Of a DNA stretch of 64,000 nt, positions 1-64,000 are shown one piece after another. The DNA comes from Desulfosudis oleivorans Hxd3 (GTDB taxonomy: Bacteria > Desulfobacterota > Desulfobacteria > Desulfobacterales > Desulfosudaceae), in assembly GCF_000018405.1 (NCBI RefSeq), contig NC_009943.1:1057001-1121000 (forward strand), given 5' to 3'. The notes under the pieces are model-generated. The model was not told the origin of the DNA. It made no database searches and saw only the letters and a list, made by a program, of their open reading frames with translations. How positions within the stretch are numbered: the first letter of the stretch is position 1; every line of letters begins with the position of its first letter. Made by a program: the position numbers and the translations under genes.

Positions 1-615
1 CGGAACGAGGCGGTCTCCATTCTGGACAAGGTCCGCGCCTACCGTGTCAAAGGTAAGTCCGAGGCGACACTGGATGCACGAGTGTCCAGCCGGAAGCCCT
101 TTGGTTTTCCCACAAATTTTCATGGCGCTGAATCGCCCAAGGGTTTCAAAATTCCGGTCAAGCTCTATGGATCACGACAAATCTCTTGGATCAAGCGCTC
201 GGATATCCAACAGAACTCGGAATGGATTGACAAATGGAAGGTCCTGATGACTTGTGTTCAAGGTACCAGTGCTGCGGTTGAAACCATGTTTCTGAGCAGA
301 CCCATCATTGCGGAGCCTGGAGAAGCCTGCTCGGAGACTTATTTGATCGCCGGCCGATTCGAAAACAAATTGGAGGCCGAGCGATACGCGGCATATCTGC
401 GGACGCGTTTTGTCCGTTTCCTTGTGTCTCTACGAAAGGCAACGCAACATGCCACGAAGGATGTCTATGCATTTGTTCCCGACGTCCCTTTGAATTGCGA
501 ATGGACCGACGAGAAGCTCTACAAGCGATATGGCCTGACCAAGGATGAAATCGCCTTTATCGAATCCGTTGTCCGCCCGATGCCTGCCGATAGCGACGAG
601 GCGAGCGATGAGTAA
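1..615 (+). CDS. C-terminal part of an Eco57I-type DNA methylase (5' end outside window)
   Basis: The frame is open from base 1 to a TAA at 613-615, so the N-terminus lies outside the window. The visible ~204 residues resemble the C-terminal region of large Eco57I/TaqI-like methylase proteins: a segment reading NEAVSILDKVRAY, then FGFPTNF, a later block AERYAAYLRTRFVRFLV and the run YAFVPDVP-N-EWTDEKLYKRYGL, which is typical of the tail after the target recognition domain. No catalytic NPPY motif is visible because that part is missing. The next gene starts inside this one (8-nt overlap), so the two are translationally coupled and probably form one restriction or defence module. The family call rests on overall resemblance, not on a catalytic motif. 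Confidence 0.7.
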   Translation, partial: RNEAVSILDKVRAYRVKGKSEATLDARVSSRKPFGFPTNFHGAESPKGFKIPVKLYGSRQISWIKRSDIQQNSEWIDKWKVLMTCVQGTSAAVETMFLSRPIIAEPGEACSETYLIAGRFENKLEAERYAAYLRTRFVRFLVSLRKATQHATKDVYAFVPDVPLNCEWTDEKLYKRYGLTKDEIAFIESVVRPMPADSDEASDE

Positions 616-3169
616 GGCCTTCTTCCCTCCCCGGCCTGAATCGCGGCCCACGATTTATGCATACGAGGATACCCATCCGCAGTACGCGGGTCTGCTCAAG
701 GTCGGGTACACAACCGTGGACGCACAGAAACGCGTTGCCCAGCAATATCCGACCTTGCGTCCCGGCGCACCGCCCTACCGAATCGTTCTGGAAGAAGCCG
801 CCATGCGCGGCGACGGCACGGTGTTTACCGATAACGACGTTCACCGCATGCTGCGGATCAACGGCGTCAAAAACCCGGAAGGCGAGTGGTTTTGCTGCAC
901 GGTCGCCCAGGTCAAGGCGGCTATCATCGCCGTGCGCACCGGTCAACTCAACGAGGAAAACCGGTCCCTGGATTTTACCATGCGGCCCGAGCAGGAAGCA
1001 GCGGTAGAAAAAACGGCCGCCTACTTCACCGGCTGGCGCAAGGATAAGGGCAACCGGAATAAGCCGCCGCATTTTTTATGGAACTGCAAGATGCGCTTCG
1101 GCAAGACTTTTGCAGCCTATCAGTTGGCAAAAAAGATGGGCTGGCGCAAGGTGCTGGTGCTCACTTTCAAACCGGCGGTACAAAGCGCCTGGGAAGAGGA
1201 TTTAAAGTGCCACGTGGATTTTGCGGGGTGGCAGTTTGTTGCTTCGCACGATTTGCATACTGACGGTGAACCGAAGATAAAACCGCCTTTGGTCTGTTTT
1301 GGTTCGTTTCAGGACTATCTGGGCCGCAACCCCGATACGGGCGGCATCAAGTCAAAGAACGAATGGGTTCACACCACCAACTGGGATTGCGTTATTCTGG
1401 ACGAATACCACTACGGCGCCTGGCGGGAGACCGCCAAAGAGCTGTTTGAGGCCGAGGACAAGAAAGAGGTCGCGTTCGGTGTGGGGCAAGGCGCTGAGTT
1501 CCTGAAAGAGCGGGACGAAGAGATAGCCGACATCATGCCGATCACCACGAACGGTTATCTCTACCTGTCCGGCACGCCGTTTCGGGCAATTGCTTCCGGC
1601 GAATTCATCGAAGAGCAGATTTTCAACTGGACCTATTCCGATGAACAGCGGGCGAAAAGCGCCTGGAAGGGTCCGGGCAACCCATATGTCGCTTTGCCAA
1701 GGATGGTGTTGCTGACATACCAGCTTCCGGACGCGATTCGGGAAATCGCCATGCAGGGAGAGTTTAACGAGTTCGACCTGAATGTCTTTTTTTCCGCCGA
1801 GGGGATCGGCAACAAGGCCAAATTCAAGTACGCCAACGAGGTTCAGAAATGGCTTGACCTGATCCGGGGCGCGTTCCTGCCGACCAGCGTCGACAGCCTG
1901 AAACTCGGCGCGCGGAAGCCGCCGATGCCGTTCTCGGATGTGCGGCTGTTGGGCGTGCTTTCGCATTCCTTCTGGTTTTTGCCGAGCGTGGCGGCCTGTC
2001 ACGCCATGCGCAATCTGCTGGCCAAAAGGCAGAACCGGTTCTACCACGACTACAAGGTCATCGTAGCGGCGGGGAACGCCGCCGGAATCGGCGTGGCGGC
2101 CCTGCCCCCGGTCCAGGAGGCAATGGACGATCCCCTGACCACCAAAACGATAACCCTTTCCTGCGGCAAGCTGACCACCGGCGTGACGGTCAAGCCGTGG
2201 ACGGGGATTCTGATGCTGCGCAACGCATCTGTCCCGGAGACCTATTTTCAGGCGGCTTTCCGGGTGCAATCGCCCTGGACGGTGCGCAACCCGGACGGCG
2301 CGTCTCCCAACTCCGAGCAGATTATCAAGAAGGAATGTTATGTTTTTGACTTTGCGCCGGACCGGGCCTTGCGCCAGATTGCCGATTACAGTTGCCGGTT
2401 GAACGTCAACGAAGAGAACCAGGAAAAAAAGGTGGAGGAGTTTATCAGTTTCCTGCCGGTTCTGGCGTATGACGGCAGTTCCATGAAACAGATTGACGCT
2501 GCCGGGATTCTCGACATGGCCATGAGCGGCACAACGGCCACCCTGCTGGCCCGACGATGGGAAAGCGCCTTGCTGGTGAATGTGGACAACGACACCCTGC
2601 ATCGCCTGATGGATAATAAAAAAGCCATGGAAGCCCTTATGAGCATTGAAGGGTTCCGCACCCTGAATCAGGACATCGAAACCATCATCAACAAATCGGA
2701 AGCCGTGAAGAAAGCCCGCAAGGAGGCCAACGATCAGGAACTGTCCGCACAACAGAAGAAGGAACTTTCCCAGGAGGAAAAGGAATACAAGAGCCGGAGA
2801 AAGCAGATCCAGGAAAAGATCATCAAGTTCGCTACACGAATTCCCATCTTCATGTACCTGACGGACTTTCGCGAGCGGACCCTGAAGGACGTGATTACTC
2901 AACTGGAGCCGGGCCTGTTCAAGAAGGTTACGGGCCTGACCGTGACCGACTTCGAGCTGCTGGTCAGCCTGGGGCTGTTCAACAGCGCCCTGATGAATGA
3001 TGCGATTTACAAGTTCAAGCGCTATGAAGATGCCAGCCTGAGTTACATTGGAATCTACAAACACGAGGGTGAGGACATCGGCCTTTACGATACGGTCATC
3101 ACCCGAAAGGATGCGACCGGCATATTCGAGAACATTCCAGTCAACCCCCTCATTCCACCAAGTTCCTGA
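608..3169 (+). CDS. GIY-YIG (T5orf172-like) nuclease fused to SF2 helicase, restriction/defence protein
   Basis: Protein of 853 aa; ATG at 608 overlaps the end of the preceding methylase gene and is preferred over an in-frame upstream start at 545. Residues ~14-105 look like a T5orf172/MUG113-type GIY-YIG nuclease domain: IYAYED, then GLLKVGYTT, R in QKRVAQQY and a late conserved glutamate in GEWFCC. Residues ~130-700 carry helicase motifs of type I/III restriction subunits: MRFGKT (motif I, ~162-167), DEYH (motif II, from ~265), LSGTPFR (~320) and QAAFRVQ (motif VI-like). A charged helical stretch follows near residues 700-760. Family knowledge suggests DNA translocation coupled to cleavage of unmodified DNA, with the neighbouring methylase protecting the host. 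It converges with the next gene with only 28 bp between them, which holds a weak AT hairpin (3176-3193). Confidence 0.75.
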   Translation: MSKAFFPPRPESRPTIYAYEDTHPQYAGLLKVGYTTVDAQKRVAQQYPTLRPGAPPYRIVLEEAAMRGDGTVFTDNDVHRMLRINGVKNPEGEWFCCTVAQVKAAIIAVRTGQLNEENRSLDFTMRPEQEAAVEKTAAYFTGWRKDKGNRNKPPHFLWNCKMRFGKTFAAYQLAKKMGWRKVLVLTFKPAVQSAWEEDLKCHVDFAGWQFVASHDLHTDGEPKIKPPLVCFGSFQDYLGRNPDTGGIKSKNEWVHTTNWDCVILDEYHYGAWRETAKELFEAEDKKEVAFGVGQGAEFLKERDEEIADIMPITTNGYLYLSGTPFRAIASGEFIEEQIFNWTYSDEQRAKSAWKGPGNPYVALPRMVLLTYQLPDAIREIAMQGEFNEFDLNVFFSAEGIGNKAKFKYANEVQKWLDLIRGAFLPTSVDSLKLGARKPPMPFSDVRLLGVLSHSFWFLPSVAACHAMRNLLAKRQNRFYHDYKVIVAAGNAAGIGVAALPPVQEAMDDPLTTKTITLSCGKLTTGVTVKPWTGILMLRNASVPETYFQAAFRVQSPWTVRNPDGASPNSEQIIKKECYVFDFAPDRALRQIADYSCRLNVNEENQEKKVEEFISFLPVLAYDGSSMKQIDAAGILDMAMSGTTATLLARRWESALLVNVDNDTLHRLMDNKKAMEALMSIEGFRTLNQDIETIINKSEAVKKARKEANDQELSAQQKKELSQEEKEYKSRRKQIQEKIIKFATRIPIFMYLTDFRERTLKDVITQLEPGLFKKVTGLTVTDFELLVSLGLFNSALMNDAIYKFKRYEDASLSYIGIYKHEGEDIGLYDTVITRKDATGIFENIPVNPLIPPSS

Positions 3170-3197
3170 CCAAAAGATATTTCATAAAATATCCGGG

Positions 3198-5546
3198 CTA
3201 AGCCGCGACAAAACTCCGGGCGATGATCTCGTCCTTCATCTCGGGGGAAAGATCATTAAAATAGGCCGAGTAGCCGGAGACCCGCACCAGCAGGTGGGGG
3301 TGCAGGGAGGGGTTGTCCCTGGCCGCCATCAGCATTTCGGGATCCAGCATGTTGGCCTGGACCTGCATGCCGCCCCGGTCAAAATAGACCCGGAAAATAC
3401 TGCCCAGGGCGTTTTTGCCGGCATCATCTTTCATATTCAATGCGTTGAACTTGATGTTGAAGTTGATGCCGTTGGCCATGCGGGTAAAGTCCAGCCGGTT
3501 CATGGAGTTGACCAGGGCTGTGGGGCCCCGCCGGTCCATGCCGTTTTCCGGGGCGATGCCCGAGGCAAAGGGTTCGCCCTGGCGGCGGCCGTTGGGCAGG
3601 GCCCCCACAAAGTTTGCAAAATGGATGTGGGTGGTGTTGGAGTAGAGCCCGGCGTTGTAACGGCCCCCCCGGGTGGTTTGGCCCATTTCGGCCATGGCGT
3701 CGGCATAATCGTCCATCACAAACCGGGTCCACCGGTCTGCTTCGGCATGATCGTTGCCGAATTTTTCAAGGCGGCGAAGCCTTGTACGCACTGCCTCGTT
3801 GGAAAGCCCGCTTTTCAGGTGGTCCACCAGTTCGGCCAGGCCCATGGCCCGGTCTTCAAACACCATTTTTTCAACGGCATAAAGGGAATCGCCCACCGTG
3901 GAGACCCCCACTCCCTGAATACCGGAAAAATTGTAAACCGCGCCCCCTGAAGTGGAACATTTCCCCTTTTCCAGGCACCCGTCGATCAGCATGCTGGTCA
4001 GGGGGGTGGGATGAAAGGCGGCATGGGCCTTTTCAATGGCCTGAAGGTCGTTTTTGAGCCTGCCAAGCTGGTGCCGAAGCTGGGTCCGGTAAGCGTCCGT
4101 TACATCCGCCATGGTCCGCATTTGTAAAACCGCCATGGTTTTGGCGCCGGTGCGTCTGCGGGCGCCGAACCGCCGGCCTTCGTTCAAGGCCAGTTCCAGG
4201 GCCAGGGGCATGTTGATAATGGCGGCGTCGGTGGAGCCCAGGGTCTTGCCCTGGGAGGTGGGCTCCACGCACCCGATGGCCACGTAGTTGCGGGCGTCGG
4301 CCAGGGTGTAGCCCGCCTTCTGCATGGTGGCGATGATGGTTTCGTCATTGTACAGGGCCGGCGCGCTGCCTTTGCCCGTGGTCACTTCCACCACCTTGTC
4401 GTAAAAGGCCTTTGGCGTGTTTTTGTGAATGCGCACGTGGGAGTTGGGCTGGCGCATGCGCAGCTCGTCCATCAGCTCCAGCAGGATATAGCTGAGTTCG
4501 TTGGTGGCGTCCTCCCCGTTTTTGTCCATGCCGCCGGTGGTGACCACCTGGTAGCTGGTCAGGCCCCCCAGGGTTTTTGCCAGAATCTCCGGGTAGGCGG
4601 GCACGGTCTCACTGAGCTTGACGCAGAAGGCGCCCAGAATCTCCTTTGCCTGGTCCCGGGTGAGCCGGCCTTCGGACAGGTCTTTCTGATAGTAGGGCCA
4701 GAGGATCTGGTCCATGCGGCCCACGCAGAGGCTCTCTCCCAGGCTCTCCTGAAACAGGGAAATATGGGTCAGCAGCATGGCCTGGACCGCCTCGAAAAAG
4801 GTGTTTGCCCCGTGGCGGGGAACCCTTTTGCAGGCATCGGCAATGCGCTCAAGGTCGGCCTTTCGGACGGGGTCGGCCTCGTTTTTGGCCATTTTTCGGG
4901 CCAGGTCCGCGTACCGTTCGGCAAAGGCGATCAGGCCGCCGGCCGCGATCCGGGCCGCCTGATAAAAATCGCGCTGCTCCGGCGCGGTGGCTGCCTGCTC
5001 ATGGGCCTCGATCTCCTTTAAAAACCCCTCCAGGCCGATGGCCAGAATCTTTTCATGGTTGGGCGTCAGGTGGGAGATGCCGCCGGTTTCATATATCTGG
5101 TATTCTCTGGCCGTGAGCTGGCCCACGGCAAAGGTCAGCTGCTGCCTGATCGTGGGAAACGCCTTGCGGATGATGTTTCTGTTCAGCCAGAAGGGAATCG
5201 TGGCGAACAGCTTCCAGCGGTGGGCAGGCGTGGTCTCCAGGGGGTTGAGGCGGCGCTTGTGAAATTTGAAGATTTCCATCAGCACGCTGATGCCGTGGGA
5301 CTCCGGATAGATAATGCCGCCCACGCGGCGGGAGGTGTAGTTGCCCGCCAGAATTTCATCCGGGTAGATGTAAATGCTTTTGTTTTTCAGCACATGGCTT
5401 ACCGCCCCGGCAATCTGAACGGCCACGGGTTTTTGGCGGTTGGCCCTGTTTTTAAAGTATGCGGTCCAGAGCAGCGCCCGCTCCGGGCAGACGCCGGGCA
5501 CGGCCTCCTGAACGACTTTTTTTAGGCGGCTGATACGGTCTTCCAT
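3198..5546 (-). CDS. glycyl radical enzyme (pyruvate formate-lyase family), substrate unknown
   Basis: Protein of 782 aa; ATG at 5546 follows AAGGAAT, and the longer open frame to 5843 is rejected because its extra 99 residues are low complexity. The active-site cysteine is Cys426 in GCVEP, followed by Glu428; Asp440 sits 14 residues after the cysteine, the spacing of the catalytic Asp in diol/glycerol dehydratase-type members. The glycyl radical loop is RVSGYSAYF with Gly758, 24 residues from the C-terminus. The GCVEP motif places it in the dehydratase/C-N-lyase branch rather than true PFL. Where choline lyase has an Asp after a GH-T-P segment, this protein reads SHLTPNHEKIL, so choline specificity is not supported. 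The radical SAM activase that such enzymes need is not adjacent and not found elsewhere in the window. It lies 43 bp downstream of a TPR lipoprotein gene on the same strand. Confidence 0.85.
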   Translation of the reverse strand: MEDRISRLKKVVQEAVPGVCPERALLWTAYFKNRANRQKPVAVQIAGAVSHVLKNKSIYIYPDEILAGNYTSRRVGGIIYPESHGISVLMEIFKFHKRRLNPLETTPAHRWKLFATIPFWLNRNIIRKAFPTIRQQLTFAVGQLTAREYQIYETGGISHLTPNHEKILAIGLEGFLKEIEAHEQAATAPEQRDFYQAARIAAGGLIAFAERYADLARKMAKNEADPVRKADLERIADACKRVPRHGANTFFEAVQAMLLTHISLFQESLGESLCVGRMDQILWPYYQKDLSEGRLTRDQAKEILGAFCVKLSETVPAYPEILAKTLGGLTSYQVVTTGGMDKNGEDATNELSYILLELMDELRMRQPNSHVRIHKNTPKAFYDKVVEVTTGKGSAPALYNDETIIATMQKAGYTLADARNYVAIGCVEPTSQGKTLGSTDAAIINMPLALELALNEGRRFGARRRTGAKTMAVLQMRTMADVTDAYRTQLRHQLGRLKNDLQAIEKAHAAFHPTPLTSMLIDGCLEKGKCSTSGGAVYNFSGIQGVGVSTVGDSLYAVEKMVFEDRAMGLAELVDHLKSGLSNEAVRTRLRRLEKFGNDHAEADRWTRFVMDDYADAMAEMGQTTRGGRYNAGLYSNTTHIHFANFVGALPNGRRQGEPFASGIAPENGMDRRGPTALVNSMNRLDFTRMANGINFNIKFNALNMKDDAGKNALGSIFRVYFDRGGMQVQANMLDPEMLMAARDNPSLHPHLLVRVSGYSAYFNDLSPEMKDEIIARSFVAA

Positions 5547-5589
5547 GGAGATATTCCTTGTTTTGGGTCCGGGGGCGATAAAAGGCCTG

Positions 5590-6078
5590 TCAGGAGGTGC
5601 TTCCGGCACCGGTTTCGATGCTTTTCTGTTTAATCCGTTTTTTCTGATGATCGGCCTGTTGTGACCAGGCCGGGTTGTTTCGAAGATAGAGGGTTGCCAG
5701 TTCGTTGAACCGGGCCGCCAGGGCGAGGTTTTCTTTTTGCAGCCAGGCTTCGGCAAGATAAAAATAGGCCGGCCCGTCGGCCGGGTTGATGCCCACGGCC
5801 CGCTCCAGTGTCCGGATGGCCCCGTCATAATCTTTTTGTTCAAACAGCCGGTATCCCTCCACGGTCAGGCTGTGGGCCGCCGCCATCCGGGCGTCGGGTG
5901 CCGCGCCCGAAGGATCACCGGGAGAGGTAAGGGCAGGGGCGGGCAGGCCGGTGTCCGGCTCCGGCTCCGGCATAATGGCAACCCGGGCGCAGGCCGAAAA
6001 AAAGAGCACTGCCGCAACCAGGGCAAACACCCGGCAAAAAGTACGCCGCCTGTTATTCGAACAGCCCCCTGAATCCAT
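5590..6078 (-). CDS. TPR-containing lipoprotein
   Basis: Protein of 162 aa. ATG at 6078 has a good ribosome site (AAAAGGATGTTTG) and overlaps the 3' end of the PBP gene by 26 nt; a longer frame to 6201 would run deep into that gene. A hydrophobic segment ends in a lipobox, VLFFSAC, so the mature protein should be a lipoprotein starting near residue 25. After a Pro/Ala-rich linker there are about two TPR units: EGYRLFEQKDYDGAIRTLER followed by GPAYFYLAEAWLQKENLALA. The tail is basic (KKRIKQK). Gene overlap suggests translation with the peptidoglycan synthase, so a role as an envelope scaffold or PBP partner is possible, but this is inference only. Confidence 0.75.
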   Translation of the reverse strand: MDSGGCSNNRRRTFCRVFALVAAVLFFSACARVAIMPEPEPDTGLPAPALTSPGDPSGAAPDARMAAAHSLTVEGYRLFEQKDYDGAIRTLERAVGINPADGPAYFYLAEAWLQKENLALAARFNELATLYLRNNPAWSQQADHQKKRIKQKSIETGAGSTS

Positions 6079-8353
6079 CAAACATCCTTTTAAACACGCC
6101 GGACCCCGCGTGGAGCCGGCATTTGGCCACCGGCTGGTTTTCCTCCAGAAAATATTCATCGTAGGGCGCCGGGCACCGGCCGGAGACCGCCAGTTCGCCA
6201 CTGTCCCCGCATACCCTTCTTTTTACCACACCTGGCGGAATAGTAAACGGGGTGTTGGAAACATACCCGGGCATGGCGTTGACCAGGTCGGCAAAGATGG
6301 GCAGGGCCGCCCCGGACCCGGTGGAAAAGATCGAATCCCCGTTGTCAAACCCCACCCAGACCAGGGCCAGGAAATCGGGGGTATAGCCGACAAACCAGGC
6401 ATCTTTGTAATCGTTGGTGGTGCCGGTTTTGCCGGCCAGGGAAAAATCGACACCCCTTTCTTTCAGGGATTTTGCGGTTCCGCCGGTCACCACGGATTCC
6501 AGCATGGAGGTGACAAGAAAGGCTTTTGCCGGAGAGAGCACCGCCTGGATATCCATGTGACGACGGACCAGCTGGTTGTCGTTTTCATCAATCACGTCCC
6601 GAACCGACAGGGGAAAGGGCAACACCCCGTCGGCGGCAAAGGCGCAATAGGCCCGGGCCAGTTCTAATGGGATCACCTCAAAGGCCCCCAGGGCGATAGA
6701 AGGATAGGGCTGCATCGGCGTTGAGAAGTTGAACCGGCTGATCTGTTTGACCGCCGTGTCCGGCCCGCCGCGCACCACCATGTCCACGGCGGCCCGGTTG
6801 CAGGAGAGCCGCAGCATGTCCCGCACCGAAATGGTGTCCCCCGGAATCTCGCCGAAGTTTTCCGGGGTCCAGTCCCGGCCGTTTATCAGGTAAGTGGTCT
6901 TCCGGTTGGCCAGCAGGTCCGAGGGTTTGAACAGGTCCAGCAGGGCCGCCGTGACAATGGGCTTGAAACAGCTTCCGGGCTGGCGGCGGGACTGGGTGAT
7001 CCGGTTGAACTGGCTGGTTGCGTAGTCCCGGCCCCCCACCATGGCAAGAATGTTGCCGGTTCTCGGCTGCATCACCACCACGGCGCCCTGAAGCTTTTTT
7101 TCAGGATCATTCCTTCTGAGCGCCGGCAGGTCTGCTTCCAGCCGGGCAAGGCCGCTGGCAAGGGCCGTTTCCGCCGCGGACTGGACCTCGGGGTCCAGGG
7201 TGGTGTAGATGGAAAACCCCATGCTGGAAAGCGTGGTCTGGGGATAAAGGGCTTCCAGCTGGGCGGATACATAGTCCAGAAAATAGGGGGCCTGTCGCCG
7301 GTACTTTTCAAACCCCACGGTTTCAATGGGCCGGGCCGTTGCTTCGGCCAGCTGGTCTTCGGTGATCCAGCCGGATTCAAACATGGCTGCCAACACCTGG
7401 TTTCTCCGGTCCCTGCATCTGTCCGGGTGGGTGTAGGGCGAAAAAAGGTTGGGGCCCTTGATGATGCCGGCGATGATGGCCGATTCGGGCAGGGTCAGGT
7501 CCTCCACCGGTTTGCCGAAATAAAAGTCAGCGGCCCGGCCCACCCCGTTGATGGAGGCCGACCCCTTCTGGCCCAGGTAGATTTCGTTCAGGTAGATCTC
7601 AAGAATTTGATCCTTGCTGTATTTTATCTCCAGGGTCACGGCGATGAACAGCTCATGAAGCTTTCGCCTGAAGGTCCGCTCCGGCGTGAGAAAATAGTTC
7701 TTGGCCAGCTGCTGGGTCAGGGTGGAGCCGCCCTGGCGAATGCCGCCATGCTGAATGTTGGCGGCCACGGCCCGGAGAATACCGGCGGGGTCCACGCCGA
7801 AATGGGTATAGAACCGGTGATCTTCGGCGGCCAGCACCGCGTGGACCAGGTACTCGGGCACCTGGGAAATGGAAACCACCCGCCGCAGCTCCCGCTCTTT
7901 GCCGAAAAACTGCATGATCACTTCCGGTTCCAGTTCCACCAGGGGGAGGGCCTCGCCCGTGTCCATCCGGCGAATATTGTGAATGCGGCGGTTTTTGATC
8001 TCCAGGCGGGCCGGAAAGCCTTCCCGGATATTGCCCGGCAAATGCAGGTCCTTGAAATGAATTTCAACGCCCGTGTCCACCAGGCGGTACGTTCCTGGTT
8101 TTTCAGGCCGGCCTGTTGTTTTCCGGTATTCCAGGTTCTTTAATTTTTTTTCAAACGCAAAAAGGTCGATCTGTTTGCCGGGAAACAGGGGTGTGGTGTC
8201 TGAATAGATGGTGGAGGGGATGTCCCATTTTCTGCCGGCAAAGCGCTCTTCGATATGACCGGACAGGTACCAGCAGTATCCGCCGGCTGTCGCCGTCGCA
8301 AGTACCAGAAGAACGCCGCTGATGAGGATCAGTTTTTTAAGCAGGGACAACAT
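6053..8353 (-). CDS. class A penicillin-binding protein, PBP1B type (glycosyltransferase/transpeptidase)
   Basis: Protein of 766 aa polymerising and cross-linking peptidoglycan at the inner membrane. ATG at 8353 after AGGACTCAA is chosen over an upstream TTG at 8392 with no ribosome site. One N-terminal membrane segment (residues ~6-28) is followed by a UB2H-like region. The glycosyltransferase has EDHRFYTHFGVDP (catalytic Glu177) and RQGGSTLTQQLAKN. The transpeptidase has Ser461 in SCFK, SCN at ~517 and KTGT at ~642. The layout and length fit PBP1B rather than PBP1A, and the gene is shorter than the enterobacterial protein. It is transcribed divergently from the TPR protein gene at 8543; a TATAAT on the minus strand at 8412-8407 could be its -10 box but I see no matching -35. 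Confidence 0.93.
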   Translation of the reverse strand: MLSLLKKLILISGVLLVLATATAGGYCWYLSGHIEERFAGRKWDIPSTIYSDTTPLFPGKQIDLFAFEKKLKNLEYRKTTGRPEKPGTYRLVDTGVEIHFKDLHLPGNIREGFPARLEIKNRRIHNIRRMDTGEALPLVELEPEVIMQFFGKERELRRVVSISQVPEYLVHAVLAAEDHRFYTHFGVDPAGILRAVAANIQHGGIRQGGSTLTQQLAKNYFLTPERTFRRKLHELFIAVTLEIKYSKDQILEIYLNEIYLGQKGSASINGVGRAADFYFGKPVEDLTLPESAIIAGIIKGPNLFSPYTHPDRCRDRRNQVLAAMFESGWITEDQLAEATARPIETVGFEKYRRQAPYFLDYVSAQLEALYPQTTLSSMGFSIYTTLDPEVQSAAETALASGLARLEADLPALRRNDPEKKLQGAVVVMQPRTGNILAMVGGRDYATSQFNRITQSRRQPGSCFKPIVTAALLDLFKPSDLLANRKTTYLINGRDWTPENFGEIPGDTISVRDMLRLSCNRAAVDMVVRGGPDTAVKQISRFNFSTPMQPYPSIALGAFEVIPLELARAYCAFAADGVLPFPLSVRDVIDENDNQLVRRHMDIQAVLSPAKAFLVTSMLESVVTGGTAKSLKERGVDFSLAGKTGTTNDYKDAWFVGYTPDFLALVWVGFDNGDSIFSTGSGAALPIFADLVNAMPGYVSNTPFTIPPGVVKRRVCGDSGELAVSGRCPAPYDEYFLEENQPVAKCRLHAGSGVFKRMFDGFRGLFE

Positions 8354-8458
8354 TTGAGTCCTGAAAAAGATAAACCGGTTTTTATTGATCAAGGCTGTTT
8401 TACCTTATTATATTTGCCGATGAAAAGGAAGATGGAAGCGCCGGTCGAATTTCCTTCT

Positions 8459-8487
8459 TTGCACCGCGCTTTTTGCTGGTATATAGT
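8459..8487 (+). promoter_or_regulatory. putative sigma-70 promoter for the TPR protein gene
   Basis: TTGCAC (8459-8464), a 17-bp spacer and TATAGT (8482-8487) lie 55 bp before the ATG at 8543, which has a GGAGGT ribosome site. The spacing is ideal and both boxes are close to consensus. Confidence 0.5.
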
Positions 8488-8542
8488 TTGGGGATCATTC
8501 CGCATGGTTTTAAAATGCGTCCCTGTCACAGGAGGTCACACC

Positions 8543-9415
8543 ATGGTGCTTTTGCGGGTCATCATTGTTTTTCTGCTGGTAACGGGCCTTCCGCCGGCCG
8601 GCATGGCCGCGTCACAAACGTTTGTTGAAACCTACGCATACAACGCCGGCGAGTCGGACAGCAAGCTCACCTGCCGCACCGTTTCCCTGATCGAGGTCAA
8701 GCGGCTGCTTTTGGAAAAAATCGGGGTCTACCTGGAGAGCCGCACCGAGGTGCAGAATTTTCAGATCGCAAAGGACACGGTGACGGCCATTACCGCCGGC
8801 ATCGTGAAACTGGAAATTCTGGATGAACAATGGAACGGCGAGCAGTATGCCATGACCGCCCGGATCGTGGCCGACCCCGATGAGATTGCCCGGTCCATTG
8901 ATGCCATGCGCAACACCCAGGGCAAAATGGCGGATATTGAGAAGCTGCGGACCATCAACGAAGAGTCTGTAGAACAGATGCGGGAGATGCAGGCCCGCAT
9001 GGAGCAGCTCCAGTCCGACCTGCTCAGCTTAAACCAGGACGCCGGCGCCCACCAGGGCATCCTGGATGCCTGGGGCCTGTATGAAAAGGCGGTGCAGATG
9101 CGTCAGACCGGCAGGACAAAAGAGGCCATTGAAGCATTAAACACCGTGATTGCCGGCAACCCGACCTACCTGGCTTATTTTGAGCGGGCCATGGCCTACA
9201 TGGAGCAGGACCGGTATCATGAGGCCATTGCCGATTTCAACCAGACACTGAAGGTGGAGCCGAAAATGCGGGGCGCCCTGTTCGGCCGGGGCATGGCCTA
9301 CCTGAAGACCGGGAACAGGGAGGCGGGCCGCCGGGATATTGAAAAGGCCGCCGCCCTGGGCAATGGCCGGGCCGTCAAATGGCTTCGGGAACACTCCGGA
9401 CGAAACGGATTATAG
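8543..9415 (+). CDS. secreted TPR protein with coiled coil
   Basis: Protein of 290 aa; ATG at 8543 follows a strong GGAGGT. Residues 1-23 are a signal peptide ending in PPAGMAA. Residues ~25-125 form an alpha/beta region without a family I can name, reminiscent of domains in envelope flippase or regulator proteins. A coiled coil follows (EQMREMQARMEQLQSDLLSL). The C-terminal ~110 residues hold three TPR units (EKAVQMRQTGRTKEAIEAL, AMAYMEQDRYHEAIADFNQ, GMAYLKTGNREAGRRDIEK). The protein is probably periplasmic. The next gene begins 11 bp after the stop, so the two are likely cotranscribed. Function unknown. Confidence 0.8.
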   Translation: MVLLRVIIVFLLVTGLPPAGMAASQTFVETYAYNAGESDSKLTCRTVSLIEVKRLLLEKIGVYLESRTEVQNFQIAKDTVTAITAGIVKLEILDEQWNGEQYAMTARIVADPDEIARSIDAMRNTQGKMADIEKLRTINEESVEQMREMQARMEQLQSDLLSLNQDAGAHQGILDAWGLYEKAVQMRQTGRTKEAIEALNTVIAGNPTYLAYFERAMAYMEQDRYHEAIADFNQTLKVEPKMRGALFGRGMAYLKTGNREAGRRDIEKAAALGNGRAVKWLREHSGRNGL

Positions 9416-9426
9416 AGAGCCGCAAA

Positions 9427-10554
9427 GTGACAAAACCGCGCAATTTTTTCTTTGTCTTTTTTCTGTTTGTTTTTCTGTCGGGGCCCTTTTCGGCGGGCTT
9501 TTGCGCCGATGCCCCGGCATGGGGCATCCAGGCCGAACCCTGGCCCGAAGCCGGGGCGATTTTTCATTCAGACCCCCGGTGGCTGGGCGGTGACGGCGCC
9601 ACATCCGTGGACCTGGGAGACGGGCGGGTGCTGTGGATGTTCGGCGACAGCTTTGTCGACCCGGCCCGCACCGGGACCCGGTCGTCCTCGGCCCTGGTGA
9701 GAAACACCATTGCTGTTCAGACCGGTTATGACCCCACTGCGGCCTCAATGCAGTTTGCCTGGAAAACAAAAGCGGGCCGGCCTGTCGCTTTTTTCGATAA
9801 AGGTGGCGATACCTGGTACTGGCCCGCCTCGGGTATTTTGCTGGGCAAGCGCCTGCTGGTGTTTCTGATGGTGGTCCGGGCCGCTGACAATGCGCTGGGC
9901 TTTGAGGCAGACGGCTGGAAGGCCGCCTGGATCGACAACCCCCGGGATGCACCGGACCGCTGGAACCTGACCTGGCTGATCAGCCCTCAGCAGCAGGGCT
10001 TTGTTGTGGGTGCCGGCACCCCGATGCTGGAAAACGGATTTTTACAGGTTTTTGCCGCGGACGGCGGCAACCGGGATGTTTACATGGTGCGCTGGCCCGA
10101 GGCCGCGGCCCGGGCCGGAACCCTTACCAGTCCCCAGTGGTGGGCCGAGAGCACGGCGGGTGGGATGGACATGCGGAAAGGAAAGGCGCGGCCAACGCCT
10201 GTTTTTAAAGAAGGCCAGATGGAGTTTACCGTTGAATACCATCCTCGCATGCAGCGCTACCTGCGGGTGCAGACCGGTGATTTTCTAAACCCCTGCCTTG
10301 CCTTTTCCACGGCGCCGGCGCTCACCGGCCCATGGTCTTCCGCGACCTGCTTTTTTTCTCCGCCCGAGCAGGGCGGCCCGGACCTGCTGATCTATGCGGG
10401 AAAGTCCCACCCCATGCTGACCGGGGCCGACATGGTGTTTTCCTACGTGGTCAACACCACCGATTTTGATCGCATCTTTTCCGACATGGCCCTCTATTTT
10501 CCCGTCCTGCTCAAGGGCCGGATCACAGGAGATACAACCGAACAACGCCGTTGA
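9427..10554 (+). CDS. secreted DUF4185-like protein
   Basis: Protein of 375 aa if translation starts at the GTG at 9427, which gives a clean signal peptide (MTKPRNFF then a long hydrophobic run to GFCADAPAWG). An ATG at 9379 would overlap the upstream gene by 37 nt and has no ribosome site. The body contains VLWMFGDSFVDP, a pattern seen in DUF4185-type beta-propeller proteins related to carbohydrate-active enzymes, and aromatic repeats (TWYWPASG, LQVFAADGGNRDVYMVRWPE, DLLIYAGKSHPMLTGADMVFSY). A periplasmic or exported sugar-related function is plausible but not shown. Its last base is shared with a possible TTG start of the next gene. Confidence 0.65.
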   Translation: MTKPRNFFFVFFLFVFLSGPFSAGFCADAPAWGIQAEPWPEAGAIFHSDPRWLGGDGATSVDLGDGRVLWMFGDSFVDPARTGTRSSSALVRNTIAVQTGYDPTAASMQFAWKTKAGRPVAFFDKGGDTWYWPASGILLGKRLLVFLMVVRAADNALGFEADGWKAAWIDNPRDAPDRWNLTWLISPQQQGFVVGAGTPMLENGFLQVFAADGGNRDVYMVRWPEAAARAGTLTSPQWWAESTAGGMDMRKGKARPTPVFKEGQMEFTVEYHPRMQRYLRVQTGDFLNPCLAFSTAPALTGPWSSATCFFSPPEQGGPDLLIYAGKSHPMLTGADMVFSYVVNTTDFDRIFSDMALYFPVLLKGRITGDTTEQRR

Positions 10555-10568
10555 GAAAGAGGGCCTGC

Positions 10569-11120
10569 ATGCACGAGGATCGTACCCGGTGGAATAAAAA
10601 ATATACGGACCGGGAGTGGACCGCCGAACCCTCGGACATCGTCCGCCGGTTCTATTCGCTGGCAAAACCCGGCATGGCCCTTGATATCGGGGCCGGTACC
10701 GGCCGCAATTCGGTTTTTCTCGCCGAACAGGGGTTTGACGTGGTGGCCGTGGACATTGCCGAAAAAGGCCTTGCTCAAATGGCCGGCGCCCACGCCAACC
10801 TTCTTCCGGTGTGCGCGGACCTGGATGTTTTCGAGATTCCGGAAAACCGCTTTTCCCTGATTGCAAACATTCTGTTTTTAAACCGGCGGCTGTTTCCCTG
10901 GATCATGGACGGCCTTGCGCCCGGCGGGGTCCTGATTTTTGAAACCTATATCGATTTTCCTTCCGGCAGGGGCCATCGCCGGTCCCGTGATTTCTGCCTG
11001 GCGGAAAACGAACTGCTTTACGCGTTTGCGCCCCTGCATATTCTGTATTATGAAGAGACGCAAAAAACCACGGACGAGGGAACCAGCCGGCTGGCATCGC
11101 TGGCGGCTGTCAAAAAATAA
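10569..11120 (+). CDS. class I SAM-dependent methyltransferase
   Basis: Protein of 183 aa. ATG at 10569 is preceded by GAGGG; a TTG at 10551 overlapping the previous stop is possible. Residues ~35-75 hold the Rossmann fold signature ALDIGAGTGRNSVFLAEQGF followed by VVAVDIAEKGL, and GLAPGGVLIFETY is the post-motif strand. The opening RTRWNKKYTDREW and DIV-RFYSLAKPG resemble small TehB/thiopurine-type methyltransferases. Substrate not predictable. A thioesterase gene follows after 15 bp. Confidence 0.85.
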   Translation: MHEDRTRWNKKYTDREWTAEPSDIVRRFYSLAKPGMALDIGAGTGRNSVFLAEQGFDVVAVDIAEKGLAQMAGAHANLLPVCADLDVFEIPENRFSLIANILFLNRRLFPWIMDGLAPGGVLIFETYIDFPSGRGHRRSRDFCLAENELLYAFAPLHILYYEETQKTTDEGTSRLASLAAVKK

Positions 11121-11135
11121 GCACCAGGAGGTTTC

Positions 11136-11552
11136 ATGGAATTTGACGGCAAACTGATTGAACAGGTAAACACCAACCCGCTTTACACGGCCATCGGCAT
11201 TCGCATTGAAACGGCGCAGGACGGCATGGTCACGGCCCGGCTTGAACCCGCGCCGGCCATGTGCTGGCCCTTTGCCGGCCAGCCCCACGGCGGGGTCCTT
11301 TTTACCCTGATGGACACCACCATGGCCTGGGCCGCCATTTCCGGCCAGCCGGAATTCGGCTCCTGCACCACCATTCACGCGGACATTCAGTACACCCGCC
11401 CGGCCCGGGGAGCGTTTTTCACCTGCCGGGCCGAAGTGGTGTCAAAGACAACACGGATCAGCTTTATCCACTCCACGATCAGCGATGCGGACGGCGCTGT
11501 CCTGGCCATGGGCCAGGGCACCTACCGGCTCATGAAAATGCCCCTGGTGTAA
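11136..11552 (+). CDS. PaaI-family hotdog thioesterase
   Basis: Protein of 138 aa with an AGGAGG ribosome site before the ATG at 11136. The hotdog helix HGGVLFTLMDTTMAWAA holds the conserved His-Gly-Gly and the Asp typical of PaaI-type acyl-CoA thioesterases, followed by TTIHADIQYTRPARG. It probably hydrolyses aryl- or acyl-CoA thioesters in the cytoplasm. Likely in an operon with the methyltransferase upstream. Confidence 0.88.
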   Translation: MEFDGKLIEQVNTNPLYTAIGIRIETAQDGMVTARLEPAPAMCWPFAGQPHGGVLFTLMDTTMAWAAISGQPEFGSCTTIHADIQYTRPARGAFFTCRAEVVSKTTRISFIHSTISDADGAVLAMGQGTYRLMKMPLV

Positions 11553-11717
11553 TCATGGATACCAGGAGAACCCCGCCAATGCTTTATGAGATTAAAGATG
11601 CATCCGGCCTGCCTGTCCGGGACGGCGGAATTTTTTGTTTCAAGAGCGGAAAAACGGAGTATACTATTTGGAATCCAAAAGACTTTTGTCTTCAACCGAA
11701 CAGAATAGGGGAGACTT

Positions 11718-12623
11718 ATGCTGACCGACCTCCAGCTGATGACCATTGCGCCGTTTATTGATGAAACCATTCGGAACCTGAAAGCCATGTGCGGGCTTTC
11801 CGCCAGTTCAGGTGACCCGTTTTTAGACGATGTGGAGAAGTTCCGTTTCAAGGGATATGCCGTGGCCGCGCCCACCCGGGGCAAAATCAACGGCGTCATC
11901 CTGCTGCATAAATATATTGAAACCGCATTGACCATCGGCAACCGCCTGCGGCACCACATGCTGTCTGAAATCGATGAGCACGAAGAGATCAACGAAGAGA
12001 TGCAGGTGGCCCTGGCCGAGTGGGGCAACACCATCATCGGCAACGCCACCCGGTTTCTGTCCGACAAGAACCTGGGCATCACCTTTGATCCCCCTTACTT
12101 TATCACCGACACGGAAAACCTGAACTCCCTTCTGGCCCATGCCAGCGAGGTCATCTCCATTCCTATTCACATTGACGCGGGCCGGTTTTATTTTAATTAT
12201 ATTTTAAACAGGGACGACAACGCGGACGCTGAATCGGGCGGCATTCCAAAGGACGGAAAAATTCTGATCGTGGATGATTCGGCGTTCAGCCGGTCGGTGG
12301 TCAAGAAATACTTAAAAGCCATCGGCTACGAAAACACCCTGGAGGCGGCCAACGGCCGGCAGGCCGTGGAAATGAACGAAACCGAGCGGCCGGACATCAT
12401 TTTTCTGGATTATGTCATGCCGGAAATGACCGGGTTCGAGGCCCTGCAGCGCATTCGCCTGGCGGACAAGAAGGTGCCCATTGTGATGTGCACCTCCATC
12501 TCCGACCGGAACGCGATTGCCGAGTGCAGAGCCCTTGGTATTGCCGGGTATGTTATCAAACCCCTCACCGCCGACGAGGGACCGCGCAAACTGCAAGCCC
12601 TGCTGCGCAACCCCCGGCGGTAG
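11718..12623 (+). CDS. response regulator: CheX/CheC-like domain plus C-terminal REC
   Basis: Protein of 301 aa; ATG at 11718 after GGGGAG. Residues ~1-165 resemble the CheX/CheC phosphatase fold, with EMQVALAEWGNTIIGNA matching the E..N helix pattern of that family. Residues ~178-297 are a receiver domain: ILIVDDSAFS (acidic pair), FLDYVMPEMTG (phospho-acceptor Asp), VMCTSIS (Thr) and VIKPLT (Lys). The domain order is the reverse of many CheC fusions. A chemotaxis or two-component role is likely, possibly with self-dephosphorylation, but no kinase lies nearby. The 165 bp before it (11553-11717) have a weak TATACT box and no convincing gene. Confidence 0.85.
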   Translation: MLTDLQLMTIAPFIDETIRNLKAMCGLSASSGDPFLDDVEKFRFKGYAVAAPTRGKINGVILLHKYIETALTIGNRLRHHMLSEIDEHEEINEEMQVALAEWGNTIIGNATRFLSDKNLGITFDPPYFITDTENLNSLLAHASEVISIPIHIDAGRFYFNYILNRDDNADAESGGIPKDGKILIVDDSAFSRSVVKKYLKAIGYENTLEAANGRQAVEMNETERPDIIFLDYVMPEMTGFEALQRIRLADKKVPIVMCTSISDRNAIAECRALGIAGYVIKPLTADEGPRKLQALLRNPRR

Positions 12624-13399
12624 GCCTGGGACACCCATTAATAGCCTGTCTGTACGCTTCCCGTCATTGCCCAACTTGATTGGGCAATCCAGCGTAAAAT
12701 TGATTTGTTTCCTTATTTATCGGTATGGGGCCAATTTGATTCTGGACCCTCGGGTCAAGCCCGAGGGTGACGGCCCACGTAGTCGTCATTACCCGGCTTG
12801 ACCGGGTAATCCAGTGTAAAATTGGCAGGTTTCCTTGTTTATGCGGAACAGGGTCTATCTTATTCTGGATCGCCGGGTCAAGCCCGGCGATGACAAAGGG
12901 GAAGCCCGGGAGCGCCGCACCCCGGTGCGGCAAAACCCTGCACTCCCTTTCACCCCCATCCGGTCCACGGCGCCCATTGATGGCTCGCCTGTACGCCTCC
13001 CGTCATTGCCCAACTTGATTGGGCAATCCAGTGTAAAATTGACCTGTTTCCGCACCCGTCATTACCCGGCTTGACCGGGTAATCCAGTGTAAAATTGATT
13101 TGTTTCCTTATTTATCGGTATGGGGCCAATTTGATTCTGGACCCTCGGGTCAAGCCCGAGGGTGACGGCCCACGTAGTCGTCATTACCCGGCTTGACCGG
13201 GTAATCCAGCGTAAAATTGGCTGGTTTCCTTGTTTATGCGGAACAGGGTCTATCTTATTCTGGATCACCGGGTCAAGCCCGGCGATGACAAAGGGGAACG
13301 CCCCGCAAGCGCCGCACCCCGGTGCGGCAAAAACCTGCCCTCCTTTTCGACTCCAGCCTTTCCACGGCGCCGGCCGGCAAGGCGCTGCGTAAAAATTGC
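12624..13399. repeat. repeat-rich intergenic region with two ~209-bp near-identical copies
   Basis: The stretch holds no convincing gene. The block at 12694-12902 recurs at 13089-13297 with an offset of 395 bp and very few changes; the first ~121 bp are identical. Each copy contains palindromes of the CTCGGGTCAAGCCCGAG, CCCGGCTTGACCGGG and GCCGGGTCAAGCCCGGC type. A shorter palindrome, GCCCAACTTGATTGGGC, occurs at 12668 and 13008. Each block ends with a CCGCAC hairpin (12915, 13312). Frames that read through here are repetitive and are not called. Confidence 0.9.
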
Positions 13400-13428
13400 T
13401 TGACATTGGTCCGGCCCATGCCTATAGT
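13400..13428 (+). promoter_or_regulatory. sigma-70 promoter of the Cys-rich/DUF2318/ABC cluster
   Basis: A perfect TTGACA (13400-13405), 17-bp spacer and TATAGT (13423-13428). It lies 30 bp before the ATG at 13458, so the leader is very short. Confidence 0.8.
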
Positions 13429-13435
13429 TAATCAA

Positions 13436-13452
13436 CTACTACATTGTGGTAT
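13436..13452 (+). promoter_or_regulatory. operator-like palindrome, matches one at 24974
   Basis: CTACTACATTGTGGTAT begins 7 bp after the -10 box, over the expected transcription start. It is identical at 15 of 17 positions to the reverse complement of the perfect palindrome upstream of the ZraP-like gene (24974-24990). The position fits a repressor site. Confidence 0.6.
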
Positions 13453-13457
13453 ATGCC

Positions 13458-13853
13458 ATGCAACTTAAAACTTTCTCACTGCTTTTGTGCCTTCTGACCG
13501 GCGTCACGATTTCCGCCGCGGCCGTGCCTTTTGTCCAGTGTGACCAGGCCGGCTGCTGCTGTACAACGGCCCGTCCGGCAGAATCGCACACGGCCCCGGA
13601 TCCCATGGGCTGCTGCTGTGCCGGCGGCCCGGAGGATGCCTGCCAGATTGTTTCAGCGGCCCCGTTTCTGGCCGTCCAGTCTTTTCTGCCTTCAGCGGAA
13701 CAACCGGAAACCCGGTTTGTCGTATGCAAGGCCCCGGGCACCCTTTCCGATGCCCTGACCCATGCCACCACCCCCGCGCCCCTCACAGCGGCCTTGCCGC
13801 ATTTTTATAAAGCACCTCCCCTCTATTTACAGCACGCCGCGCTTCTTTTTTGA
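13458..13853 (+). CDS. small secreted Cys-rich protein
   Basis: Protein of 131 aa from ATG 13458 (a GTG at 13446 is possible but overlaps the operator). Signal peptide MQLKTFSLLLCLLTGVTISAAA, then clustered cysteines: VQCDQAGCCCTTARP and MGCCCAGGPEDACQIV. The C-terminal half has no clear motif. Clustered Cys after an export signal suggests periplasmic metal binding. It is the first gene after a strong promoter and precedes a DUF2318 protein and an ABC transporter. No clear ribosome site is visible. I do not recognise a family. Confidence 0.6.
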   Translation: MQLKTFSLLLCLLTGVTISAAAVPFVQCDQAGCCCTTARPAESHTAPDPMGCCCAGGPEDACQIVSAAPFLAVQSFLPSAEQPETRFVVCKAPGTLSDALTHATTPAPLTAALPHFYKAPPLYLQHAALLF

Positions 13854-14044
13854 TTTTTTTCGTTTTTCCCCTTCGATAGCACGTCATCATAACGCCGGTA
13901 CCGGCGGCAGAGGATTTTTCTTCACCGCCTGAACAGGCCTGGCTCAAAACAGGGATTCCTGTATTTGCAAGCCGGTAAAAGACTCGAATTCTCCCGGTTT
14001 GACAGAAGCTTTTTCCAGCCGGGACAAAAAAGGAGATAAATAAG

Positions 14045-14620
14045 ATGGGAACTTCAAAAAAAGCAAAAATAAAAGATAGAACGGAAAACAACAACCATTC
14101 GGAGAAAAAAGCACGGGTTCTGGCTGGCAACGAAAAAAAGCCCCTCCTGTTTGCTGTTGCCTGTGTGGTCCTGATCGTTCTGCTGGCCGCCGGTTTTTAC
14201 CGGGTGAAAGGCGGCGGGCAGGAGACGCTGTCCATTGCCCCGGCCCCCGCTGAAGCGGCCGACCGGGCCGTCGCCTACCCGGCCGCCCAGTTTGCCGACG
14301 GCAAGGCCCGTCATTTTGATTACACGGAAGGCGGCCGAACCATCCGGTACTTTGTCCTGCAAAGCGCCGACGGCGTGATCCGGGCCGCGTTTGACGCATG
14401 CGACGTGTGCTGGCCCGAGGGCAGGGGATATTACCAGGAAGGCGACAACATGGTGTGCGGCAACTGCGGCCGCCGGTTTGCCTCGGTAAAGATCAACGAA
14501 GTCCAGGGCGGGTGCAACCCGGCTCCTCTTGCGCGGATCGTGCAGGACGGCCAGGTGGTCATAAACACCGCGGATATTCTTGCCGGTGCCGGATACTTTA
14601 ATTTTGAAAGCGGGAGGTAG
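14045..14620 (+). CDS. DUF2318 membrane-anchored Cys-pair protein
   Basis: Protein of 191 aa with AGGAGATAAATAAG before the ATG at 14045. A basic N-terminus is followed by a membrane segment (residues ~33-56). The outer domain contains FDYTEGGRTIRYFVLQSADG, FDACDVCWPEG-GY, MVCGNCGRRF and INEVQGGCNP, the two CxxC pairs and surrounding pattern of DUF2318 proteins. Family members often sit with iron or heavy-metal transport genes. Two base pairs separate it from the permease gene, so the ABC system and this protein probably work together at the membrane. Confidence 0.85.
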   Translation: MGTSKKAKIKDRTENNNHSEKKARVLAGNEKKPLLFAVACVVLIVLLAAGFYRVKGGGQETLSIAPAPAEAADRAVAYPAAQFADGKARHFDYTEGGRTIRYFVLQSADGVIRAAFDACDVCWPEGRGYYQEGDNMVCGNCGRRFASVKINEVQGGCNPAPLARIVQDGQVVINTADILAGAGYFNFESGR

Positions 14621-14622
14621 CC

Positions 14623-15780
14623 ATGACACTCAAGGATATCGCGGTAAAGAACCTGTGGCGACGCAAGGGCAAGTCGTTTTTCATCCTGGCGGGCCTGGTG
14701 ATCGCCGTGGCCACGGTGGTGGGGCTGATCAGTTTTGTTACGGCCATGACCCACAACATCAACCACCAGCTTGAAAAATACGGCGCCAATATTTTGATTG
14801 TGCCGAAAACCGACAACCTGGCCCTGACCTATGGCGGCATGACCCTTGGCGGGGTGGCTTTTGAAACCCGGGAGATACGGGAGTCCGACCTGGCCGGTAT
14901 TGCCACGATCAAGGACGCGGCCAGCATCGCCGCCGTGGGGCCGGTGGTGCTGGGCGGCGTGGAGATTGAAAACCGGCATGTGCTTCTGGCCGGAATTGAT
15001 TTTGACGCCACCCGAATATTAAAACCCTGGTGGAAGGTTTCCGGGGCCCTGCCCGGTCCCGACGAAGTGCTGCTGGGCGCCGAAACCGCCCGGATCTTCG
15101 GCCTCGGTATTCATGAACCGGTCTCCATAAAAGGCCGGGCCATGAGCGTTGCCGGGGTTCTGGCGCCCACCGGGTCCCAGGACGACCAGTTGATATTTAC
15201 AACCATGGGCACGGCCCAGGTGCTTCTGGATAAACCGGGCGTGGTCTCCATGGTGGAGGTGGCGGCCCTGTGCAATGCCTGCCCGGTTGAAGAGATGGTG
15301 GCCCAGATCTCCGAAAAACTGCCGGACGCCAAAACCATGGCCATTCAGCAGGTCGTTCGCGGCCGAATGGAAACCCTTAGCCATTTTCAACGGTTTTCCT
15401 ACCTGATTTCCGGCATTGTCGTCCTTATCGGCGGGCTGGTGGTGCTGGTGACCATGATGGGAAGCGTTCGCGAGCGCACGGAGGAGATCGGCATTTTCCG
15501 GGCCATCGGGTTTCGGAAAAAAGATGTGATGGAAATCACGTTTATCGAAGCCGCTGTTTTGTCGGCAATCGGCGGTCTCCTCGGCTACCTGCTTGGATAC
15601 GGCGCAACCCGGCTGGGCTTTCTGCTGTTAGCGAAAAAAGAGGCGGCCACGGTTCTGCTGAACCCGACCCTGGCGGCAGGGGCGTTGCTGATGGCCATGG
15701 CCGTGGGCCTGGCGGCAAGCGCCTATCCCGCTTTTATGGCCGCCAGAATGGATCCCAGCCGGGCCCTGCGTTCCCTGTAA
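14623..15780 (+). CDS. FtsX/MacB-type ABC transporter permease
   Basis: Protein of 385 aa. The N-terminal membrane helix (VKNLWRRKGKSFFILAGLVI) is followed by a large periplasmic domain (~residues 40-255) and three C-terminal helices, the layout of MacB/LolC/FtsX permeases. The segment RVRERTEEIGIFRAIGF-like (read as SVRERTEEIGIFRAIGF) is the family's cytoplasmic coupling motif. The periplasmic part contains LCNACPVEEM, an unusual CxxC. With the ATPase downstream it probably drives an envelope process (extrusion, lipoprotein or metal handling) rather than classic import. Confidence 0.9.
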   Translation: MTLKDIAVKNLWRRKGKSFFILAGLVIAVATVVGLISFVTAMTHNINHQLEKYGANILIVPKTDNLALTYGGMTLGGVAFETREIRESDLAGIATIKDAASIAAVGPVVLGGVEIENRHVLLAGIDFDATRILKPWWKVSGALPGPDEVLLGAETARIFGLGIHEPVSIKGRAMSVAGVLAPTGSQDDQLIFTTMGTAQVLLDKPGVVSMVEVAALCNACPVEEMVAQISEKLPDAKTMAIQQVVRGRMETLSHFQRFSYLISGIVVLIGGLVVLVTMMGSVRERTEEIGIFRAIGFRKKDVMEITFIEAAVLSAIGGLLGYLLGYGATRLGFLLLAKKEAATVLLNPTLAAGALLMAMAVGLAASAYPAFMAARMDPSRALRSL

Positions 15781-15806
15781 CCCTTTTTCAACATACGGAG
15801 GATGGT

Positions 15807-16544
15807 ATGCGTCATATAATTGTTGAGCATCTTTCAAAAATCTACGGCAGCGGGGATTCACAGGTCGCGGCTGTCTCAAACATGAATTTTACAATCGATT
15901 CCGGAGAATTTGTCGGTGTGATGGGAGAGTCCGGCGCCGGAAAATCGACACTGCTGTCCGTGCTGGGCGCCATGAACACACCCAGCGCGGGACGGTATCT
16001 GGTGGACGGCATCGATGTGTACGGCCTTTCCCAGGAAAAACAGGCCGATTTTCGGCGGGAGTTTCTGGGCTTCGTGTTCCAGCGGTTTCACCTGATTCCC
16101 TATCTGACGGTCCTGGAAAACGTGATGCTGCCGTTGACTACCACGGATATGAACCGGCGGGAGAAGCAGGCCCGTGCCCGTGCCGCCCTTTCCGTGGTGG
16201 GGCTTGAGAACAAGTGGAAACGCCTGCCTTCCGAGATATCCGGCGGCGAAAACGAGCGGGTGGCCGTGGCCAGGGCCATTGTCAACGATCCGCCGATCCT
16301 GCTGGCGGACGAGCCCACCGGCAACCTGGATTCCCGCAACACGGGCGAGGTGATGAAACTGCTGTGCCGCCTCAATGAAAACGGCGCCACCATCGTAATG
16401 GTGACCCACAGCGCGGAGTGCGCGGCCTATGCCGGCCGCGTCATGACCCTGGCCGACGGAAGGCTGGTCTCCGAAGGGCGACGCCCCATTGAAGTGGTGA
16501 GCCCGTCATTTGTATTTGGCCGGGAAAATGTCTGCTATGCATAA
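15807..16544 (+). CDS. MacB/LolD-type ABC transporter ATP-binding protein
   Basis: Protein of 245 aa with GGAGG before the ATG at 15807. Walker A GESGAGKST (~residue 38), Q-loop in FVFQRFHLIPYLT, signature ISGGENERVAVARA and Walker B ILLADEPTGNLD followed by the H-loop VTHS. Note SGGEN in place of SGGQ. Length and motifs match LolD/MacB subunits that pair with FtsX-type permeases. It closes the metal-associated operon starting at 13458. Confidence 0.93.
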   Translation: MRHIIVEHLSKIYGSGDSQVAAVSNMNFTIDSGEFVGVMGESGAGKSTLLSVLGAMNTPSAGRYLVDGIDVYGLSQEKQADFRREFLGFVFQRFHLIPYLTVLENVMLPLTTTDMNRREKQARARAALSVVGLENKWKRLPSEISGGENERVAVARAIVNDPPILLADEPTGNLDSRNTGEVMKLLCRLNENGATIVMVTHSAECAAYAGRVMTLADGRLVSEGRRPIEVVSPSFVFGRENVCYA

Positions 16545-16581
16545 TTTGCCGGCTGCATTGCAGCCCATGTAAAAAAAGGAA

Positions 16582-16620
16582 GGATGGCAGCGCGGGCGTA
16601 ACGCGCCCGCGCTGCCATCC
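16582..16620. terminator. perfect 17-bp hairpin after the ABC operon
   Basis: GGATGGCAGCGCGGGCG (16582-16598) pairs perfectly with 16604-16620 around a 5-nt loop. It ends the operon 38 bp after the stop. A T-run follows the stem only on the minus strand (A-tract at 16571-16577), so on the plus strand this is a T-poor stem-loop that may act as an RNA stabiliser or imperfect terminator. Confidence 0.45.
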
Positions 16621-16799
16621 CCCTTCGTTTGATAAATCTTTTCACCACACCCCGGACGCACCCCACCCCGGGAGCGCCGCACACCAGTGCGGCAAAACCC
16701 TGCTCTCCCTTCCGACCCCTTCCTTTACATTATCTTTATCAAGTTTTTATGTTGACATTTCAATAAGGTAAATTTTAGTATCCAAGAAAAACGGGGGAA
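16621..16799. repeat. intergenic region with CCGCAC hairpin (variant) and AT-rich shift
   Basis: CCGCAC-ACCA-GTGCGG at 16677-16692 in the same orientation as the 12915 and 13312 copies, followed by CAAAACCCTG. GC falls sharply after ~16740. A TTGACATTTC at ~16752 may be a promoter -35. Confidence 0.65.
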
Positions 16800-16832
16800 G
16801 GACGCTTTACTTCACGATGTATAATCACTGTT
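16800..16832 (+). repeat. 33-bp repeat upstream of the 16852 gene (copy 1)
   Basis: The 33 bp containing TCACGATGTATAATCACTG recur at 18357-18389 with three mismatches. Both copies sit just before a gene of the AT-rich island (20-21 bp before the start codon) and include TATAAT. Confidence 0.7.
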
Positions 16833-16851
16833 AGGAAAGACGGTATTGAGG

Positions 16852-17214
16852 ATGAAAGATACGCATACTAAACGGAAACAGTTTTTAAGGGCATTGATTA
16901 ATTACGCGAATGAATCAGGGAATTTGAATCCGCATTTCTATAAACAGGAAATGATGGCGATTCTTGGTATTTCTGAAGGCGAGTTCAACATGACCCAGCA
17001 TAATCTTGGTCAGAAATATTGCTATTATGTGGGCCCCCATGAAGGCAAAGACAGGTATGCGATCAATGTAAGTGAGTGCCTGACCTTACAGGAACAATAT
17101 GATCAAGAAACAATTAATACGAGACGGCATAAGCAAATTGTCCGGTTGGCTGTCTTGGTTGCAGTGCTGGGCGCTATACTTGGAGTTACATTAAACTATT
17201 GGATAACAGAATAA
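16852..17214 (+). CDS. small membrane-anchored protein, unknown
   Basis: Protein of 120 aa from ATG 16852; a TTG at 16846 would add two residues. The first ~90 residues look helical and DNA-binding-like (FLRALINYANES, MAILGISEGEFNMTQHNLG), ending in a single membrane segment at ~96-118 (IVRLAVLVAVLGAILGVTL). AT-rich codons contrast with the flanking genes, suggesting transfer. It opens an island with HNH and DUF4238 proteins. I do not recognise a family. Confidence 0.6.
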   Translation: MKDTHTKRKQFLRALINYANESGNLNPHFYKQEMMAILGISEGEFNMTQHNLGQKYCYYVGPHEGKDRYAINVSECLTLQEQYDQETINTRRHKQIVRLAVLVAVLGAILGVTLNYWITE

Positions 17215-17238
17215 TCGGCGGGGCCGAACCAAAGGGGT

Positions 17239-17359
17239 GCCACGGGCAACTCGTTGCCCGTGGCCGAAGGGCAAGAGGCCTGTCAGGTTGCCCCCAAAAA
17301 TTTGTATGAAGAAACAAGCCGCCTCTTGTGTTTTACACCCCGGCAACCAGTTGCCGGGG
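17239..17359. repeat. two GGCAAC-NN-GTTGCC hairpins
   Basis: Arms 17239-17249 and 17254-17264 (GCCACGGGCAA/TTGCCCGTGGC) form an 11-bp stem; arms 17338-17347 and 17350-17359 (CCCCGGCAAC/GTTGCCGGGG) form a 10-bp stem. Both centre on GGCAAC facing GTTGCC. The 17215-17429 gap is otherwise empty. Confidence 0.7.
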
Positions 17360-17429
17360 CCACCTGCGTTCGCGCTGCCTGCGGCATTCGGTTACAGGAA
17401 CTGGCACAATAAAACTTGGAGTGTTTTGT

Positions 17430-18341
17430 ATGACTAAAAGAACTCCATATGCAAGAAGTCCAGAAAGCAATTCACGTGAAACTTCAATGCGTAAGGAATT
17501 AGCTCCATTTGTATTAAAAAATATCGGAGAAATCATTTCAGATCGCAAAGTTAGTGGTATGCAAATGATTACAGTCCAACCTATATCCGGTCCTTCACTT
17601 GTTGTTTGGGTAAAATGCGCCTGGAAACCAGGCAATTCAGGAAATTGCGCTGTCCAGATGGCATTTCCAGGCAAAGAAGATCGCGCTCAGACTGCAGATG
17701 AAGTTGTAGGGGTCGTGCTTGAAAAAACAAAACGTGCTAACGACCGAGGTGCAACCCACATTTTATTGTTGGCCGCAGACAATGATGGCCATAAGCCTTT
17801 GGCTGCCTATATTCTTTCTGTTAATCAAGTTGGTAGCGTCGTAAAAGAAGCTGTCGCAGTTGACGAATCACTCACGCGGAATGGAGCTTCTCCAAGCATT
17901 TACATAACCGCAAAGGGTGACCGGCAAATAGAGCTGGTCAATATTGTAAAAAAATATTCTATAGACCTCCTCAAATCATCAGAAAATCAATTGCCATCTA
18001 CGGACGCAATAAACGACCTAAACGCTTATCCACCAGGGATTTCTGAGCCAGAGAAAATATCTCGGATGTCACCTTCATACTCAAGAGACCCCAAAATCAG
18101 GTCTTTTGTGATTAAGCGTGCTAAAGGTCGCTGTGAGTATTGTGGGGAACAAGGATTTTTAATGTCTGATGGTCAAAACTATTATTTAGAAGCACATCAT
18201 ATAATTGCCCTCGCTGACGAAGGAGAAGATACTGTTGAAAATGTAATAGCTCTTTGCCCAAAGCATCATCGAGAAGCGCATTTCGGGGCCAACAAGGAAA
18301 AACTTGAAGTTGAAATGGCGAAATTAATAAAGCAGAACTAA
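17430..18341 (+). CDS. HNH endonuclease domain protein
   Basis: Protein of 303 aa; ATG at 17430 with GGAG upstream. The C-terminal ~70 residues are an HNH nuclease: CEYCG (C235, C238), the HH pair at ~256-257, VENVIALCPKHHREAH with Asn271, Cys276 and a His pair, i.e. a zinc-bound beta-beta-alpha-metal fold. The N-terminal ~220 residues contain SLVVWVKCAWKPGNSGNCAVQMAF and RGATHILLLAADNDG and may be a sensor or target domain I cannot name. AT-rich composition and a DUF4238 neighbour suggest mobile defence DNA. Confidence 0.82.
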   Translation: MTKRTPYARSPESNSRETSMRKELAPFVLKNIGEIISDRKVSGMQMITVQPISGPSLVVWVKCAWKPGNSGNCAVQMAFPGKEDRAQTADEVVGVVLEKTKRANDRGATHILLLAADNDGHKPLAAYILSVNQVGSVVKEAVAVDESLTRNGASPSIYITAKGDRQIELVNIVKKYSIDLLKSSENQLPSTDAINDLNAYPPGISEPEKISRMSPSYSRDPKIRSFVIKRAKGRCEYCGEQGFLMSDGQNYYLEAHHIIALADEGEDTVENVIALCPKHHREAHFGANKEKLEVEMAKLIKQN

Positions 18342-18356
18342 AAAGCACCCGTGAAT

Positions 18357-18389
18357 GGACGTTTTACGTCACGACGTATAATCACTGTT
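18357..18389 (+). repeat. 33-bp repeat upstream of the DUF4238 gene (copy 2)
   Basis: Matches 16800-16832 at 30 of 33 positions. It lies 20 bp before the ATG at 18410 and contains TATAAT, so it could carry the promoter. Confidence 0.7.
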
Positions 18390-18409
18390 CAGTGTAGGAC
18401 CAGTATCCA

Positions 18410-19369
18410 ATGTCTAAGCATAAGAAACAACATTTTATACCAAGCTCTTACCTTAAAGCTTGGTGTGACCCAGAATGTCCCCAAAAAATGACTCCATATG
18501 TCTGGATGTTTTCCTTTGACGGGATAGACGTAAAACGTAAGGCACCGGAAAATATTTTTTATGAAACAGACATGTATACAATCAAGGGAGCAAAGGGTGA
18601 ACGCAACCTAATCCTTGAGCATGGCCTTCAACAGTTAGAAACAAAGTTTGCAAGAATTAGAAGAACAAAACTTCGAAAAAGGATAGAATTAACTATTGAA
18701 GAGCAAACTTTTGTTTGTGCTTTTGTTTCTGCTGCTCAATCTAGAACCAAGGCGAATCGAGAGCACTGGAAAAAAAACTGGGAACGCCCATTCAAAATGA
18801 TGGAAGACATGATGGAGTGGGCCAAAACTGCCACCCCTGAGGAAAAGAGGCGTGCGGCTTCAATATCTCCATTATCGTCCCGCAAAAACGATAAAAGTTT
18901 AGATTGTTCGCAAGTAAAGGAATTATACGAAAATCCTCTCCAAAAAATGCTACCGGTTATGATATCTAACCTCACACCGAGGCTAATGAAATTAAGCTTG
19001 GCGATATTATGCACTAATAGTATCCCAGGATTTATAACATCCGACAGCCCGTGTGTATGGTATGACCCAGAGGCCTATAAAAGGCCTCCATTTTATCGTG
19101 CCCCAGCATTAATGGATACTACTCTTGAGATAACGCTCCCTGTATCACCTAAACAAACTATACTCATAAGTCACTCTGACTGTAGTGGATATATTGATGT
19201 TCATAATGGGGTAGTTGATGAACTTAACAGAAGAACAAGATTCCATGCAGATGAATATTTTATCGTTAACAGAAATTTGAAAAATGATTTTTGGTTTGAT
19301 CCTGGCGAGGAACCGGATGACTCTTGGGAGAAAATTCAAAAAGAAACCGACACTGAACATCAGATTTAA
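18410..19369 (+). CDS. DUF4238 family protein
   Basis: Protein of 319 aa. The opening MSKHKKQHFIPSSYLKAW is the hallmark start of DUF4238 proteins, followed by a second block NIFYETDMYT and a later TSDSPCVWYDP and INRRTRF-type tail (here LNRRTRFHADEYFIVNRN). Family members occur scattered in accessory regions; activity is not established to my knowledge. AT-rich codons match the two genes upstream, and the shared 33-bp leader suggests they arrived together. A terminator-like hairpin follows. Confidence 0.85.
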   Translation: MSKHKKQHFIPSSYLKAWCDPECPQKMTPYVWMFSFDGIDVKRKAPENIFYETDMYTIKGAKGERNLILEHGLQQLETKFARIRRTKLRKRIELTIEEQTFVCAFVSAAQSRTKANREHWKKNWERPFKMMEDMMEWAKTATPEEKRRAASISPLSSRKNDKSLDCSQVKELYENPLQKMLPVMISNLTPRLMKLSLAILCTNSIPGFITSDSPCVWYDPEAYKRPPFYRAPALMDTTLEITLPVSPKQTILISHSDCSGYIDVHNGVVDELNRRTRFHADEYFIVNRNLKNDFWFDPGEEPDDSWEKIQKETDTEHQI

Positions 19370-19841
19370 ACGACAAGTATGATTCAGCGGAATTCCGGGC
19401 GGAATTCCGGGGACATCATACTTTTCTTAACAGCAAACCTTTTCTTACACCGACGTGCACTCAAAGGAACTTGCCAGGCCGGGCATCAATGGTAAACTCC
19501 GCCCATTGCAGCGCCGCCGAGCGAGAATGGCTTTTTCGGAAAAAGTGGGCAAATACTGTAGGGGCGAACCTGCGTGTTTACCCATCAATAGGGCAGATAC
19601 ACAGGTTCGCCCCTACATAATCGCCCGCGCCGAAAAAAGCGTTTGCGCGAGGGTATCCGAAGGCCAAGCTGAATGTGTTGGCAGCGTCATACGCCCATGT
19701 CGCTGGCATGAAAGTTTTCTCACGTTTACTACCGGCCGCAGGTGCCGCACTGGGGTGCGGCGCTCCCAGGCGTGTGCGGTGGTCTTACCCACAAAAAGCA
19801 GCGCGGCTGGGCTTGATCGTCAACCATAAAACAGGAAGAAC
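19370..19841. repeat. intergenic region with inverted repeat 19557-19617 and CCGCAC hairpin
   Basis: No gene is supported here. A long inverted repeat (19557-19617) starts with TGTAGGGGCGAACCTG and ends with CAGGTTCGCCCCTACA, a palindrome type common between bacterial genes. A small CTTTTTCGGAAAAAG hairpin lies at ~19531. The CCGCAC-TGGG-GTGCGG hairpin sits at 19745-19760. Confidence 0.75.
19375..19428 (+). terminator. stem-loop after the DUF4238 gene
   Basis: AAGTATGAT (19375-19383) pairs with ATCATACTT (19415-19423), followed by TTCTT. The loop holds two GGAATTCCGG units and could form its own hairpins. Confidence 0.5.
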
Positions 19842-20687
19842 ATGTCTTCAACCAACACAGTACGGGCAGCACACCGGGTTCCGTTTGGCTCATTCATACC
19901 ATTTTTGCTGATCTCCTTTGGCCTGGCCTGGGGGATTCTTGGTTTATACATTTTTCTTCCGGAAAAAATGGTATCGGTGTTTGGCCAACTTACGGGCAAC
20001 CACCCGCTCTTTTACCTTGCCGTGTATGCGCCGGCAATTGCCGCGTTTGCTGTGGTTGCCTGGAACAGTGGTCTTGCAGGGGTGCGGCGCTTTTTGGGAC
20101 GGGTGTTGCTTTGGCGCTGCAGCGCTGCCTGGTATGCCTTTCTGATCATCGGTATTCCTGTCATCTTTGTTGCCGGTTCCGCAATGCGGGGAAATCTTTT
20201 CACGGATCCGTTTCCATTCGCCTCATCGCAGGCCTTGTTCGTGGCGTTGTTCTTTGCAGCCATCAAAGGCCCTGTCGAAGAATTTGGCTGGCGGGGAATC
20301 GCCCTTCCGCTTCTCCAAAGGAAGTTCGCGCCAGTCTGGGCCGGGCTGATCCTTGGTGCAATATGGGGGCTGTGGCATCTACCGGCCTTCCTCCTGAGCG
20401 GAACCCAGCAAAGCGAGTGGTCATTTACCGCATTCTTCGCCGGATGCCTGGCGATAAGCGTCATTGTCACCGCACTGTTCAATTACGCCCGTGGCAGCAT
20501 TCTGTTGCCGGCATTTTTCCACTTTCAGCTCATGAACCCCATATTCCCGGACGCACAGCCCTACGACACATACCTGCTGATCGTTGCTGCATCCCTCATC
20601 ATCTGGTTCCACCGGAAGGACATGTTCACAAAAGAACAATCAGTAACAGAGGTCGTTCCGGGCGCAAAATGCGGCCGAAAAATATAA
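19842..20687 (+). CDS. CPBP (Abi) family intramembrane metalloprotease
   Basis: Protein of 281 aa with AGGAAG before ATG 19842. About eight hydrophobic segments. The catalytic motifs are EEFGWRG (EExxxR, ~residue 147) and WGLWHLPAFLL (HxxxF-like His), as in CAAX-processing/bacteriocin-processing proteases. Such proteins cleave or modify membrane proteins and some give bacteriocin self-immunity. The next gene is 21 bp downstream. Confidence 0.9.
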   Translation: MSSTNTVRAAHRVPFGSFIPFLLISFGLAWGILGLYIFLPEKMVSVFGQLTGNHPLFYLAVYAPAIAAFAVVAWNSGLAGVRRFLGRVLLWRCSAAWYAFLIIGIPVIFVAGSAMRGNLFTDPFPFASSQALFVALFFAAIKGPVEEFGWRGIALPLLQRKFAPVWAGLILGAIWGLWHLPAFLLSGTQQSEWSFTAFFAGCLAISVIVTALFNYARGSILLPAFFHFQLMNPIFPDAQPYDTYLLIVAASLIIWFHRKDMFTKEQSVTEVVPGAKCGRKI

Positions 20688-20708
20688 AGAAGACGGAATG
20701 CGCTTTCT

Positions 20709-21572
20709 ATGATTTTAGTGTATTTAATTTTCGGAACGCTGGGCATTGCGCTGTTCGGACTGCTGGTGCTTCGCCTCTGGGATGAGCGTGCCGAGCAGGC
20801 GGAATGGGCGCGGCTGGCCGATTTGCAGCCGGCAAACCCGTCTTTATATGATCCGATGATGGTTGCCGATTTGCCCGAGCCGGCAAGGCGATTCTTCAAC
20901 TTTGCCATTGCGCCCGGCACGCCTTTATTGACAGTGGCTGAAATCGATATGGGCGGGCAGTTCAGCCTGGGTTCTCGAGAAAACCCAACCTATCAGCAGA
21001 TGGACGCAAAGCAGATTCTTGCCGCTCCATCGGGTTTTGTCTGGAAGCTTCGTTTGCCGGGTGTCATACCGGTTTCCGGCTCGGATTCCGGCCGGTGGAC
21101 GCGGTTCCGCATTTTCGGCTTGCTGCCCGTTGCCCGGATGGGAGGCGATTCGGACCACACGCGGTCAGCGTTCGGCCGCTATATTGCCGAGGCTTTTTTC
21201 TGGACCCCTGCCGCCCTGCTGCCGGGCCCGGGCGTTGCCTGGGAATCGGTGGATGATCACACCGCTCGCGCCACGGTAAGCCACCTGGGACTGTCACAGG
21301 CTGTAGATGTGACGGTTGACGGCGAGGGCCGGCCAATTGAAGTTCATTTCATGCGATGGAGCGATGCGAATCCTGATAAAGTGCATCGACTGCAACCTTT
21401 TGGTGGCAAACTGTCTGATTTCCGTGAAGTTCAAGGCTTTCGCCTTCCCTTTAATGTGGAGGCGGGAAATATGTTCGGCACGGACGACTATTTCGCCTTC
21501 TTTAAAGCCGAGGTCATTGCTGTTCGTTTTCCGCTTCCTTCACACCGATTCGGAAGTCGGGACGCCCGATGA
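20709..21572 (+). CDS. DUF6544/DUF6920-like membrane-anchored protein
   Basis: Protein of 287 aa starting with a membrane anchor (MILVYLIFGTLGIALFGLLVL). The motif LPEPARRFFNFAIAPGTPL, the segment GFVWKLRLPG and the late FEVQGFRLPF-like block (read as REVQGFRLPFNVEAG) match a family of uncharacterised proteins I know as DUF6544/6920. Function unknown. Probably cotranscribed with the CPBP protease. Confidence 0.7.
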   Translation: MILVYLIFGTLGIALFGLLVLRLWDERAEQAEWARLADLQPANPSLYDPMMVADLPEPARRFFNFAIAPGTPLLTVAEIDMGGQFSLGSRENPTYQQMDAKQILAAPSGFVWKLRLPGVIPVSGSDSGRWTRFRIFGLLPVARMGGDSDHTRSAFGRYIAEAFFWTPAALLPGPGVAWESVDDHTARATVSHLGLSQAVDVTVDGEGRPIEVHFMRWSDANPDKVHRLQPFGGKLSDFREVQGFRLPFNVEAGNMFGTDDYFAFFKAEVIAVRFPLPSHRFGSRDAR

Positions 21573-21709
21573 TGATGCCGCCGGCATGAAGGTTTTTTGG
21601 GACGTCTAGTCCGGCCGCATGTGCCGCACTGGGGTGCGGCGCTCCCGGGGGTTTCGATCCCGATCCCGATTTGGAGGGGGCCACGGATGTTCCGAAGAAT
21701 CTTCTTGTA
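21573..21709. repeat. CCGCAC hairpin plus hexamer array before the toxin-antitoxin operon
   Basis: CCGCAC-TGGG-GTGCGG at 21624-21639 is followed by CGATCCCGATCCCGATTTGG (21655-21674). The same hairpin-plus-array order appears at 24083-24152 and 25131-25218. The preceding CCGGCATGAA and CCGGCCGCA bases are also shared with 19700-19745. Confidence 0.75.
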
Positions 21710-21743
21710 TTGAGTCTCATTTGAATATACAATTGGGACTCAA
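21710..21743 (+). promoter_or_regulatory. operator-like inverted repeat of the toxin-antitoxin operon
   Basis: TTGAGTCTCATTTG and CAATTGGGACTCAA form 14-bp arms with 12 matching pairs around ATATA(A). It ends 15 bp before the antitoxin ATG, over the expected promoter, as expected for antitoxin autoregulation. Confidence 0.65.
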
Positions 21744-21758
21744 TTTGGAGGTGATATC

Positions 21759-22046
21759 ATGAAATTTTTAAGTGTCAGAGATCTCAAAGCCAAGTCTTCG
21801 CTTATCTGGAAAGAGCTGCCGAACCAGAAAGATATGGTGATTACCAGTAACGGCAGGCCGATTGCCATTCTTTCATCCGTAACAGAGGACAACCTCGAAC
21901 TGGTTTTGTCGTCCTTTCGCCAGGCAAGGGCAACGCAGGCGGTTAATGCCATTCAGCACGAGTCCGTGCGAAAGGGAACGGATAAAATTTCCACAGGTGA
22001 AATCGACGATGAAATCAAGTCGGTTCGCTCCCGGCGGAAAAAATGA
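21759..22046 (+). CDS. Phd/YefM-family antitoxin
   Basis: Protein of 95 aa with GGAGGTG before ATG 21759. MKFLSVRDLKAKSSLIWKEL and MVITSNGRPIAILS are the characteristic N-terminal DNA-binding pattern of Phd/YefM antitoxins; the basic, flexible C-terminus would wrap the toxin. It overlaps the PIN toxin gene by 4 nt (ATGA), the usual coupling. Confidence 0.9.
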   Translation: MKFLSVRDLKAKSSLIWKELPNQKDMVITSNGRPIAILSSVTEDNLELVLSSFRQARATQAVNAIQHESVRKGTDKISTGEIDDEIKSVRSRRKK

Positions 22047-22483
22047 AAATCGTGCTTGATACAAACGTGCTGGTTTCCGGGCTTCTTACACCGTATGGGC
22101 CAAACGGCGAGATCATCCGCCTGATTTCGGCCGGCGTGCTTACGGTTCAATATGATTCAAGGATATTTCTTGAATACCAGGATGTCCTGGCGAGACCCAG
22201 GTTCCAATTTGATATGCAGGATGTGAACACCTTTCTGGCCTGGTTGAAACAAACGGGCCAGGTGGTTTTCGGCGCGCCACTGGGAAAAAGGCTGCCGGAT
22301 CCGGATGATGAGCCCTTTCTTGAGGTTGCCATTGCCGGGCAGGCGGTATGCATAATAACAGGGAACAAAAAACATTTTCCCAAAGCGGTTCGGCAGAATG
22401 TCACCATATTTTCGCCTGCTGAATTTATCGAGTTTTTCAGAAAACATAATGAGGGCACAGGGCAGGCCCATCCCCAGGGGTGA
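22043..22483 (+). CDS. PIN-domain toxin ribonuclease
   Basis: Protein of 146 aa. MKIVLDTNVLVSGLL gives the first acidic residue (Asp6), FLEYQDVLARP holds the Glu, and PDPDDEPFLEVAIAGQA plus IITGNKKHFP give the remaining acidic cluster of the PIN fold (COG1569-type toxins). Likely a Mg-dependent RNase neutralised by the upstream antitoxin. Confidence 0.9.
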   Translation: MKIVLDTNVLVSGLLTPYGPNGEIIRLISAGVLTVQYDSRIFLEYQDVLARPRFQFDMQDVNTFLAWLKQTGQVVFGAPLGKRLPDPDDEPFLEVAIAGQAVCIITGNKKHFPKAVRQNVTIFSPAEFIEFFRKHNEGTGQAHPQG

Positions 22484-22567
22484 TTGTGAACCCGCTTTGT
22501 CCGTGGGCCGTTTCAGGCGTCTACCGCGCCTGGTGGACGAAAATTTTATTTGCCAATGGAGTCTGCG

Positions 22568-22972
22568 ATGAGTGACCTGCAGGACCATATCAACTCGGCC
22601 AGAAGAACGGGGAATATCGATTTTTCCATTGAGGAGCGGCGTGCTGATTGCGTTATCAGTCGAATGCCGGTCACCCCCGGCGTTTTAAATCCCTATGGCA
22701 CGGTGCAGGCTGGTGCGATGATATGGCTGGCTGATGTTACCGCCTCGGTGCTTGCACTTGAGGGGCGAAAAATCGAGGATGACGGAAAGGGGTTTCCTCT
22801 TGCTGTAAACATTCATACAAGTCTTGTCGGTAACCAGACAACCGGCGATATTACCGCGGAGGCAAGGTTTTTGAGCAAGGGTAAAACAGTGATGGTTATC
22901 CGGACGCGAGTGACTGGAAACAGGAACAAGCTGCTGGCAGAAGTGACAACGACCCATGTAATTGCCAAATAG
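22568..22972 (+). CDS. PaaI-family thioesterase
   Basis: Protein of 134 aa; ATG 22568 with GGAG upstream is preferred over a TTG at 22550. The hotdog region reads NPYGTVQAGAMIWLADVTASVLA, with Gln/Gly in place of the usual HGG, and continues LAVNIHTSLVGNQTTGDITAEA. Acyl-CoA hydrolysis is expected. It lies 68 bp before an O-methyltransferase gene on the same strand. Confidence 0.82.
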   Translation: MSDLQDHINSARRTGNIDFSIEERRADCVISRMPVTPGVLNPYGTVQAGAMIWLADVTASVLALEGRKIEDDGKGFPLAVNIHTSLVGNQTTGDITAEARFLSKGKTVMVIRTRVTGNRNKLLAEVTTTHVIAK

Positions 22973-23040
22973 TCCGGTAATTGACGATAAAACAACCAGC
23001 CGGTTCACCGGTCGGTACATTGGACCAGAGACCAGGGGAC

Positions 23041-24060
23041 ATGAAAAAGGATTCTCAAAACACCGATCCCGATCGTCTGCTCAGATACAGGGATTCAATT
23101 TATGCAGCGGATTTGCTGGTGTGCGCGGTGGCCTGCCTCGATTTTTTCACCTTTCTGAGTGAAGGCCCGAAAACCTTTGATGAGATCTGTGACAAAATGG
23201 AAATTCAGCCTCGACCGGCGGACGTCATGGTGTCACTTCTTCTCTCCATGGAACTGATTGAAACGAATGCGCACAGATATGGGTTGGCTGAGCTGTCTGC
23301 GAAATATCTTGTCAGCGACAGCCCGGACAGCCTGGTCCCTTATTACCGTTCTCTTAAGAACCGCCCTCAATGCCTGGAGTTTCATGAGGTTCTCAAAACC
23401 GGAAGGCCTGCCGGCTGGTCGAGTAAAGATAAAGGGGACAGCTGGACAAAAAGTATGGAAAATCCGGAATTCGCGGACACCTTTACCGCTGCCATGGACA
23501 GCCGAGGCGCTTTTCTTGCCCGAAAACTCGCCGAGACAATCGACGTCAGTCAGCACAACGCGCTTCTGGACATTGCCGGTGGCTCAGGCATATACGCCTG
23601 CTCCATCGCAAACCGGAACCCTCGTCTGGCGGCCGCCGTCCTTGAAATACCTCCCGTGGACCTTGCTGCAAAACGGTCAATCGAATCAAAGGGCATGTCG
23701 GCCAGGATCAACGTTGTCGCCGGAAACATGTTTGATAAAATTCCCACTGGTTATGACGTCCATCTGTTTGCCAATGCCTTTCACGACTGGGATATCGACG
23801 CTGTAACCACGCTGGCCGCCAATTCCTTCAAGAGCCTGTCCCCCGGCGGTTTTATAGCGGTCTTTGATGCCCATCTGAATCAATTTAAGACAGGACCTCT
23901 TTCCGTTGCTGAGTATTCATGCCTGCTGATGCATTCAACGGAAGGTAAATGTTATTCTACGAAAGAAATCGGCGATATTCTCATGTCCGCGGGGTTTGGC
24001 CGGGTTGAAGTCACTGATGTTGCGGCTGACAGGACGTTAATCTCCGGAAAGAAGCTTTAA
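23041..24060 (+). CDS. O-methyltransferase (acetylserotonin/caffeate OMT family)
   Basis: Protein of 339 aa; ATG 23041 after GGGGAC, rather than a TTG at 22981. An N-terminal winged-helix dimerisation domain (TFDEICDKMEIQPRPADVMVSLL) precedes the SAM fold: LLDIAGGSGIYACSIANRNP, VVAGNMFDKIP, LFANAFHDWD (catalytic His region) and LSPGGFIAVFDA. These are the signatures of family 2 O-methyltransferases that act on small hydroxylated molecules. No biosynthetic cluster is nearby, so the substrate is open. Confidence 0.88.
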   Translation: MKKDSQNTDPDRLLRYRDSIYAADLLVCAVACLDFFTFLSEGPKTFDEICDKMEIQPRPADVMVSLLLSMELIETNAHRYGLAELSAKYLVSDSPDSLVPYYRSLKNRPQCLEFHEVLKTGRPAGWSSKDKGDSWTKSMENPEFADTFTAAMDSRGAFLARKLAETIDVSQHNALLDIAGGSGIYACSIANRNPRLAAAVLEIPPVDLAAKRSIESKGMSARINVVAGNMFDKIPTGYDVHLFANAFHDWDIDAVTTLAANSFKSLSPGGFIAVFDAHLNQFKTGPLSVAEYSCLLMHSTEGKCYSTKEIGDILMSAGFGRVEVTDVAADRTLISGKKL

Positions 24061-24171
24061 GCCATCCGTCCGGCCGCAGTTGCCGCACTGGGGTGCGGCG
24101 CTCCCGGGAGTTTCGATCCCGATCCCGATCCCGATAGCGATAGCGATTTGGATGAGAGCGCCGGGACACTT
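24061..24171. repeat. CCGCAC hairpin plus hexamer array
   Basis: Hairpin at 24083-24098 preceded by CCGGCCGCAG, followed by the array 24114-24152 (three CGATCC, two CGATAG) ending in GATTTGGATG. Confidence 0.75.
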
Positions 24172-24396
24172 CTATCCGCAGCCGCACCTGGGGCCTGAAG
24201 AGCCGAAGGCTTTCTGATTGGCTTTTGCCATCCGGTTCAGCCATCGTTTGATGGCCCCCTGCTTTTTCTCCGGGGCAGTGTCAAGGTTACAGTGGCAGGC
24301 CGTTGTACCGTCATGGGCATGGTCCTGATCATGGGATATGCCGCAGCATGTCGAACCTGTTTCGTGTCTCTTTGTTTCGTTGTTCAGGGTGTTCAT
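24172..24396 (-). CDS. small Cys/His-rich protein
   Basis: Protein of 74 aa on the minus strand, 57 bp downstream of the ZraP-like gene and probably in its operon. It is rich in potential metal ligands: GSTCCGISHDQDHAHDG, TACHCNLD and a C-terminal GPRCGCG. The middle is basic (KKQGAIKRWLNRMAKANQKAF). There is no signal peptide. Together with the upstream protein this suggests metal binding or delivery. No family recognised. Confidence 0.65.
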   Translation of the reverse strand: MNTLNNETKRHETGSTCCGISHDQDHAHDGTTACHCNLDTAPEKKQGAIKRWLNRMAKANQKAFGSSGPRCGCG

Positions 24397-24453
24397 AGTG
24401 CCCCCTTTTTATTATTGCAGGGGGGATAACGTTCCCCCCTGCGGTTTTAAGTG

Positions 24454-24915
24454 TTAATTCCAGCAATGGCCGGCGGTGTAGCCCATTCCATAGGGCCCCA
24501 TGTGGTTATACCGGCCGCCATACCCGTAGGCCCGCTGATTGGGCGTGATCTTGCGCACTTCGACCTGGTAGGCCAGCCTTTTTTCGTCCAGGCTTGCCCG
24601 AAGCCGGCTGATGTCACTCTGCACGGCCTTTGCCTTTTCAAGATCCGGTTCGGTGGTATTCAGAATCGCTTCCAGGTCTCCCTGTTTTGTCCAGAGCTTT
24701 TCCTGAATATCGCGGGTCTCATCATAGAATGCGCGGTCAAGGGATTCCAGCTTTTCACGCTGCTCCTGGGTCACGTTCCCGTAATAATCGCCGGGTCCGT
24801 TGTTCCCGTATCCCATCATATGACCGCGACCCCATCCGGGTCCCCATGCCATGACAGGAACCGCCACGGCAAATACCAGCAAAAGAATACCTATAGTGGA
24901 TGTCAGTTTCGTCAT
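24454..24915 (-). CDS. ZraP/Spy-like periplasmic metal-responsive protein
   Basis: Protein of 153 aa. ATG 24915 follows a perfect AAGGAGG; the frame extends to 24975 but that would pass through the promoter. Signal peptide MTKLTSTIGILLLVFAVAVPVMA, then GPGWGRGHMMGYG, an LTPEQ-type helix (VTQEQREKLESLDRAFYDETR), AILNTTEPDLEKAKAVQSDI and a His/Gly/Tyr tail (YNHMGPYGMGYTAGHCW). This matches zinc resistance-associated or Spy/CpxP-like proteins. The promoter carries the palindrome also found at 13436. Confidence 0.88.
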   Translation of the reverse strand: MTKLTSTIGILLLVFAVAVPVMAWGPGWGRGHMMGYGNNGPGDYYGNVTQEQREKLESLDRAFYDETRDIQEKLWTKQGDLEAILNTTEPDLEKAKAVQSDISRLRASLDEKRLAYQVEVRKITPNQRAYGYGGRYNHMGPYGMGYTAGHCWN

Positions 24916-24970
24916 AATAAACCTCCTTCTGGTTTGGCTGTTCTTACATCTGCCCTGTGTTAGTGCAAAC

Positions 24971-25000
24971 AGCATACCACAATGTGGTATATTATGACAA
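24971..25000 (-). promoter_or_regulatory. promoter with embedded palindromic operator for the ZraP-like gene
   Basis: On the minus strand TTGTCA (25000-24995), an 18-bp spacer and TATGCT (24976-24971). The perfect palindrome ATACCACAATGTGGTAT (24974-24990) fills the spacer and touches the -10 box. Arms are 8 bp with one central base. This is a typical repressor or MerR-like placement. Confidence 0.7.
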
Positions 25001-25280
25001 CATATTGTTTTTAAAATATTAAATTTTTAATTTAAGAAAATGGCGCGGGGGAAATCGGATAGTTACGATGCGGTGGTGAGTATAAAATACCCGGATGGGT
25101 GGGTATAAAATACCCTTGCCGCGGTGGTTGCCGCACTGGGGTGCGGCGCTCCCGGGGTGGCGATCCCGATCCCGATCCCGATCCCGATCCCGATAGCGAT
25201 CCCGATCCGGATTTGGAGGGGGACGGGTGTGTCAATGGTTTTGCCGGCCGGAATGTTTCGGGGAATGTTGCGGCTGTGTT
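25001..25280. repeat. intergenic region with ATAAAATACCC repeats, CCGCAC hairpin and hexamer array
   Basis: No gene seen. GTATAAAATACCC occurs twice (~25080, ~25103). The CCGCAC-TGGG-GTGCGG hairpin lies at 25131-25146, followed by the longest hexamer array of the window (25160-25218), five CGATCC units, then variants, ending in GATTTGGA. Confidence 0.75.
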
Positions 25281-26666
25281 TTACAGGCGGCTTCTCAGGG
25301 AGGGCAGAAAGACAAAGCAGAGGATCTCAAAGACCTTTTTTTTGTAGGCGCCGGAGTCCGGGTCAAGGCCCATGATCCGGGCCGGGTAGGCAGGGGCTCC
25401 GGCAAGGGTGTAGCCCATCATGACGATGGTATAAAGCCATCTGCTCACTTCTTCGGCGGGAATGCCGGGCGGCACGCTCTGCTCCACCATCTTCAGCAGG
25501 TTGGAGTGGACCCGGGTCATCAGGGTAAACCCGGACACATGCCGGTGGCTGTCGTAGTGGGCGATGTTGATGACCAGGGTGCCCACCATTTCCCGGTTTT
25601 CAAAACAGTAGGCAAGGCCCTGTTGAAGGTAGTGGATGAACACCTCTTCCGGCGGCAGCCCTTTTACGCCCTGCTGCCAGCTTTCAATGGTCTCGACAAA
25701 CGTTTCAAAGGCGTCCTGGATCACGGCTTCAAAGAGCGCGGCCTTGGTGGGGAAAAAGTGGTGAATGCGGGAAAAATCGAATTTGCCTGCCTGGCCGATC
25801 TGCCGGATGGTGGCGCTGTCGTAAGGCCGGGTGGTAAAGACCCGGCGGGCCGCGTACAGGATTCTTTTTTTCGTGATCTCGCCTCTGGGCAGGGGCGCTT
25901 CCTGCTGTTTTTTGGCCGCTGAAGCGGAGCGCTCCGGCGGGTGAACAGGCGTTCCCGGCCACCGGGCCATATACTCGGCCGGCACCGCGGCCTTGCCTTT
26001 GGACAGCACGTCCAGCACCGGGATAAAAAGCCCGGCCAGGGTGTTTTTCACCCAGTTTTCATAATCTTTGTCATCTACGCCAAGGGTCTTTTGATGAAAG
26101 GCCCGGCCCCCGATAAAATGGACGGCCACCAGCATGAACACAAGCATGAACATGGCGGTCTCCTGTGCCGGTGCCTGCTCCAGAATATGATCGGCCACCA
26201 GGGACAAAACCTTTTCATGCACCCGGGCCATGCGGTCCACGCCCGGAAGCGGTGTGTCCGGGTCGACCATTTCCACGGCGTTTAGCAGCATCACCCGGTA
26301 GGCATCGGGCCGGCGCAGCCCCTGGCGCAGAATGCCTTCCAGGTAAACGGCCTTGCGCTTGTCGGCCCCCATGGTCTGAAGCCGACTGAAAAATTCAGGG
26401 TGGCCCTCCAGGATTTCGTTCTGGATCTCCATGGCCACCTCTTCGAACAGGGCCTCCTTTGATTTAAAATAATGGATCACCAGGGGATGGGGCACGCCCG
26501 CCTTTTCGGCAATGGCCCGAATGCCGGCCGCCTGAAAGGAGGCGGTGGTAAAGACCTGTCGTGCCGCCTTAAGCACCCGCAGGCGGGTGGCAATTCCCTT
26601 GGGGCCGGGTCCTTTTGGGGAGGCCGGTTTTGCGGGTTTTTTTGCAGGTTTTTTTCTGGTCGGCAA
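25281..26666 (-). CDS. tandem (double) TetR-family regulator
   Basis: Protein of 461 aa if it starts at the TTG at 26666; no ATG or ribosome site is visible, so the start is uncertain. It contains two complete TetR units in one chain. Unit 1: RLRVLKAARQVFTTASFQAA, GIRAIAEKAGVPHPLVIHYF, KSKEALF. Unit 2: KKRILYAARRVFTTRPYDSA, TIRQIGQAGKFDFSRIHHFF, PTKAALF. Each is followed by ~150 helical residues that would form a ligand pocket. A single TetR protein is ~200 aa, so this is a fusion that may bind as an internal pseudo-dimer. It diverges from the acyl-CoA operon and probably controls it. Confidence 0.88.
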   Translation of the reverse strand: MPTRKKPAKKPAKPASPKGPGPKGIATRLRVLKAARQVFTTASFQAAGIRAIAEKAGVPHPLVIHYFKSKEALFEEVAMEIQNEILEGHPEFFSRLQTMGADKRKAVYLEGILRQGLRRPDAYRVMLLNAVEMVDPDTPLPGVDRMARVHEKVLSLVADHILEQAPAQETAMFMLVFMLVAVHFIGGRAFHQKTLGVDDKDYENWVKNTLAGLFIPVLDVLSKGKAAVPAEYMARWPGTPVHPPERSASAAKKQQEAPLPRGEITKKRILYAARRVFTTRPYDSATIRQIGQAGKFDFSRIHHFFPTKAALFEAVIQDAFETFVETIESWQQGVKGLPPEEVFIHYLQQGLAYCFENREMVGTLVINIAHYDSHRHVSGFTLMTRVHSNLLKMVEQSVPPGIPAEEVSRWLYTIVMMGYTLAGAPAYPARIMGLDPDSGAYKKKVFEILCFVFLPSLRSRL

Positions 26667-26700
26667 GGCAGGCCGCTTTCGTAAAAGGGTTCTTCTGAAT

Positions 26701-26820
26701 TTTTTTACCGGATGTACCGTAGCATGAACAAAAGACCGAGTAAAGAATTTACCGGATGTGGATTTTTTCTTGACATTCCCACCCGCACGGGAGGATAATG
26801 TTTTTTACCGATTGTGGATT
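26701..26820 (+). promoter_or_regulatory. promoter of the acyl-CoA operon with three operator-like repeats
   Basis: TTGACA (26770-26775), an 18-bp spacer and GATAAT (26794-26799) precede the ATG at 26873. Three direct repeats flank it: TTTACCGGATGTACCG (~26704), TTTACCGGATGTGGATTTTT (~26748) and TTTACCGATTGTGGATTTT (~26804). The spacer also contains CCCGCACGGG. Confidence 0.65.
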
Positions 26821-26872
26821 TTGCAGTCTGCCTGTTTTTTTAATGCCCGCGTGATGAAAAAGGAGGTGCCTC

Positions 26873-28498
26873 ATGTCGTATCCGGACAGAAACAATCCCT
26901 ATACATTTAATCCCTACCTGGAGTGGCGGAAAAAGGTTGATTATTACCAGGCAGACCCCTTCGTCCAGAAGATGATCAGGGTGTTTGCCGGGGACGAGGC
27001 GGAAAAGGTGGATGCCGAGGCCGCAGCCTTTTCCAAAAAGGTCTCCTTTCGCTGGCGGGACCTGGCCGAGAGAATCGCCACGCCGGACAACCGACCCTAC
27101 ATGATGCACTATGACGGCCACAAGAACCGCATCGACCGCATTGTCCGGCCCTATGAAATCGAGGTCATGGAAAAAGAGGTGTTTGCCGAGGCGTGGTTTT
27201 CCCCCAAAACCTCCCTCTGGACCCGGTTTATCAAGCTTTACCTGCTCAGCCAGAACTCCGAAGCCGGCCTGGTCTGCCCGTTGATCTGCACCTGGGGAAT
27301 GGCGGACCTGCTGGAAAAATACGCGGACACGCCCGAGACCCGGCATATTCTTGAGCACACCCGGGACGGCATCAACGGCGAATTTGCCATCGGTGCCCAG
27401 TTTGTCTCCGAAATCCAGGGCGGGTCCGACGTGCCGGCCAACCTGCTGGAGGCGGTCGAAGAAGACGGCCGGTGGCGGCTTTACGGCACCAAGTTCTTCT
27501 GCTCCGCGGCCCATGCCGACTATTCGGTGGTCACGGCCAAGCCCAAAGGCTCGGAAGAAGTGGCCCTGTTTGTTATTCCCATGTGGCTTGACGGCAACAG
27601 GGAAAAGGAGATTCGCAACGGCTTCACCATTGACCGCCTCAAGTGGAAAATGGGCACGGTGGAGCTGCCCACGGCCGAGATCACTTTTAACGGAGCCGCG
27701 GCCTATCCGGTGGGGCCGCTGAACCGGGGCGTGGCCAATGTGGTGGGCATTGTGCTGACCTGCTCCCGCCTGGCCCTTTCCATTGGATCGGCCGGCGGCA
27801 TGGCCCGGGGCCTGCGGGAAGTGGAAAAGTACGGCGAGTTCCGGACCGCTTTTGGTATCGCCTTAAAGGATTTTCCCATGATGGCGGCCCAGTACCTCAC
27901 GAACGCCGGCTGTGTCCGGCGCACCATTGCCGGCAACTTCAAGGTGTATAAAGCCTTTATCGAGCTTCCCGGCGGCCTTTCCGTGGGCCTGGACGGAGGG
28001 GGCCTGTCGGTCAGTTCAAAGGCGGATGAACCGCCGGAGCTTCGAAAACACCGCTTTGACGTCCGGCAATTGATCCTTTTGCAGAAAATCACCGTGGCCA
28101 GGGATGCCATCGATCTTTCCCGACTGGGCATCAGCGCCTTTGGCGGCCACGGCGTGATGGAGGATTTTTCCAGCTTTCCCCGCATGTTCCGTGACGGCAT
28201 GGTCAACGAACTGTGGGAGGGGCCGCGCAACGTGCTTTTGACCCAGCTCTTTATGGACTTTCAGAAGGTCCGTAACTGGTATCCGCCGAACGAGTTTGCG
28301 GGCCGAATCCTGCAAGGGGCGGATGAAACCCTGGTCCGGGGCTTTGCAAAGGAGCTGGAAGAGATCCTGGAAACGCCCCACCTGTTTGACATGGATGAAA
28401 AGACCATTGCCGTTTGCGGCCAGTGGGACGACTTCTGCGAGCGGTTCTTTCACGCCTACCAGGATCTGGCGCTGGCAGAGGTGGAAGCTGCCGGATAA
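26873..28498 (+). CDS. acyl-CoA dehydrogenase, AidB-like
   Basis: Protein of 541 aa with GGAGGTG before ATG 26873. The flavin-binding part shows GAQFVSEIQGGSDVPANLLEA, then WRLYGTKFFCSAAHADYSVV and LKWKMGTVELPTAEITF. The helical domain has TCSRLALSIGSAGGMARGLRE and ISAFGGHGVMEDF, and ELWEGPRNVLL near the end. Length and the EIQGGSDV block fit the AidB branch, which is longer than standard acyl-CoA dehydrogenases. It is the first gene of the regulated operon and probably oxidises a CoA thioester, passing electrons to ETF. Confidence 0.88.
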   Translation: MSYPDRNNPYTFNPYLEWRKKVDYYQADPFVQKMIRVFAGDEAEKVDAEAAAFSKKVSFRWRDLAERIATPDNRPYMMHYDGHKNRIDRIVRPYEIEVMEKEVFAEAWFSPKTSLWTRFIKLYLLSQNSEAGLVCPLICTWGMADLLEKYADTPETRHILEHTRDGINGEFAIGAQFVSEIQGGSDVPANLLEAVEEDGRWRLYGTKFFCSAAHADYSVVTAKPKGSEEVALFVIPMWLDGNREKEIRNGFTIDRLKWKMGTVELPTAEITFNGAAAYPVGPLNRGVANVVGIVLTCSRLALSIGSAGGMARGLREVEKYGEFRTAFGIALKDFPMMAAQYLTNAGCVRRTIAGNFKVYKAFIELPGGLSVGLDGGGLSVSSKADEPPELRKHRFDVRQLILLQKITVARDAIDLSRLGISAFGGHGVMEDFSSFPRMFRDGMVNELWEGPRNVLLTQLFMDFQKVRNWYPPNEFAGRILQGADETLVRGFAKELEEILETPHLFDMDEKTIAVCGQWDDFCERFFHAYQDLALAEVEAAG

Positions 28499-28522
28499 CC
28501 GGGAATAAGAGTGAAAACCAAT

Positions 28523-28557
28523 TCGATACCGATACCGATAGCGATTTCGATTTGGAT
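28523..28557 (+). repeat. hexamer array within the acyl-CoA operon
   Basis: CGATAC repeated, then CGATAG, CGATTT, ending in CGATTTGGATAA, between the AidB-like and HGD-D genes. Same polarity and end as the other arrays. Confidence 0.75.
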
Positions 28558-28644
28558 AAACAACCGGCGATTGGTCCTGCCATGATTAAAACCGGTTTTG
28601 GACAATAATGATCGAAGATAATTAGTTCAGAGGAAACACTTTTT

Positions 28645-29778
28645 ATGGAAACACCGCTGCAAGCCATGGCACGAATGAAAGCCGGCCCCCGGCCGGTGAT
28701 CGGGTGCCTGCCGCTCTATCCGCCGCTGGAGCTGATCCACAGCATGGGCCTGACCCCGGTGGTGCTCTGGGGGCTTTCCGATGCCGTGTCAGGCGTTCCG
28801 GACGCGGACCGGCATCTTCAGAACTATGTCTGTTCCGTGGCCCGCCGTCTGGCCCAGTTTGTGATCCGGGATGGAAAAGACCTGATCGACGGCCTCTTTT
28901 TTTACAACGCCGGGGACACCCTGAGAAACCTTCCGGAGATCCTGCGGGAGGGACGGGCACTGGCCGGGGCTTCGCCTTTGCCCATGTTCCGCATGCATGT
29001 GCCCATGACATCCCCGGCCCAGGCCGACAGCTCCGGCTACCTGAAACAGGAGATCGAAGCGCTCATTTGTTCTCTTGAAAAGCAGTACGGCGTAACCTTT
29101 TCCGAAGATCGGTTTGCCGAAAGCGTTTTTCTGTATCGCCGGATGCGAAGCCTGTGCCTGCAACTGGAACAGGCGGTGGCCGAAGGCCGGATGGGGTTTG
29201 CCGATTTTTGCCGCACCCTGATGGCCGCCAACTTTCTTGAGGTAAGCGAGCAGATCGCGCTGCTGGCATCGACGCTGGACGGGCTCGGGTCGCCGCCCGC
29301 CACGGACGATGAATCTGTTCGGGTGGTGGTCAGCGGGATTCTTCCGTCGCCGTCTGCTTTTTGTGAAATGATGGACCAGGCCGGTTTTGTGGTGGCGGGC
29401 AATGACCTGGCGTTCATGCACCGTTCTTACGCCCATGCGCCTGAAACGTGGGCCGACGCGGCGGACTATTATGTAAAGTTTTACAAGTCCCATTTCCCCT
29501 GCCCCACGCTGCTGTTTTCATCCGACCGAAGAGTGGATGCAATCATCGACAGGGTCCGGCAGGCCGGCGCGAAAGGCTTTGTCTTTGTGGGTGAAAAGTT
29601 CTGCGAGTATGAGTACTTTGATTTTCCGTATCTTGAAAAGCGGCTCAGGGACCAGGGCGTGGCCGTGCTGGCCGTGGAGATATCCATGGACGACAACGTC
29701 GGCATGGAGACCTTCAGGACCCGGCTGGAGGCGTTTAAAGAGGTGATCGACGGGGGAGGGCGCAATGGAGATAAATGA
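28645..29778 (+). CDS. 2-hydroxyacyl-CoA dehydratase D-component family subunit (small)
   Basis: Protein of 377 aa; GAGGAAA before ATG 28645. Features of the HGD-D family (2-hydroxyacyl-CoA dehydratases and class I benzoyl-CoA reductase BcrB/BcrC): GCLPLYPPLELIHSMGLTPV, NYVCSVARRL (a likely cluster-ligand Cys), YDQIDG-like LIDGLFFYNAGDT, and KFCEYEYFDFPYLEKRL with a second conserved Cys. These proteins bind one [4Fe-4S] cluster and use low-potential electrons to remove water or reduce a ring. It overlaps the next subunit by 14 nt. The ATP-driven activator is not in the operon. Confidence 0.82.
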   Translation: METPLQAMARMKAGPRPVIGCLPLYPPLELIHSMGLTPVVLWGLSDAVSGVPDADRHLQNYVCSVARRLAQFVIRDGKDLIDGLFFYNAGDTLRNLPEILREGRALAGASPLPMFRMHVPMTSPAQADSSGYLKQEIEALICSLEKQYGVTFSEDRFAESVFLYRRMRSLCLQLEQAVAEGRMGFADFCRTLMAANFLEVSEQIALLASTLDGLGSPPATDDESVRVVVSGILPSPSAFCEMMDQAGFVVAGNDLAFMHRSYAHAPETWADAADYYVKFYKSHFPCPTLLFSSDRRVDAIIDRVRQAGAKGFVFVGEKFCEYEYFDFPYLEKRLRDQGVAVLAVEISMDDNVGMETFRTRLEAFKEVIDGGGRNGDK

Positions 29779-31024
29779 AAAAACCAGGGCCGGGAAGCAT
29801 CTGACCGAACTGCTGGTAAAAACCTATACAGACATCCACACACGGGCTGCTGCCGGCGCTTTTGTGGTGTGGGGGGCCATCATTGTTCCGGCCGAGATTT
29901 TTGCGGGATTTGACAACGTGGTGTTCTGCGCGCCGGAAAGCCACGCGGCCGTGTGCGCGGCCAAGGGCGTGGGCGCGGCCCAGTGCCTGAAGGCCGAATC
30001 CCTGGGATATTCCATGGACCTCTGTTCTTACGCCCGCATTGACATCGGCTGTTTTTCCGACGGCTGCAAGGAATCCCCCACCATGGGCCTGCCCCGGCCC
30101 CACCTGCTGATTTCAAACACCAACAACTGTTCGCTGCTGGTCAAGTGGTTTGACGTGCACCGGCGCGACATGGACATTCCCCATTTCATCCTGGACGTGC
30201 CGTTCTGCTACGGGCCCCAGCAGGAAAAGGACCGGGACTATATTCTGACCCAGTTCGGCGACCTGATCCAGACAGTGGAGCGGCTCTCCGGCCAGACCTT
30301 TGACCGGGACCGGTTTTACGAGGCGGCGGCGCACACGGCCTCGGCCTCCATGGACTGGAAACGGTTTATGGCCTGCGCCGAACACCGGCCCTCGGGTATT
30401 ACGGTGTTTGATTCCTTTGTGCAGATGGCGCCCTTTCTCATTGCCCGGGGAACCCCGGAACTGGCGGCCCATTATAAGATCCTGGCCGACGAGACCGAGG
30501 CCAACGTGAAAGCCGGCATTTTCCCGGTGCCGGACGAAAAATACCGGCTTCTGTGGGACAACATCGCGCCCTGGCACCAGCTTCGAAAAATGTCCACGCG
30601 GCTGGCCGGCATGGGGGCCAACATCGTGGCCGCCCCCTACACTTCCTGCATCGGGGCCGTTGAGGGAAGCTACGACCTGCTTTCTTTTGACGAAAATGAT
30701 GATCCGTTGTGGTATCTGGCACGGGTTCAGAACCATTCGGTCTGCCCCATGGGTATGGACCTGCGGCTTTCGTCCATGGGCCCGGTGATCGAGAAGCTGG
30801 GCATCGACGGCGTGGTGTTTGCCAGCAACCGCAGCTGCAAGGTGTTTTCCGTCATGCAGATGGATGAGCAGCGCCGCGTCAGGGAACAATACGATATTCC
30901 GTGTGTGATGATCGACGTGGACCACGCGGATGTGCGCAAGTTCAGCCAGGAAAATGTTTATGTGCGGCTGGAGGCCCTGCTGGAGAGTATCGAGGCCAAA
31001 CGGGCCTCGGCGGTGTCTGGTTAA
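29765..31024 (+). CDS. 2-hydroxyacyl-CoA dehydratase D-component family subunit (large)
   Basis: Protein of 419 aa; GGAGGG before ATG 29765, overlapping the partner gene. Conserved blocks: GAIIVPAEIFAGFDNVVFCA, YSMDLCSYARIDIGC, ISNTNNCSLLVKWFDVH, HFILDVPFCYG and a C-terminal FASNRSCKVFSVMQ, matching the family pattern in HgdA/BcrB-type subunits with three potential cluster cysteines. With the 28645 protein it should form a heterodimer carrying two iron-sulfur clusters. Whether it dehydrates a 2-hydroxyacyl-CoA or reduces an aromatic CoA ester cannot be told from sequence. Confidence 0.85.
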   Translation: MEINEKTRAGKHLTELLVKTYTDIHTRAAAGAFVVWGAIIVPAEIFAGFDNVVFCAPESHAAVCAAKGVGAAQCLKAESLGYSMDLCSYARIDIGCFSDGCKESPTMGLPRPHLLISNTNNCSLLVKWFDVHRRDMDIPHFILDVPFCYGPQQEKDRDYILTQFGDLIQTVERLSGQTFDRDRFYEAAAHTASASMDWKRFMACAEHRPSGITVFDSFVQMAPFLIARGTPELAAHYKILADETEANVKAGIFPVPDEKYRLLWDNIAPWHQLRKMSTRLAGMGANIVAAPYTSCIGAVEGSYDLLSFDENDDPLWYLARVQNHSVCPMGMDLRLSSMGPVIEKLGIDGVVFASNRSCKVFSVMQMDEQRRVREQYDIPCVMIDVDHADVRKFSQENVYVRLEALLESIEAKRASAVSG

Positions 31025-31104
31025 GAGTAAGAGGTGCTGAGATTCCCGGCGAATACGGCTAAACTTAAGTGGGGGCCGTTTATGATGGTCTCGTAAAAGT
31101 CGTG

Positions 31105-31229
31105 GATGGCTTCGTAAAAAGTTCAAGGTCAAGGCGTCGCAAATCCCGAGGAATGAGGCGTACTGGTCGTACGCCGCAGTGACGAGGGATGCAGCGCAAC
31201 GCAGAGATTGGGCTTTTTACGAAGCCATC
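31105..31229 (+). repeat. covarying stem-loop element, copy 1
   Basis: 125 bp with perfect 17-bp terminal arms (31105-31121 GATGGCTTCGTAAAAAG; 31213-31229 its complement). Inner stems: GGCGTAC (31157-31163) with GTACGCC (31169-31175), and ATCCC (31143-31147) with GGGAT (31186-31190). It sits between the HGD-D subunit and the thiolase genes, both on the plus strand. Confidence 0.85.
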
Positions 31230-31263
31230 ATTTATAACAACCAAAAAAAATGGAGCGCACTGT

Positions 31264-32445
31264 ATGAGAAAAGTAAACGTGATCGGCGTAGGCATGACCC
31301 CCTTTAGCACGCCCAAGGCTAAAATTCCTTATACGGACATGGCCAAGCAGGCGGCCGGCGATGCTTTAAAGGACGCGGGTGTGGGGTATAACGACATTCA
31401 GCACGCCTATACCGGGTGGGTTTATGCCGACAGCTGCGCCGGCCAGATGGCGCTGTATGATATCGGCATGACCGGCATTCCGGTGTTTAATGTCAACAAC
31501 AACTGCTCCACCGGCTCCAACGCCCTTTTCCTGGCCCGCCAGGCCGTTGCCACCGGCGTGGTGGAGTGCGCCATGGCCCTGGGGTTTGAACAGATGACGC
31601 CCGGCGCTCTGGGCGTGGTGTTCAATGACCGGCCCATTCCCATGCAGACTTTTTTTATCAAGCTGTTTGAGTTCCAGGAGCCCAAGCCCGGTGCACCGCC
31701 GGCGGCCATGCTTTTTGGCGGGGCCGGTGTCGAATATCAGCAGAAATACGGTATATCGGATGAGGTCTTTGGCAAGATATCGGTCAAGGCCAGAAAACAC
31801 GCCCAGCACAATGAACGGGCCGTGTTCCGTGATCTGTTGTCGCTGGACGAGGTCATGTCCTCGCCCCATATCTTCGGTCCCCTGACCCGGTATCAGTGCT
31901 GCCCGCCCACCTGCGGGGCCGCCGCCGCCATCCTGTGCTCCGACGAGTTTGCCAAAAAACACAATATCAGCAACCCGGTCTATATTGCCGGCCAGTCCAT
32001 GAATACCGATTTTACCAGTACATTTGAAGCCAGAAGCGCCATGAACATCTGCGGTTACGAGATGAGCAAGGCGGCGGCCAACGATGTTTACGAGCAGGCC
32101 GGGCTGGGGCCTGAGGACCTGGACGTGGTGGAACTGCACGACTGCTTCACGGCCAATGAGCTGATCACTTATGAAGCCCTGGGCCTGACACCGGAGGGCA
32201 CGGCGGAAAAATTCATCGAAGACGGGGACAACACTTACGGTGGTAAATATGTGACCAACCCGTCGGGCGGGCTGCTGTCCAAGGGCCATCCCCTGGGCGC
32301 AACGGGTCTTGCCCAGTGTGCTGAACTCACCTGGCAGCTTCGGGGCCAGAGCGGGGTCCGCCAGGTGGAGGGCGCCAAGGTGGCGTTGCAGCACAACATC
32401 GGCCTGGGAGGCTGCTGCGTGGTGGGTATGTACCGGCGGGACTAA
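31264..32445 (+). CDS. SCP2-type thiolase / lipid-transfer-like acetyl-CoA acyltransferase
   Basis: Protein of 393 aa; ATG 31264 with GGAG upstream. The frame runs back to 31189 only because it crosses the repeat element. MRKVNVIGVGMTPF, NNNCSTGSNALFLARQ (nucleophilic Cys), VVELHDCFTANELITYEALGL and GGLLSKGHPLGATGLAQ are the motifs of the SCP-x thiolase branch. In anaerobes such enzymes cleave or form 3-oxoacyl-CoA in beta-oxidation-like routes. It fits the final cleavage step of the operon's pathway. Confidence 0.9.
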   Translation: MRKVNVIGVGMTPFSTPKAKIPYTDMAKQAAGDALKDAGVGYNDIQHAYTGWVYADSCAGQMALYDIGMTGIPVFNVNNNCSTGSNALFLARQAVATGVVECAMALGFEQMTPGALGVVFNDRPIPMQTFFIKLFEFQEPKPGAPPAAMLFGGAGVEYQQKYGISDEVFGKISVKARKHAQHNERAVFRDLLSLDEVMSSPHIFGPLTRYQCCPPTCGAAAAILCSDEFAKKHNISNPVYIAGQSMNTDFTSTFEARSAMNICGYEMSKAAANDVYEQAGLGPEDLDVVELHDCFTANELITYEALGLTPEGTAEKFIEDGDNTYGGKYVTNPSGGLLSKGHPLGATGLAQCAELTWQLRGQSGVRQVEGAKVALQHNIGLGGCCVVGMYRRD

Positions 32446-32778
32446 ACCGGACTATAATTATACAACAGGGAATCTCCATTTTTTGTCATCGGGTTCGAAA
32501 TCGCTATCGAAGTCGACGCCGATCCCGATCCCGATAGATTTGGATAAAAAGGGTTTTAATTTTATTTCAAAAGCACGTTTATTTTAAAATGTCATTGCGA
32601 GCCAGAGGCGAATTTTCCTCCCCCGTCATTGCGAGCCAGAGGCGAATTTTCCTCCCCCGTCATTGCGAGCCGAAGGCGAAGCAATCTTAAACTTTCAAGT
32701 GTGAAGGGGATTGCTTCGTCGCGTTGCTTCTCGCAATGACTTTAAACAAAATCAAAACAGATCGGACGGGAGAAAACA
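32446..32778. repeat. intergenic repeats: hexamer array and GTCATTGCGAG repeats
   Basis: No gene seen. A hexamer array (32492-32548) ends in GATTTGGAT. From ~32589 the unit GTCATTGCGAGCCAGAGG, with a GCGAATTTTCCTCCCCC tail, is repeated in tandem twice, then a third degenerate unit leads into GGGGATTGCTTCGTCGCG and ends with CTCGCAATGAC (~32740). The outer ends are complementary, so the whole block can fold back. Confidence 0.8.
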
Positions 32779-33921
32779 ATGAGCAAACGGGTGCTGCGAA
32801 CCAGGCTGTGCGACCTTCTTGGTATTGAATATCCCATTCTCAGTGCGGGTATGGGGCCCACTTTGATCGGCGAGCCCAACGGCGCCCCGGTGGAACTGGT
32901 GGTGGCGGTTTCCGAGGCCGGGGGCCTGGGCGTGCTGGGCGGAGCCGGGTTCAATTTGGAAGAGCTGCAAAGTGCCATTCGGGAGATCAAGTCCCTTACG
33001 GACAAGCCCTTTGGCGTGGACCTGCTGCTGCCCAAGAACCTGCCGGACGGTGCGGGCATGACCGGCGAGGTTCCGCTGGCCCGTATTCTCCAGTCCCTTC
33101 CCGGCCCCTATGTGGAGTGGTATGAGAAGGTCAGGGAGTCCCTGGGCCTGCCGGAGTCGGACCTGACGGTCCGCTCAGACACGGTGACCATGCATGCCGA
33201 CGAGGCCATCAAGATATGCATTGAGGAGCGGGTGCCGCTTTTCTGTGCGGGCCTGGGCGATCCCGGCTTCATGGTCAAGGACGCCCACGCCGTTGGCATG
33301 AAGGTGCTGGGCGTGGTGGGCAACGCGAAAAACGCCGGGCGGGTGGCTGCTTCCGGGGTGGATTTTGTTGTGGCCCAGGGCCATGAAGGCGGGGGCCACA
33401 CCGGCCGGGTGGGCACCATGGCCCTGCTGCCCCAGGCCATCGACGCGGCGGCGCCGGTGCCGGTGATCGCCGCCGGCGGCATCGGCGACGGCCGGGGCCT
33501 GGCTGCCTCCCTGGCCATGGGCTGTATCGGCGTCTGGGTGGGAACCCGGTTTCTTGCGTCCAGAGAGGGCGGGGCCATGGAACTTTGCAAACAGCGCATT
33601 CTGGAGTCCACCGACGAGGGCACCCGTGTCAGCACCCTGTACACGGGAAAGACCTCCCGGGTGAACACCTGCAAGTTTCATGAAATCTGGGACGGGTCCG
33701 GCCTGCCTGCCCTGCCGTTTCCGGTCCAGGTGGTCCTGGCCTCGGCCCTGATCCGGGGCTTTGTCCAGGCGGGAAAAGATGAGTATGTGGCGGGCTTTGC
33801 CGGCCAGATCTCGGGGCTGATCAAAGAGATCAAGCCGGCCCGGGATATCCTCCTGGAGATGGTGGAAGAGGCGGCGGATATTCTTTCCAGAAAACTCAAA
33901 GAGGATGTCGTTGTTCAGTAA
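32779..33921 (+). CDS. nitronate monooxygenase / FabK-like FMN flavoprotein
   Basis: Protein of 380 aa. LCDLLGIEYPILSAGMG at the start, EAGGLGVLGGAG, DFVVAQGHEGGGHTG (the conserved active-site His region), PVIAAGGIGDGRGLAASLAMG (phosphate-binding) and GTRFLASRE define the nitronate monooxygenase/2-nitropropane dioxygenase family, which includes enoyl reductases. In a catabolic CoA operon of an anaerobe a reductase or isomerase role is more likely than nitronate oxidation. Confidence 0.88.
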   Translation: MSKRVLRTRLCDLLGIEYPILSAGMGPTLIGEPNGAPVELVVAVSEAGGLGVLGGAGFNLEELQSAIREIKSLTDKPFGVDLLLPKNLPDGAGMTGEVPLARILQSLPGPYVEWYEKVRESLGLPESDLTVRSDTVTMHADEAIKICIEERVPLFCAGLGDPGFMVKDAHAVGMKVLGVVGNAKNAGRVAASGVDFVVAQGHEGGGHTGRVGTMALLPQAIDAAAPVPVIAAGGIGDGRGLAASLAMGCIGVWVGTRFLASREGGAMELCKQRILESTDEGTRVSTLYTGKTSRVNTCKFHEIWDGSGLPALPFPVQVVLASALIRGFVQAGKDEYVAGFAGQISGLIKEIKPARDILLEMVEEAADILSRKLKEDVVVQ

Positions 33922-33955
33922 CCCCGGATATCCAATGAAATATTAAGGGCAGGGG

Positions 33956-35155
33956 ATGACGGTAATGCTCAACCTCGAGTTTTCAGAATCCATGACCAGG
34001 CTTCAGCAGGGCGTAAAGACGGTGGCCCGGCAGGTCCTGCGGCCCATATCCAGAAAGTATGACCTGCTTGAGCATGTTTATCCCAAAGAGCTTGACGCCT
34101 TTCGGGGAGCCCCGCTTTTTTCCCGGTCAAAGAAGAAACAGGGCAAAGAGCGCCCGCCCGGTGATACAAAAGACCCCATCGGTACCAACCTGGCCCAGAT
34201 CCTTTCCGTGGAGGCCATGAGCTGGGGTGATTGCGGCATGTTGATGTCTTTTCCCAACGCCGGGGTGGGCAATGCCGCCCTGGTTGCCGTGGGCACGGAT
34301 GACCAGGTGGAAAAGTTCGGCCGCCTGTGGATCGCCTTTGCCAACACCGAGCCGGAAGCCGGGTCCGACGCCGGTGCCATCAGTACCACTGCCCAGCTTG
34401 ACGGCGACTCTTGGGTATTAAACGGTGAAAAGATTTTTGTGACCTGCGCCGACCGTTGCGACGCGGTGATTGTGTGGGCCACGCTGGACAAAAGCGCGGG
34501 CAAATCCGGCATCAAGCCTTTTATGGTGGAAAAGCAGACGCCCGGCCTGACCATGACCCGCCTGGAAAACAAGTGCGGGCTTCGGGCCTCGGACACCGGG
34601 ACCTTTGTGCTGAACAACTGCCGTATCCCCAAAGAAAACCTTCTTGGCAGCGCGAAAATCGAGCAGACCACAGAGGGCTTTAAAGGCGTCATGAAAACCT
34701 TTGACATGACGCGGCCCATGGTGGCGGCCATGGCCACCGGGCTGGCCGGCGCGGCACTGGACCTGGTCCGGGAAAAGATGGAACAAAACGGCATCGTCCT
34801 GGATTACCACGGGGGGCCCAATGCCGTCAGCGGGATGCAGAAAGCGTTCTACCGAATGGAGGCCCACCTGGAAGCCATGCGTCAGCTCACTTACAGGTCT
34901 GCCTGGATGGCGGATAACGGCCAGCCCAACAACCTGGAGGCTTCCATGGCCAAAGCCAAGGCCGGCCGTTGGGCCACGCTCATCGCCCAGGAGAGTTGCG
35001 AGCTATTGGGTCCCCTGGGAATTTCCACGCAGGAGCTGGCGGAAAAATGGATGCGCGACGTCAAGATCATGGATATTTTTGAAGGCACGGGCCAGATTCA
35101 GCACCTGATTATCGCCCGCCATATTCTGGGCCTGTCCAGCCGCGAGCTGAAGTAG
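33956..35155 (+). CDS. acyl-CoA dehydrogenase
   Basis: Protein of 399 aa. ATG 33956 touches the AGGGG ribosome site; the in-frame ATG at 33965 (396 aa) has better spacing and may be the true start. IAFANTEPEAGSDAGAIST, WVLNGEKIFVTCADRCDAVIV, MTRLENKCGLRASDTGTFVLNNCRIP and GLAGAALDLVREKM are classical; ELLGPLGISTQELAEKWMRDVKIMDIFEGTGQIQHLIIARHIL is the C-terminal FAD/base region (Glu in FEGT). Last gene of the operon, supplying an oxidation step. Confidence 0.93.
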   Translation: MTVMLNLEFSESMTRLQQGVKTVARQVLRPISRKYDLLEHVYPKELDAFRGAPLFSRSKKKQGKERPPGDTKDPIGTNLAQILSVEAMSWGDCGMLMSFPNAGVGNAALVAVGTDDQVEKFGRLWIAFANTEPEAGSDAGAISTTAQLDGDSWVLNGEKIFVTCADRCDAVIVWATLDKSAGKSGIKPFMVEKQTPGLTMTRLENKCGLRASDTGTFVLNNCRIPKENLLGSAKIEQTTEGFKGVMKTFDMTRPMVAAMATGLAGAALDLVREKMEQNGIVLDYHGGPNAVSGMQKAFYRMEAHLEAMRQLTYRSAWMADNGQPNNLEASMAKAKAGRWATLIAQESCELLGPLGISTQELAEKWMRDVKIMDIFEGTGQIQHLIIARHILGLSSRELK

Positions 35156-35319
35156 CATCAGGACAGGGTTCTTCACATGGAAGTTTTTTTGATGGGCGGT
35201 CTGGTCCTTGTATCAGCCGCACTGGGGTGCGGCACTCCCGGGGGCAGCGCTCTCAGGTGCATTCTCCCGGGTACGGCACTCCCTGCCTGTTCGTCATGCC
35301 ACCTTATTTGCCCCGCTGA
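35156..35319. repeat. intergenic CCGCAC hairpin
   Basis: CCGCAC-TGGG-GTGCGG at 35217-35232 followed by CACTCCCGGGGG; the eighth and last copy in the window. A second, degenerate CTCCCGGG follows ~40 bp later. Confidence 0.7.
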
Positions 35320-36039
35320 TCACAAATCAAAAAACAGGTTCTGGGATGCCTTGGTTTCCACGTCGATGACCTGAAGCCGCAGCTGGCCGGCGGATGCGGC
35401 CTCGGCCGGGAAGAAGAGAAATCCCCTGGCCAGGGTGCCGGGGGTGATGATCTTGTTTTCCATCTGCCGGTTCATAAGGTCTCTTCTGATGGCCTGCTCG
35501 GCGTCGCTGCTGTCCATCTCTTCGGCCGCGCCGAAGATGGTGCCGCCGGCCGCGCCGATGGCCGCGCCTTTTCCGATGGCTTCGCCCACGTTATTCCCCG
35601 TCAGAATGCCGATGGCGGCTCCCACCACAGCGCCGCCGGCCGCGCCCAGCACCGACCGCTTGCCCGCCTGCTTGGCGATGCGGGCATATTCCGAGCTCTT
35701 CTCCAGCCGGTCATAGGCCGTTGCCTGGTCCAGGAGGTTCCAGTAGTTGCCGTTGGCATCCACCAGAAAGGTCTGGCCCGGATTAAACTGGAAGGCGGCC
35801 GTGCTTTTATTGTCCACCACGATCTGCACCGGCAAAAGCCCGGCCTTGAGAATGTTGAACCCAAAGGCCTGGCCCGCCTTTTTTTCATCGGCGTAGGCCA
35901 TGGCGGCCAGCTCCATGTTGTTGACGGTCTGCATGTTGGAAAACGCCGCAGGGGGCTGAAACGGGACTTCCTGTTGCTTGTAGGCAACACAGGCCGTGGT
36001 CATGACCAGCACCAGCAGGCAGAGAATCAGTTTTTTCAT
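35320..36039 (-). CDS. lipoprotein with glycine-zipper segment
   Basis: Protein of 239 aa with GGAGCC before ATG 36039. Lipobox VMTTAC (Cys17). A beta-rich region (VQIVVDNKSTAAFQFNPGQTFLVDANG) precedes a glycine-zipper membrane-like segment (VLGAAGGAVVGAAIGILTGN and GKGAAIGAAGGTIFGA). The C-terminus ends GFLFFPAEA and LRLQVIDVETK. Likely an outer-membrane-associated lipoprotein of unknown role. It converges with the acyl-CoA operon. Confidence 0.75.
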   Translation of the reverse strand: MKKLILCLLVLVMTTACVAYKQQEVPFQPPAAFSNMQTVNNMELAAMAYADEKKAGQAFGFNILKAGLLPVQIVVDNKSTAAFQFNPGQTFLVDANGNYWNLLDQATAYDRLEKSSEYARIAKQAGKRSVLGAAGGAVVGAAIGILTGNNVGEAIGKGAAIGAAGGTIFGAAEEMDSSDAEQAIRRDLMNRQMENKIITPGTLARGFLFFPAEAASAGQLRLQVIDVETKASQNLFFDL

Positions 36040-36414
36040 GGCAAGGCTCCTGTAGAAAAGAGGAATATAAAAGATATTGTATTACACCAATGGAGCAGGC
36101 CTTGTGTCAAGCGGGAAATATACGGATTGATTCTTTTTTAAAATATTTTCAGGTGGCCTTTCAGAGAATAACACAAAGTATCAAAATCATATTTTCAACC
36201 GCCTTTTTTGAAAAAAGCATTTACGGTCGACAGCATGGGTGTGATTACCATTATGCCTCATGGTGCATGCTTTTATGGTTTTTTTGGGTTTTTTATCGTG
36301 TCGGGTAAAGAGGTAATCCAGCGGTGAAAAGTTGTTGCAGCGAATTTTATGAACAACACCAATGAATACTATAGTCTGTAGACTTATGGTCTTCATGTCT
36401 TCACAATACACCTA
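36040..36414. other. AT-rich intergenic region before the restriction-modification island
   Basis: No gene seen. Composition drops sharply in GC from ~36100. It contains CCGCCTTTTTTGAAAAAAG and, at its end, the putative controller operator. Confidence 0.6.
36370..36384 (+). promoter_or_regulatory. putative C-box operator of the R-M controller
   Basis: AGTCTGTAGACT (36373-36384) is a perfect AGTCT-NN-AGACT palindrome resembling controller (C-protein) boxes, overlapping a TATAGT -10-like box (36370-36375), 30 bp before the controller ATG. A weaker half site, TGGTCTTCATG, follows. Confidence 0.55.
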
Positions 36415-36669
36415 ATGAAAAAAGAGCCTCTAAAAAAATCATCAGAATATTCCATCGAAGAACTGTTCGGTAATGCTTTAAAGCAAATTCGAAAGCGGAA
36501 AGGTTTTTCTCAGGAAGAGCTTGGCCTGGAAAGCGGATATCATCGGACATACATAAGTTTGCTCGAACGTGGTAAAAAAAGCCCATCTCTGAAAACGATC
36601 TTTCGGTTAGCTGAAACACTTCAGGTGAAACCCTCCGAGCTTATAAAACTTATAGAAAAAGATCGTTAG
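36415..36669 (+). CDS. XRE-family HTH controller (C) protein
   Basis: Protein of 84 aa. FGNALKQIRKRKGFSQEELGLESGYHRTYISLLERGKKSPSLKT is a classic XRE helix-turn-helix; size and context match controller proteins that delay nuclease expression in type II systems. The nuclease gene begins 11 bp downstream. Confidence 0.88.
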   Translation: MKKEPLKKSSEYSIEELFGNALKQIRKRKGFSQEELGLESGYHRTYISLLERGKKSPSLKTIFRLAETLQVKPSELIKLIEKDR

Positions 36670-36680
36670 AATAATTAGAT

Positions 36681-37289
36681 ATGAAAATTATTGAGACAGA
36701 ACTGATTATAAACGCGGGGGGATTCCCTCAATCTAAGGAGTGGCAAAATATTCACAGGGACATTCTGAATGCAATCCACTCAATCGAATGGCCTCCAGGG
36801 TCAGGCTCATTTACTCTCTATGATGAGTCCGGGAAAAAAAGAGGGCAGGGTAATGGCGTAAAGCCTATAAAGGAAGCTTGCATGAAAAAGCTTCAGTCTT
36901 CAGGATGGAGACTGGAAACACCGGTTGATGTTGCAACAGTTCGAAGACCAGGTCCCATGGATGCCACCATTGAAGTTAACGGACGTCTTTTTTGTGTGGA
37001 ATGGGAAACGGGGAATATTTCTTCCAGTCATCGCGCTGTTAATAAAATGGCTTTGGGTATTCTTAAGGACATACTGATTGGTGGTGTTTTAATATTACCG
37101 ACCCGGAAGATGTACAATTACTTGACCGATCGTATAGGGAACTTCCTTGAATTGTCACCCTATTTCCCTCTATGGAAATCATTGCAAGTTGATGAGGGGC
37201 TGCTTGCCATTATAGCCATTGAGCATGATGGGGTCAGCAAGGATGTTGAAAGAATTCCAAAAGGTACTGATGGCCGAGCCATTATTTAA
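36681..37289 (+). CDS. type II restriction endonuclease, BamHI/BglII-like
   Basis: Protein of 202 aa. Catalytic PD-(D/E)XK variant residues Asp94 (GPMDATIEV), Glu107 and Glu109 (VEWET) reproduce the D...ExE pattern of BamHI (there Asp94, Glu111, Glu113), and Glu65 (IKEACMKK) may match the fourth acidic residue. Opening segment IINAGGFPQSKEWQNI. No ribosome site is obvious, which may keep expression low. AT-rich codons indicate transfer. The gene converges with the methyltransferase and overlaps its end by 4 nt. The cut site is not predictable by eye. Confidence 0.82.
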   Translation: MKIIETELIINAGGFPQSKEWQNIHRDILNAIHSIEWPPGSGSFTLYDESGKKRGQGNGVKPIKEACMKKLQSSGWRLETPVDVATVRRPGPMDATIEVNGRLFCVEWETGNISSSHRAVNKMALGILKDILIGGVLILPTRKMYNYLTDRIGNFLELSPYFPLWKSLQVDEGLLAIIAIEHDGVSKDVERIPKGTDGRAII

Positions 37290-38671
37290 CTCCGTTGTAG
37301 TATCGCAATATATTCGAGCCGCATAGTATTTGAAATTCCTATAATAGGGCGGCTCATCATTTTGATAAGTCGGAAACCATATTTTTTGCCTATCTGTACC
37401 AGTATTTCATGTATTCCTTGGACTTTGTTCGGGTCCACCCCCAATGCTTTTCCGAGTTGATTGTTGTTGGTCCCAACAATAATGGTGCATAGTCTTGCCG
37501 GACGTAAAACTCGGGAACATTCTGAAAGGACTTGTTCCATATCTTCTCGGTAGAGTTCAAATTTTTCTGAAAGTTTTTTCCCCCTCAAACCAATCATCGA
37601 ATTCCTGAGGTTGTCCATTTCTACGCCTAGGTAGTTGAGATGAAAGGCGTCATTTCCCAGATAATCAATGGCAAAGCTATAAGGGGGTGAAAAAATGATA
37701 CCATCGACAGTTTTGTTATCAAGTGGTAGGTCTCTTGCATCTCCCTCCATTGCCGTTGTTGCCGACAGCTCCAACCCCGTGTCGATTAAGCCCTTCTGAA
37801 TTTTTTCGACAACAAATAGGTATCTTTCCAATATCGCTTTGAACTGTTCAATGGGAGACCTTCGGCTACTTCTTTCAGAATACCCCACACTGTCTAAGTA
37901 GGCCAATAAGAGGAAATTGTATGTGTCTGAAGTCTCTTTTTGCTGTTTTGTGAGACGACTACGATCTTCCTTGATCACATATTCTGCGACAGGCTCCATG
38001 ACAGACATCACATTTTTTTGTGATTTTCTTTTACAGGCTCTGATTCCTGCCACAGGTTTTCCTACACGTTCCGAAAAATAATTAAACACTTCTTTGTAAT
38101 TATTCAGAGTTTTCTGGGCTCGACTCAAAGGGACTGTTAGAGCATCTATTTTTGTTTGAGCCATAAACCTGCAAAAAGGGCTTGCATCAATGCCGATTGA
38201 ATTTATCCCCATCAAAGAGGCCTCAACCAAGACCGTGCCTGAACCCATCATAGGGTCCAAGACCGTATCTCCAGGTTTCAGTCCCATAATATTTATTAAC
38301 CCCTTTATCATCTGGGGATGAAATTTTCCGCGATAAGGAAAAAGACCATGGGTGCTGTAGCCGGTTCTGAAGAGATTCCTCTCGAAAAAGGATTTGAGCC
38401 TAGATGAAGAATGATCAGCTAACTTCAGTGAATCGCCGGTGCATATGAGAAAGTGTCGTGTGAAATTGTTACACACACGCGCAAAATAGGCGCTGTTTCT
38501 AAGAAGCTCTTCGTCAGACAACACCTGTTGTTCGTAGAAGGCAAGTTCTAATTCGTAGAGGTCATTTAAGTTAGGTATGAGTTGATATTTGGTAGAGAAT
38601 AGTTTTCCAAAGAAGTCTTGTGCAAGTACGTCGGGGATTTTATGCGGATCCAAGTTTTCTCCTGAGCTCAA
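37286..38671 (-). CDS. DNA methyltransferase with SPPY motif (likely N4-cytosine)
   Basis: Protein of 461 aa starting at a TTG (38671) that overlaps the upstream methylase stop (TTGA). Motif I is DPMMGSGT (139-146) and motif IV SPPY (328-331), the order of alpha-type methylases with a long recognition domain between. SPPY is more common in N4-cytosine enzymes. EGDARDLP precedes motif IV, and LRPARLCTIIVG follows. It is part of the R-M island. Confidence 0.85.
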   Translation of the reverse strand: MSSGENLDPHKIPDVLAQDFFGKLFSTKYQLIPNLNDLYELELAFYEQQVLSDEELLRNSAYFARVCNNFTRHFLICTGDSLKLADHSSSRLKSFFERNLFRTGYSTHGLFPYRGKFHPQMIKGLINIMGLKPGDTVLDPMMGSGTVLVEASLMGINSIGIDASPFCRFMAQTKIDALTVPLSRAQKTLNNYKEVFNYFSERVGKPVAGIRACKRKSQKNVMSVMEPVAEYVIKEDRSRLTKQQKETSDTYNFLLLAYLDSVGYSERSSRRSPIEQFKAILERYLFVVEKIQKGLIDTGLELSATTAMEGDARDLPLDNKTVDGIIFSPPYSFAIDYLGNDAFHLNYLGVEMDNLRNSMIGLRGKKLSEKFELYREDMEQVLSECSRVLRPARLCTIIVGTNNNQLGKALGVDPNKVQGIHEILVQIGKKYGFRLIKMMSRPIIGISNTMRLEYIAILQRS

Positions 38672-39573
38672 ATCTCCACATAGTCACCGGATTTGTGGGG
38701 ACTGAGATCTTCGGTCTGTAAACGCTCAATAATAACGTCACAGCTCTCAATTTCTATCCCGATCCAGTGTCGTTGCAGCCTTTCGCAGACGTCATAGGTG
38801 GTGCCGCTGCCCCCAAAGGGATCAAGGACTATATCATATTCTTGAGTGGACAACTGGATGACTCGTTCAAGTAGTTTGGTGGACAGTTGATTGGCAGACC
38901 TCCTCCGGCTTTTAAATTTCCAATGCCTTACAGGTGTGATGTCATGCCAAACATCAGTAAGGTTTACCCCGTTGGGGTTCATTGCTCTTCGGTGTCCACC
39001 GTAATCTTTAATTTCCTTCCCGCAATGTCGGCAAACCTCTATGGGTGTCCGTACCCTTCTAAATGTTTTTGGCTTCCCTTTTGTATAATATAACATACTG
39101 TAATGAGAAGGGTATAGGCGTCCAGGGATAGGGAGAGATAGCTTGATGTCGACGGCTATCCAATGTCGGAAGGTCATGCCAGCTTCACTTAGGTGATTAC
39201 CTAGAATGATGTTCCATTTTGGGAGGTTATAGATAAAAATAGCTCCGCCCGGTTTCAGCACACGGATACATTGGTCCAGCCACGTCTTGCACCATGAGAG
39301 ATATTCTTTTTCTGTAAGATTGTCATTGACGTTATTGCCGTAAATTTTAGACAGGTTAAAGGGGGGATCTGCAAAGATTGTATCAACCGATTCACTGTGT
39401 ACATAGGGAATTACCTTGATTATATCGTCATTATAGAGAGCCCCCAATTGGCTTGAATATACAATTTTCTTTTCAATGCTGGAGTCCACAACATGCTCCG
39501 GCGTCCATACTGTTTGATTTTTAAGGGTTTGTAGAGCCATTTGATATCCATAAGAAGATGCTTTTATTGCCAT
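38668..39573 (-). CDS. DNA methyltransferase with DPPF motif, beta class
   Basis: Protein of 301 aa. DPPF (69-72, FADPPFNLSKIYG) comes first and DPFGGSGTT (from 251) last, the beta-class order. A CRHCG with a later GGH segment may form a zinc site in the recognition region. DPPF favours N6-adenine, though beta enzymes can also methylate cytosine. Coupled by overlap to the SPPY methylase; two enzymes of different class beside one nuclease is unusual. Confidence 0.88.
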   Translation of the reverse strand: MAIKASSYGYQMALQTLKNQTVWTPEHVVDSSIEKKIVYSSQLGALYNDDIIKVIPYVHSESVDTIFADPPFNLSKIYGNNVNDNLTEKEYLSWCKTWLDQCIRVLKPGGAIFIYNLPKWNIILGNHLSEAGMTFRHWIAVDIKLSLPIPGRLYPSHYSMLYYTKGKPKTFRRVRTPIEVCRHCGKEIKDYGGHRRAMNPNGVNLTDVWHDITPVRHWKFKSRRRSANQLSTKLLERVIQLSTQEYDIVLDPFGGSGTTYDVCERLQRHWIGIEIESCDVIIERLQTEDLSPHKSGDYVEI

Positions 39574-39595
39574 AGGTTATAACAAGACCACCATT

Positions 39596-40606
39596 TTATA
39601 TCAATAGATTTTTGAGCTCCTCGGCCCGGTGGCAGGCCACCTGGTGATCCGGTGCCGGGGAAAAGGCGGCCGGTACCAGCGAGGGCTCGGAGGTTTTGCA
39701 GATGTCGGCGGCATGGGGACACCGGGTGTGAAACCGGCAGCCCGGCGGCGGCGCTGACGGGGAGGGCACGTCTCCGTAAAGCACCTGTTTTTGCCGCTTT
39801 GCGGTGGGATCGGCAATGGGAATGGCGGAGAGAAGGGCACTGGTGTAGGGATGCAGGGGCGTGGCATAGATGGTGTCGGCGTCGGTGATTTCCACGATTT
39901 TTCCCAGGTACATCACGGCGATGCGGTCAGAAACGTGGCGCACCACGGCCAGGTCGTGGGCGATAAACAGGCAGGTAAACCCGGATTCCTGCTGAAGGTC
40001 GAGCAGGAGGTTTAAAATCTGGGACTGAATGGAGACATCCAACGCCGACACCGGCTCGTCGCAGATGATCATACGCGGGTTTAAGGCAATGGCCCGGGCA
40101 ATGCCGATGCGCTGGCGCTGGCCCCCGCTGAACTCGTGGGGAAACCGGTCGGCCGCGTTTGCGGAAAGTCCCACCCGGTCTAAAAGTGATTGTACTGACT
40201 GCCGGCGTTCGACGGCGGTGCCGATGCGGTGAATCTTAAAAGGTTCTTCAAGCATGGTGCCCACGGTGTGGCGGGGATTCAAGGACTCGAACGGGTCCTG
40301 GAACACCATCTGAATATGACGCCGCAGCCGCCGCAGGGCCGCGCCCCGGACTCCGGCCAGGTCGGTGTTGTCAAACCGGATGGCGCCGGCCGTGGGCTCG
40401 TAAAGCCGGGCCACGCAGCGGCCCACCGTGGTCTTGCCGCAGCCCGACTCTCCCACCAGGCCCAGGGTCTCTCCGGGTCGAATGGCAAAGGAGATGTCGT
40501 CCACGGCATGCACCTGGGCCACGGGCCGCAGAAACACGCCGCCCCGCACGGGAAAATATTTTTTCAGGCGTTCGACTTCAAGCAGGTTGGGACCGGAAGT
40601 TGCCAT
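39596..40606 (-). CDS. oligopeptide ABC transporter ATPase, OppF type
   Basis: Protein of 336 aa; AAGGTG before ATG 40606. Walker [11 protein letters not shown]-loop [12 protein letters not shown], signature [14 protein letters not shown], Walker [14 protein letters not shown]-loop LFIAHD, and the C-terminal oligopeptide extension with [14 protein letters not shown]. Last gene of a five-gene transporter transcribed on the minus strand. A hexamer array (40618-40662) fills the gap to the OppD-type gene. Confidence 0.93.
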
Positions 40607-40617
40607 ATCACCTTCTA

Positions 40618-40662
40618 TCCAAATCGGGATCGGGATCGCTATCGGGATCGAAATTGTAATCG
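40618..40662 (-). repeat. hexamer array within the peptide transporter operon
   Basis: On the minus strand (CGAT-NN)n units CGATCC, CGATAG, CGATCC, CGATCC lead to GATTTGGAT. It lies in the 75-bp gap between the two ATPase genes. Sister arrays: 21655, 24114, 25160, 28523, 32492. Confidence 0.8.
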
Positions 40663-40681
40663 ATTTTACATGCCGGAGACC

Positions 40682-41671
40682 TCATGGCAACGCTTCCTGA
40701 ACCGCGTGGCAGCTTGCCATGTGCTCCGGTCCCACGGATACCAGGGTCGGCGCGACATTTCTGCAGATATCCATCACTTTGGGGCACCGGTTCTGAAACC
40801 GGCATCCCGGCGGCAGTTCGGCCAGGGAGGGCACCATGCCGGCAATGGTGGGAAGCTTTGTTTTCCGCCTGTTTCCCAGCCGCACGATGGAATCCAGTAG
40901 CCCCTGAGTGTAGGGGTGGGCCGGCCGGTCAAACAGGGTGGCCACATTTGCGCTCTCCACCAGGGTGCCGGCATACATCACGCAGACCCGCTGGCAGGTT
41001 TCGGCAATCACGCCCAGGTCGTGGGTGATGAGCATGACGGACATATCGTTCTGCTGCTGCATGGTGGTGATCAGTTCCAGGATCTGGGCCTGAATGGTCA
41101 CGTCCAGGGCCGTGGTGGGTTCGTCGGCGATGAGCAGGTCCGGACCGCAGGCCAGGGCCATGGCGATCATGACCCGCTGGCGCATGCCGCCGGATATCTG
41201 GTGCGGATACTGGCCCATGCGCTGGGCCGGATCGGGAATCCCCACCTCTTTGAGCATGGCCAGGGAGGCGGCCGTGACCGCCGGCCGGTCCATTTCAGGA
41301 TGGTGAAGGCCATAGGCCTCATCCAGCTGGCGGCCGATGGTGTGCACCGGGTTTAACGCGGTCATGGGTTCCTGGAAAATCATGGCAATGCGCCGGCCCC
41401 GGATGGAACGCATGGCTTCCGGCGGCAGGGCCGCAAGGTCCGTCCCGCCGAACAGGACCCGGCCGCTGTCGATGCGGCCCGAGGGTTTTGGCAGCAGCCG
41501 CATGATTGACAGGGCGGTCACGCTTTTGCCGCACCCGGATTCGCCCACCAGGCCCAGCACCTCGCCGTGCCGCACCTCAAAAGAGAGGCGGTCCACGGCC
41601 CGCACCCGTCCCGCCTCGGTTTCAAAGGAGACCGACAGGTTTTCCACGGTAAGCAGGGTTTCGGCGTTCAA
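40682..41671 (-). CDS. oligopeptide ABC transporter ATPase, OppD type
   Basis: Protein of 329 aa; begins at TTG 41671 preceded by GAAGGT. Walker [51 protein letters not shown] and [10 protein letters not shown]-terminal [14 protein letters not shown] probably binds an iron-sulfur cluster as in the Opp/Dpp family. Pairs with the OppF-type subunit. Confidence 0.93.
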
Positions 41672-41693
41672 AAGGTGACCTTCCCTAATCTGG

Positions 41694-43559
41694 TTATTGC
41701 CGATAAAATGTTCTGTCCTCGATGGTCACCGGGTCAAAGGCGGTGCCGGCTTTCATGGCCGCCTGAGTCTCGTCGTACAGTTTCCGGTCAAACCAGAACA
41801 GGCCGCCGGTGCCGCTGGAAAAGGGTTCGAACAGGTCATCGGTGTGCCGGGTGCCCGGCGGGTCGGGCAGTCGCCACCATCGCCAGCAGGCCTGGCGCAC
41901 ATAGGGCACCATGAAGGTGGGCACAAAGGCGCCGATCTCGTGAATTTTCGCCTGAATCTGCCGGGATAAAACCTTTCGTTCCTCCGCGTCCAGGCTGGCG
42001 CGGTAGGCCTCGATCAGCCGGTCCATCTCCGGGTCGTCGGTGTTGGTGATGTTGTTGGTCTGGGGCTTGTGGGCGTTTTCCGAATGAAAATGCTCCCAGT
42101 ACTGGGGCCTCAGGGACGTGCTCCATGCCACCCACCCCACCTCGTGCTTTTTCTCCAGCACCTGCTTGTAGGACGCCGAAGGGTCCAGCCGGCGCAGGTT
42201 GAGTTCGATGCCCGCCTTCCGGGCCTCCTCTTTTAACACCACCAGCCGCGGGGTGTGGCCATCATGGCTGTAGGTCACATCCACGGAAAACCGCATGCCC
42301 TCTTTTTCCCAGATGCCGTCCGTCCCCCGCTGCCACCCCGCACCGGTCATGTAGTCATTGACCTTTTCAAGGTCGAACCGCCGGGCCTTGACATCGGGGT
42401 TGGTGTAGTCGCCGTATCCCACGAATCCCTGCTCCAGGCGAAAGTAGTCGCCCCGCAGCACGGTGTCGATGACCTTTTGAATGTTCATGGCATGGGCAAA
42501 GGCGTAACGTACCCGGACATCCTTGAAGATATCGATATCCTGGTTGAGCCACATGCCCATGGCCGACTGCTGGGTGTCGTTGAAAAACCAGATGCGATGC
42601 ACATACCCCTTGTCAAAGACCGGGGTTTGCGTTTTGTCGTGCCAGAAGTCGGGCATGGTCAGGGGAAACGCGTCGATCTCGGCCTGCTTGAAGTACTCCC
42701 AGGACATGTTGAAGTCCTTGACAACGGTGTAGACTACCTTGTCCACGTTGAACCGGTTTTTAAAGAAACGCAGATCAGAGGCCCACCAGTCGGGCTTTCG
42801 GGAAAATTCCACAAACTTTCCCTTTTCAAACCCGGATACCTGGTAAGGCCCGGTGTTGGGGGCGATTTTCCAGTTGTAGTCCCGCACGAAATTTTCGTCC
42901 AGGTCGCCGTAAAAGTGGCTGGGTGTGGGGGAGATGCCCACCTTCAGGTAAAGGTCGGGGTCGGGTTTGGACGCCACCACGGCCAGGGTGTGGTCGTCAT
43001 ACACCACGACCTTTTCTATTTCTTTTGTATAGTAGTCGTTGTACCAGGGCGCCACGATGTGCGGGGACCGCATGAACGCCAGGGTGTAGGCAAAGTCGTG
43101 GGCCGTCACCGGCATGCCGTCGGACCACCGGGCATCAGGGTTGAGCCTGAAGTACATGGTTTTTTTGTCTTTGCCAAATGCCCAGTGGGTGGCGATTTCC
43201 GGTACAATGCGCTCGGTGTTGGGATGAATGCTGATCAGGGAGAGCTGGTTGCCCAGGATGGCGCTGCGAAAGCTGCTGTTGGAGTCCGGCCCCACCACCC
43301 GGAAGGTTAAGGGAAAACTCAGCAGGGACAGTCGCAGGGTGCCGCCGGTGACCGCGTCCGGAGAGGCAAACACCGGGTCGGTGTCGTTGGTCAGCCAGTC
43401 TATATTTTCCGGAAGATCGGTGTCGGCCAGAGGGGCCCGGAAGGGTGAATGGGCCGGCTCCGGTGCGGCCTGCTGCTCATCTTTGTCTGAAGAACAGCCC
43501 CAGGCGAGGAGCATGCACAGGACCATCAGCGCCGATATCAGATACTTAATTTTCGGCAT
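41694..43559 (-). CDS. YejA-like peptide-binding lipoprotein (SBP family 5)
   Basis: Protein of 621 aa with GGAAGGAAC before ATG 43559. Lipobox MLLAWGC anchors it. Typical blocks: GGTLRLSLLSFPLTFRVVGP, IVPEIATHWAFGKDKKTMYF, RWSDGMPVTAHDFAYTL, NTGPYQVSGFEKGKFVEF and VRYAFAHAMNIQKVIDTVL. The ~600-residue length and the DSNSSF segment resemble YejA. It captures peptides or similar solutes for the neighbouring permeases. Confidence 0.9.
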   Translation of the reverse strand: MPKIKYLISALMVLCMLLAWGCSSDKDEQQAAPEPAHSPFRAPLADTDLPENIDWLTNDTDPVFASPDAVTGGTLRLSLLSFPLTFRVVGPDSNSSFRSAILGNQLSLISIHPNTERIVPEIATHWAFGKDKKTMYFRLNPDARWSDGMPVTAHDFAYTLAFMRSPHIVAPWYNDYYTKEIEKVVVYDDHTLAVVASKPDPDLYLKVGISPTPSHFYGDLDENFVRDYNWKIAPNTGPYQVSGFEKGKFVEFSRKPDWWASDLRFFKNRFNVDKVVYTVVKDFNMSWEYFKQAEIDAFPLTMPDFWHDKTQTPVFDKGYVHRIWFFNDTQQSAMGMWLNQDIDIFKDVRVRYAFAHAMNIQKVIDTVLRGDYFRLEQGFVGYGDYTNPDVKARRFDLEKVNDYMTGAGWQRGTDGIWEKEGMRFSVDVTYSHDGHTPRLVVLKEEARKAGIELNLRRLDPSASYKQVLEKKHEVGWVAWSTSLRPQYWEHFHSENAHKPQTNNITNTDDPEMDRLIEAYRASLDAEERKVLSRQIQAKIHEIGAFVPTFMVPYVRQACWRWWRLPDPPGTRHTDDLFEPFSSGTGGLFWFDRKLYDETQAAMKAGTAFDPVTIEDRTFYRQ

Positions 43560-43615
43560 GTTGTTTGTTCCTTCCCAATCAATGTTTATTTTCGTTTATC
43601 GCACGCATCTATCTG

Positions 43616-43736
43616 GCGGCTTCGTAAAACAGTCAAGTTCAAGGCGTCGCAAGCCCGAGGAGCGAGGCGTACTGTATGTACGCCGCAGTGACGAGGGCGC
43701 AGCGCAACACAGAAATTGGCTGTTTTACGAAGCCGC
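43616..43736 (+). repeat. covarying stem-loop element, copy 2
   Basis: 121 bp with perfect 17-bp arms (43616-43632 GCGGCTTCGTAAAACAG; 43720-43736). Inner pairs GCCC (43653-43656) with GGGC (43695-43698) and GGCGTAC with GTACGCC. It lies just after the stop of the YejE-like permease on the opposite strand, before the binding-protein gene. Confidence 0.85.
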
Positions 43737-43742
43737 GCCATT

Positions 43743-44789
43743 TCATTCATAGACCGTATGCATCTTGGGATCAAACGCCTCCCTTATGGCCTCTCCAATA
43801 AAGGTCACCAGGGTCAGGGTGAGCACCATGGCCCCCACCACCGAGCAGACGATCCACCAGGCCGACATGTTGGCCCATCCCTGGTGCAGCAGCTCGCCCC
43901 AGCTGGGCGTGGGCGGGGGCAGGCCGAAGCCCAGGTAGTCTAACGAGGTCAGGGCGATGATGCCTTCGGCCATGGAAAAGGGCACAAAGGTGATGATGAT
44001 CGACACCGTGTTGGGCAGAATGTGGACAAGCAGAATGCGGCCGTCCGATGCGCCCAGGGACCGGGCCGCCAGCACGTATTCCCGCTCCTTTTCTTTATAG
44101 GTCACGGTGCGCATGATCCAGGTGCGGGAGACCCAGCCGAAACAGGCCATGATCAGCAGCAGCACGGCAAAGCTGGGCGCCACCACCGACGAGATGATGA
44201 TGATCACGTACAGCAGGGGCATGTTGGACCATATTTCGATGAGCCGCTGGAAGATCAGGTCAAAGGCGCCCCCCCAGTAGCCCATGGCACATCCCAGGGT
44301 CACCCCGGTCAGGTAGGTGATGCCCAGCAGTGCCACGGAAAAAAAGACCGCGATGCGGAAGCCGTAGGCCAGCCGGGCCAGCACATCCCGCCCCGACTTG
44401 TCGGTGCCCAGAAAATGCCGGTGCTCCAGGGAGGGCGGCGTGGGCGGGTAGGCGCTGACCAGAAAATCGTTTTCATAGGGGTTGTAGGGCACGGGCGGCA
44501 GCAGCACCCAGTTGCCCTCTTTTTCGGTTTTGAATTTTTTCGCAAGCTCCCGGTAGTTGGTCTCATAGGCATAGTCCAGGCCAAAGGCGGTGCCGGGAAT
44601 CATGTCGCCGTAAGTGGGAAAGAAGAGATGGCCCCGGTAGCTGACCACCAGTGCACGGCTGTTGATAAACACCTCGGCAAACAGGGAGACAAAAATCAGC
44701 AGGCAGAAGATCACAAGGGAGACATAACCCCGCCGGATAGAGGCAAACCGTTTGAGCTTTCTGGCTGTAAGCGGGCTGATGGTTAACAT
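43743..44789 (-). CDS. YejE/OppC-type peptide transporter permease
   Basis: Protein of 348 aa; ATG 44789 after AGGGGTG, instead of a GTG at 44819. Six predicted membrane segments and the EAA loop AARSLGASDGRILLVHILPN. HFLGTDKSGRDVLARLAYG is the signature of OppC/DppC permeases; the long loop YETNYRELAKKFKTEKEGNW is typical of YejE. Confidence 0.92.
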   Translation of the reverse strand: MLTISPLTARKLKRFASIRRGYVSLVIFCLLIFVSLFAEVFINSRALVVSYRGHLFFPTYGDMIPGTAFGLDYAYETNYRELAKKFKTEKEGNWVLLPPVPYNPYENDFLVSAYPPTPPSLEHRHFLGTDKSGRDVLARLAYGFRIAVFFSVALLGITYLTGVTLGCAMGYWGGAFDLIFQRLIEIWSNMPLLYVIIIISSVVAPSFAVLLLIMACFGWVSRTWIMRTVTYKEKEREYVLAARSLGASDGRILLVHILPNTVSIIITFVPFSMAEGIIALTSLDYLGFGLPPPTPSWGELLHQGWANMSAWWIVCSVVGAMVLTLTLVTFIGEAIREAFDPKMHTVYE

Positions 44790-44900
44790 GCGCACCCCTG
44801 ATGGTTCATATTTAAACACTTGATCCGGATATTGCCCGTGTCACCCATCGGTACTTGAACCGGCTGCAAACGGTTGGTAATCATGTTAAGGTCCAAATGC

Positions 44901-45026
44901 AATGGCAAAGCAGAACGTTCAAGTGCAAGGCGTCGCAAGCCCCGAGGAATGAGGCGTACTGGAATGTACGCCGCAGTGACGAGGGGCGAAGCGCAACACA
45001 GCAATTGGGCGTTCTGCTTTGCCATT
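44901..45026 (+). repeat. covarying stem-loop element, copy 3
   Basis: 126 bp with perfect 17-bp arms (44901-44917 AATGGCAAAGCAGAACG; 45010-45026) whose sequence differs from copies 1 and 2 but stays self-complementary. Inner pairs GCCCC (44939-44943) with GGGGC (44983-44987) and GGCGTAC with GTACGCC. The second arm reaches into the stop codon of the YejB-like permease. Confidence 0.85.
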
Positions 45027-46041
45027 ACTGGAATCTCACCCGCGGGTCCACAAAGGCCACGCAGATATCGGAAAGAATGTTGCCGATTAAAAACAGCAGC
45101 GACGAGATCACCAGAATGCCCATGACCACGGGATAGTCCCGCTCCACCACCGACTCGTAGCCCAAAAGGCCCATGCCGTTGATGTTGAAGACCGTTTCAA
45201 TGAGAAACGAGCCCGAGACCAGGACCGATATGTTGTTGCCGAAGCTGGTGGCAACGGGAATCAGGCTGTTTCTTAAGGCATGGCCGAACACCGCTTTTTT
45301 AAATGACAGCCCTTTTGCCATGGCCGTGCGCACATAGTCGGCGGCCAGTTCGTCCATCAGGGTGTTTTTCATTAAAAAGGTCATTACGGCAAAGGAGCCC
45401 ACAACGTAGGCGGCCAGGGGCAGGACCGTGTGCCGGGCGATATCGAGAATTTTTTCAGGTCCGGACAGGGCGTCAAAGCCGGCGCTTGTGAGCCCGCCCA
45501 GGGGCAGCACCCCCCACCGGGAAGAAAAGAGCAGCAGCAGCAGAATGCCCAGGACCCAGCCGGGCACGGCGTAGCCGGCAAACACCGCTACGGAGGTGAA
45601 GTTGTCGAACCCGCTTTTGTGGCGCACGGCCTTGGCCATGCCAAGGGGAATGCAGACCCCGTATATAATGACCATAGAGAGCAGGCCGAAATAGAGCGAT
45701 ATGGGTATGCGGGACCGGATCATCTCCCATACCGGGTCATAATACCGGGTGGAGGTGCCCAGGTCGCCGGACAGAACTTTTCCCATCCAGAGCACATAGG
45801 CTGCCGGCACCGGTTTGTCGAACCCGTAATAGCGTTTCAGGTAATTGATCTGCTCTTCGGAGAGGGGCTGGGTGGCCTCCCGCTGGGTGCGGCCCTCCAT
45901 GGCCTGCATGCGGTAGGACTCGGCAATCATGCGTTCCACCGGGCCGCCGGGCACAAACCGCGTGACCGCGAACACCAGTACGGTGATGCCCAGAAAGGTG
46001 GGAATGATCAGCAGGAATCGTCGAATAAAATATGCGCGCAT
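45025..46041 (-). CDS. YejB/OppB-type peptide transporter permease
   Basis: Protein of 338 aa. MRAYFIRRFLLIIPTFLGITVLVF and VPGGPVERM open it; the EAA loop reads AKGLSFKKAVFGHALRNSLIPV and the end ILSDICVAFVDPRVRF is classic OppB/DppB. The extra loop EGRTQREATQPLSEEQINYLKRYYGFDKP is found in YejB. First gene of the transporter operon. Confidence 0.93.
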   Translation of the reverse strand: MRAYFIRRFLLIIPTFLGITVLVFAVTRFVPGGPVERMIAESYRMQAMEGRTQREATQPLSEEQINYLKRYYGFDKPVPAAYVLWMGKVLSGDLGTSTRYYDPVWEMIRSRIPISLYFGLLSMVIIYGVCIPLGMAKAVRHKSGFDNFTSVAVFAGYAVPGWVLGILLLLLFSSRWGVLPLGGLTSAGFDALSGPEKILDIARHTVLPLAAYVVGSFAVMTFLMKNTLMDELAADYVRTAMAKGLSFKKAVFGHALRNSLIPVATSFGNNISVLVSGSFLIETVFNINGMGLLGYESVVERDYPVVMGILVISSLLFLIGNILSDICVAFVDPRVRFQ

Positions 46042-46156
46042 AGGCCTGCCCGAAGGGTTGCGAAATTGTCGACTCTGCGGCGCCGTTGGAACGGGACCGG
46101 CCGCACCGGTCTGTTATGTTTACCGTAATTCGGGCCGCCGCACAAGAGGCGGGCAA

Positions 46157-46192
46157 TAAAAAAGGGGTGAAAGAAATCTCTTCCACCCCTTG
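46157..46192 (-). terminator. terminator of the rplM-rpsI operon
   Basis: On the minus strand AAGGGGTG (46191-46184) pairs with CACCCCTT (46169-46162), extended by AA/TT pairs, followed by a T-run from the A-tract at 46158-46163. It is 26 bp past the rpsI stop. Confidence 0.85.
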
Positions 46193-46217
46193 AACGAACG
46201 TCGTATGCGGCCGATGT

Positions 46218-46610
46218 TTAACGCTTGGAGAACTGGTACCGGGCCCGGGCGCCGCGCTGGCCGTATTTTTTGCGCTCCTTCACCCGCGCGTCACGGGTGA
46301 GAAATCCGTTGGCCTTGAGCTTCTGGCGCATTTCCGGATCCAGCCCGGCCAGTATCTTGCTGATACCGTGACGGGCAGCGCCGGCCTGGCCTGTGATACC
46401 GCCGCCGATGACGCGGATATCCACGTCGTAAGACTCCAGGGTCTCCGTAATTTTCAGGGACTCGCGCATGATAATGCGGGCCGCGTTGGTGGTAAAGTGG
46501 GCGTCGGCGTCTTTGCCGTTGACCGTTATCTTACCGCTGCCCGGCTTCATCCAGGTGCGGGCGATGGCGGTTTTGCGTTTTCCCGTGGCGTACAAGGTCT
46601 GTGCTTCCAT
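46218..46610 (-). CDS. rpsI: ribosomal protein S9
   Basis: Protein of 130 aa; ATG 46610 follows AGAGGA. YATGKRKTAIARTW at the start and the invariant C-terminus KKYGQRGARARYQFSKR, whose tail reaches the ribosomal P site. It follows rplM by 18 bp, the normal operon order. Confidence 0.98.
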   Translation of the reverse strand: MEAQTLYATGKRKTAIARTWMKPGSGKITVNGKDADAHFTTNAARIIMRESLKITETLESYDVDIRVIGGGITGQAGAARHGISKILAGLDPEMRQKLKANGFLTRDARVKERKKYGQRGARARYQFSKR

Positions 46611-46628
46611 TGGTTCCTCTTGCGTCAA

Positions 46629-47066
46629 TTATTTTATCGAAAGGGGTTCGGGCTGCTGGGCCGAATGGGGATGTTCCGGGCCCGCGTAAACCTTCAGTTT
46701 CTTCAACAGGGCCCTTCCCAGCTTGTTCTTGGGAAGCATGCCGCGAACCGCGTGAACAACCAGGTCTTCCGGCTTTTTTTCAAGCAGCTTTTTGGCGGTG
46801 ATGGCCTTGATGCCGCCCACATAACCGGTGTGATGATAATAGACCTTCTGGTCCCATTTTCTGCCGGTCAGGGCGATTTTTTCGGCATTGACCACCACTA
46901 CGGAGTCACCGGTGTCGGCATGGGGGGTGTAGAGCGGGTTGCGTTTTCCCCGCAGCCGGGCCGCAATTTCCGATGCCATGCGGCCCAGGATCACGCCATC
47001 GGCGTCCACCAGGTACCACTTGTCGCTTTTGTCGGTCTCTCTTGCACTGTAAGTGTATTTTTTCAC
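46629..47066 (-). CDS. rplM: ribosomal protein L13
   Basis: Protein of 145 aa starting at GTG 47066 after AGGAG. Typical blocks: [63 protein letters not shown] and [17 protein letters not shown]. First gene of the rplM-rpsI operon. Confidence 0.98.
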
Positions 47067-47102
47067 GTCTTTTAACTCCTGTATTGAAAACTCAATCTCG
47101 CT

Positions 47103-47130
47103 ATTTTACGTATTTACTGCGGTGTGTCAA
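47103..47130 (-). promoter_or_regulatory. promoter of rplM-rpsI
   Basis: Minus strand TTGACA (47130-47125), 16-bp spacer and TAAAAT (47108-47103), 37 bp before the rplM start. Confidence 0.7.
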
Positions 47131-47137
47131 GGAAAAT

Positions 47138-47428
47138 TTAAGTGGCGGCTTCGTAAAAAGCCCAATTTCTGAATTCTTCACCCTCTGGGGAAAGCGGCTG
47201 CGGATGCGGGAGCCCCATATCGCTGTTGACACCGGCATTTTTTAGGCATTTTTTCATTTTGCCCTTACATATTGCCCTGTTTTCGTTACACCCCCAGCAT
47301 GGAGACCGTCCCCTGCTGATTTCTGAATAGATCAACGGCCCGGCAATCCCCGGGTGAAGCGTGCATGTCGGCGGGACATATCCCTTCTGGATCATCATTT
47401 TTTTTCCTGTTTCTCCTGTCATCATCAT
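47138..47428 (-). CDS. small Cys-containing protein with repeat-derived tail (uncertain)
   Basis: A 96-aa frame with GAGGAGAA just before three consecutive ATG codons (47428, 47425, 47422). The first ~70 residues look protein-like: YVPPTCTLHPGIAGPLIYSE and GRSPCWGCNENRAICKGK, the latter a possible metal-binding Cys cluster. The last ~25 residues read through intergenic repeats (LPHPQPLSPEGE and the remnant of the stem-loop element), so the original C-terminus may have been replaced. Downstream of the lipase foldase on the same strand. Not a recognised family. Confidence 0.4.
   Translation of the reverse strand: MMMTGETGKKMMIQKGYVPPTCTLHPGIAGPLIYSEISRGRSPCWGCNENRAICKGKMKKCLKNAGVNSDMGLPHPQPLSPEGEEFRNWAFYEAAT
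47144..47171 (-). repeat. remnant of the covarying stem-loop element
   Basis: GGCTTCGTAAAAAGCCC and the following AATTTCTG equal, in reverse complement, the 3' arm and adjoining bases of copies 1-2. The rest of the element is absent. Confidence 0.7.
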
Positions 47429-47549
47429 TTCTCCTCACATACCGTACAGGTTGGTCTCCAGCCCGAACCTTCCATGAACCGCACAGGCCGCGCCTGCTCT
47501 TTTTGCGGCATATTCGCGGATATGGCAGGGGCGAACCAACCGGGTTCGG

Positions 47550-48617
47550 TCAATTTTTTCCGTAGATCCGTTCCCGGCCAAAACGGAAAAGGCCGGTCTG
47601 TTCCTCCTGTTTGATGACCTCGGCCTCCGCACCGAAATAGTCCTGCCGCAGCTCATCCAGCAGGTGCTCCCGGCCCGGGACCCCGGATGCGGCCGCTACC
47701 TGCCGCCTGGCCGCCATGTAGGCGCGCCCCTTTTCCCACCGTGCGTCCCTTTCGGTGTCCAGTTGGGCCCATCGTTCCAGAGCCGCGTCATCCAGCCCCA
47801 TGTTGGCCCGGAAAAAATTCAGGTGGGCCTGCCGGTCTTCAGGGGCCATGGCCGCCAGATCGGCCTGAACGACTTCCGTTTCCAGAAACTGGTCCATGGC
47901 CTTCTGGGTATAGGCCTGCCGAAAGGCCTCGGCCCGGTCGCCATAGACGTCGTCCAGGCTGGCCATGTAAAAATTTACCTTTTCATGAAAGGCCATCTCC
48001 TTTTGCCGGTTGAGGTCCTCAAGAGAGCGGGCCACGGCCTCGGCCTTGAGTTCCTTTTCCCATATGACCTGCGCGTCGTTTCCGAAAAACTGCTGCCGCC
48101 TGGCCCGGATAAGTTTTTTCCGCTCCTCAGCCGTCATGCCCAGCAGCAGCTCGGCATTATCTTTTCCCCATTGTTTAAAATCCATCAGCCTCAGGTAGTT
48201 GTCATATATTTGAGCCACGTGATCGGGAAATGCCGAGGAAAGATAGGCGTACACATGGTCCTGCCAGGTATCCGGATAGACCTCTTTTAAATAATGGGTC
48301 AGCTTTTCAATGGCCTGAATCTGGACCCGGACATGATAGATGTGTTGGCCGAACAGCTCGTTTAAGCGGGCCACCGCCACCTGCCGGTGGCCCTCGGCGT
48401 CAAACTCAGGGGCCGGATTCGCGGTCTCCTGGAAAAGCGACGCTTCGGCTTCTGCTGCCGGCTCCGGCGCCGGTTCGACCAGGGCGGGGGCCGCTTTTGC
48501 CAAAAGGGGCGCTGCCGGCGGTACACCGGCTTCTGTTCCGTTGAAAACCAACGTCAGCACAGTCATAAAAATCAGCACGCCGCAGGCCGCTGCGCCTGCC
48601 ATCTGATACCGTTTCAT
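47550..48617 (-). CDS. lipase-specific foldase (LifO/LimK-type chaperone)
   Basis: Protein of 355 aa; ATG 48617 after ACAGGTG is preferred to ATG 48638. An N-terminal membrane anchor (residues ~6-25) is followed by an Ala/Pro/Glu-rich linker and a long helical body. RARRQQFFGNDAQVIWEKE and LDELRQDYFGAEAEVIKQEE are typical helical steric-chaperone repeats; family members wrap the folding lipase in the periplasm before type II secretion. The canonical RxxFDY-(F/C)LSALGE motif region is not conserved here, so it is a distant member. The cognate lipase gene is immediately upstream. Confidence 0.82.
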   Translation of the reverse strand: MKRYQMAGAAACGVLIFMTVLTLVFNGTEAGVPPAAPLLAKAAPALVEPAPEPAAEAEASLFQETANPAPEFDAEGHRQVAVARLNELFGQHIYHVRVQIQAIEKLTHYLKEVYPDTWQDHVYAYLSSAFPDHVAQIYDNYLRLMDFKQWGKDNAELLLGMTAEERKKLIRARRQQFFGNDAQVIWEKELKAEAVARSLEDLNRQKEMAFHEKVNFYMASLDDVYGDRAEAFRQAYTQKAMDQFLETEVVQADLAAMAPEDRQAHLNFFRANMGLDDAALERWAQLDTERDARWEKGRAYMAARRQVAAASGVPGREHLLDELRQDYFGAEAEVIKQEEQTGLFRFGRERIYGKN

Positions 48618-48708
48618 TTTCACCTGTCCTTTGTTCATAAAAGAGAAGCGTGCAGGGGCGTCGTAACACCGGACGCCCCCGCGGTTTTATGAAGCATGCA
48701 CGGCCGGT

Positions 48709-49884
48709 CTACCAGAACCACCACCAGCCGGAGCTGCTGGTTCCTTCGTTGTCGGCGATGTAGTCGATCAGGTCGGCGTAGAAGCCTTCCTCATCAAAGT
48801 CATCGGGAATCAGGTAGGGAATCACGCCCAGGCCCAGTACATCCAGATGGTCCTGATCGATGACACTGCTGTAGGATGTGGCCTGCACCTGGCTGGGCCG
48901 GTCGATGTCGCCCACATAGCCGGTGGTCGAATCTTCGTCAAAATAGGTGCCCCACAGCCAGCTCTTTTTGTGCTTCAGGCGGTAGCCCATTTGCTGGGAG
49001 TTGATGCCCACCAGTCCGTCGTCGTCGCCGTCCTCAAAATCCCCGTCTCCGCAGCCGGCGGCGCCGTCGTTGTTGCAGTCCGTGTAGTCGGCGCACCAGC
49101 CGTCGCCGTCGATGTCAAGAGGCGCCACAAGGCCCAGGGCGCCAAGAATCGGGTTGAGGTTTCCCTGGGTGGCGGTGATGATGGAGGCATAGTGCCGTAC
49201 ATGGGTGTCGTTGATGCCGTAAGCGTTGTTAAAGGCCTTGGCGCCGGTGACAACCCCGTCGTTGGGATCGTAATCGTCATACACAAATGCCTTCATGCTG
49301 GCTTCAAAGTCGCTGAGATCCCCCACCAGCACAGGCCCCACCAGGTAATCAACCAGCACGCCGAGAAAGGCGTTCATGCCGTCGGGGCCCTGGTCCAGCA
49401 CGCCCTTGCCCACCGGTGATCCGCGATGGGGGGAGGAGATTGACACCATCACCTTGACCACCTGCCGGCCCTTTCGGTCGTAAAGCAGCTTGGCCGCCTT
49501 TCTGGCGTCCATGCCGCCCTGGGAGTGGCCCACGATATTCACGCAGTCCGCGTTTACGGTGGCCATGTAGCTCTCTATGGCATCGGCCAACTCCAGACCC
49601 CTTAGTTCAGAGGACTGAAACGGATTGACCGACGCGGCAAAGGCCTGCTGGTTTTTATCAATTTCGCTGTTGCAGGAGGTCTCCAGAAAACCGTCGCAGG
49701 GATCGCCGACAAATACACCGTAATCATTGCCGAAATAATCGATGCCCACCAGTTCATCAAACCCCAGCATGCCGTGGGCAAATACCACCGGATAGGTGGT
49801 TTTATCGGCCCGGGCAAACACGGCCCCCGGCAGAGCCGCAATCAGACAACTTACCAGAACAAAAGCAAAAAATCGTTTTACCAT
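48709..49884 (-). CDS. secreted lipase (family I.1/I.2-like)
   Basis: Protein of 391 aa; ATG 49884 after AAGGAGGAG. Signal peptide to VFARA, oxyanion region FAHGMLGFDEL, nucleophile Ser121 in GHSQGG, SSPHRGSP, and the catalytic His in DQDHLDVLG. Residues ~257-290 form an Asp/Cys-rich insertion (DIDGDGWCADYTDC and GCGDGDFEDGDDDG) resembling calcium-binding repeats; it replaces the region between the Ca-site and the His and is longer than in known pseudomonad enzymes. The protein ends in a Ser/Trp-rich tail. The foldase gene follows, and a membrane AraC regulator is divergent. Confidence 0.9.
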   Translation of the reverse strand: MVKRFFAFVLVSCLIAALPGAVFARADKTTYPVVFAHGMLGFDELVGIDYFGNDYGVFVGDPCDGFLETSCNSEIDKNQQAFAASVNPFQSSELRGLELADAIESYMATVNADCVNIVGHSQGGMDARKAAKLLYDRKGRQVVKVMVSISSPHRGSPVGKGVLDQGPDGMNAFLGVLVDYLVGPVLVGDLSDFEASMKAFVYDDYDPNDGVVTGAKAFNNAYGINDTHVRHYASIITATQGNLNPILGALGLVAPLDIDGDGWCADYTDCNNDGAAGCGDGDFEDGDDDGLVGINSQQMGYRLKHKKSWLWGTYFDEDSTTGYVGDIDRPSQVQATSYSSVIDQDHLDVLGLGVIPYLIPDDFDEEGFYADLIDYIADNEGTSSSGWWWFW

Positions 49885-50406
49885 CTTGATCTCCTCCTTT
49901 TTTTCGATAAAAAAGTTGTTGGCAGACGGAAAAAATCTGTTCCGTGGCCCCACTATAGCCCTGGCAAAAAGGCGGGGTCTGGCCAATCAGGCCGCCTGTC
50001 TGAAGATGACCATCTTTTTTTTGCGGTTTTGTGCCCCATGGGAAAAAGGTGCGGACAGCACCCGGGTGTGAGAAAAAAACAAAATAAACCCGGACTTTTG
50101 TTTTGCAGCAGGCTTGCGGGACACCGGCAGGGGGTACTGCAAAAGAGAAGACATTTGCGGCAGGGTCTGGTTTTGACCATCTTTTTCTACGGTTTTTTCT
50201 CGAATTTTTATCTTTTTTCATGTTTTTTCTGCGGCTCCTTTTTCCCGTCTCTGTTTGCAGGCAGAAAAACCACAACCGGGTTGCGCTGGGGCTGAAACTT
50301 AAATCAGGCCATAAAATCCCCGGGTTAGTCATCTTTTTTGTTTACAAAACCTGTGGGACATGAGAAGAGAAAAACAGATCGCACGCAGAACGGACAGGTG
50401 CTTTTC
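49885..50406. promoter_or_regulatory. long divergent control region with TGACCATCTTTTT direct repeats
   Basis: 522 bp without a supported gene. TGACCATCTTTTT plus CGGTTTT occurs at 50007-50030 and 50174-50196, with a related GTCATCTTTTTTG near 50328. The lipase side carries TATAGT on the minus strand (~49960). These may bind the AraC-type regulator encoded to the right. Confidence 0.55.
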
Positions 50407-52122
50407 ATGACGGGTCGGATAAAATTATTTTCAAACATTAAAAACAGTTATTTTCTTTCTGCTTCTGTTTTTCTCCTGCTTTTCGCTCTCGGAATCTTTA
50501 TGTTTTTTCCGCTTTTTCGAATCGGAACACCCGGCCGTTCTATCCCTTTGGCCGGCCAGTGGAAAATATCTCTTAACGATTCGACTGCGTTTTCCTTTGC
50601 TGAATATGACGACACCGACTGGGGTACCATTGACCTGCCCGGAAAAGTCGTTCCTTATTCTATAGAGCAAAACAGGGGCATACGCGGCACATGCTGGCTG
50701 CGAAAAACATTTTTTTTAGAGGATGCGCCCGGCGACTACGGCCTTATACTGGGGAGAATCGCCAACGCGGACCAGACCTATCTCAACGGCGAAAAAATCG
50801 GTGAAACCGGCCGGTTTTTCCCCAACACGTTTTCCATGTGGAACTATCCCAGAAACTACCTGCTGCCGGACCGGCATCTGCGGCGGGGCGGCCAAAACGT
50901 GATTGCCGTGCGGGTCTCCTACGATGTCATCGGCGAAGTGATGGGGAACCTGATGATTGTCGATGCCGGCTATTTAAGACGGTACACACCCTTTGCCCGG
51001 TTTATTCATGTCACCATCGGATACGCGGCCATCAGCATCGGGCTTGTGCTGGTGCTGGCCTTTCTCTTTTCCCGGTTCCGGTACCTGACCTTTGATGAAA
51101 ACTATCTTTATTTTTTGCAGTTTTTTGCCGGCCTGCCCATTGTGCTTGACCTCTGTCTCACCTGGGAGGTTTATCCGGACCACACCACCCGGCTCAAGGT
51201 GCTGGGCCTTTCCTGGGTGGCCATCAACGTGTTTCATCCCGCGTTTCTTCACCGGTTTTACCGGCTGAAAAGAAAATGGCCGGAACGCATCCTCTGGACC
51301 TATCTGGCCGCCTGCCTTCTGGGTGCGGTGTTCTGCACGCATGCAGGCAATATCCGTCCCATGGCCACCCTGCTCATCGGTGTCACCTGGTGCATCGGGT
51401 TTTACAACATGTCCTGCCATATCGAGGCCCTGGTCAGAAAGCGGGACCACGCAAAAATATTCAGTGTTTTCGGCATTGTCACCATTCTGGCCGCCATGAA
51501 CGACGGGTGGTGCTATTTCAACAAGTTCGTGGATTTCAACGTCACGGTATTCGGCTGGGCCCCCACGGTCATGGTGATTCAGACCGGCGCCATCTTTCTT
51601 TACATGGGCACCTTTCTTGTGCTGGAGACAAAATACAGGGAGATGGTGGAGGAGGTGGACGACCTGAACCGGAACCTTGAGAATTTTGTTCTTGAAAACG
51701 CCTTTCTGACCATGGCCGTAAAACAGAGCCGAGCCCCGAAATCCGGCCCGTCTCGTATCACGCCCCAGGCCGAGGAAAAGATTCAGGCCGCCATCGATAT
51801 CATCGGGGAGAACTACCTGTCCGAACTGTCAAGAACCGACCTTGCGAAGACGCTGGATGTCAGCCCGGACAGCCTGGGCAAACAGTTCAAACAGTACACC
51901 GGCAAAAAGCTGGGGGACTACATCAACGAGCTGCGCATTCACGAGGCGGCCCGGCGCCTGCGCGAGACCGACGACAAGGTGATCCATATCGCCTTTGATA
52001 CCGGGTTTGAAAGCCTGCGCACCTTCAACCGGGTGTTTTCAAAGCTCATGAACACCACCCCGGCCCAGTACCGGCAGGAAACCGTTCCTGATGAAGGTAA
52101 AAGCGCGGTGCCGGGGAATTAA
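50407..52122 (+). CDS. membrane-bound AraC-family regulator with 7TM sensor
   Basis: Protein of 571 aa; ATG 50407 with AGGTG upstream, instead of a TTG at 50338. Domains in order: membrane segment (~12-32), a galactose-binding-like periplasmic domain (~45-185, with YGLILGRIANADQTYLNGEKIG), about seven membrane segments (~200-420), a coiled linker and a C-terminal AraC DNA-binding domain (KTLDVSPDSLGKQFKQYTGKKLGDYINELR, then IAFDTGFESLRTFNRVFSKLMNTTPAQYR). A one-protein membrane sensor-regulator, probably of the divergent lipase operon. Confidence 0.88.
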   Translation: MTGRIKLFSNIKNSYFLSASVFLLLFALGIFMFFPLFRIGTPGRSIPLAGQWKISLNDSTAFSFAEYDDTDWGTIDLPGKVVPYSIEQNRGIRGTCWLRKTFFLEDAPGDYGLILGRIANADQTYLNGEKIGETGRFFPNTFSMWNYPRNYLLPDRHLRRGGQNVIAVRVSYDVIGEVMGNLMIVDAGYLRRYTPFARFIHVTIGYAAISIGLVLVLAFLFSRFRYLTFDENYLYFLQFFAGLPIVLDLCLTWEVYPDHTTRLKVLGLSWVAINVFHPAFLHRFYRLKRKWPERILWTYLAACLLGAVFCTHAGNIRPMATLLIGVTWCIGFYNMSCHIEALVRKRDHAKIFSVFGIVTILAAMNDGWCYFNKFVDFNVTVFGWAPTVMVIQTGAIFLYMGTFLVLETKYREMVEEVDDLNRNLENFVLENAFLTMAVKQSRAPKSGPSRITPQAEEKIQAAIDIIGENYLSELSRTDLAKTLDVSPDSLGKQFKQYTGKKLGDYINELRIHEAARRLRETDDKVIHIAFDTGFESLRTFNRVFSKLMNTTPAQYRQETVPDEGKSAVPGN

Positions 52123-52150
52123 CCCGCGTCTTTCATGAAAATCTTACCCT

Positions 52151-52312
52151 CTACTTCTTTTTTGCAATCACCCATACCGCATGAACAATCCCGGGAAGAT
52201 AGCCGAGAAGGGTTAAAATGATGTTGATCCAGAAGTGCTTTCCAATGCCCACCTGAAGAAACACGCCCAGGGGCGGCAGTACGATGGCGCAGATAATTTT
52301 TACGATTTCCAT
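52151..52312 (-). CDS. Pmp3/YqaE-family small membrane peptide
   Basis: Protein of 53 aa with AGGAGGG before ATG 52312. Two membrane helices: IVKIICAIVLPPLGVFLQVG and WINIILTLLGYLPGIVHAVWVI, the exact pattern of the Pmp3/YqaE (UPF0057) family linked to membrane potential and stress. Single gene convergent with the AraC regulator. Confidence 0.93.
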   Translation of the reverse strand: MEIVKIICAIVLPPLGVFLQVGIGKHFWINIILTLLGYLPGIVHAVWVIAKKK

Positions 52313-52446
52313 GAGGCCCTCCTTTTGTTGCGGTTATCCTTTGTTACGAGCGACTGGGATTATACTGGCTGAGGCATATTGTTTCAAGACCCGGCGCTCT
52401 TGAATCCTTTCTCCCTGCGCATCGAATAATTTGCTGAAAAAATGTT

Positions 52447-53673
52447 TTATTCGATTGCGCGAACAGCCTCCTCCAGCGGTGGATAATCCCTGCCCATATC
52501 TCGCAGCATATCTTTGGTTTCGGGCGTCAGGTCCGGCCAGTCTTTCTGGAATTTTGTCAGGTCGATATAGGGCAGGGCGGTCAGCACCTGCTCCCGGCTG
52601 AGCAGGGGGATCAGCCGGTTGATACTCTGCGCGTTCAGCGCCTGGGAAACACGGCCCATGGTTTCCGGCGGCAGCAGGCCGGCAATGGTCACCACCCTGT
52701 TGTTGTCCGTTATTTCCATGACCCGGGCAATGGTCTCCGGCGACAACAGCCGCGCAATGTCCACCAGTTTATCGTTGTTAATTTTTTCCATGATGCGGGC
52801 AATGGTTTCCGGTGGATAAAGCGAGGCCAGGCGGGCCGCCTTTTCCGGATCCAGCCGGTCGAGCAGGCGGACCTGGCGGTCTGTATCCATGGCCCGTCCC
52901 ACTTCAGCGGCCAGGCCATAATCGTCGCCGCTGGAAAGCAGGTCCATGAAACCCAGCAGATAGTCGTCGGAAAGCGCAATGGCCACGGCCACCACCTTTT
53001 CCCGATTCTGCATGTGCCGGGCGATCTCAATCAGCGTGGCCGGGTCGTCGATTCTCTCTGCCACCCGCGTCAGCTTCTCCGGGCTCAGCCCGTCTGAAAA
53101 CCCGGCCACCACGCGATAGTCTTTTTTCAAAAACAGGATCTCGGTGATCTCCACCAGATCATCGTCCGGCAGCCCTTCCACCACGGCTGCCACCTTTTGC
53201 GGATCCTGGTAGACCGCCACCTCGGCCAGAAAATCCGCGTCCAGGCGCTTTGCAATGGCAATGGCCTTTCCCACGGACACCTTGTCTGAAATCCGGGCCA
53301 CGGTGGACGGTTCCATGCTTTTTGCAAACTGCGCGCTGATAACGGCAGGAACAATGCGGGAGCCCACCGTCATGATGGAAACCACTACCCCGGACTCTTC
53401 ATCCACCCGCTTTTTGATCAGCCGGGCCAGCTCCTTCTGCTCGGCCGGGGTCAGCCGGGCCAGAAATTCATATTGCGACGGGTCAGCCGCCAGAATGCTT
53501 TCAAGATCAGGGTCAAAATAGTTCCCCTTCGTGTCGGCCGGCTGCCCCACGGCACCGGCCGGTGTTTCGACAGCGGGCACTTCCGGCCCGGTGTCAGCAG
53601 CCTGTGCGGCTGTGGTAAAAACGAAAAAAACAAGAAGAAAAAAAGCACAAATGAGTTGTCCGGCTGGTCGCAT
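52447..53673 (-). CDS. secreted helical-repeat protein resembling MgtE N-domain repeats
   Basis: Protein of 408 aa with GAGGTGACC before ATG 53673. Signal peptide ending TTAAQA, then EFLARLTPAEQKELARLIKKR and many ~25-residue helical repeats. Near-duplicate units read LYPPETIARIMEKINNDKLV, LLSPETIARVMEITDNNRVV and LLPPETMGRVSQALNAQSIN. This resembles the superhelical N domain of MgtE magnesium transporters, but here it stands alone and exported, without a CBS or membrane part. Function unknown. Confidence 0.75.
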   Translation of the reverse strand: MRPAGQLICAFFLLVFFVFTTAAQAADTGPEVPAVETPAGAVGQPADTKGNYFDPDLESILAADPSQYEFLARLTPAEQKELARLIKKRVDEESGVVVSIMTVGSRIVPAVISAQFAKSMEPSTVARISDKVSVGKAIAIAKRLDADFLAEVAVYQDPQKVAAVVEGLPDDDLVEITEILFLKKDYRVVAGFSDGLSPEKLTRVAERIDDPATLIEIARHMQNREKVVAVAIALSDDYLLGFMDLLSSGDDYGLAAEVGRAMDTDRQVRLLDRLDPEKAARLASLYPPETIARIMEKINNDKLVDIARLLSPETIARVMEITDNNRVVTIAGLLPPETMGRVSQALNAQSINRLIPLLSREQVLTALPYIDLTKFQKDWPDLTPETKDMLRDMGRDYPPLEEAVRAIE

Positions 53674-53826
53674 GGGTCACCTCGGTGTTGTAAGACGCTT
53701 GTTTGCGCCGGTGTTCCGGCGGATCGTATGGGAGATCGGTTGGGCAATTTGTACAACCGTATAATACGCTCATCCCTCATGTCAAGGGCTTTTCGACTAA
53801 CAGAGGGCGTCGCTGTCTGCCCTCTT

Positions 53827-54879
53827 TTACGTATCAAATTTTGTAAGCTGTCCCTGCAGATCGTCAAGCTGTTTTCTGGCCTGTTCATGCGAGGGGTCCA
53901 TTTCAAGGGCTTGATTTAACGCTTTTGCCGCTTCCCGAAGCAGTTCCACCTGTCGCGTATGGTGACCCCAATACCAATATGATATACCAAGACCGTAATA
54001 GGCGTTGGCGGTTGGGTGATATTGGGCGGCTGACAGAAAATTTTCTGCTGCAGCCTCGTATTGTTTGTCTTCCCATAACTGTGTGGCGGCCTTTTTGTAA
54101 TAAGCTTGGCCTAAATGTTTCCGCGCCATACCAAAGTCCATGATCTCAAGTGCCCTCCGGGCGTATTCAATGGCCTTGTCGTAATCTTCCATGTGATAAA
54201 GGAGAAAGGCCGCGTAGGCATCCATGTTCCATGGGTCATCAGGAAAGATTTCGATGGTTTTCCTGTAAATGTTAACTACTTTTTCGTATTCCTTTCTTTT
54301 TTTATATGTTTTGGATAAGGCGAAGTAGGCGTCATGGAGAACACTTGTATCATTCGAGTTGGCAATCGCGGAATTTGCCCGTCGAATCACCTCTTCAGGG
54401 TTATCTTCCTCCAGGGCAAGTTCGCAGAACAGAAGGTCTGTTTTGGCTGAGCCCGGCCTGAGTTCCTGTGCCTTTAAGGTGAACTGCCTGGCTTTCTCGA
54501 GATTATTCCTGCGAATATAATGAAAAACGCCGTGGTAATAGGCGTCAAACAATTCCGGATCCAGGGCGACTGCCTGGTCAAGCGCTTTTTCGGCTTTTTC
54601 CAATGCGCCGGGGTCATACTCATCGCCCTGAATATACCCCGCTTTGGTGATAAGGCGACATAAATTCACAAATCCCATAGCATTCTTCGGATACTTCTCT
54701 AATAAAGGCCTCAGCAGTTTGTAAGCCGCCCTCAAGTCAGCAGTGTTGCCTCTATAGTTATCAAGTATATTCTTTATTTCTAAATTTCGTTCTTCCACAT
54801 CAAAAGAAGATGAACATGCCTGAAGCAAAGACAGTATAGCGATAAAAAAGACAACAAGGAGTTTATGGTTTATCTTCAT
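53827..54879 (-). CDS. TPR lipoprotein
   Basis: Protein of 350 aa with AAAGGAAAC before ATG 54879. Lipobox LSLLQAC (Cys22) and about seven TPR units (for example ALDPELFDAYYHGVFHYIRR, NDTSVLHDAYFALSKTYKKR, YHPTANAYYGLGISYWYWG). Likely an outer-membrane assembly or scaffold protein. Composition is more AT-rich than neighbours. Its ATG overlaps the end of the short amber-interrupted frame upstream. Confidence 0.8.
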   Translation of the reverse strand: MKINHKLLVVFFIAILSLLQACSSSFDVEERNLEIKNILDNYRGNTADLRAAYKLLRPLLEKYPKNAMGFVNLCRLITKAGYIQGDEYDPGALEKAEKALDQAVALDPELFDAYYHGVFHYIRRNNLEKARQFTLKAQELRPGSAKTDLLFCELALEEDNPEEVIRRANSAIANSNDTSVLHDAYFALSKTYKKRKEYEKVVNIYRKTIEIFPDDPWNMDAYAAFLLYHMEDYDKAIEYARRALEIMDFGMARKHLGQAYYKKAATQLWEDKQYEAAAENFLSAAQYHPTANAYYGLGISYWYWGHHTRQVELLREAAKALNQALEMDPSHEQARKQLDDLQGQLTKFDT

Positions 54880-54995
54880 ACCGTTTCCTTTTTCCCTCCA
54901 CGCTTCTCGATCTCCTCCAGCACATTAATATCCTGCTACTTTTCATCCCGGACTTTTAAAACCGCTTTTTTTGTGTACGGCAGAATATACGTCAT
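54876..54995 (-). pseudogene. short frame with in-frame amber codon, overlapping the TPR gene start
   Basis: From ATG 54995 the frame reads MTYILPYTKKAVLKVRDEK, then UAG (54938-54936), then QDINVLEEIEKRGGKKETV and a TGA overlapping the TPR gene's ATG. The sequence on both sides looks protein-like and stays in frame. Either a decayed small gene or recoding; no ribosome site is clear. Confidence 0.35.
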
Positions 54996-55245
54996 GGTCT
55001 AAAGTGCCCTCTCTCCCTTTTTTCTCATTGAAACTAAAAGCTATTTTATTGAAATGTCAATATAAAAATTTGATAGAAGGCTATGAAACGCCCATTTGAA
55101 TGGGTATCGTCAAGAATTGGAGGACAGGCAGTAATGTTCTTTGCGTTCTTTGCTCCTCTTGCATCCATGAGAAACAGGGCGTAAACTGGTCGCGTGAAGG
55201 ATTTGGGGGCAAATCATTTTATATAACCCAACGCATCAGTGGGGC
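54996..55245. other. AT-rich intergenic region
   Basis: No gene or clear signal seen. It separates the divergent TPR lipoprotein and DUF748 genes. Confidence 0.5.
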
Positions 55246-58200
55246 ATGATCATGACACAAAAAAAGAAAAGAATACTGGTCATTGCCGGCATCTGTTTTG
55301 CCGTTTATTTTATTGCCATATTTTTTGTGGCTTCAGCGGTGCTCACGCGCATGGCGCCGGAAAAGCTGGCCGAATTTTTGGGCCGGCCCGTGGCTGTGGA
55401 GAAAATCCGCGCCAACCCGCTGACCCTGTCGGTGACGGTGTACGGCCTGGAGATCAAGGACAAAAACAAGACTGACCCGTTTGTGCGTTTTGAAAAGCTG
55501 TACGTAAACGCGGAGGCCTGGTCTTTAATCAGAAGAGGGTTGGTGTTAAAGCGCGTGCTGCTGGAAAAGCCGGAAATTCATGTTGCGCGGCTGTCCGGCG
55601 CCACCTTTAATTTTTCCGACCTGCTGGCCGGAGAAAAGGAAGAAGAAAACCCGGCGGAGGAAAAGTCGCCTGCCGAGCCCTTTGGGTTTGCTGTGGCAAA
55701 TATCTCGGTTGTGGACGGAACTGTGGTGTACCGGGACCTGCCGTTTGGCAAAACCCACACCATTTCGCCCATCAACTGGCAGGTGCCCTTTATCTCCAAT
55801 TTTATCCGGCACCGGAACCGGAAGTTGGAACCGGCCCTGACCCTTTCTGTGGACGGGGCAACTTTATCTGTGGATGTTCAGACCAAGCCTTTTAAAAACT
55901 CCATGGAAACCGTGGTGGACATGGCCCTTTCCGGCGTGTCGATTCCCCGCTACACCGCATACATGCCAAAGGACCGGATCGGCTTTCAAGTGGAACAGGG
56001 GGATGTGGATATTACGACCCAGATCTCTTTTTACAAAGAAAACGATCGTTCTGTTGTGACGGTCCAGGGCCAGGCTGCGATTGTGGATCTGGATGTGAAG
56101 GACAGGGAAGGGGACGGCCTTTTTACCCTGCCCCGGCTGGCGGTCACGGTGCTGCCCTCGGTGGTGACGGAGAGCCGGTTGCATGTCGGCGAGGTGCAAG
56201 TCCAGTCCCCCATTCTGTCGGTGATCCGGCAGGCCGACGGCGTCATCAACCTGGCCGGCCTGGTAATCAGTGGTGAGGCGGCGGCCACGGCCGATGAAAA
56301 CACGCTTTTGGCAGAGACCGAAACGGTTGCCGAGACTGAAGAGGACGGGCAGGCATCTCCTCAGGCCGATGTGGCTGAATCGGAACAGGCATCTGAAACG
56401 GTTCCGCCGGGCCAGCCGGCCGAGGCTGCTGAACCGGATCCGCCTGCGGTTGCCGACGCCCCTGAAGAAGACACGAGTGAGCCCTTTGTCGTTGACGTGG
56501 ACAGGTTTGTGCTGACCGGCGGCACGGCCCGATTTGTCGATTTTGCCGTTGCCGGTCCGGAAGACGGGCCCGTGGAAAACGCCATCAGCGACCTTAATGT
56601 CACGGTGGCTCCTTTTACCACGGCGCCTGAAAAAGAGTCGCGGTTTGACGTCAGTGCCCTGATCAACGGTGCGGCCCCGCTCAATGTCAGCGGTCAGATG
56701 GTGCTGACCCCGCTGTCCGTGGAGAGTGATGTCCGCCTTTCCGACGTGGCCCTTGCCTGGGGCCAGCCCTATCTGCCGGACAACGTGCGCCTGGTGATCA
56801 ACGATGGCCGGGCCGCCGTTTCCGGACATCTTTCTCTGGCCGCCGCCAAAGAGGGGCAGATCTCGGCAACCGTCACCGGAGAGGCGGGAGTCAAAGATTT
56901 TGCCACGTCAGACCCGGAAAAAGGGGAATCTTTTTTACGGTGGAGCGATTTTACCTTGGACGGGATCAAGGTCTCCACGCCCCCCCTGCGGGTGAACGTG
57001 GACAGCATTGCCTTTACGGATCTTGCGCAGCAGGTGGTGGTGTTTGAAGACGGGGCCACCAATATTGCCAGGATTTTTATCAGCCCGGAAACCCCGGCGG
57101 AACCAGCGGACCATGCCCCGGAAGCGGCAGAACCAAAGGACACGGGCGCATCGGTGACGCCCATACAAATCGGCCGGTTTCTGATGAACAACACGGAACT
57201 TAAATTTGCCGACCGGAGCGTTGACCCGCATTATGCCACCCGGCTGACGCTGACGGACCTGAAAGTCACCGGTCTGACCTCAGAGGATTTCAAAGCTGCG
57301 GATGTAATGGCAAAAGGCACCATTGACGGATATGCGCCGGTGCGTATCACCGGTGCCATCAATCCCCTGGGCACCGACCTGTTTATGGACCTGGATGTAA
57401 AGCTGAGCAACATGGAGATGGTACCGCTGTCGGCCTACACGGGAAAGTATATAGGCCGGGCCATTGAAAAGGGCAAGATGGACCTGGACCTGCAGTACGA
57501 CATTCAGCAGAAGGTGCTTTCCGCCGACAACCATATCTTATTAGACCAGTTTACCCTGGGCAACACCGTGGAGAGCCCGGAGGCCATGAACCTGCCGGTG
57601 GGCCTGGCCGTGGCCCTGCTTAAAGACCGCAAGGGCGTGATTGATGTGAACCTGCCGGTGTCGGGCCGCATCGATGATCCCGAGTTCAGGGTCGGCAGGA
57701 TCGTATTCAAGGCCCTGGCCAACCTGATCACAAAGGCGGCCACCTCGCCGTTTGCCCTGGTGGGTTCCCTGGTGGGCGGCGGTGAAGAGATGCGGTTTAT
57801 CGAGTTTGAACCCGGCTGGGCCGAACTGGACGAACTGGGCCGTCAGAAACTGGACGGCGTGAAAAAACTGCTGGTTGAGCGGCCGGCCCTGAAGCTGGAG
57901 ATCCTGGGGTACGCCGATCCTGATGCCGACCGGAGGGCACTGGCCGCCATTGCTCTGGAACGCACGATCAAGGCGCCGGCCCTGGAAAAGTTGGGCCAGA
58001 AGGGAGAATCCCCGGATTCAGAGACCCTGGCCACAGCGATCCTGCCGGCCGGTCAGTATGACCGGACCCTGCGCAGGATCTATGAAAAAGAGGTGGAGGA
58101 AAAGCCGATAGAAGGGGTGGTGGTAAAAAAGGCCGATGATCCCACGCTGTCGATAGAAGAGATGGAGACGGCCATTGTGGAGCGCCGGGCCGGTGCCGTT

Positions 58201-58374
58201 ACCGACGCCGAACTGGGCCTGCTGGCAAAACAGCGGGCCGAAAAGGTCAAGGATTACCTGCTGTCGGATGAAACCCTTTCTCCGGAGCGGGTTTTTATGA
58301 AGGCCCCGGGCAACATCTTTAAAACCGCCGATGGCGAATTTGCCGCCAGCCGCGTGGAGCTGGGGGTGCAGTAG
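55246..58374 (+). CDS. DUF748/AsmA-like envelope protein
   Basis: Protein of 1042 aa; ATG 55246 (or 55252). One N-terminal membrane anchor (ILVIAGICFAVYFIAIFFVASAVL), then long beta-rich repeats. LGRPVAVEKIRANPLTLSVTVYGLEIKD is the AsmA/TamB-like start; DTGASVTPIQIGRFLMNNTELKFADRSVDPHYATRLTLTDLK-type and LDLQYDIQQKVLSADNHILLDQFTLGN blocks are typical of DUF748. A Pro/Ala/Glu-rich linker (~345-405) divides two halves. The C-terminal part, from RFIEFEPGWAELDELGRQKL, resembles an OmpA-like tail. Such proteins are thought to act in outer membrane lipid transport. Confidence 0.85.
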   Translation: MIMTQKKKRILVIAGICFAVYFIAIFFVASAVLTRMAPEKLAEFLGRPVAVEKIRANPLTLSVTVYGLEIKDKNKTDPFVRFEKLYVNAEAWSLIRRGLVLKRVLLEKPEIHVARLSGATFNFSDLLAGEKEEENPAEEKSPAEPFGFAVANISVVDGTVVYRDLPFGKTHTISPINWQVPFISNFIRHRNRKLEPALTLSVDGATLSVDVQTKPFKNSMETVVDMALSGVSIPRYTAYMPKDRIGFQVEQGDVDITTQISFYKENDRSVVTVQGQAAIVDLDVKDREGDGLFTLPRLAVTVLPSVVTESRLHVGEVQVQSPILSVIRQADGVINLAGLVISGEAAATADENTLLAETETVAETEEDGQASPQADVAESEQASETVPPGQPAEAAEPDPPAVADAPEEDTSEPFVVDVDRFVLTGGTARFVDFAVAGPEDGPVENAISDLNVTVAPFTTAPEKESRFDVSALINGAAPLNVSGQMVLTPLSVESDVRLSDVALAWGQPYLPDNVRLVINDGRAAVSGHLSLAAAKEGQISATVTGEAGVKDFATSDPEKGESFLRWSDFTLDGIKVSTPPLRVNVDSIAFTDLAQQVVVFEDGATNIARIFISPETPAEPADHAPEAAEPKDTGASVTPIQIGRFLMNNTELKFADRSVDPHYATRLTLTDLKVTGLTSEDFKAADVMAKGTIDGYAPVRITGAINPLGTDLFMDLDVKLSNMEMVPLSAYTGKYIGRAIEKGKMDLDLQYDIQQKVLSADNHILLDQFTLGNTVESPEAMNLPVGLAVALLKDRKGVIDVNLPVSGRIDDPEFRVGRIVFKALANLITKAATSPFALVGSLVGGGEEMRFIEFEPGWAELDELGRQKLDGVKKLLVERPALKLEILGYADPDADRRALAAIALERTIKAPALEKLGQKGESPDSETLATAILPAGQYDRTLRRIYEKEVEEKPIEGVVVKKADDPTLSIEEMETAIVERRAGAVTDAELGLLAKQRAEKVKDYLLSDETLSPERVFMKAPGNIFKTADGEFAASRVELGVQ

Positions 58375-58433
58375 GCTTTCTGCTTTGTTCCTCTGTGTCT
58401 CTGTGGTTTATCAGTTCAGTCCGCGGGCCGTCT

Positions 58434-58490
58434 GGATGATCAGAGGGTGGCAATTGGAATCGAGCACGGGCACGAGCACGAGTAAGAGCA
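58434..58490 (+). repeat. direct repeat flanking the GH172-like gene (left copy)
   Basis: GGATGATCAGAGGGTGGCAA, then GAGCACGGGCACGAGCACGA and GTAAGAGCAGG. It recurs at 60333-60389 with few changes. Confidence 0.75.
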
Positions 58491-58501
58491 GGGGGGTACA
58501 C

Positions 58502-60286
58502 ATGAGAGCCAAAACAATTTTATGTCTGGCTGCCTGCGTGTTGCTGTTTTTTATGGTGGGGGGATGTGGCGGGGGCTCCGGGTCTGACGGAACCCCGGCT
58601 GTTCATCCGGCACCGGTCGACAGCAATGACGATGCAGTAGTGGACGAAGAGCCTTCCGACACGGATGATGACACGGATGAAGAGCCCCCCGGGCCTTCCT
58701 GTGAAGAGCCGGTGGCGGGAACGGCGGATGTGACATTCACGGACCTTCTTGAAGAGATGGTCCGTCGTGAAGCTTTTGTAGTATATCCAGCGCCGGAATA
58801 CACGTCCGCCATGTTCAGCAGTTATGACAGAGGCTCAACAGCCCCGGATAACCCGGGCTGGTTTGATAATTGGGATTTTTGCCAGTACGTTCGCCAGGAG
58901 GTGATTGACGGCAGGAACGAGTGGGTTCTCTTTGACCATGAGGGGCCCGGGGCTGTTGTGCGTATCTGGCTGACCGCGCCACTATACCAGGGGACGATCC
59001 GGGTCTATCTTAATTCTTCAGACACGCCGGTCATTGAAGGGGCGTCGGACGATATCGGAAAACAGGCACTGGTGGGCAGCCCCCTGTCCGCGGAGCGCTC
59101 CCTCGGGATGAATCTCTATTTGCCGATTCCTTATGCCTGCCGTTGCAAGATCACCTATGATGGCCCCAATTGCTTTGGCATATTTGATAATTGGAATGAC
59201 CGTCTTTATTACCAGGTCAACTATCGTGCCTATGCAGCGGGGACCACGGTTCAATCGTTCTCCATGGACGATCTTACGGCTTATGGCACGGAAATTCAGA
59301 ATGTCCAGAACCATCTGTCCGCACCGTCGATGTCGGTTCCCGCGCCGGACAGAATTATCGACGGCACCCCGGGGATTGTGCTGGACCCCGATGAAACGTT
59401 CGAGCAAACGATTTCCGGCCCCGGGGCTATCACCCGACTGCAAATCTCTTTAGACAGTGCCGCAGATATTGATCAGGCTTTGCGGTCAACTATTCTGGCC
59501 ATGGATTTTGACGGTGTTACCAGGGTATGGAGCCCGGTCGGCGACTTTTTCGGATCAGGTCCGGGACGTTATCCTTATGTCACATGGTGGCAGGAAGTGG
59601 CCGGTGACAATACGATGACCACACGATGGGTCATGCCATTTCAGGCAACGGCCGTCATCCGGCTCATCAACCTCGGCGACCAGCAGGTTACGGTTTCTTT
59701 AAAGGATACAGAGGTGATGGACGATGCCTGGCAGGAGGGGGCTTCCATGTATTTTCATGCCACATGGCACAGTCAGCGCAATATCCCGGTGGCAGGCAAT
59801 AGTATTGATCTAAGCACGTTTAGGTTTACAGCCAATGGACGGGACTGGAACTATGTGACCATCAACGGGAAGGGCCGGTACATGGGGGATACCCTTACGG
59901 TGTATAACCGCGCCAATGCCTGGTGGGGGGAAGGGGACTCCAAAATATGGGTGGATGACGAGGCATTCCCGTCATTTTTCGGGACCGGTACCGAGGATTA
60001 TTACGGATATGCGTTCTGCGGGGACGGTGGTACTTATGAGGCGCCGTTTCATGCCCAGCCCCGGGGAGAGGGTGATTCGGACAACATCGGATATACGACA
60101 AACACACGCACGCGCAGCCTGGACGCGATACCGTTTACCAGCAGGCTGCAGGTCGACATGGAACTCTGGCATTGGGCGACAACGGAGATGGACTACGCGG
60201 TGACCTGCTACTGGTACGCCTTTGATGGTGCGACATCAAACCGGGTTGCCGAGCCGGATGAAGCCGCCGCCCTGCTCGCCGAGTAG
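58502..60286 (+). CDS. GH172 (DUF2961)-like lipoprotein
   Basis: Protein of 594 aa; ATG 58502 after AGGGGGG. Lipobox MVGGC (Cys ~20), an acidic low-complexity linker (DDDTDEEPPG), then the catalytic part: SSYDRGS-N-GWFDNWDFCQYV, LFDHEGPGAVVRIWLTAP, and later SFFGTGTEDYYGYAFC, the hallmark of DUF2961/GH172. Characterised members act on fructofuranosides or arabinofuranosides; here the substrate is unknown. Placed on the cell surface or periplasm as a lipoprotein, flanked by direct repeats. Confidence 0.85.
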   Translation: MRAKTILCLAACVLLFFMVGGCGGGSGSDGTPAVHPAPVDSNDDAVVDEEPSDTDDDTDEEPPGPSCEEPVAGTADVTFTDLLEEMVRREAFVVYPAPEYTSAMFSSYDRGSTAPDNPGWFDNWDFCQYVRQEVIDGRNEWVLFDHEGPGAVVRIWLTAPLYQGTIRVYLNSSDTPVIEGASDDIGKQALVGSPLSAERSLGMNLYLPIPYACRCKITYDGPNCFGIFDNWNDRLYYQVNYRAYAAGTTVQSFSMDDLTAYGTEIQNVQNHLSAPSMSVPAPDRIIDGTPGIVLDPDETFEQTISGPGAITRLQISLDSAADIDQALRSTILAMDFDGVTRVWSPVGDFFGSGPGRYPYVTWWQEVAGDNTMTTRWVMPFQATAVIRLINLGDQQVTVSLKDTEVMDDAWQEGASMYFHATWHSQRNIPVAGNSIDLSTFRFTANGRDWNYVTINGKGRYMGDTLTVYNRANAWWGEGDSKIWVDDEAFPSFFGTGTEDYYGYAFCGDGGTYEAPFHAQPRGEGDSDNIGYTTNTRTRSLDAIPFTSRLQVDMELWHWATTEMDYAVTCYWYAFDGATSNRVAEPDEAAALLAE

Positions 60287-60332
60287 TGACCGGCCCCAAG
60301 GTTTCAAGAAACAGCCGGGCCGGGGGCGGCAC

Positions 60333-60389
60333 GGATGATCAGAGGATAGCAATCGGCACCGAGCACGAGCACGAGTAAGAGTGGAGCAG
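60333..60389 (+). repeat. direct repeat flanking the GH172-like gene (right copy)
   Basis: GGATGATCAGAGGATAGCAA, then ACCGAGCACGAGCACGAGTA and AGAGTGGAGCAGG; partner of 58434-58490, in the same orientation. Confidence 0.75.
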
Positions 60390-60400
60390 GATGCCGGAGG

Positions 60401-62272
60401 TTATCCCCGGGCCGCCTTGATGCCGATCATCAGCACGGAGATGGCCGCCGGGGTGATGCCCTCGATGCGGGCCGCCTGGCCCAGGGAGAGGGGCCGCATA
60501 TCGGCCAGCCGGGTCTTGAGTTCGTTGGAAAGGCCGTGGACCGCCGTGTAGTCAAAGCCTTCGGGAATACGGATCATCTCCAGGTCCTTGAACTTGGCGA
60601 TTTCCCGGCGCTGCCGGTCGATATACCCCTCGTATTTCACCTCGATCTCCACCTGCTGCTCCACCCTTTCGGGCAGGGGTGTCTCAGGCGGGGCCAGGGT
60701 TTTGATGTCGGCATAGGTGATCTCTGAGCGCTTGAGCAGCTGGTCCGCCCTGGAGCCGGAGGTCAGGGGGGGCGACTGGCGTCGGGCCAGCAGGGCATTG
60801 GTTTTATCATCCGGTTTTATCACCGTGGTTTTGACCCGCTGAATCTCCGCCTTGATCCGGTGTTTGTATCCCCGAATGCGCTCCACGGTCTCTTTGTCCA
60901 CCAGGCCCAGTTCAAGGCCCTTTTCCGCCAGCCGCAGGTCGGCGTTGTCTTCCCGCAGCAGCAGCCGGTACTCGGCCCGGGAGGTGAACATGCGGTAGGG
61001 TTCGCTGGTACCCCGGGTGACCAGATCATCGATCATCACCCCCATGTAGGCTTCGGACCGGTCCAGGACAAAGGGTGGCCGCTTCTGAACGCGGCAGGCC
61101 GCGTTGATGCCGGCCCACATGCCCTGGGCCGCGGCCTCTTCGTATCCCGAGGTACCGTTGACCTGGCCGGCCAGGTAGAGCCCGGCCACGGGCTTGGTCT
61201 CCAGGGTGGGCAAAAGCTGGGTGGGGTTGATGTAGTCGTATTCAATGGCATAGGCGGGCCGCATGATCTCGGCGCACTCCAGCCCCTCCACGGACCGGAC
61301 AAAGGCAAGCTGGATCTCCATGGGCAGGCTGTTGCCCAGGCCGGAAGCATAGATCTCGTCGGAGTCGAGCCCCTCAAATTCCAGGATCAGATGGTGCGCG
61401 GTCCGCTCGGGAAACCGGACCACCTTGTCTTCAAAGGACGGGCAGTACCGGGCCGGTGTGCCGGTGATCCGGCCGCTGTAAAGGGCTGAATGGGCCAGGT
61501 TGTTTCTTACAATGGCGATGCTGTTTTCCCGTATATGGCCCAGGTAGTTGGGTCTGCGGGGCAGCTCAAGGGCGCGGGTGGCCGCGGAAAAGGGGCGAAA
61601 GTCGGCGTCGGAGCCCTGCATTTCGAATTTTGAAAAGTCGATGGAGGGCCGGGACAGGCGCGGCGGGGTGCCGGTTTTCATGCGGCCGGTGGCAAACCCC
61701 AGTTCCCGCAGGCAGTCGGCGAGTTCCAGGGCGGCAAACTCACCGGCCCGGCCCGCGTGGTGAGAGTGGGTGCCGATATGGACAAGACCGCCCAGAAAGG
61801 TGCCGGCCGTGATGATCACGCAGGTGGCCTGCCAGGAAAACCCGGTCTGGTCGATCACGCCTTTGACGCTGCCGCCCTCCACGATGATTCGGGTGACCAG
61901 GGCCGCTTTAAGGTCGATGTTGGCATGGGCTTCGACGGACTGTTTCATGGCCGTGTGGTAGCGGTGCTTGTCGTTCTGGGTGCGGGAGGAGTGAATGGCC
62001 GGCCCTTTTTTGGTGTTCAACACCTTGCAGTGAATGGCGGTTTTGTCCGCCGCCTTCGGCATTTCACCGCCCAGGGCGTCGATTTCCTTGACTAGGTGGC
62101 CCTTGGCCGTGCCGCCGATGGAGGGGCTGCAGGGCATGGCCGCCACTTTGTCCAGGTCGATGGCCAGCAGCAGAACGGCGCATCCCATGCGGGCCGCGGC
62201 CAGAGCCGCCTCGCACCCGGCGTGGCCGGCGCCGACCACGATGATGTCGTATGTTTTCTCGTAAATTGACAC
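60401..62272 (-). CDS. mnmG: tRNA uridine-5-carboxymethylaminomethyl modification enzyme MnmG (GidA)
   Basis: Protein of 623 aa starting at GTG 62272. FAD-binding [96 protein letters not shown] and [21 protein letters not shown] are diagnostic. The C-terminal [36 protein letters not shown] binds MnmE. It modifies the wobble uridine of several tRNAs; MnmE is not in the window. Confidence 0.98.
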
Positions 62273-62439
62273 GTTTTGCCTGTTTTGAAGGTATATAAAC
62301 TGTTACAATACCGCCTGTAAACCTATAGCTCTTTCGGTCTCAGGTCAAGCCGTCCCGTGCGGCCCGGCCGACAAATGACAGCATACAACAGATAATCACA
62401 AACAGGAAAAGAACTTACCATGGTTCACGGGAGTGCTTT

Positions 62440-63360
62440 ATGCAACTGTCAAAGCGGGTAAAACAGAAACTGGAACTCAATACCGGAGAGAGACTGCTGC
62501 GCCTTTCCGTGCAGCAGGTCATGATCATCGCCGGGGCATTGCTGTCGGCCCTTGGATACGCGGTGTTCCAGGTGCCGCACAATATTGCGGCCGGCGGTGT
62601 GAGCGGTCTGGGTATTATCGTCAACCACCTGACCGGTTTTCCGGTGGGCATGTTCTTCCTGCTGTTTAACATTCCGCTGTTTGCCCTGGGGTTTTTCTGG
62701 CTGGGCCGGTGGCAGTTTGTCTGGTCCAGCATCGTGGCGGTGATCGTATTTTCCGTGGGGTCGGATATTTTTATCCGCTACCTGCCGCTCTGGCTGGAGC
62801 ACTATCCGCTGACCTCTGACGGGCTGCTGGCCGCCATCTACGCCGGGGTACTTTACGGCCTGGGCACCGGCCTGATCTACCGCTACGGCGGCACCATCGG
62901 CGGCACCTCCATCACCGCCCGCATCATTTATAACGTTACCGGGTATCCTTTGAGCCAGTCCTATCTTTTTACCGACCTGGCGGTTGTGCTGATCTCCGGT
63001 TTTATTTTTTCCATGGAGACGGCCCTGCTGGCGACGATCACCATCATCATGGTGGGCATCTTTTCCGACTTTGTGCTGGAGGGCAGCAGCCAGATGCGGA
63101 CCCTGATGATTGTTACGGAAAATCCGGAGCCGATCCGCTATGCCATTATCAATGAGCTGAAGCGGGGGGTGACCGAATGGGAGGTGACGGGGGGGTACTC
63201 CAAGACGAAACGGACCATGCTTTATCTGACCGTGCTGCGGTCAAAGATTTACGACGTCAAGTATATCATATCGCGGATCGACCCGGACGCCTTCATGGTG
63301 GTGGGGGTCTCCCAGCAGACCTGGGGCGGGTTCAATGCACCCAAAATTGACCGGCGATAG
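62440..63360 (+). CDS. YitT-family membrane protein (DUF161/DUF2179)
   Basis: Protein of 306 aa with GGGAG before ATG 62440. About six membrane segments including VPHNIAAGGVSGLGIIVNHLTG and YGGTIGGTSITARIIYN, repeated halves of the family. The soluble C-terminal ~75 residues (SSQMRTLMIVTENPEPIRYAI to SRIDPDAFMVVG) are DUF2179. Function unproven; some members affect spores or export. Confidence 0.9.
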   Translation: MQLSKRVKQKLELNTGERLLRLSVQQVMIIAGALLSALGYAVFQVPHNIAAGGVSGLGIIVNHLTGFPVGMFFLLFNIPLFALGFFWLGRWQFVWSSIVAVIVFSVGSDIFIRYLPLWLEHYPLTSDGLLAAIYAGVLYGLGTGLIYRYGGTIGGTSITARIIYNVTGYPLSQSYLFTDLAVVLISGFIFSMETALLATITIIMVGIFSDFVLEGSSQMRTLMIVTENPEPIRYAIINELKRGVTEWEVTGGYSKTKRTMLYLTVLRSKIYDVKYIISRIDPDAFMVVGVSQQTWGGFNAPKIDRR

Positions 63361-63365
63361 GTTTC

Positions 63366-64000
63366 CTACCGGCCGGTTTCCACCAGGTCCCGGTGCAGGG
63401 CGCAGATGGCGTTCTGAAAATCCTTTTCATCCACCACGAACTGGATGTCCACCTGGCGCATGCATTTGTGCAGGCCCAGAATCTCCACACCGGCGTTGGT
63501 CAGGGAGTGGACCGCCGTGGGCAGCACCCAGGTGTCGGCCATGTTGGTGCCGATGGCCGATACCAAGGCCACCTTTTTTACCAGAATGTCCGCCGATGGG
63601 AAATCCTGCTTGATGTTGTCGGTGAGCCGTTTGATTTTGGCCAGGGGCGCCGCGATGTAGTGGGTGAGGGTGTTGGCGTTGGTGTCCTTTGCCAGGTACC
63701 GGATTTTTGCCGCCGCCAGGTGTTTGAGCATCTCCAGGTCGTGGTCCCACCGGCCCACCATGTCCTGGTCCCACACCTCGATGCCGGTGACCCCCTTCCG
63801 TCCGGCGATGATCTCCACCCGGGCATCGGTGCTTCTGTAGTCGTTGGTGATCAGGGTGCCGGGATGGTCCGGCTCGAAGACGTTTTTTACCCGCAGCGGA
63901 ATGTCGGTTTTTCGCAGGCCCCGGGCCGCGCCCGGATGAATGGCCTCCATGCCCAGGTCGGAGAGCTGGTCGGCCACGTCGTAGTTGGTGCTGCCGATGG
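63366..64000 (-). CDS. lysC: aspartate kinase, C-terminal part (5' end outside window)
   Basis: The frame is open to base 64000, so only ~211 C-terminal residues are present. ADQLSDLGMEAIHPGAARGL, IPLRVKNVFEPDHPGTLI and the two ACT domains (GVTGIEVWDQDMVG..., VALVSAIGTNMADTW) with DIQFVVDEKDFQNAICALH match aspartate kinases of the III/lysine-sensitive type. It makes aspartyl phosphate for the lysine, threonine and methionine pathways and is regulated through the ACT domains. It converges with the YitT gene 5 bp away. Confidence 0.9.
   Translation of the reverse strand, partial: IGSTNYDVADQLSDLGMEAIHPGAARGLRKTDIPLRVKNVFEPDHPGTLITNDYRSTDARVEIIAGRKGVTGIEVWDQDMVGRWDHDLEMLKHLAAAKIRYLAKDTNANTLTHYIAAPLAKIKRLTDNIKQDFPSADILVKKVALVSAIGTNMADTWVLPTAVHSLTNAGVEILGLHKCMRQVDIQFVVDEKDFQNAICALHRDLVETGR

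Follow-up and report, generated by a model that had tools for sequence, protein, structure and literature searches.

What kind of reaction is catalyzed by a two-subunit HGD-D enzyme that is encoded among genes of acyl-CoA metabolism, with no activase gene beside it, and how might such an enzyme be activated? These questions are raised by positions 26873-35155 of the 64,000-nucleotide stretch of DNA analysed here (the window; positions 1,057,001 to 1,121,000 of the forward strand of contig NC_009943.1), which belongs to the genome of the sulfate-reducing bacterium Desulfosudis oleivorans Hxd3, a single contig of 3,944,167 bp. The potentials at which radical enzymes of the BCR/HAD type work are among the lowest known from living systems, and only a small number of branches of this family has been characterized. 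The HGD-D pair of the window is referred to below as pair E and its relatives as E-type. In the open-access literature searched, neither a function for E-type proteins nor a paper on the Hxd3 E operon was found.

Gene Content and Extent of the Operon

The six genes that an earlier note had read from the DNA are present in the order given, all on the forward strand, and their family names agree with Pfam, NCBIfam and PDB matches. The first (26873..28498, 541 aa) encodes an AidB-like acyl-CoA dehydrogenase (ACAD) that matches Pfam AidB_N with 24.9 bits (cut-off 22.9), has 6sd8 as its top PDB match and shows dN/dS values of ~0.06-0.13 between lineages. It is followed by the two HGD-D genes, encoding the HadC-like beta subunit subC (28645..29778, 377 aa, PF06050 with 200 bits) and the HadB-like alpha subunit subB (29765..31024, 419 aa, PF06050 with 209 bits). 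The SCP2-type thiolase gene (31189..32445), whose real start is probably at 31264, matches NCBIfam PRK08256 with 660 bits (cut-off 436) and SCP2-thiolase type-1 (6hsj) with 445 bits; the protein retains the NNNCSTGS, HDCF and GHPLGATG motifs. Further downstream lie genes for an NMO/FabK-like FMN flavoprotein (32779..33921; PF03060 with 210 bits, FabK model at 229/453 bits), the nearest PDB entries of which are of FabK and NMO types, and for a short-chain-type ACAD (33956..35155; Pfam, NCBIfam and PDB matches), the operon membership of both being uncertain.

The proposal that all six genes form one operon holds for the first part of the row only. The order TetR, AidB, subC, subB, SCP2-type thiolase is syntenic in the sister genome G050, where an enoyl-CoA hydratase gene follows, whereas NMO orthologs (70-74%) are unlinked to the pair in five relatives (G050, G001, G085, G138, and G172), which rules out the six-gene row as a conserved block. 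As, in addition, a 333-bp gap precedes the NMO gene in Hxd3, the operon core is taken to consist of AidB, subC, subB and thiolase, and the NMO and last ACAD genes may form a separate second unit. At other E-type loci, the SCP2-type thiolase gene is again found 3′ of the pair in L084 and L089, and in G023, G001, and G138 it lies apart from the pair; TetR and AidB-like genes lie beside the pair in L049 and L050, and an AidB gene also in L069.

Relatives and Architecture of the E-Type Pair

E-type pairs were found at 69 loci of bacteria and archaea, with sulfate reducers and Syntrophaceae at one end of the range and Asgard archaea at the other, and the two subunit genes adjoin in the order subC-subB throughout the relatives in which both were found. 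HadBC, the (R)-2-hydroxyisocaproyl-CoA dehydratase (3o3m), is the nearest characterized enzyme by several measures. The E-type subB profile scores 236 bits with HadB, 151 with MbdO and 140 with BzdO, and the subC profile 189 bits with HadC, 98 with MbdN and 89 with BzdN. AlphaFold2 models of subB and subC (mean pLDDT 91 and 90) have 3o3m as top match, with TM values of 0.87/0.91 for subB against HadB. The cluster ligands C87, C122, and C358 and the catalytic Glu58 of the alpha subunit are invariant, and the beta subunits of the subfamily share the HadC cysteine pattern. Pair E differs from HadBC in its low identity (31% to HadB, 23% to HadC), in two additional invariant cysteines of the alpha subunit, in the lack of an adjoining activase and, in Hxd3 itself, in the loss of one HadC-type cysteine from the beta subunit.

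According to the earlier note, its reading would be refuted by close grouping with a characterized dehydratase together with the standard gene set of that enzyme at another locus, and about half of this was found. Maximum likelihood trees join the E-type with HadB (UFBoot 100), although HAD is represented there by one long-branched reference only, but subB and subC stay far below the HadB and HadC equivalog cut-offs (216/750 and 112/700 bits), and in the AU test the alternative groupings HadB+G (p 0.28) and MbdO+E (p 0.20) are not significantly worse. A sister relationship of the E-type to HadB is favoured by the sequence trees, and the E-type constitutes an uncharacterized subfamily of the BCR/HAD radical enzyme family that is built like the HadBC heterodimer.

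Probable Activation in Trans

The Hxd3 genome contains six BcrAD-type activase ATPases and ten HGD-D genes, the latter forming five pairs, A-E; a passage in an earlier study likewise gives 10 COG1775 candidates for Desulfococcus oleovorans Hxd3 (PMC4103992). Two ATPases adjoin pair A (1043 kb), two pair B (3341 kb) and one pair C (3346 kb), and none adjoins pair D (2015 kb) or pair E (28645-31024 of the window). The absence of an activase therefore applies to the six-gene set at 26873-35155 and not to the organism, for which the six ATPases rule it out. Of the two solutions offered in the earlier note, another electron source is not needed, and an outside activase shared from another locus is the one that the data support.

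The sixth ATPase stands alone at genome positions 3787740-3788498 (locus L018:8696-9523), near genes that by eye are dapF-like and leuCD-like. It matches the acyl-CoA dehydratase activase model with 231 bits (cut-off 125) and is nearest to HadI in the PDB (213 bits); it differs from HadI and HgdC, activators of 2-hydroxyacyl-CoA dehydratases, by its solitary position and by falling inside a clade of activators of F-type HGD-D pairs (UFBoot 100). Its orthologs (67-71%) adjoin an F-type pair in G023, G050, G085, G138, and G055. As Hxd3 lacks an F-type pair, the activator was kept after the loss of its partner, which is consistent with service of the remaining ATPase to pair E, pair D or both.

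Activation in trans is the rule for the E-type: of 48 loci flanked by no less than 2 kb on either side, five have an activase within 2 kb and the other 43 (~90%) have none. The five E-adjacent activases spread over more than one ATPase clade, so the activators look exchangeable, and an activase-domain protein was detected in 22 of the 22 E-bearing genomes searched, G044 having only very long activase-domain-fused proteins. Because a dehydratase-type enzyme recycles the injected electron, its activator need not be co-transcribed. With an activator working in trans, an enzyme should not be taken for broken or activase-free because no activase gene lies next to it.

We also would like to point out three loci at which activases and pairs are arranged differently. 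At L134 (G055:C60), an E-type and an F-type pair are separated by a few kb and accompanied by one activase, an HpaB-family gene coming next; sharing of an activator would be natural here. Pair D (2015084-2017401, L017), whose alpha subunit carries a BzdO-type His (CDTHWKW), may share the solitary activase. Pair A (1043300-1047346, L015), ~10 kb before the window, has an enoyl-CoA-hydratase-like gene further downstream of the pair and its two adjoining activases.

Proposed Function

The set acts on acyl-CoA thioesters together with a thiolase, as the earlier note had rightly suggested. We consider it on balance probable that the HadBC-like pair performs ketyl-radical hydration or dehydration of an aliphatic, perhaps branched, acyl-CoA once the solitary HadI-like ATPase has activated it in trans. 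In the proposed mechanism, this ATPase, the most likely activator, would inject an electron into pair E by ATP hydrolysis; ketyl-radical chemistry would then take place at C2/C3 of an aliphatic acyl-CoA, most likely converting a 2-hydroxyacyl-CoA to a 2-enoyl-CoA or the reverse, and the product would feed the AidB-like dehydrogenase and the SCP2-type thiolase. In animals, SCP2-thiolase type-1 handles 2-methyl-branched 3-oxoacyl-CoAs, and the presence of an SCP2-type thiolase suggests a methyl-branched substrate here. Weighing against the dehydratase reading, no gene for a 2-hydroxy acid enzyme was found in the Hxd3 E operon. Anaerobic alpha-oxidation of 3-methyl-branched acids by a dehydratase working in reverse was also considered, and is speculation only: the operon has no supporting lyase and no paper on it was found.

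Recurrent neighbours of E-type pairs are genes for enoyl-CoA hydratase, ACAD, AMP/CoA ligase, HpaB-family protein and CoA-transferase. The row at L120 (CoA-transferase, subC, subB, NMO, activase) resembles the gene order of a had operon. At five loci of deltaproteobacterial and Syntrophaceae MAGs (L088, L090, L101, L128, and L131), a cysteine-desulfurase-family gene follows the E pair, mostly with a TusA/YedF-like gene next; one such desulfurase was scanned, and it matched TIGR01977 and, partially, selenocysteine lyase. Passages in three studies report that sulfate reducers growing on acetone induce two HGD-D genes along with thiolase and enoyl-CoA hydratase proteins, and leave the role of these genes unassigned (PMC8084838, PMC7888143, PMC4103992). 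Identity of the E pathway with that of acetone was considered as well. The Hxd3 pair is similar in that it also comprises two HGD-D genes with a thiolase; it differs in that none of these ketone-degrading species is among the 69 E-type loci.

Additional Invariant Cysteines of the Alpha Subunit

Two cysteines of subB, C295 and C327, are invariant in 32 of 32 E-type sequences, and C148 is present in 31. Both C295 and C327 are absent from HadB, MbdO and the D, F, and G types; BzdO lacks the cysteine at the C295 position, the sequence compared being a partial one that leaves the C327 region uncovered. HMMER and hhalign place C295 and C327 on DCCP cysteines, and hhalign also places them on BzdN Cys263 and Cys293, two residues given as [8Fe-9S] ligands in a study of BzdNO (PMC11971306). 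In this way subB fills five of the six double-cubane ligand positions; the equivalent of BzdN Cys36 is not a cysteine, and C148 could substitute for it. The score with the DCCP double_cubane model (56-58/350 bits) is under the cut-off, and the six-cysteine double-cubane site of a BzdN-like subunit is not present in subC, which lacks the equivalents of BzdN Cys36 and Cys263. The E-type further differs from BzdN and DCCP in that the additional cysteines sit in a HadB-like subunit from which a His131 equivalent is also absent. Judged from this conservation, C295 and C327 may hold a metal cluster different from that of a plain dehydratase. In BzdO, the benzoyl head sits between the domains in much the way that the double cubane sits in BzdN (PMC11971306), and given this resemblance of the two sites, a second sub-cluster in subB could fill and block the acyl site, which would speak against the dehydratase reading.

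Alternative Explanations

These cysteines provide the basis for an alternative in which the E-type is no dehydratase: its alpha subunit would carry an extra cluster, either double-cubane-like ([8Fe-9S]), as found in DCCP and BzdN, or of another kind, and the enzyme would transfer electrons or serve as a reductase, its substrate being an acyl-CoA or a small molecule. Their invariance and the five aligned ligands argue for such an enzyme, which nevertheless is rather unlikely in our judgement, given the missing sixth cysteine and an overall subB fold and profile closest to HadB. Just as tentative, and equally unlikely, is a combination of both readings in a new class of the BCR/HAD radical family, widespread among anaerobic bacteria and Asgard archaea: a HadB-like catalytic subunit with an enlarged double-cubane-like cluster would be served in trans by exchangeable activators and act on aliphatic acyl-CoAs at low potential. 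The two invariant cysteines make the cluster prediction testable in one purification. A dearomatizing enzyme of the class I benzoyl-CoA reductase (BCR) kind, acting on an aromatic or cyclic CoA thioester as the earlier note had allowed, belongs to the same superfamily, and the AU value for MbdO+E given above, together with a glycyl radical enzyme and a CoA ligase encoded beside one E pair (L071), could be taken to point to it. We regard it as very improbable, however, as both subunits are closest to HadBC and not to BzdNO or MbdNO, and as the BcrB, BcrC, BzdO and BzdN models score 145/487, 70/421, 94/449, and 51/454 bits, far under their cut-offs. Moreover, the equivalent of BzdO His131, a residue next to the active cluster (PMC11971306), is Leu125 in the E-type (MbdO being also without this His), no ATPase pair is co-located, and a published table does not record use of aromatics for Hxd3 (PMC5109826).

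With a HadBC-like dehydratase as the preferred reading, the identity of its activator and the state of the Hxd3 copy have to be weighed. Instead of the solitary ATPase, one of those beside pairs A, B or C, or several of them interchangeably, might serve pair E; this would agree with the mixed clades of the E-adjacent activators and with the 48-49% identity of atp3344 to the E-linked activators of L092 and L120. The solitary ATPase is, however, equally or more similar to the activators of L092, L136, and L102 (48-50%), and it would otherwise be left with no partner but pair D, whereas its competitors are co-located with pairs of their own, so that we give them a minor chance. Decay or inactivity of the Hxd3 pair is suggested by codon 90 of subC (28912..28914, forward strand), which reads GGG (Gly), whereas the relatives compared all carry a Cys there, within the motif NACDTLRN. 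The change is unique among ~67 relatives, in which the HadC-type cysteines of the beta subunit are complete, and without one of its three presumed cluster cysteines the Hxd3 copy may be altered or inactive. The codon is TGC in the three syntenic relatives that are closest, two bases away from GGG, which renders a single base-call error less likely. Yet both subunits are otherwise well conserved and do not have the look of general decay: near-universal columns deviate at 3 of 66 positions in subC and 0 of 140 in subB, dN/dS at usable dS is ~0.17-0.18 (subC) and ~0.12-0.15 (subB), the reading frames are intact, and promoter and operators are kept. A decaying pair is accordingly held to be distinctly improbable.

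A Putative Private Double Operator

A gene for a TetR regulator with two fused HTH domains (25281..26666, reverse strand, 461 aa; PF00440 in two matched stretches) is divergent from the operon, and the two halves of the protein align at 25% identity (E 7e-21). Between it and the AidB-like gene, a consensus scan located a strong sigma-70-like promoter on the forward strand (TTGACA-18-GATAAT, 26770..26799) that agrees with the consensus at 11 of 12 positions. It lies between two putative operator sites, found by pattern search on the same strand: site 1, TTTACCGGATGTGGATT (26748..26764), upstream of the -35 element, and site 2, TTTACCGATTGTGGATT (26804..26820), just past the -10 element. Both are copies of TTTACCGNNTGTGGATT. 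With at most one mismatch, this pattern has exactly two matches in the whole Hxd3 genome, both at the TetR-operon promoter, and two in G050; G023 has three, two of them exact and one a single-mismatch site elsewhere. A backward control of the pattern gave 0 matches. The double site occurs at the same promoter in Hxd3, G050, and G023 with a spacing of 54-56 bp and, by these pattern matches, is exclusive to it in the three genomes compared. The operator is not palindromic, as would suit a covalently fused TetR whose two DNA-binding heads differ from each other, and the regulator most likely represses the operon via this private double operator. The tandem TetR is likely to be a regulator with a single target.

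Just downstream of the gene set, positions 36681-39573 of the window are low in GC (~0.44) and contain, by eye, two adjoining DNA-methyltransferase-like ORFs and a small restriction-endonuclease-like ORF, which makes this segment a probable restriction-modification island.
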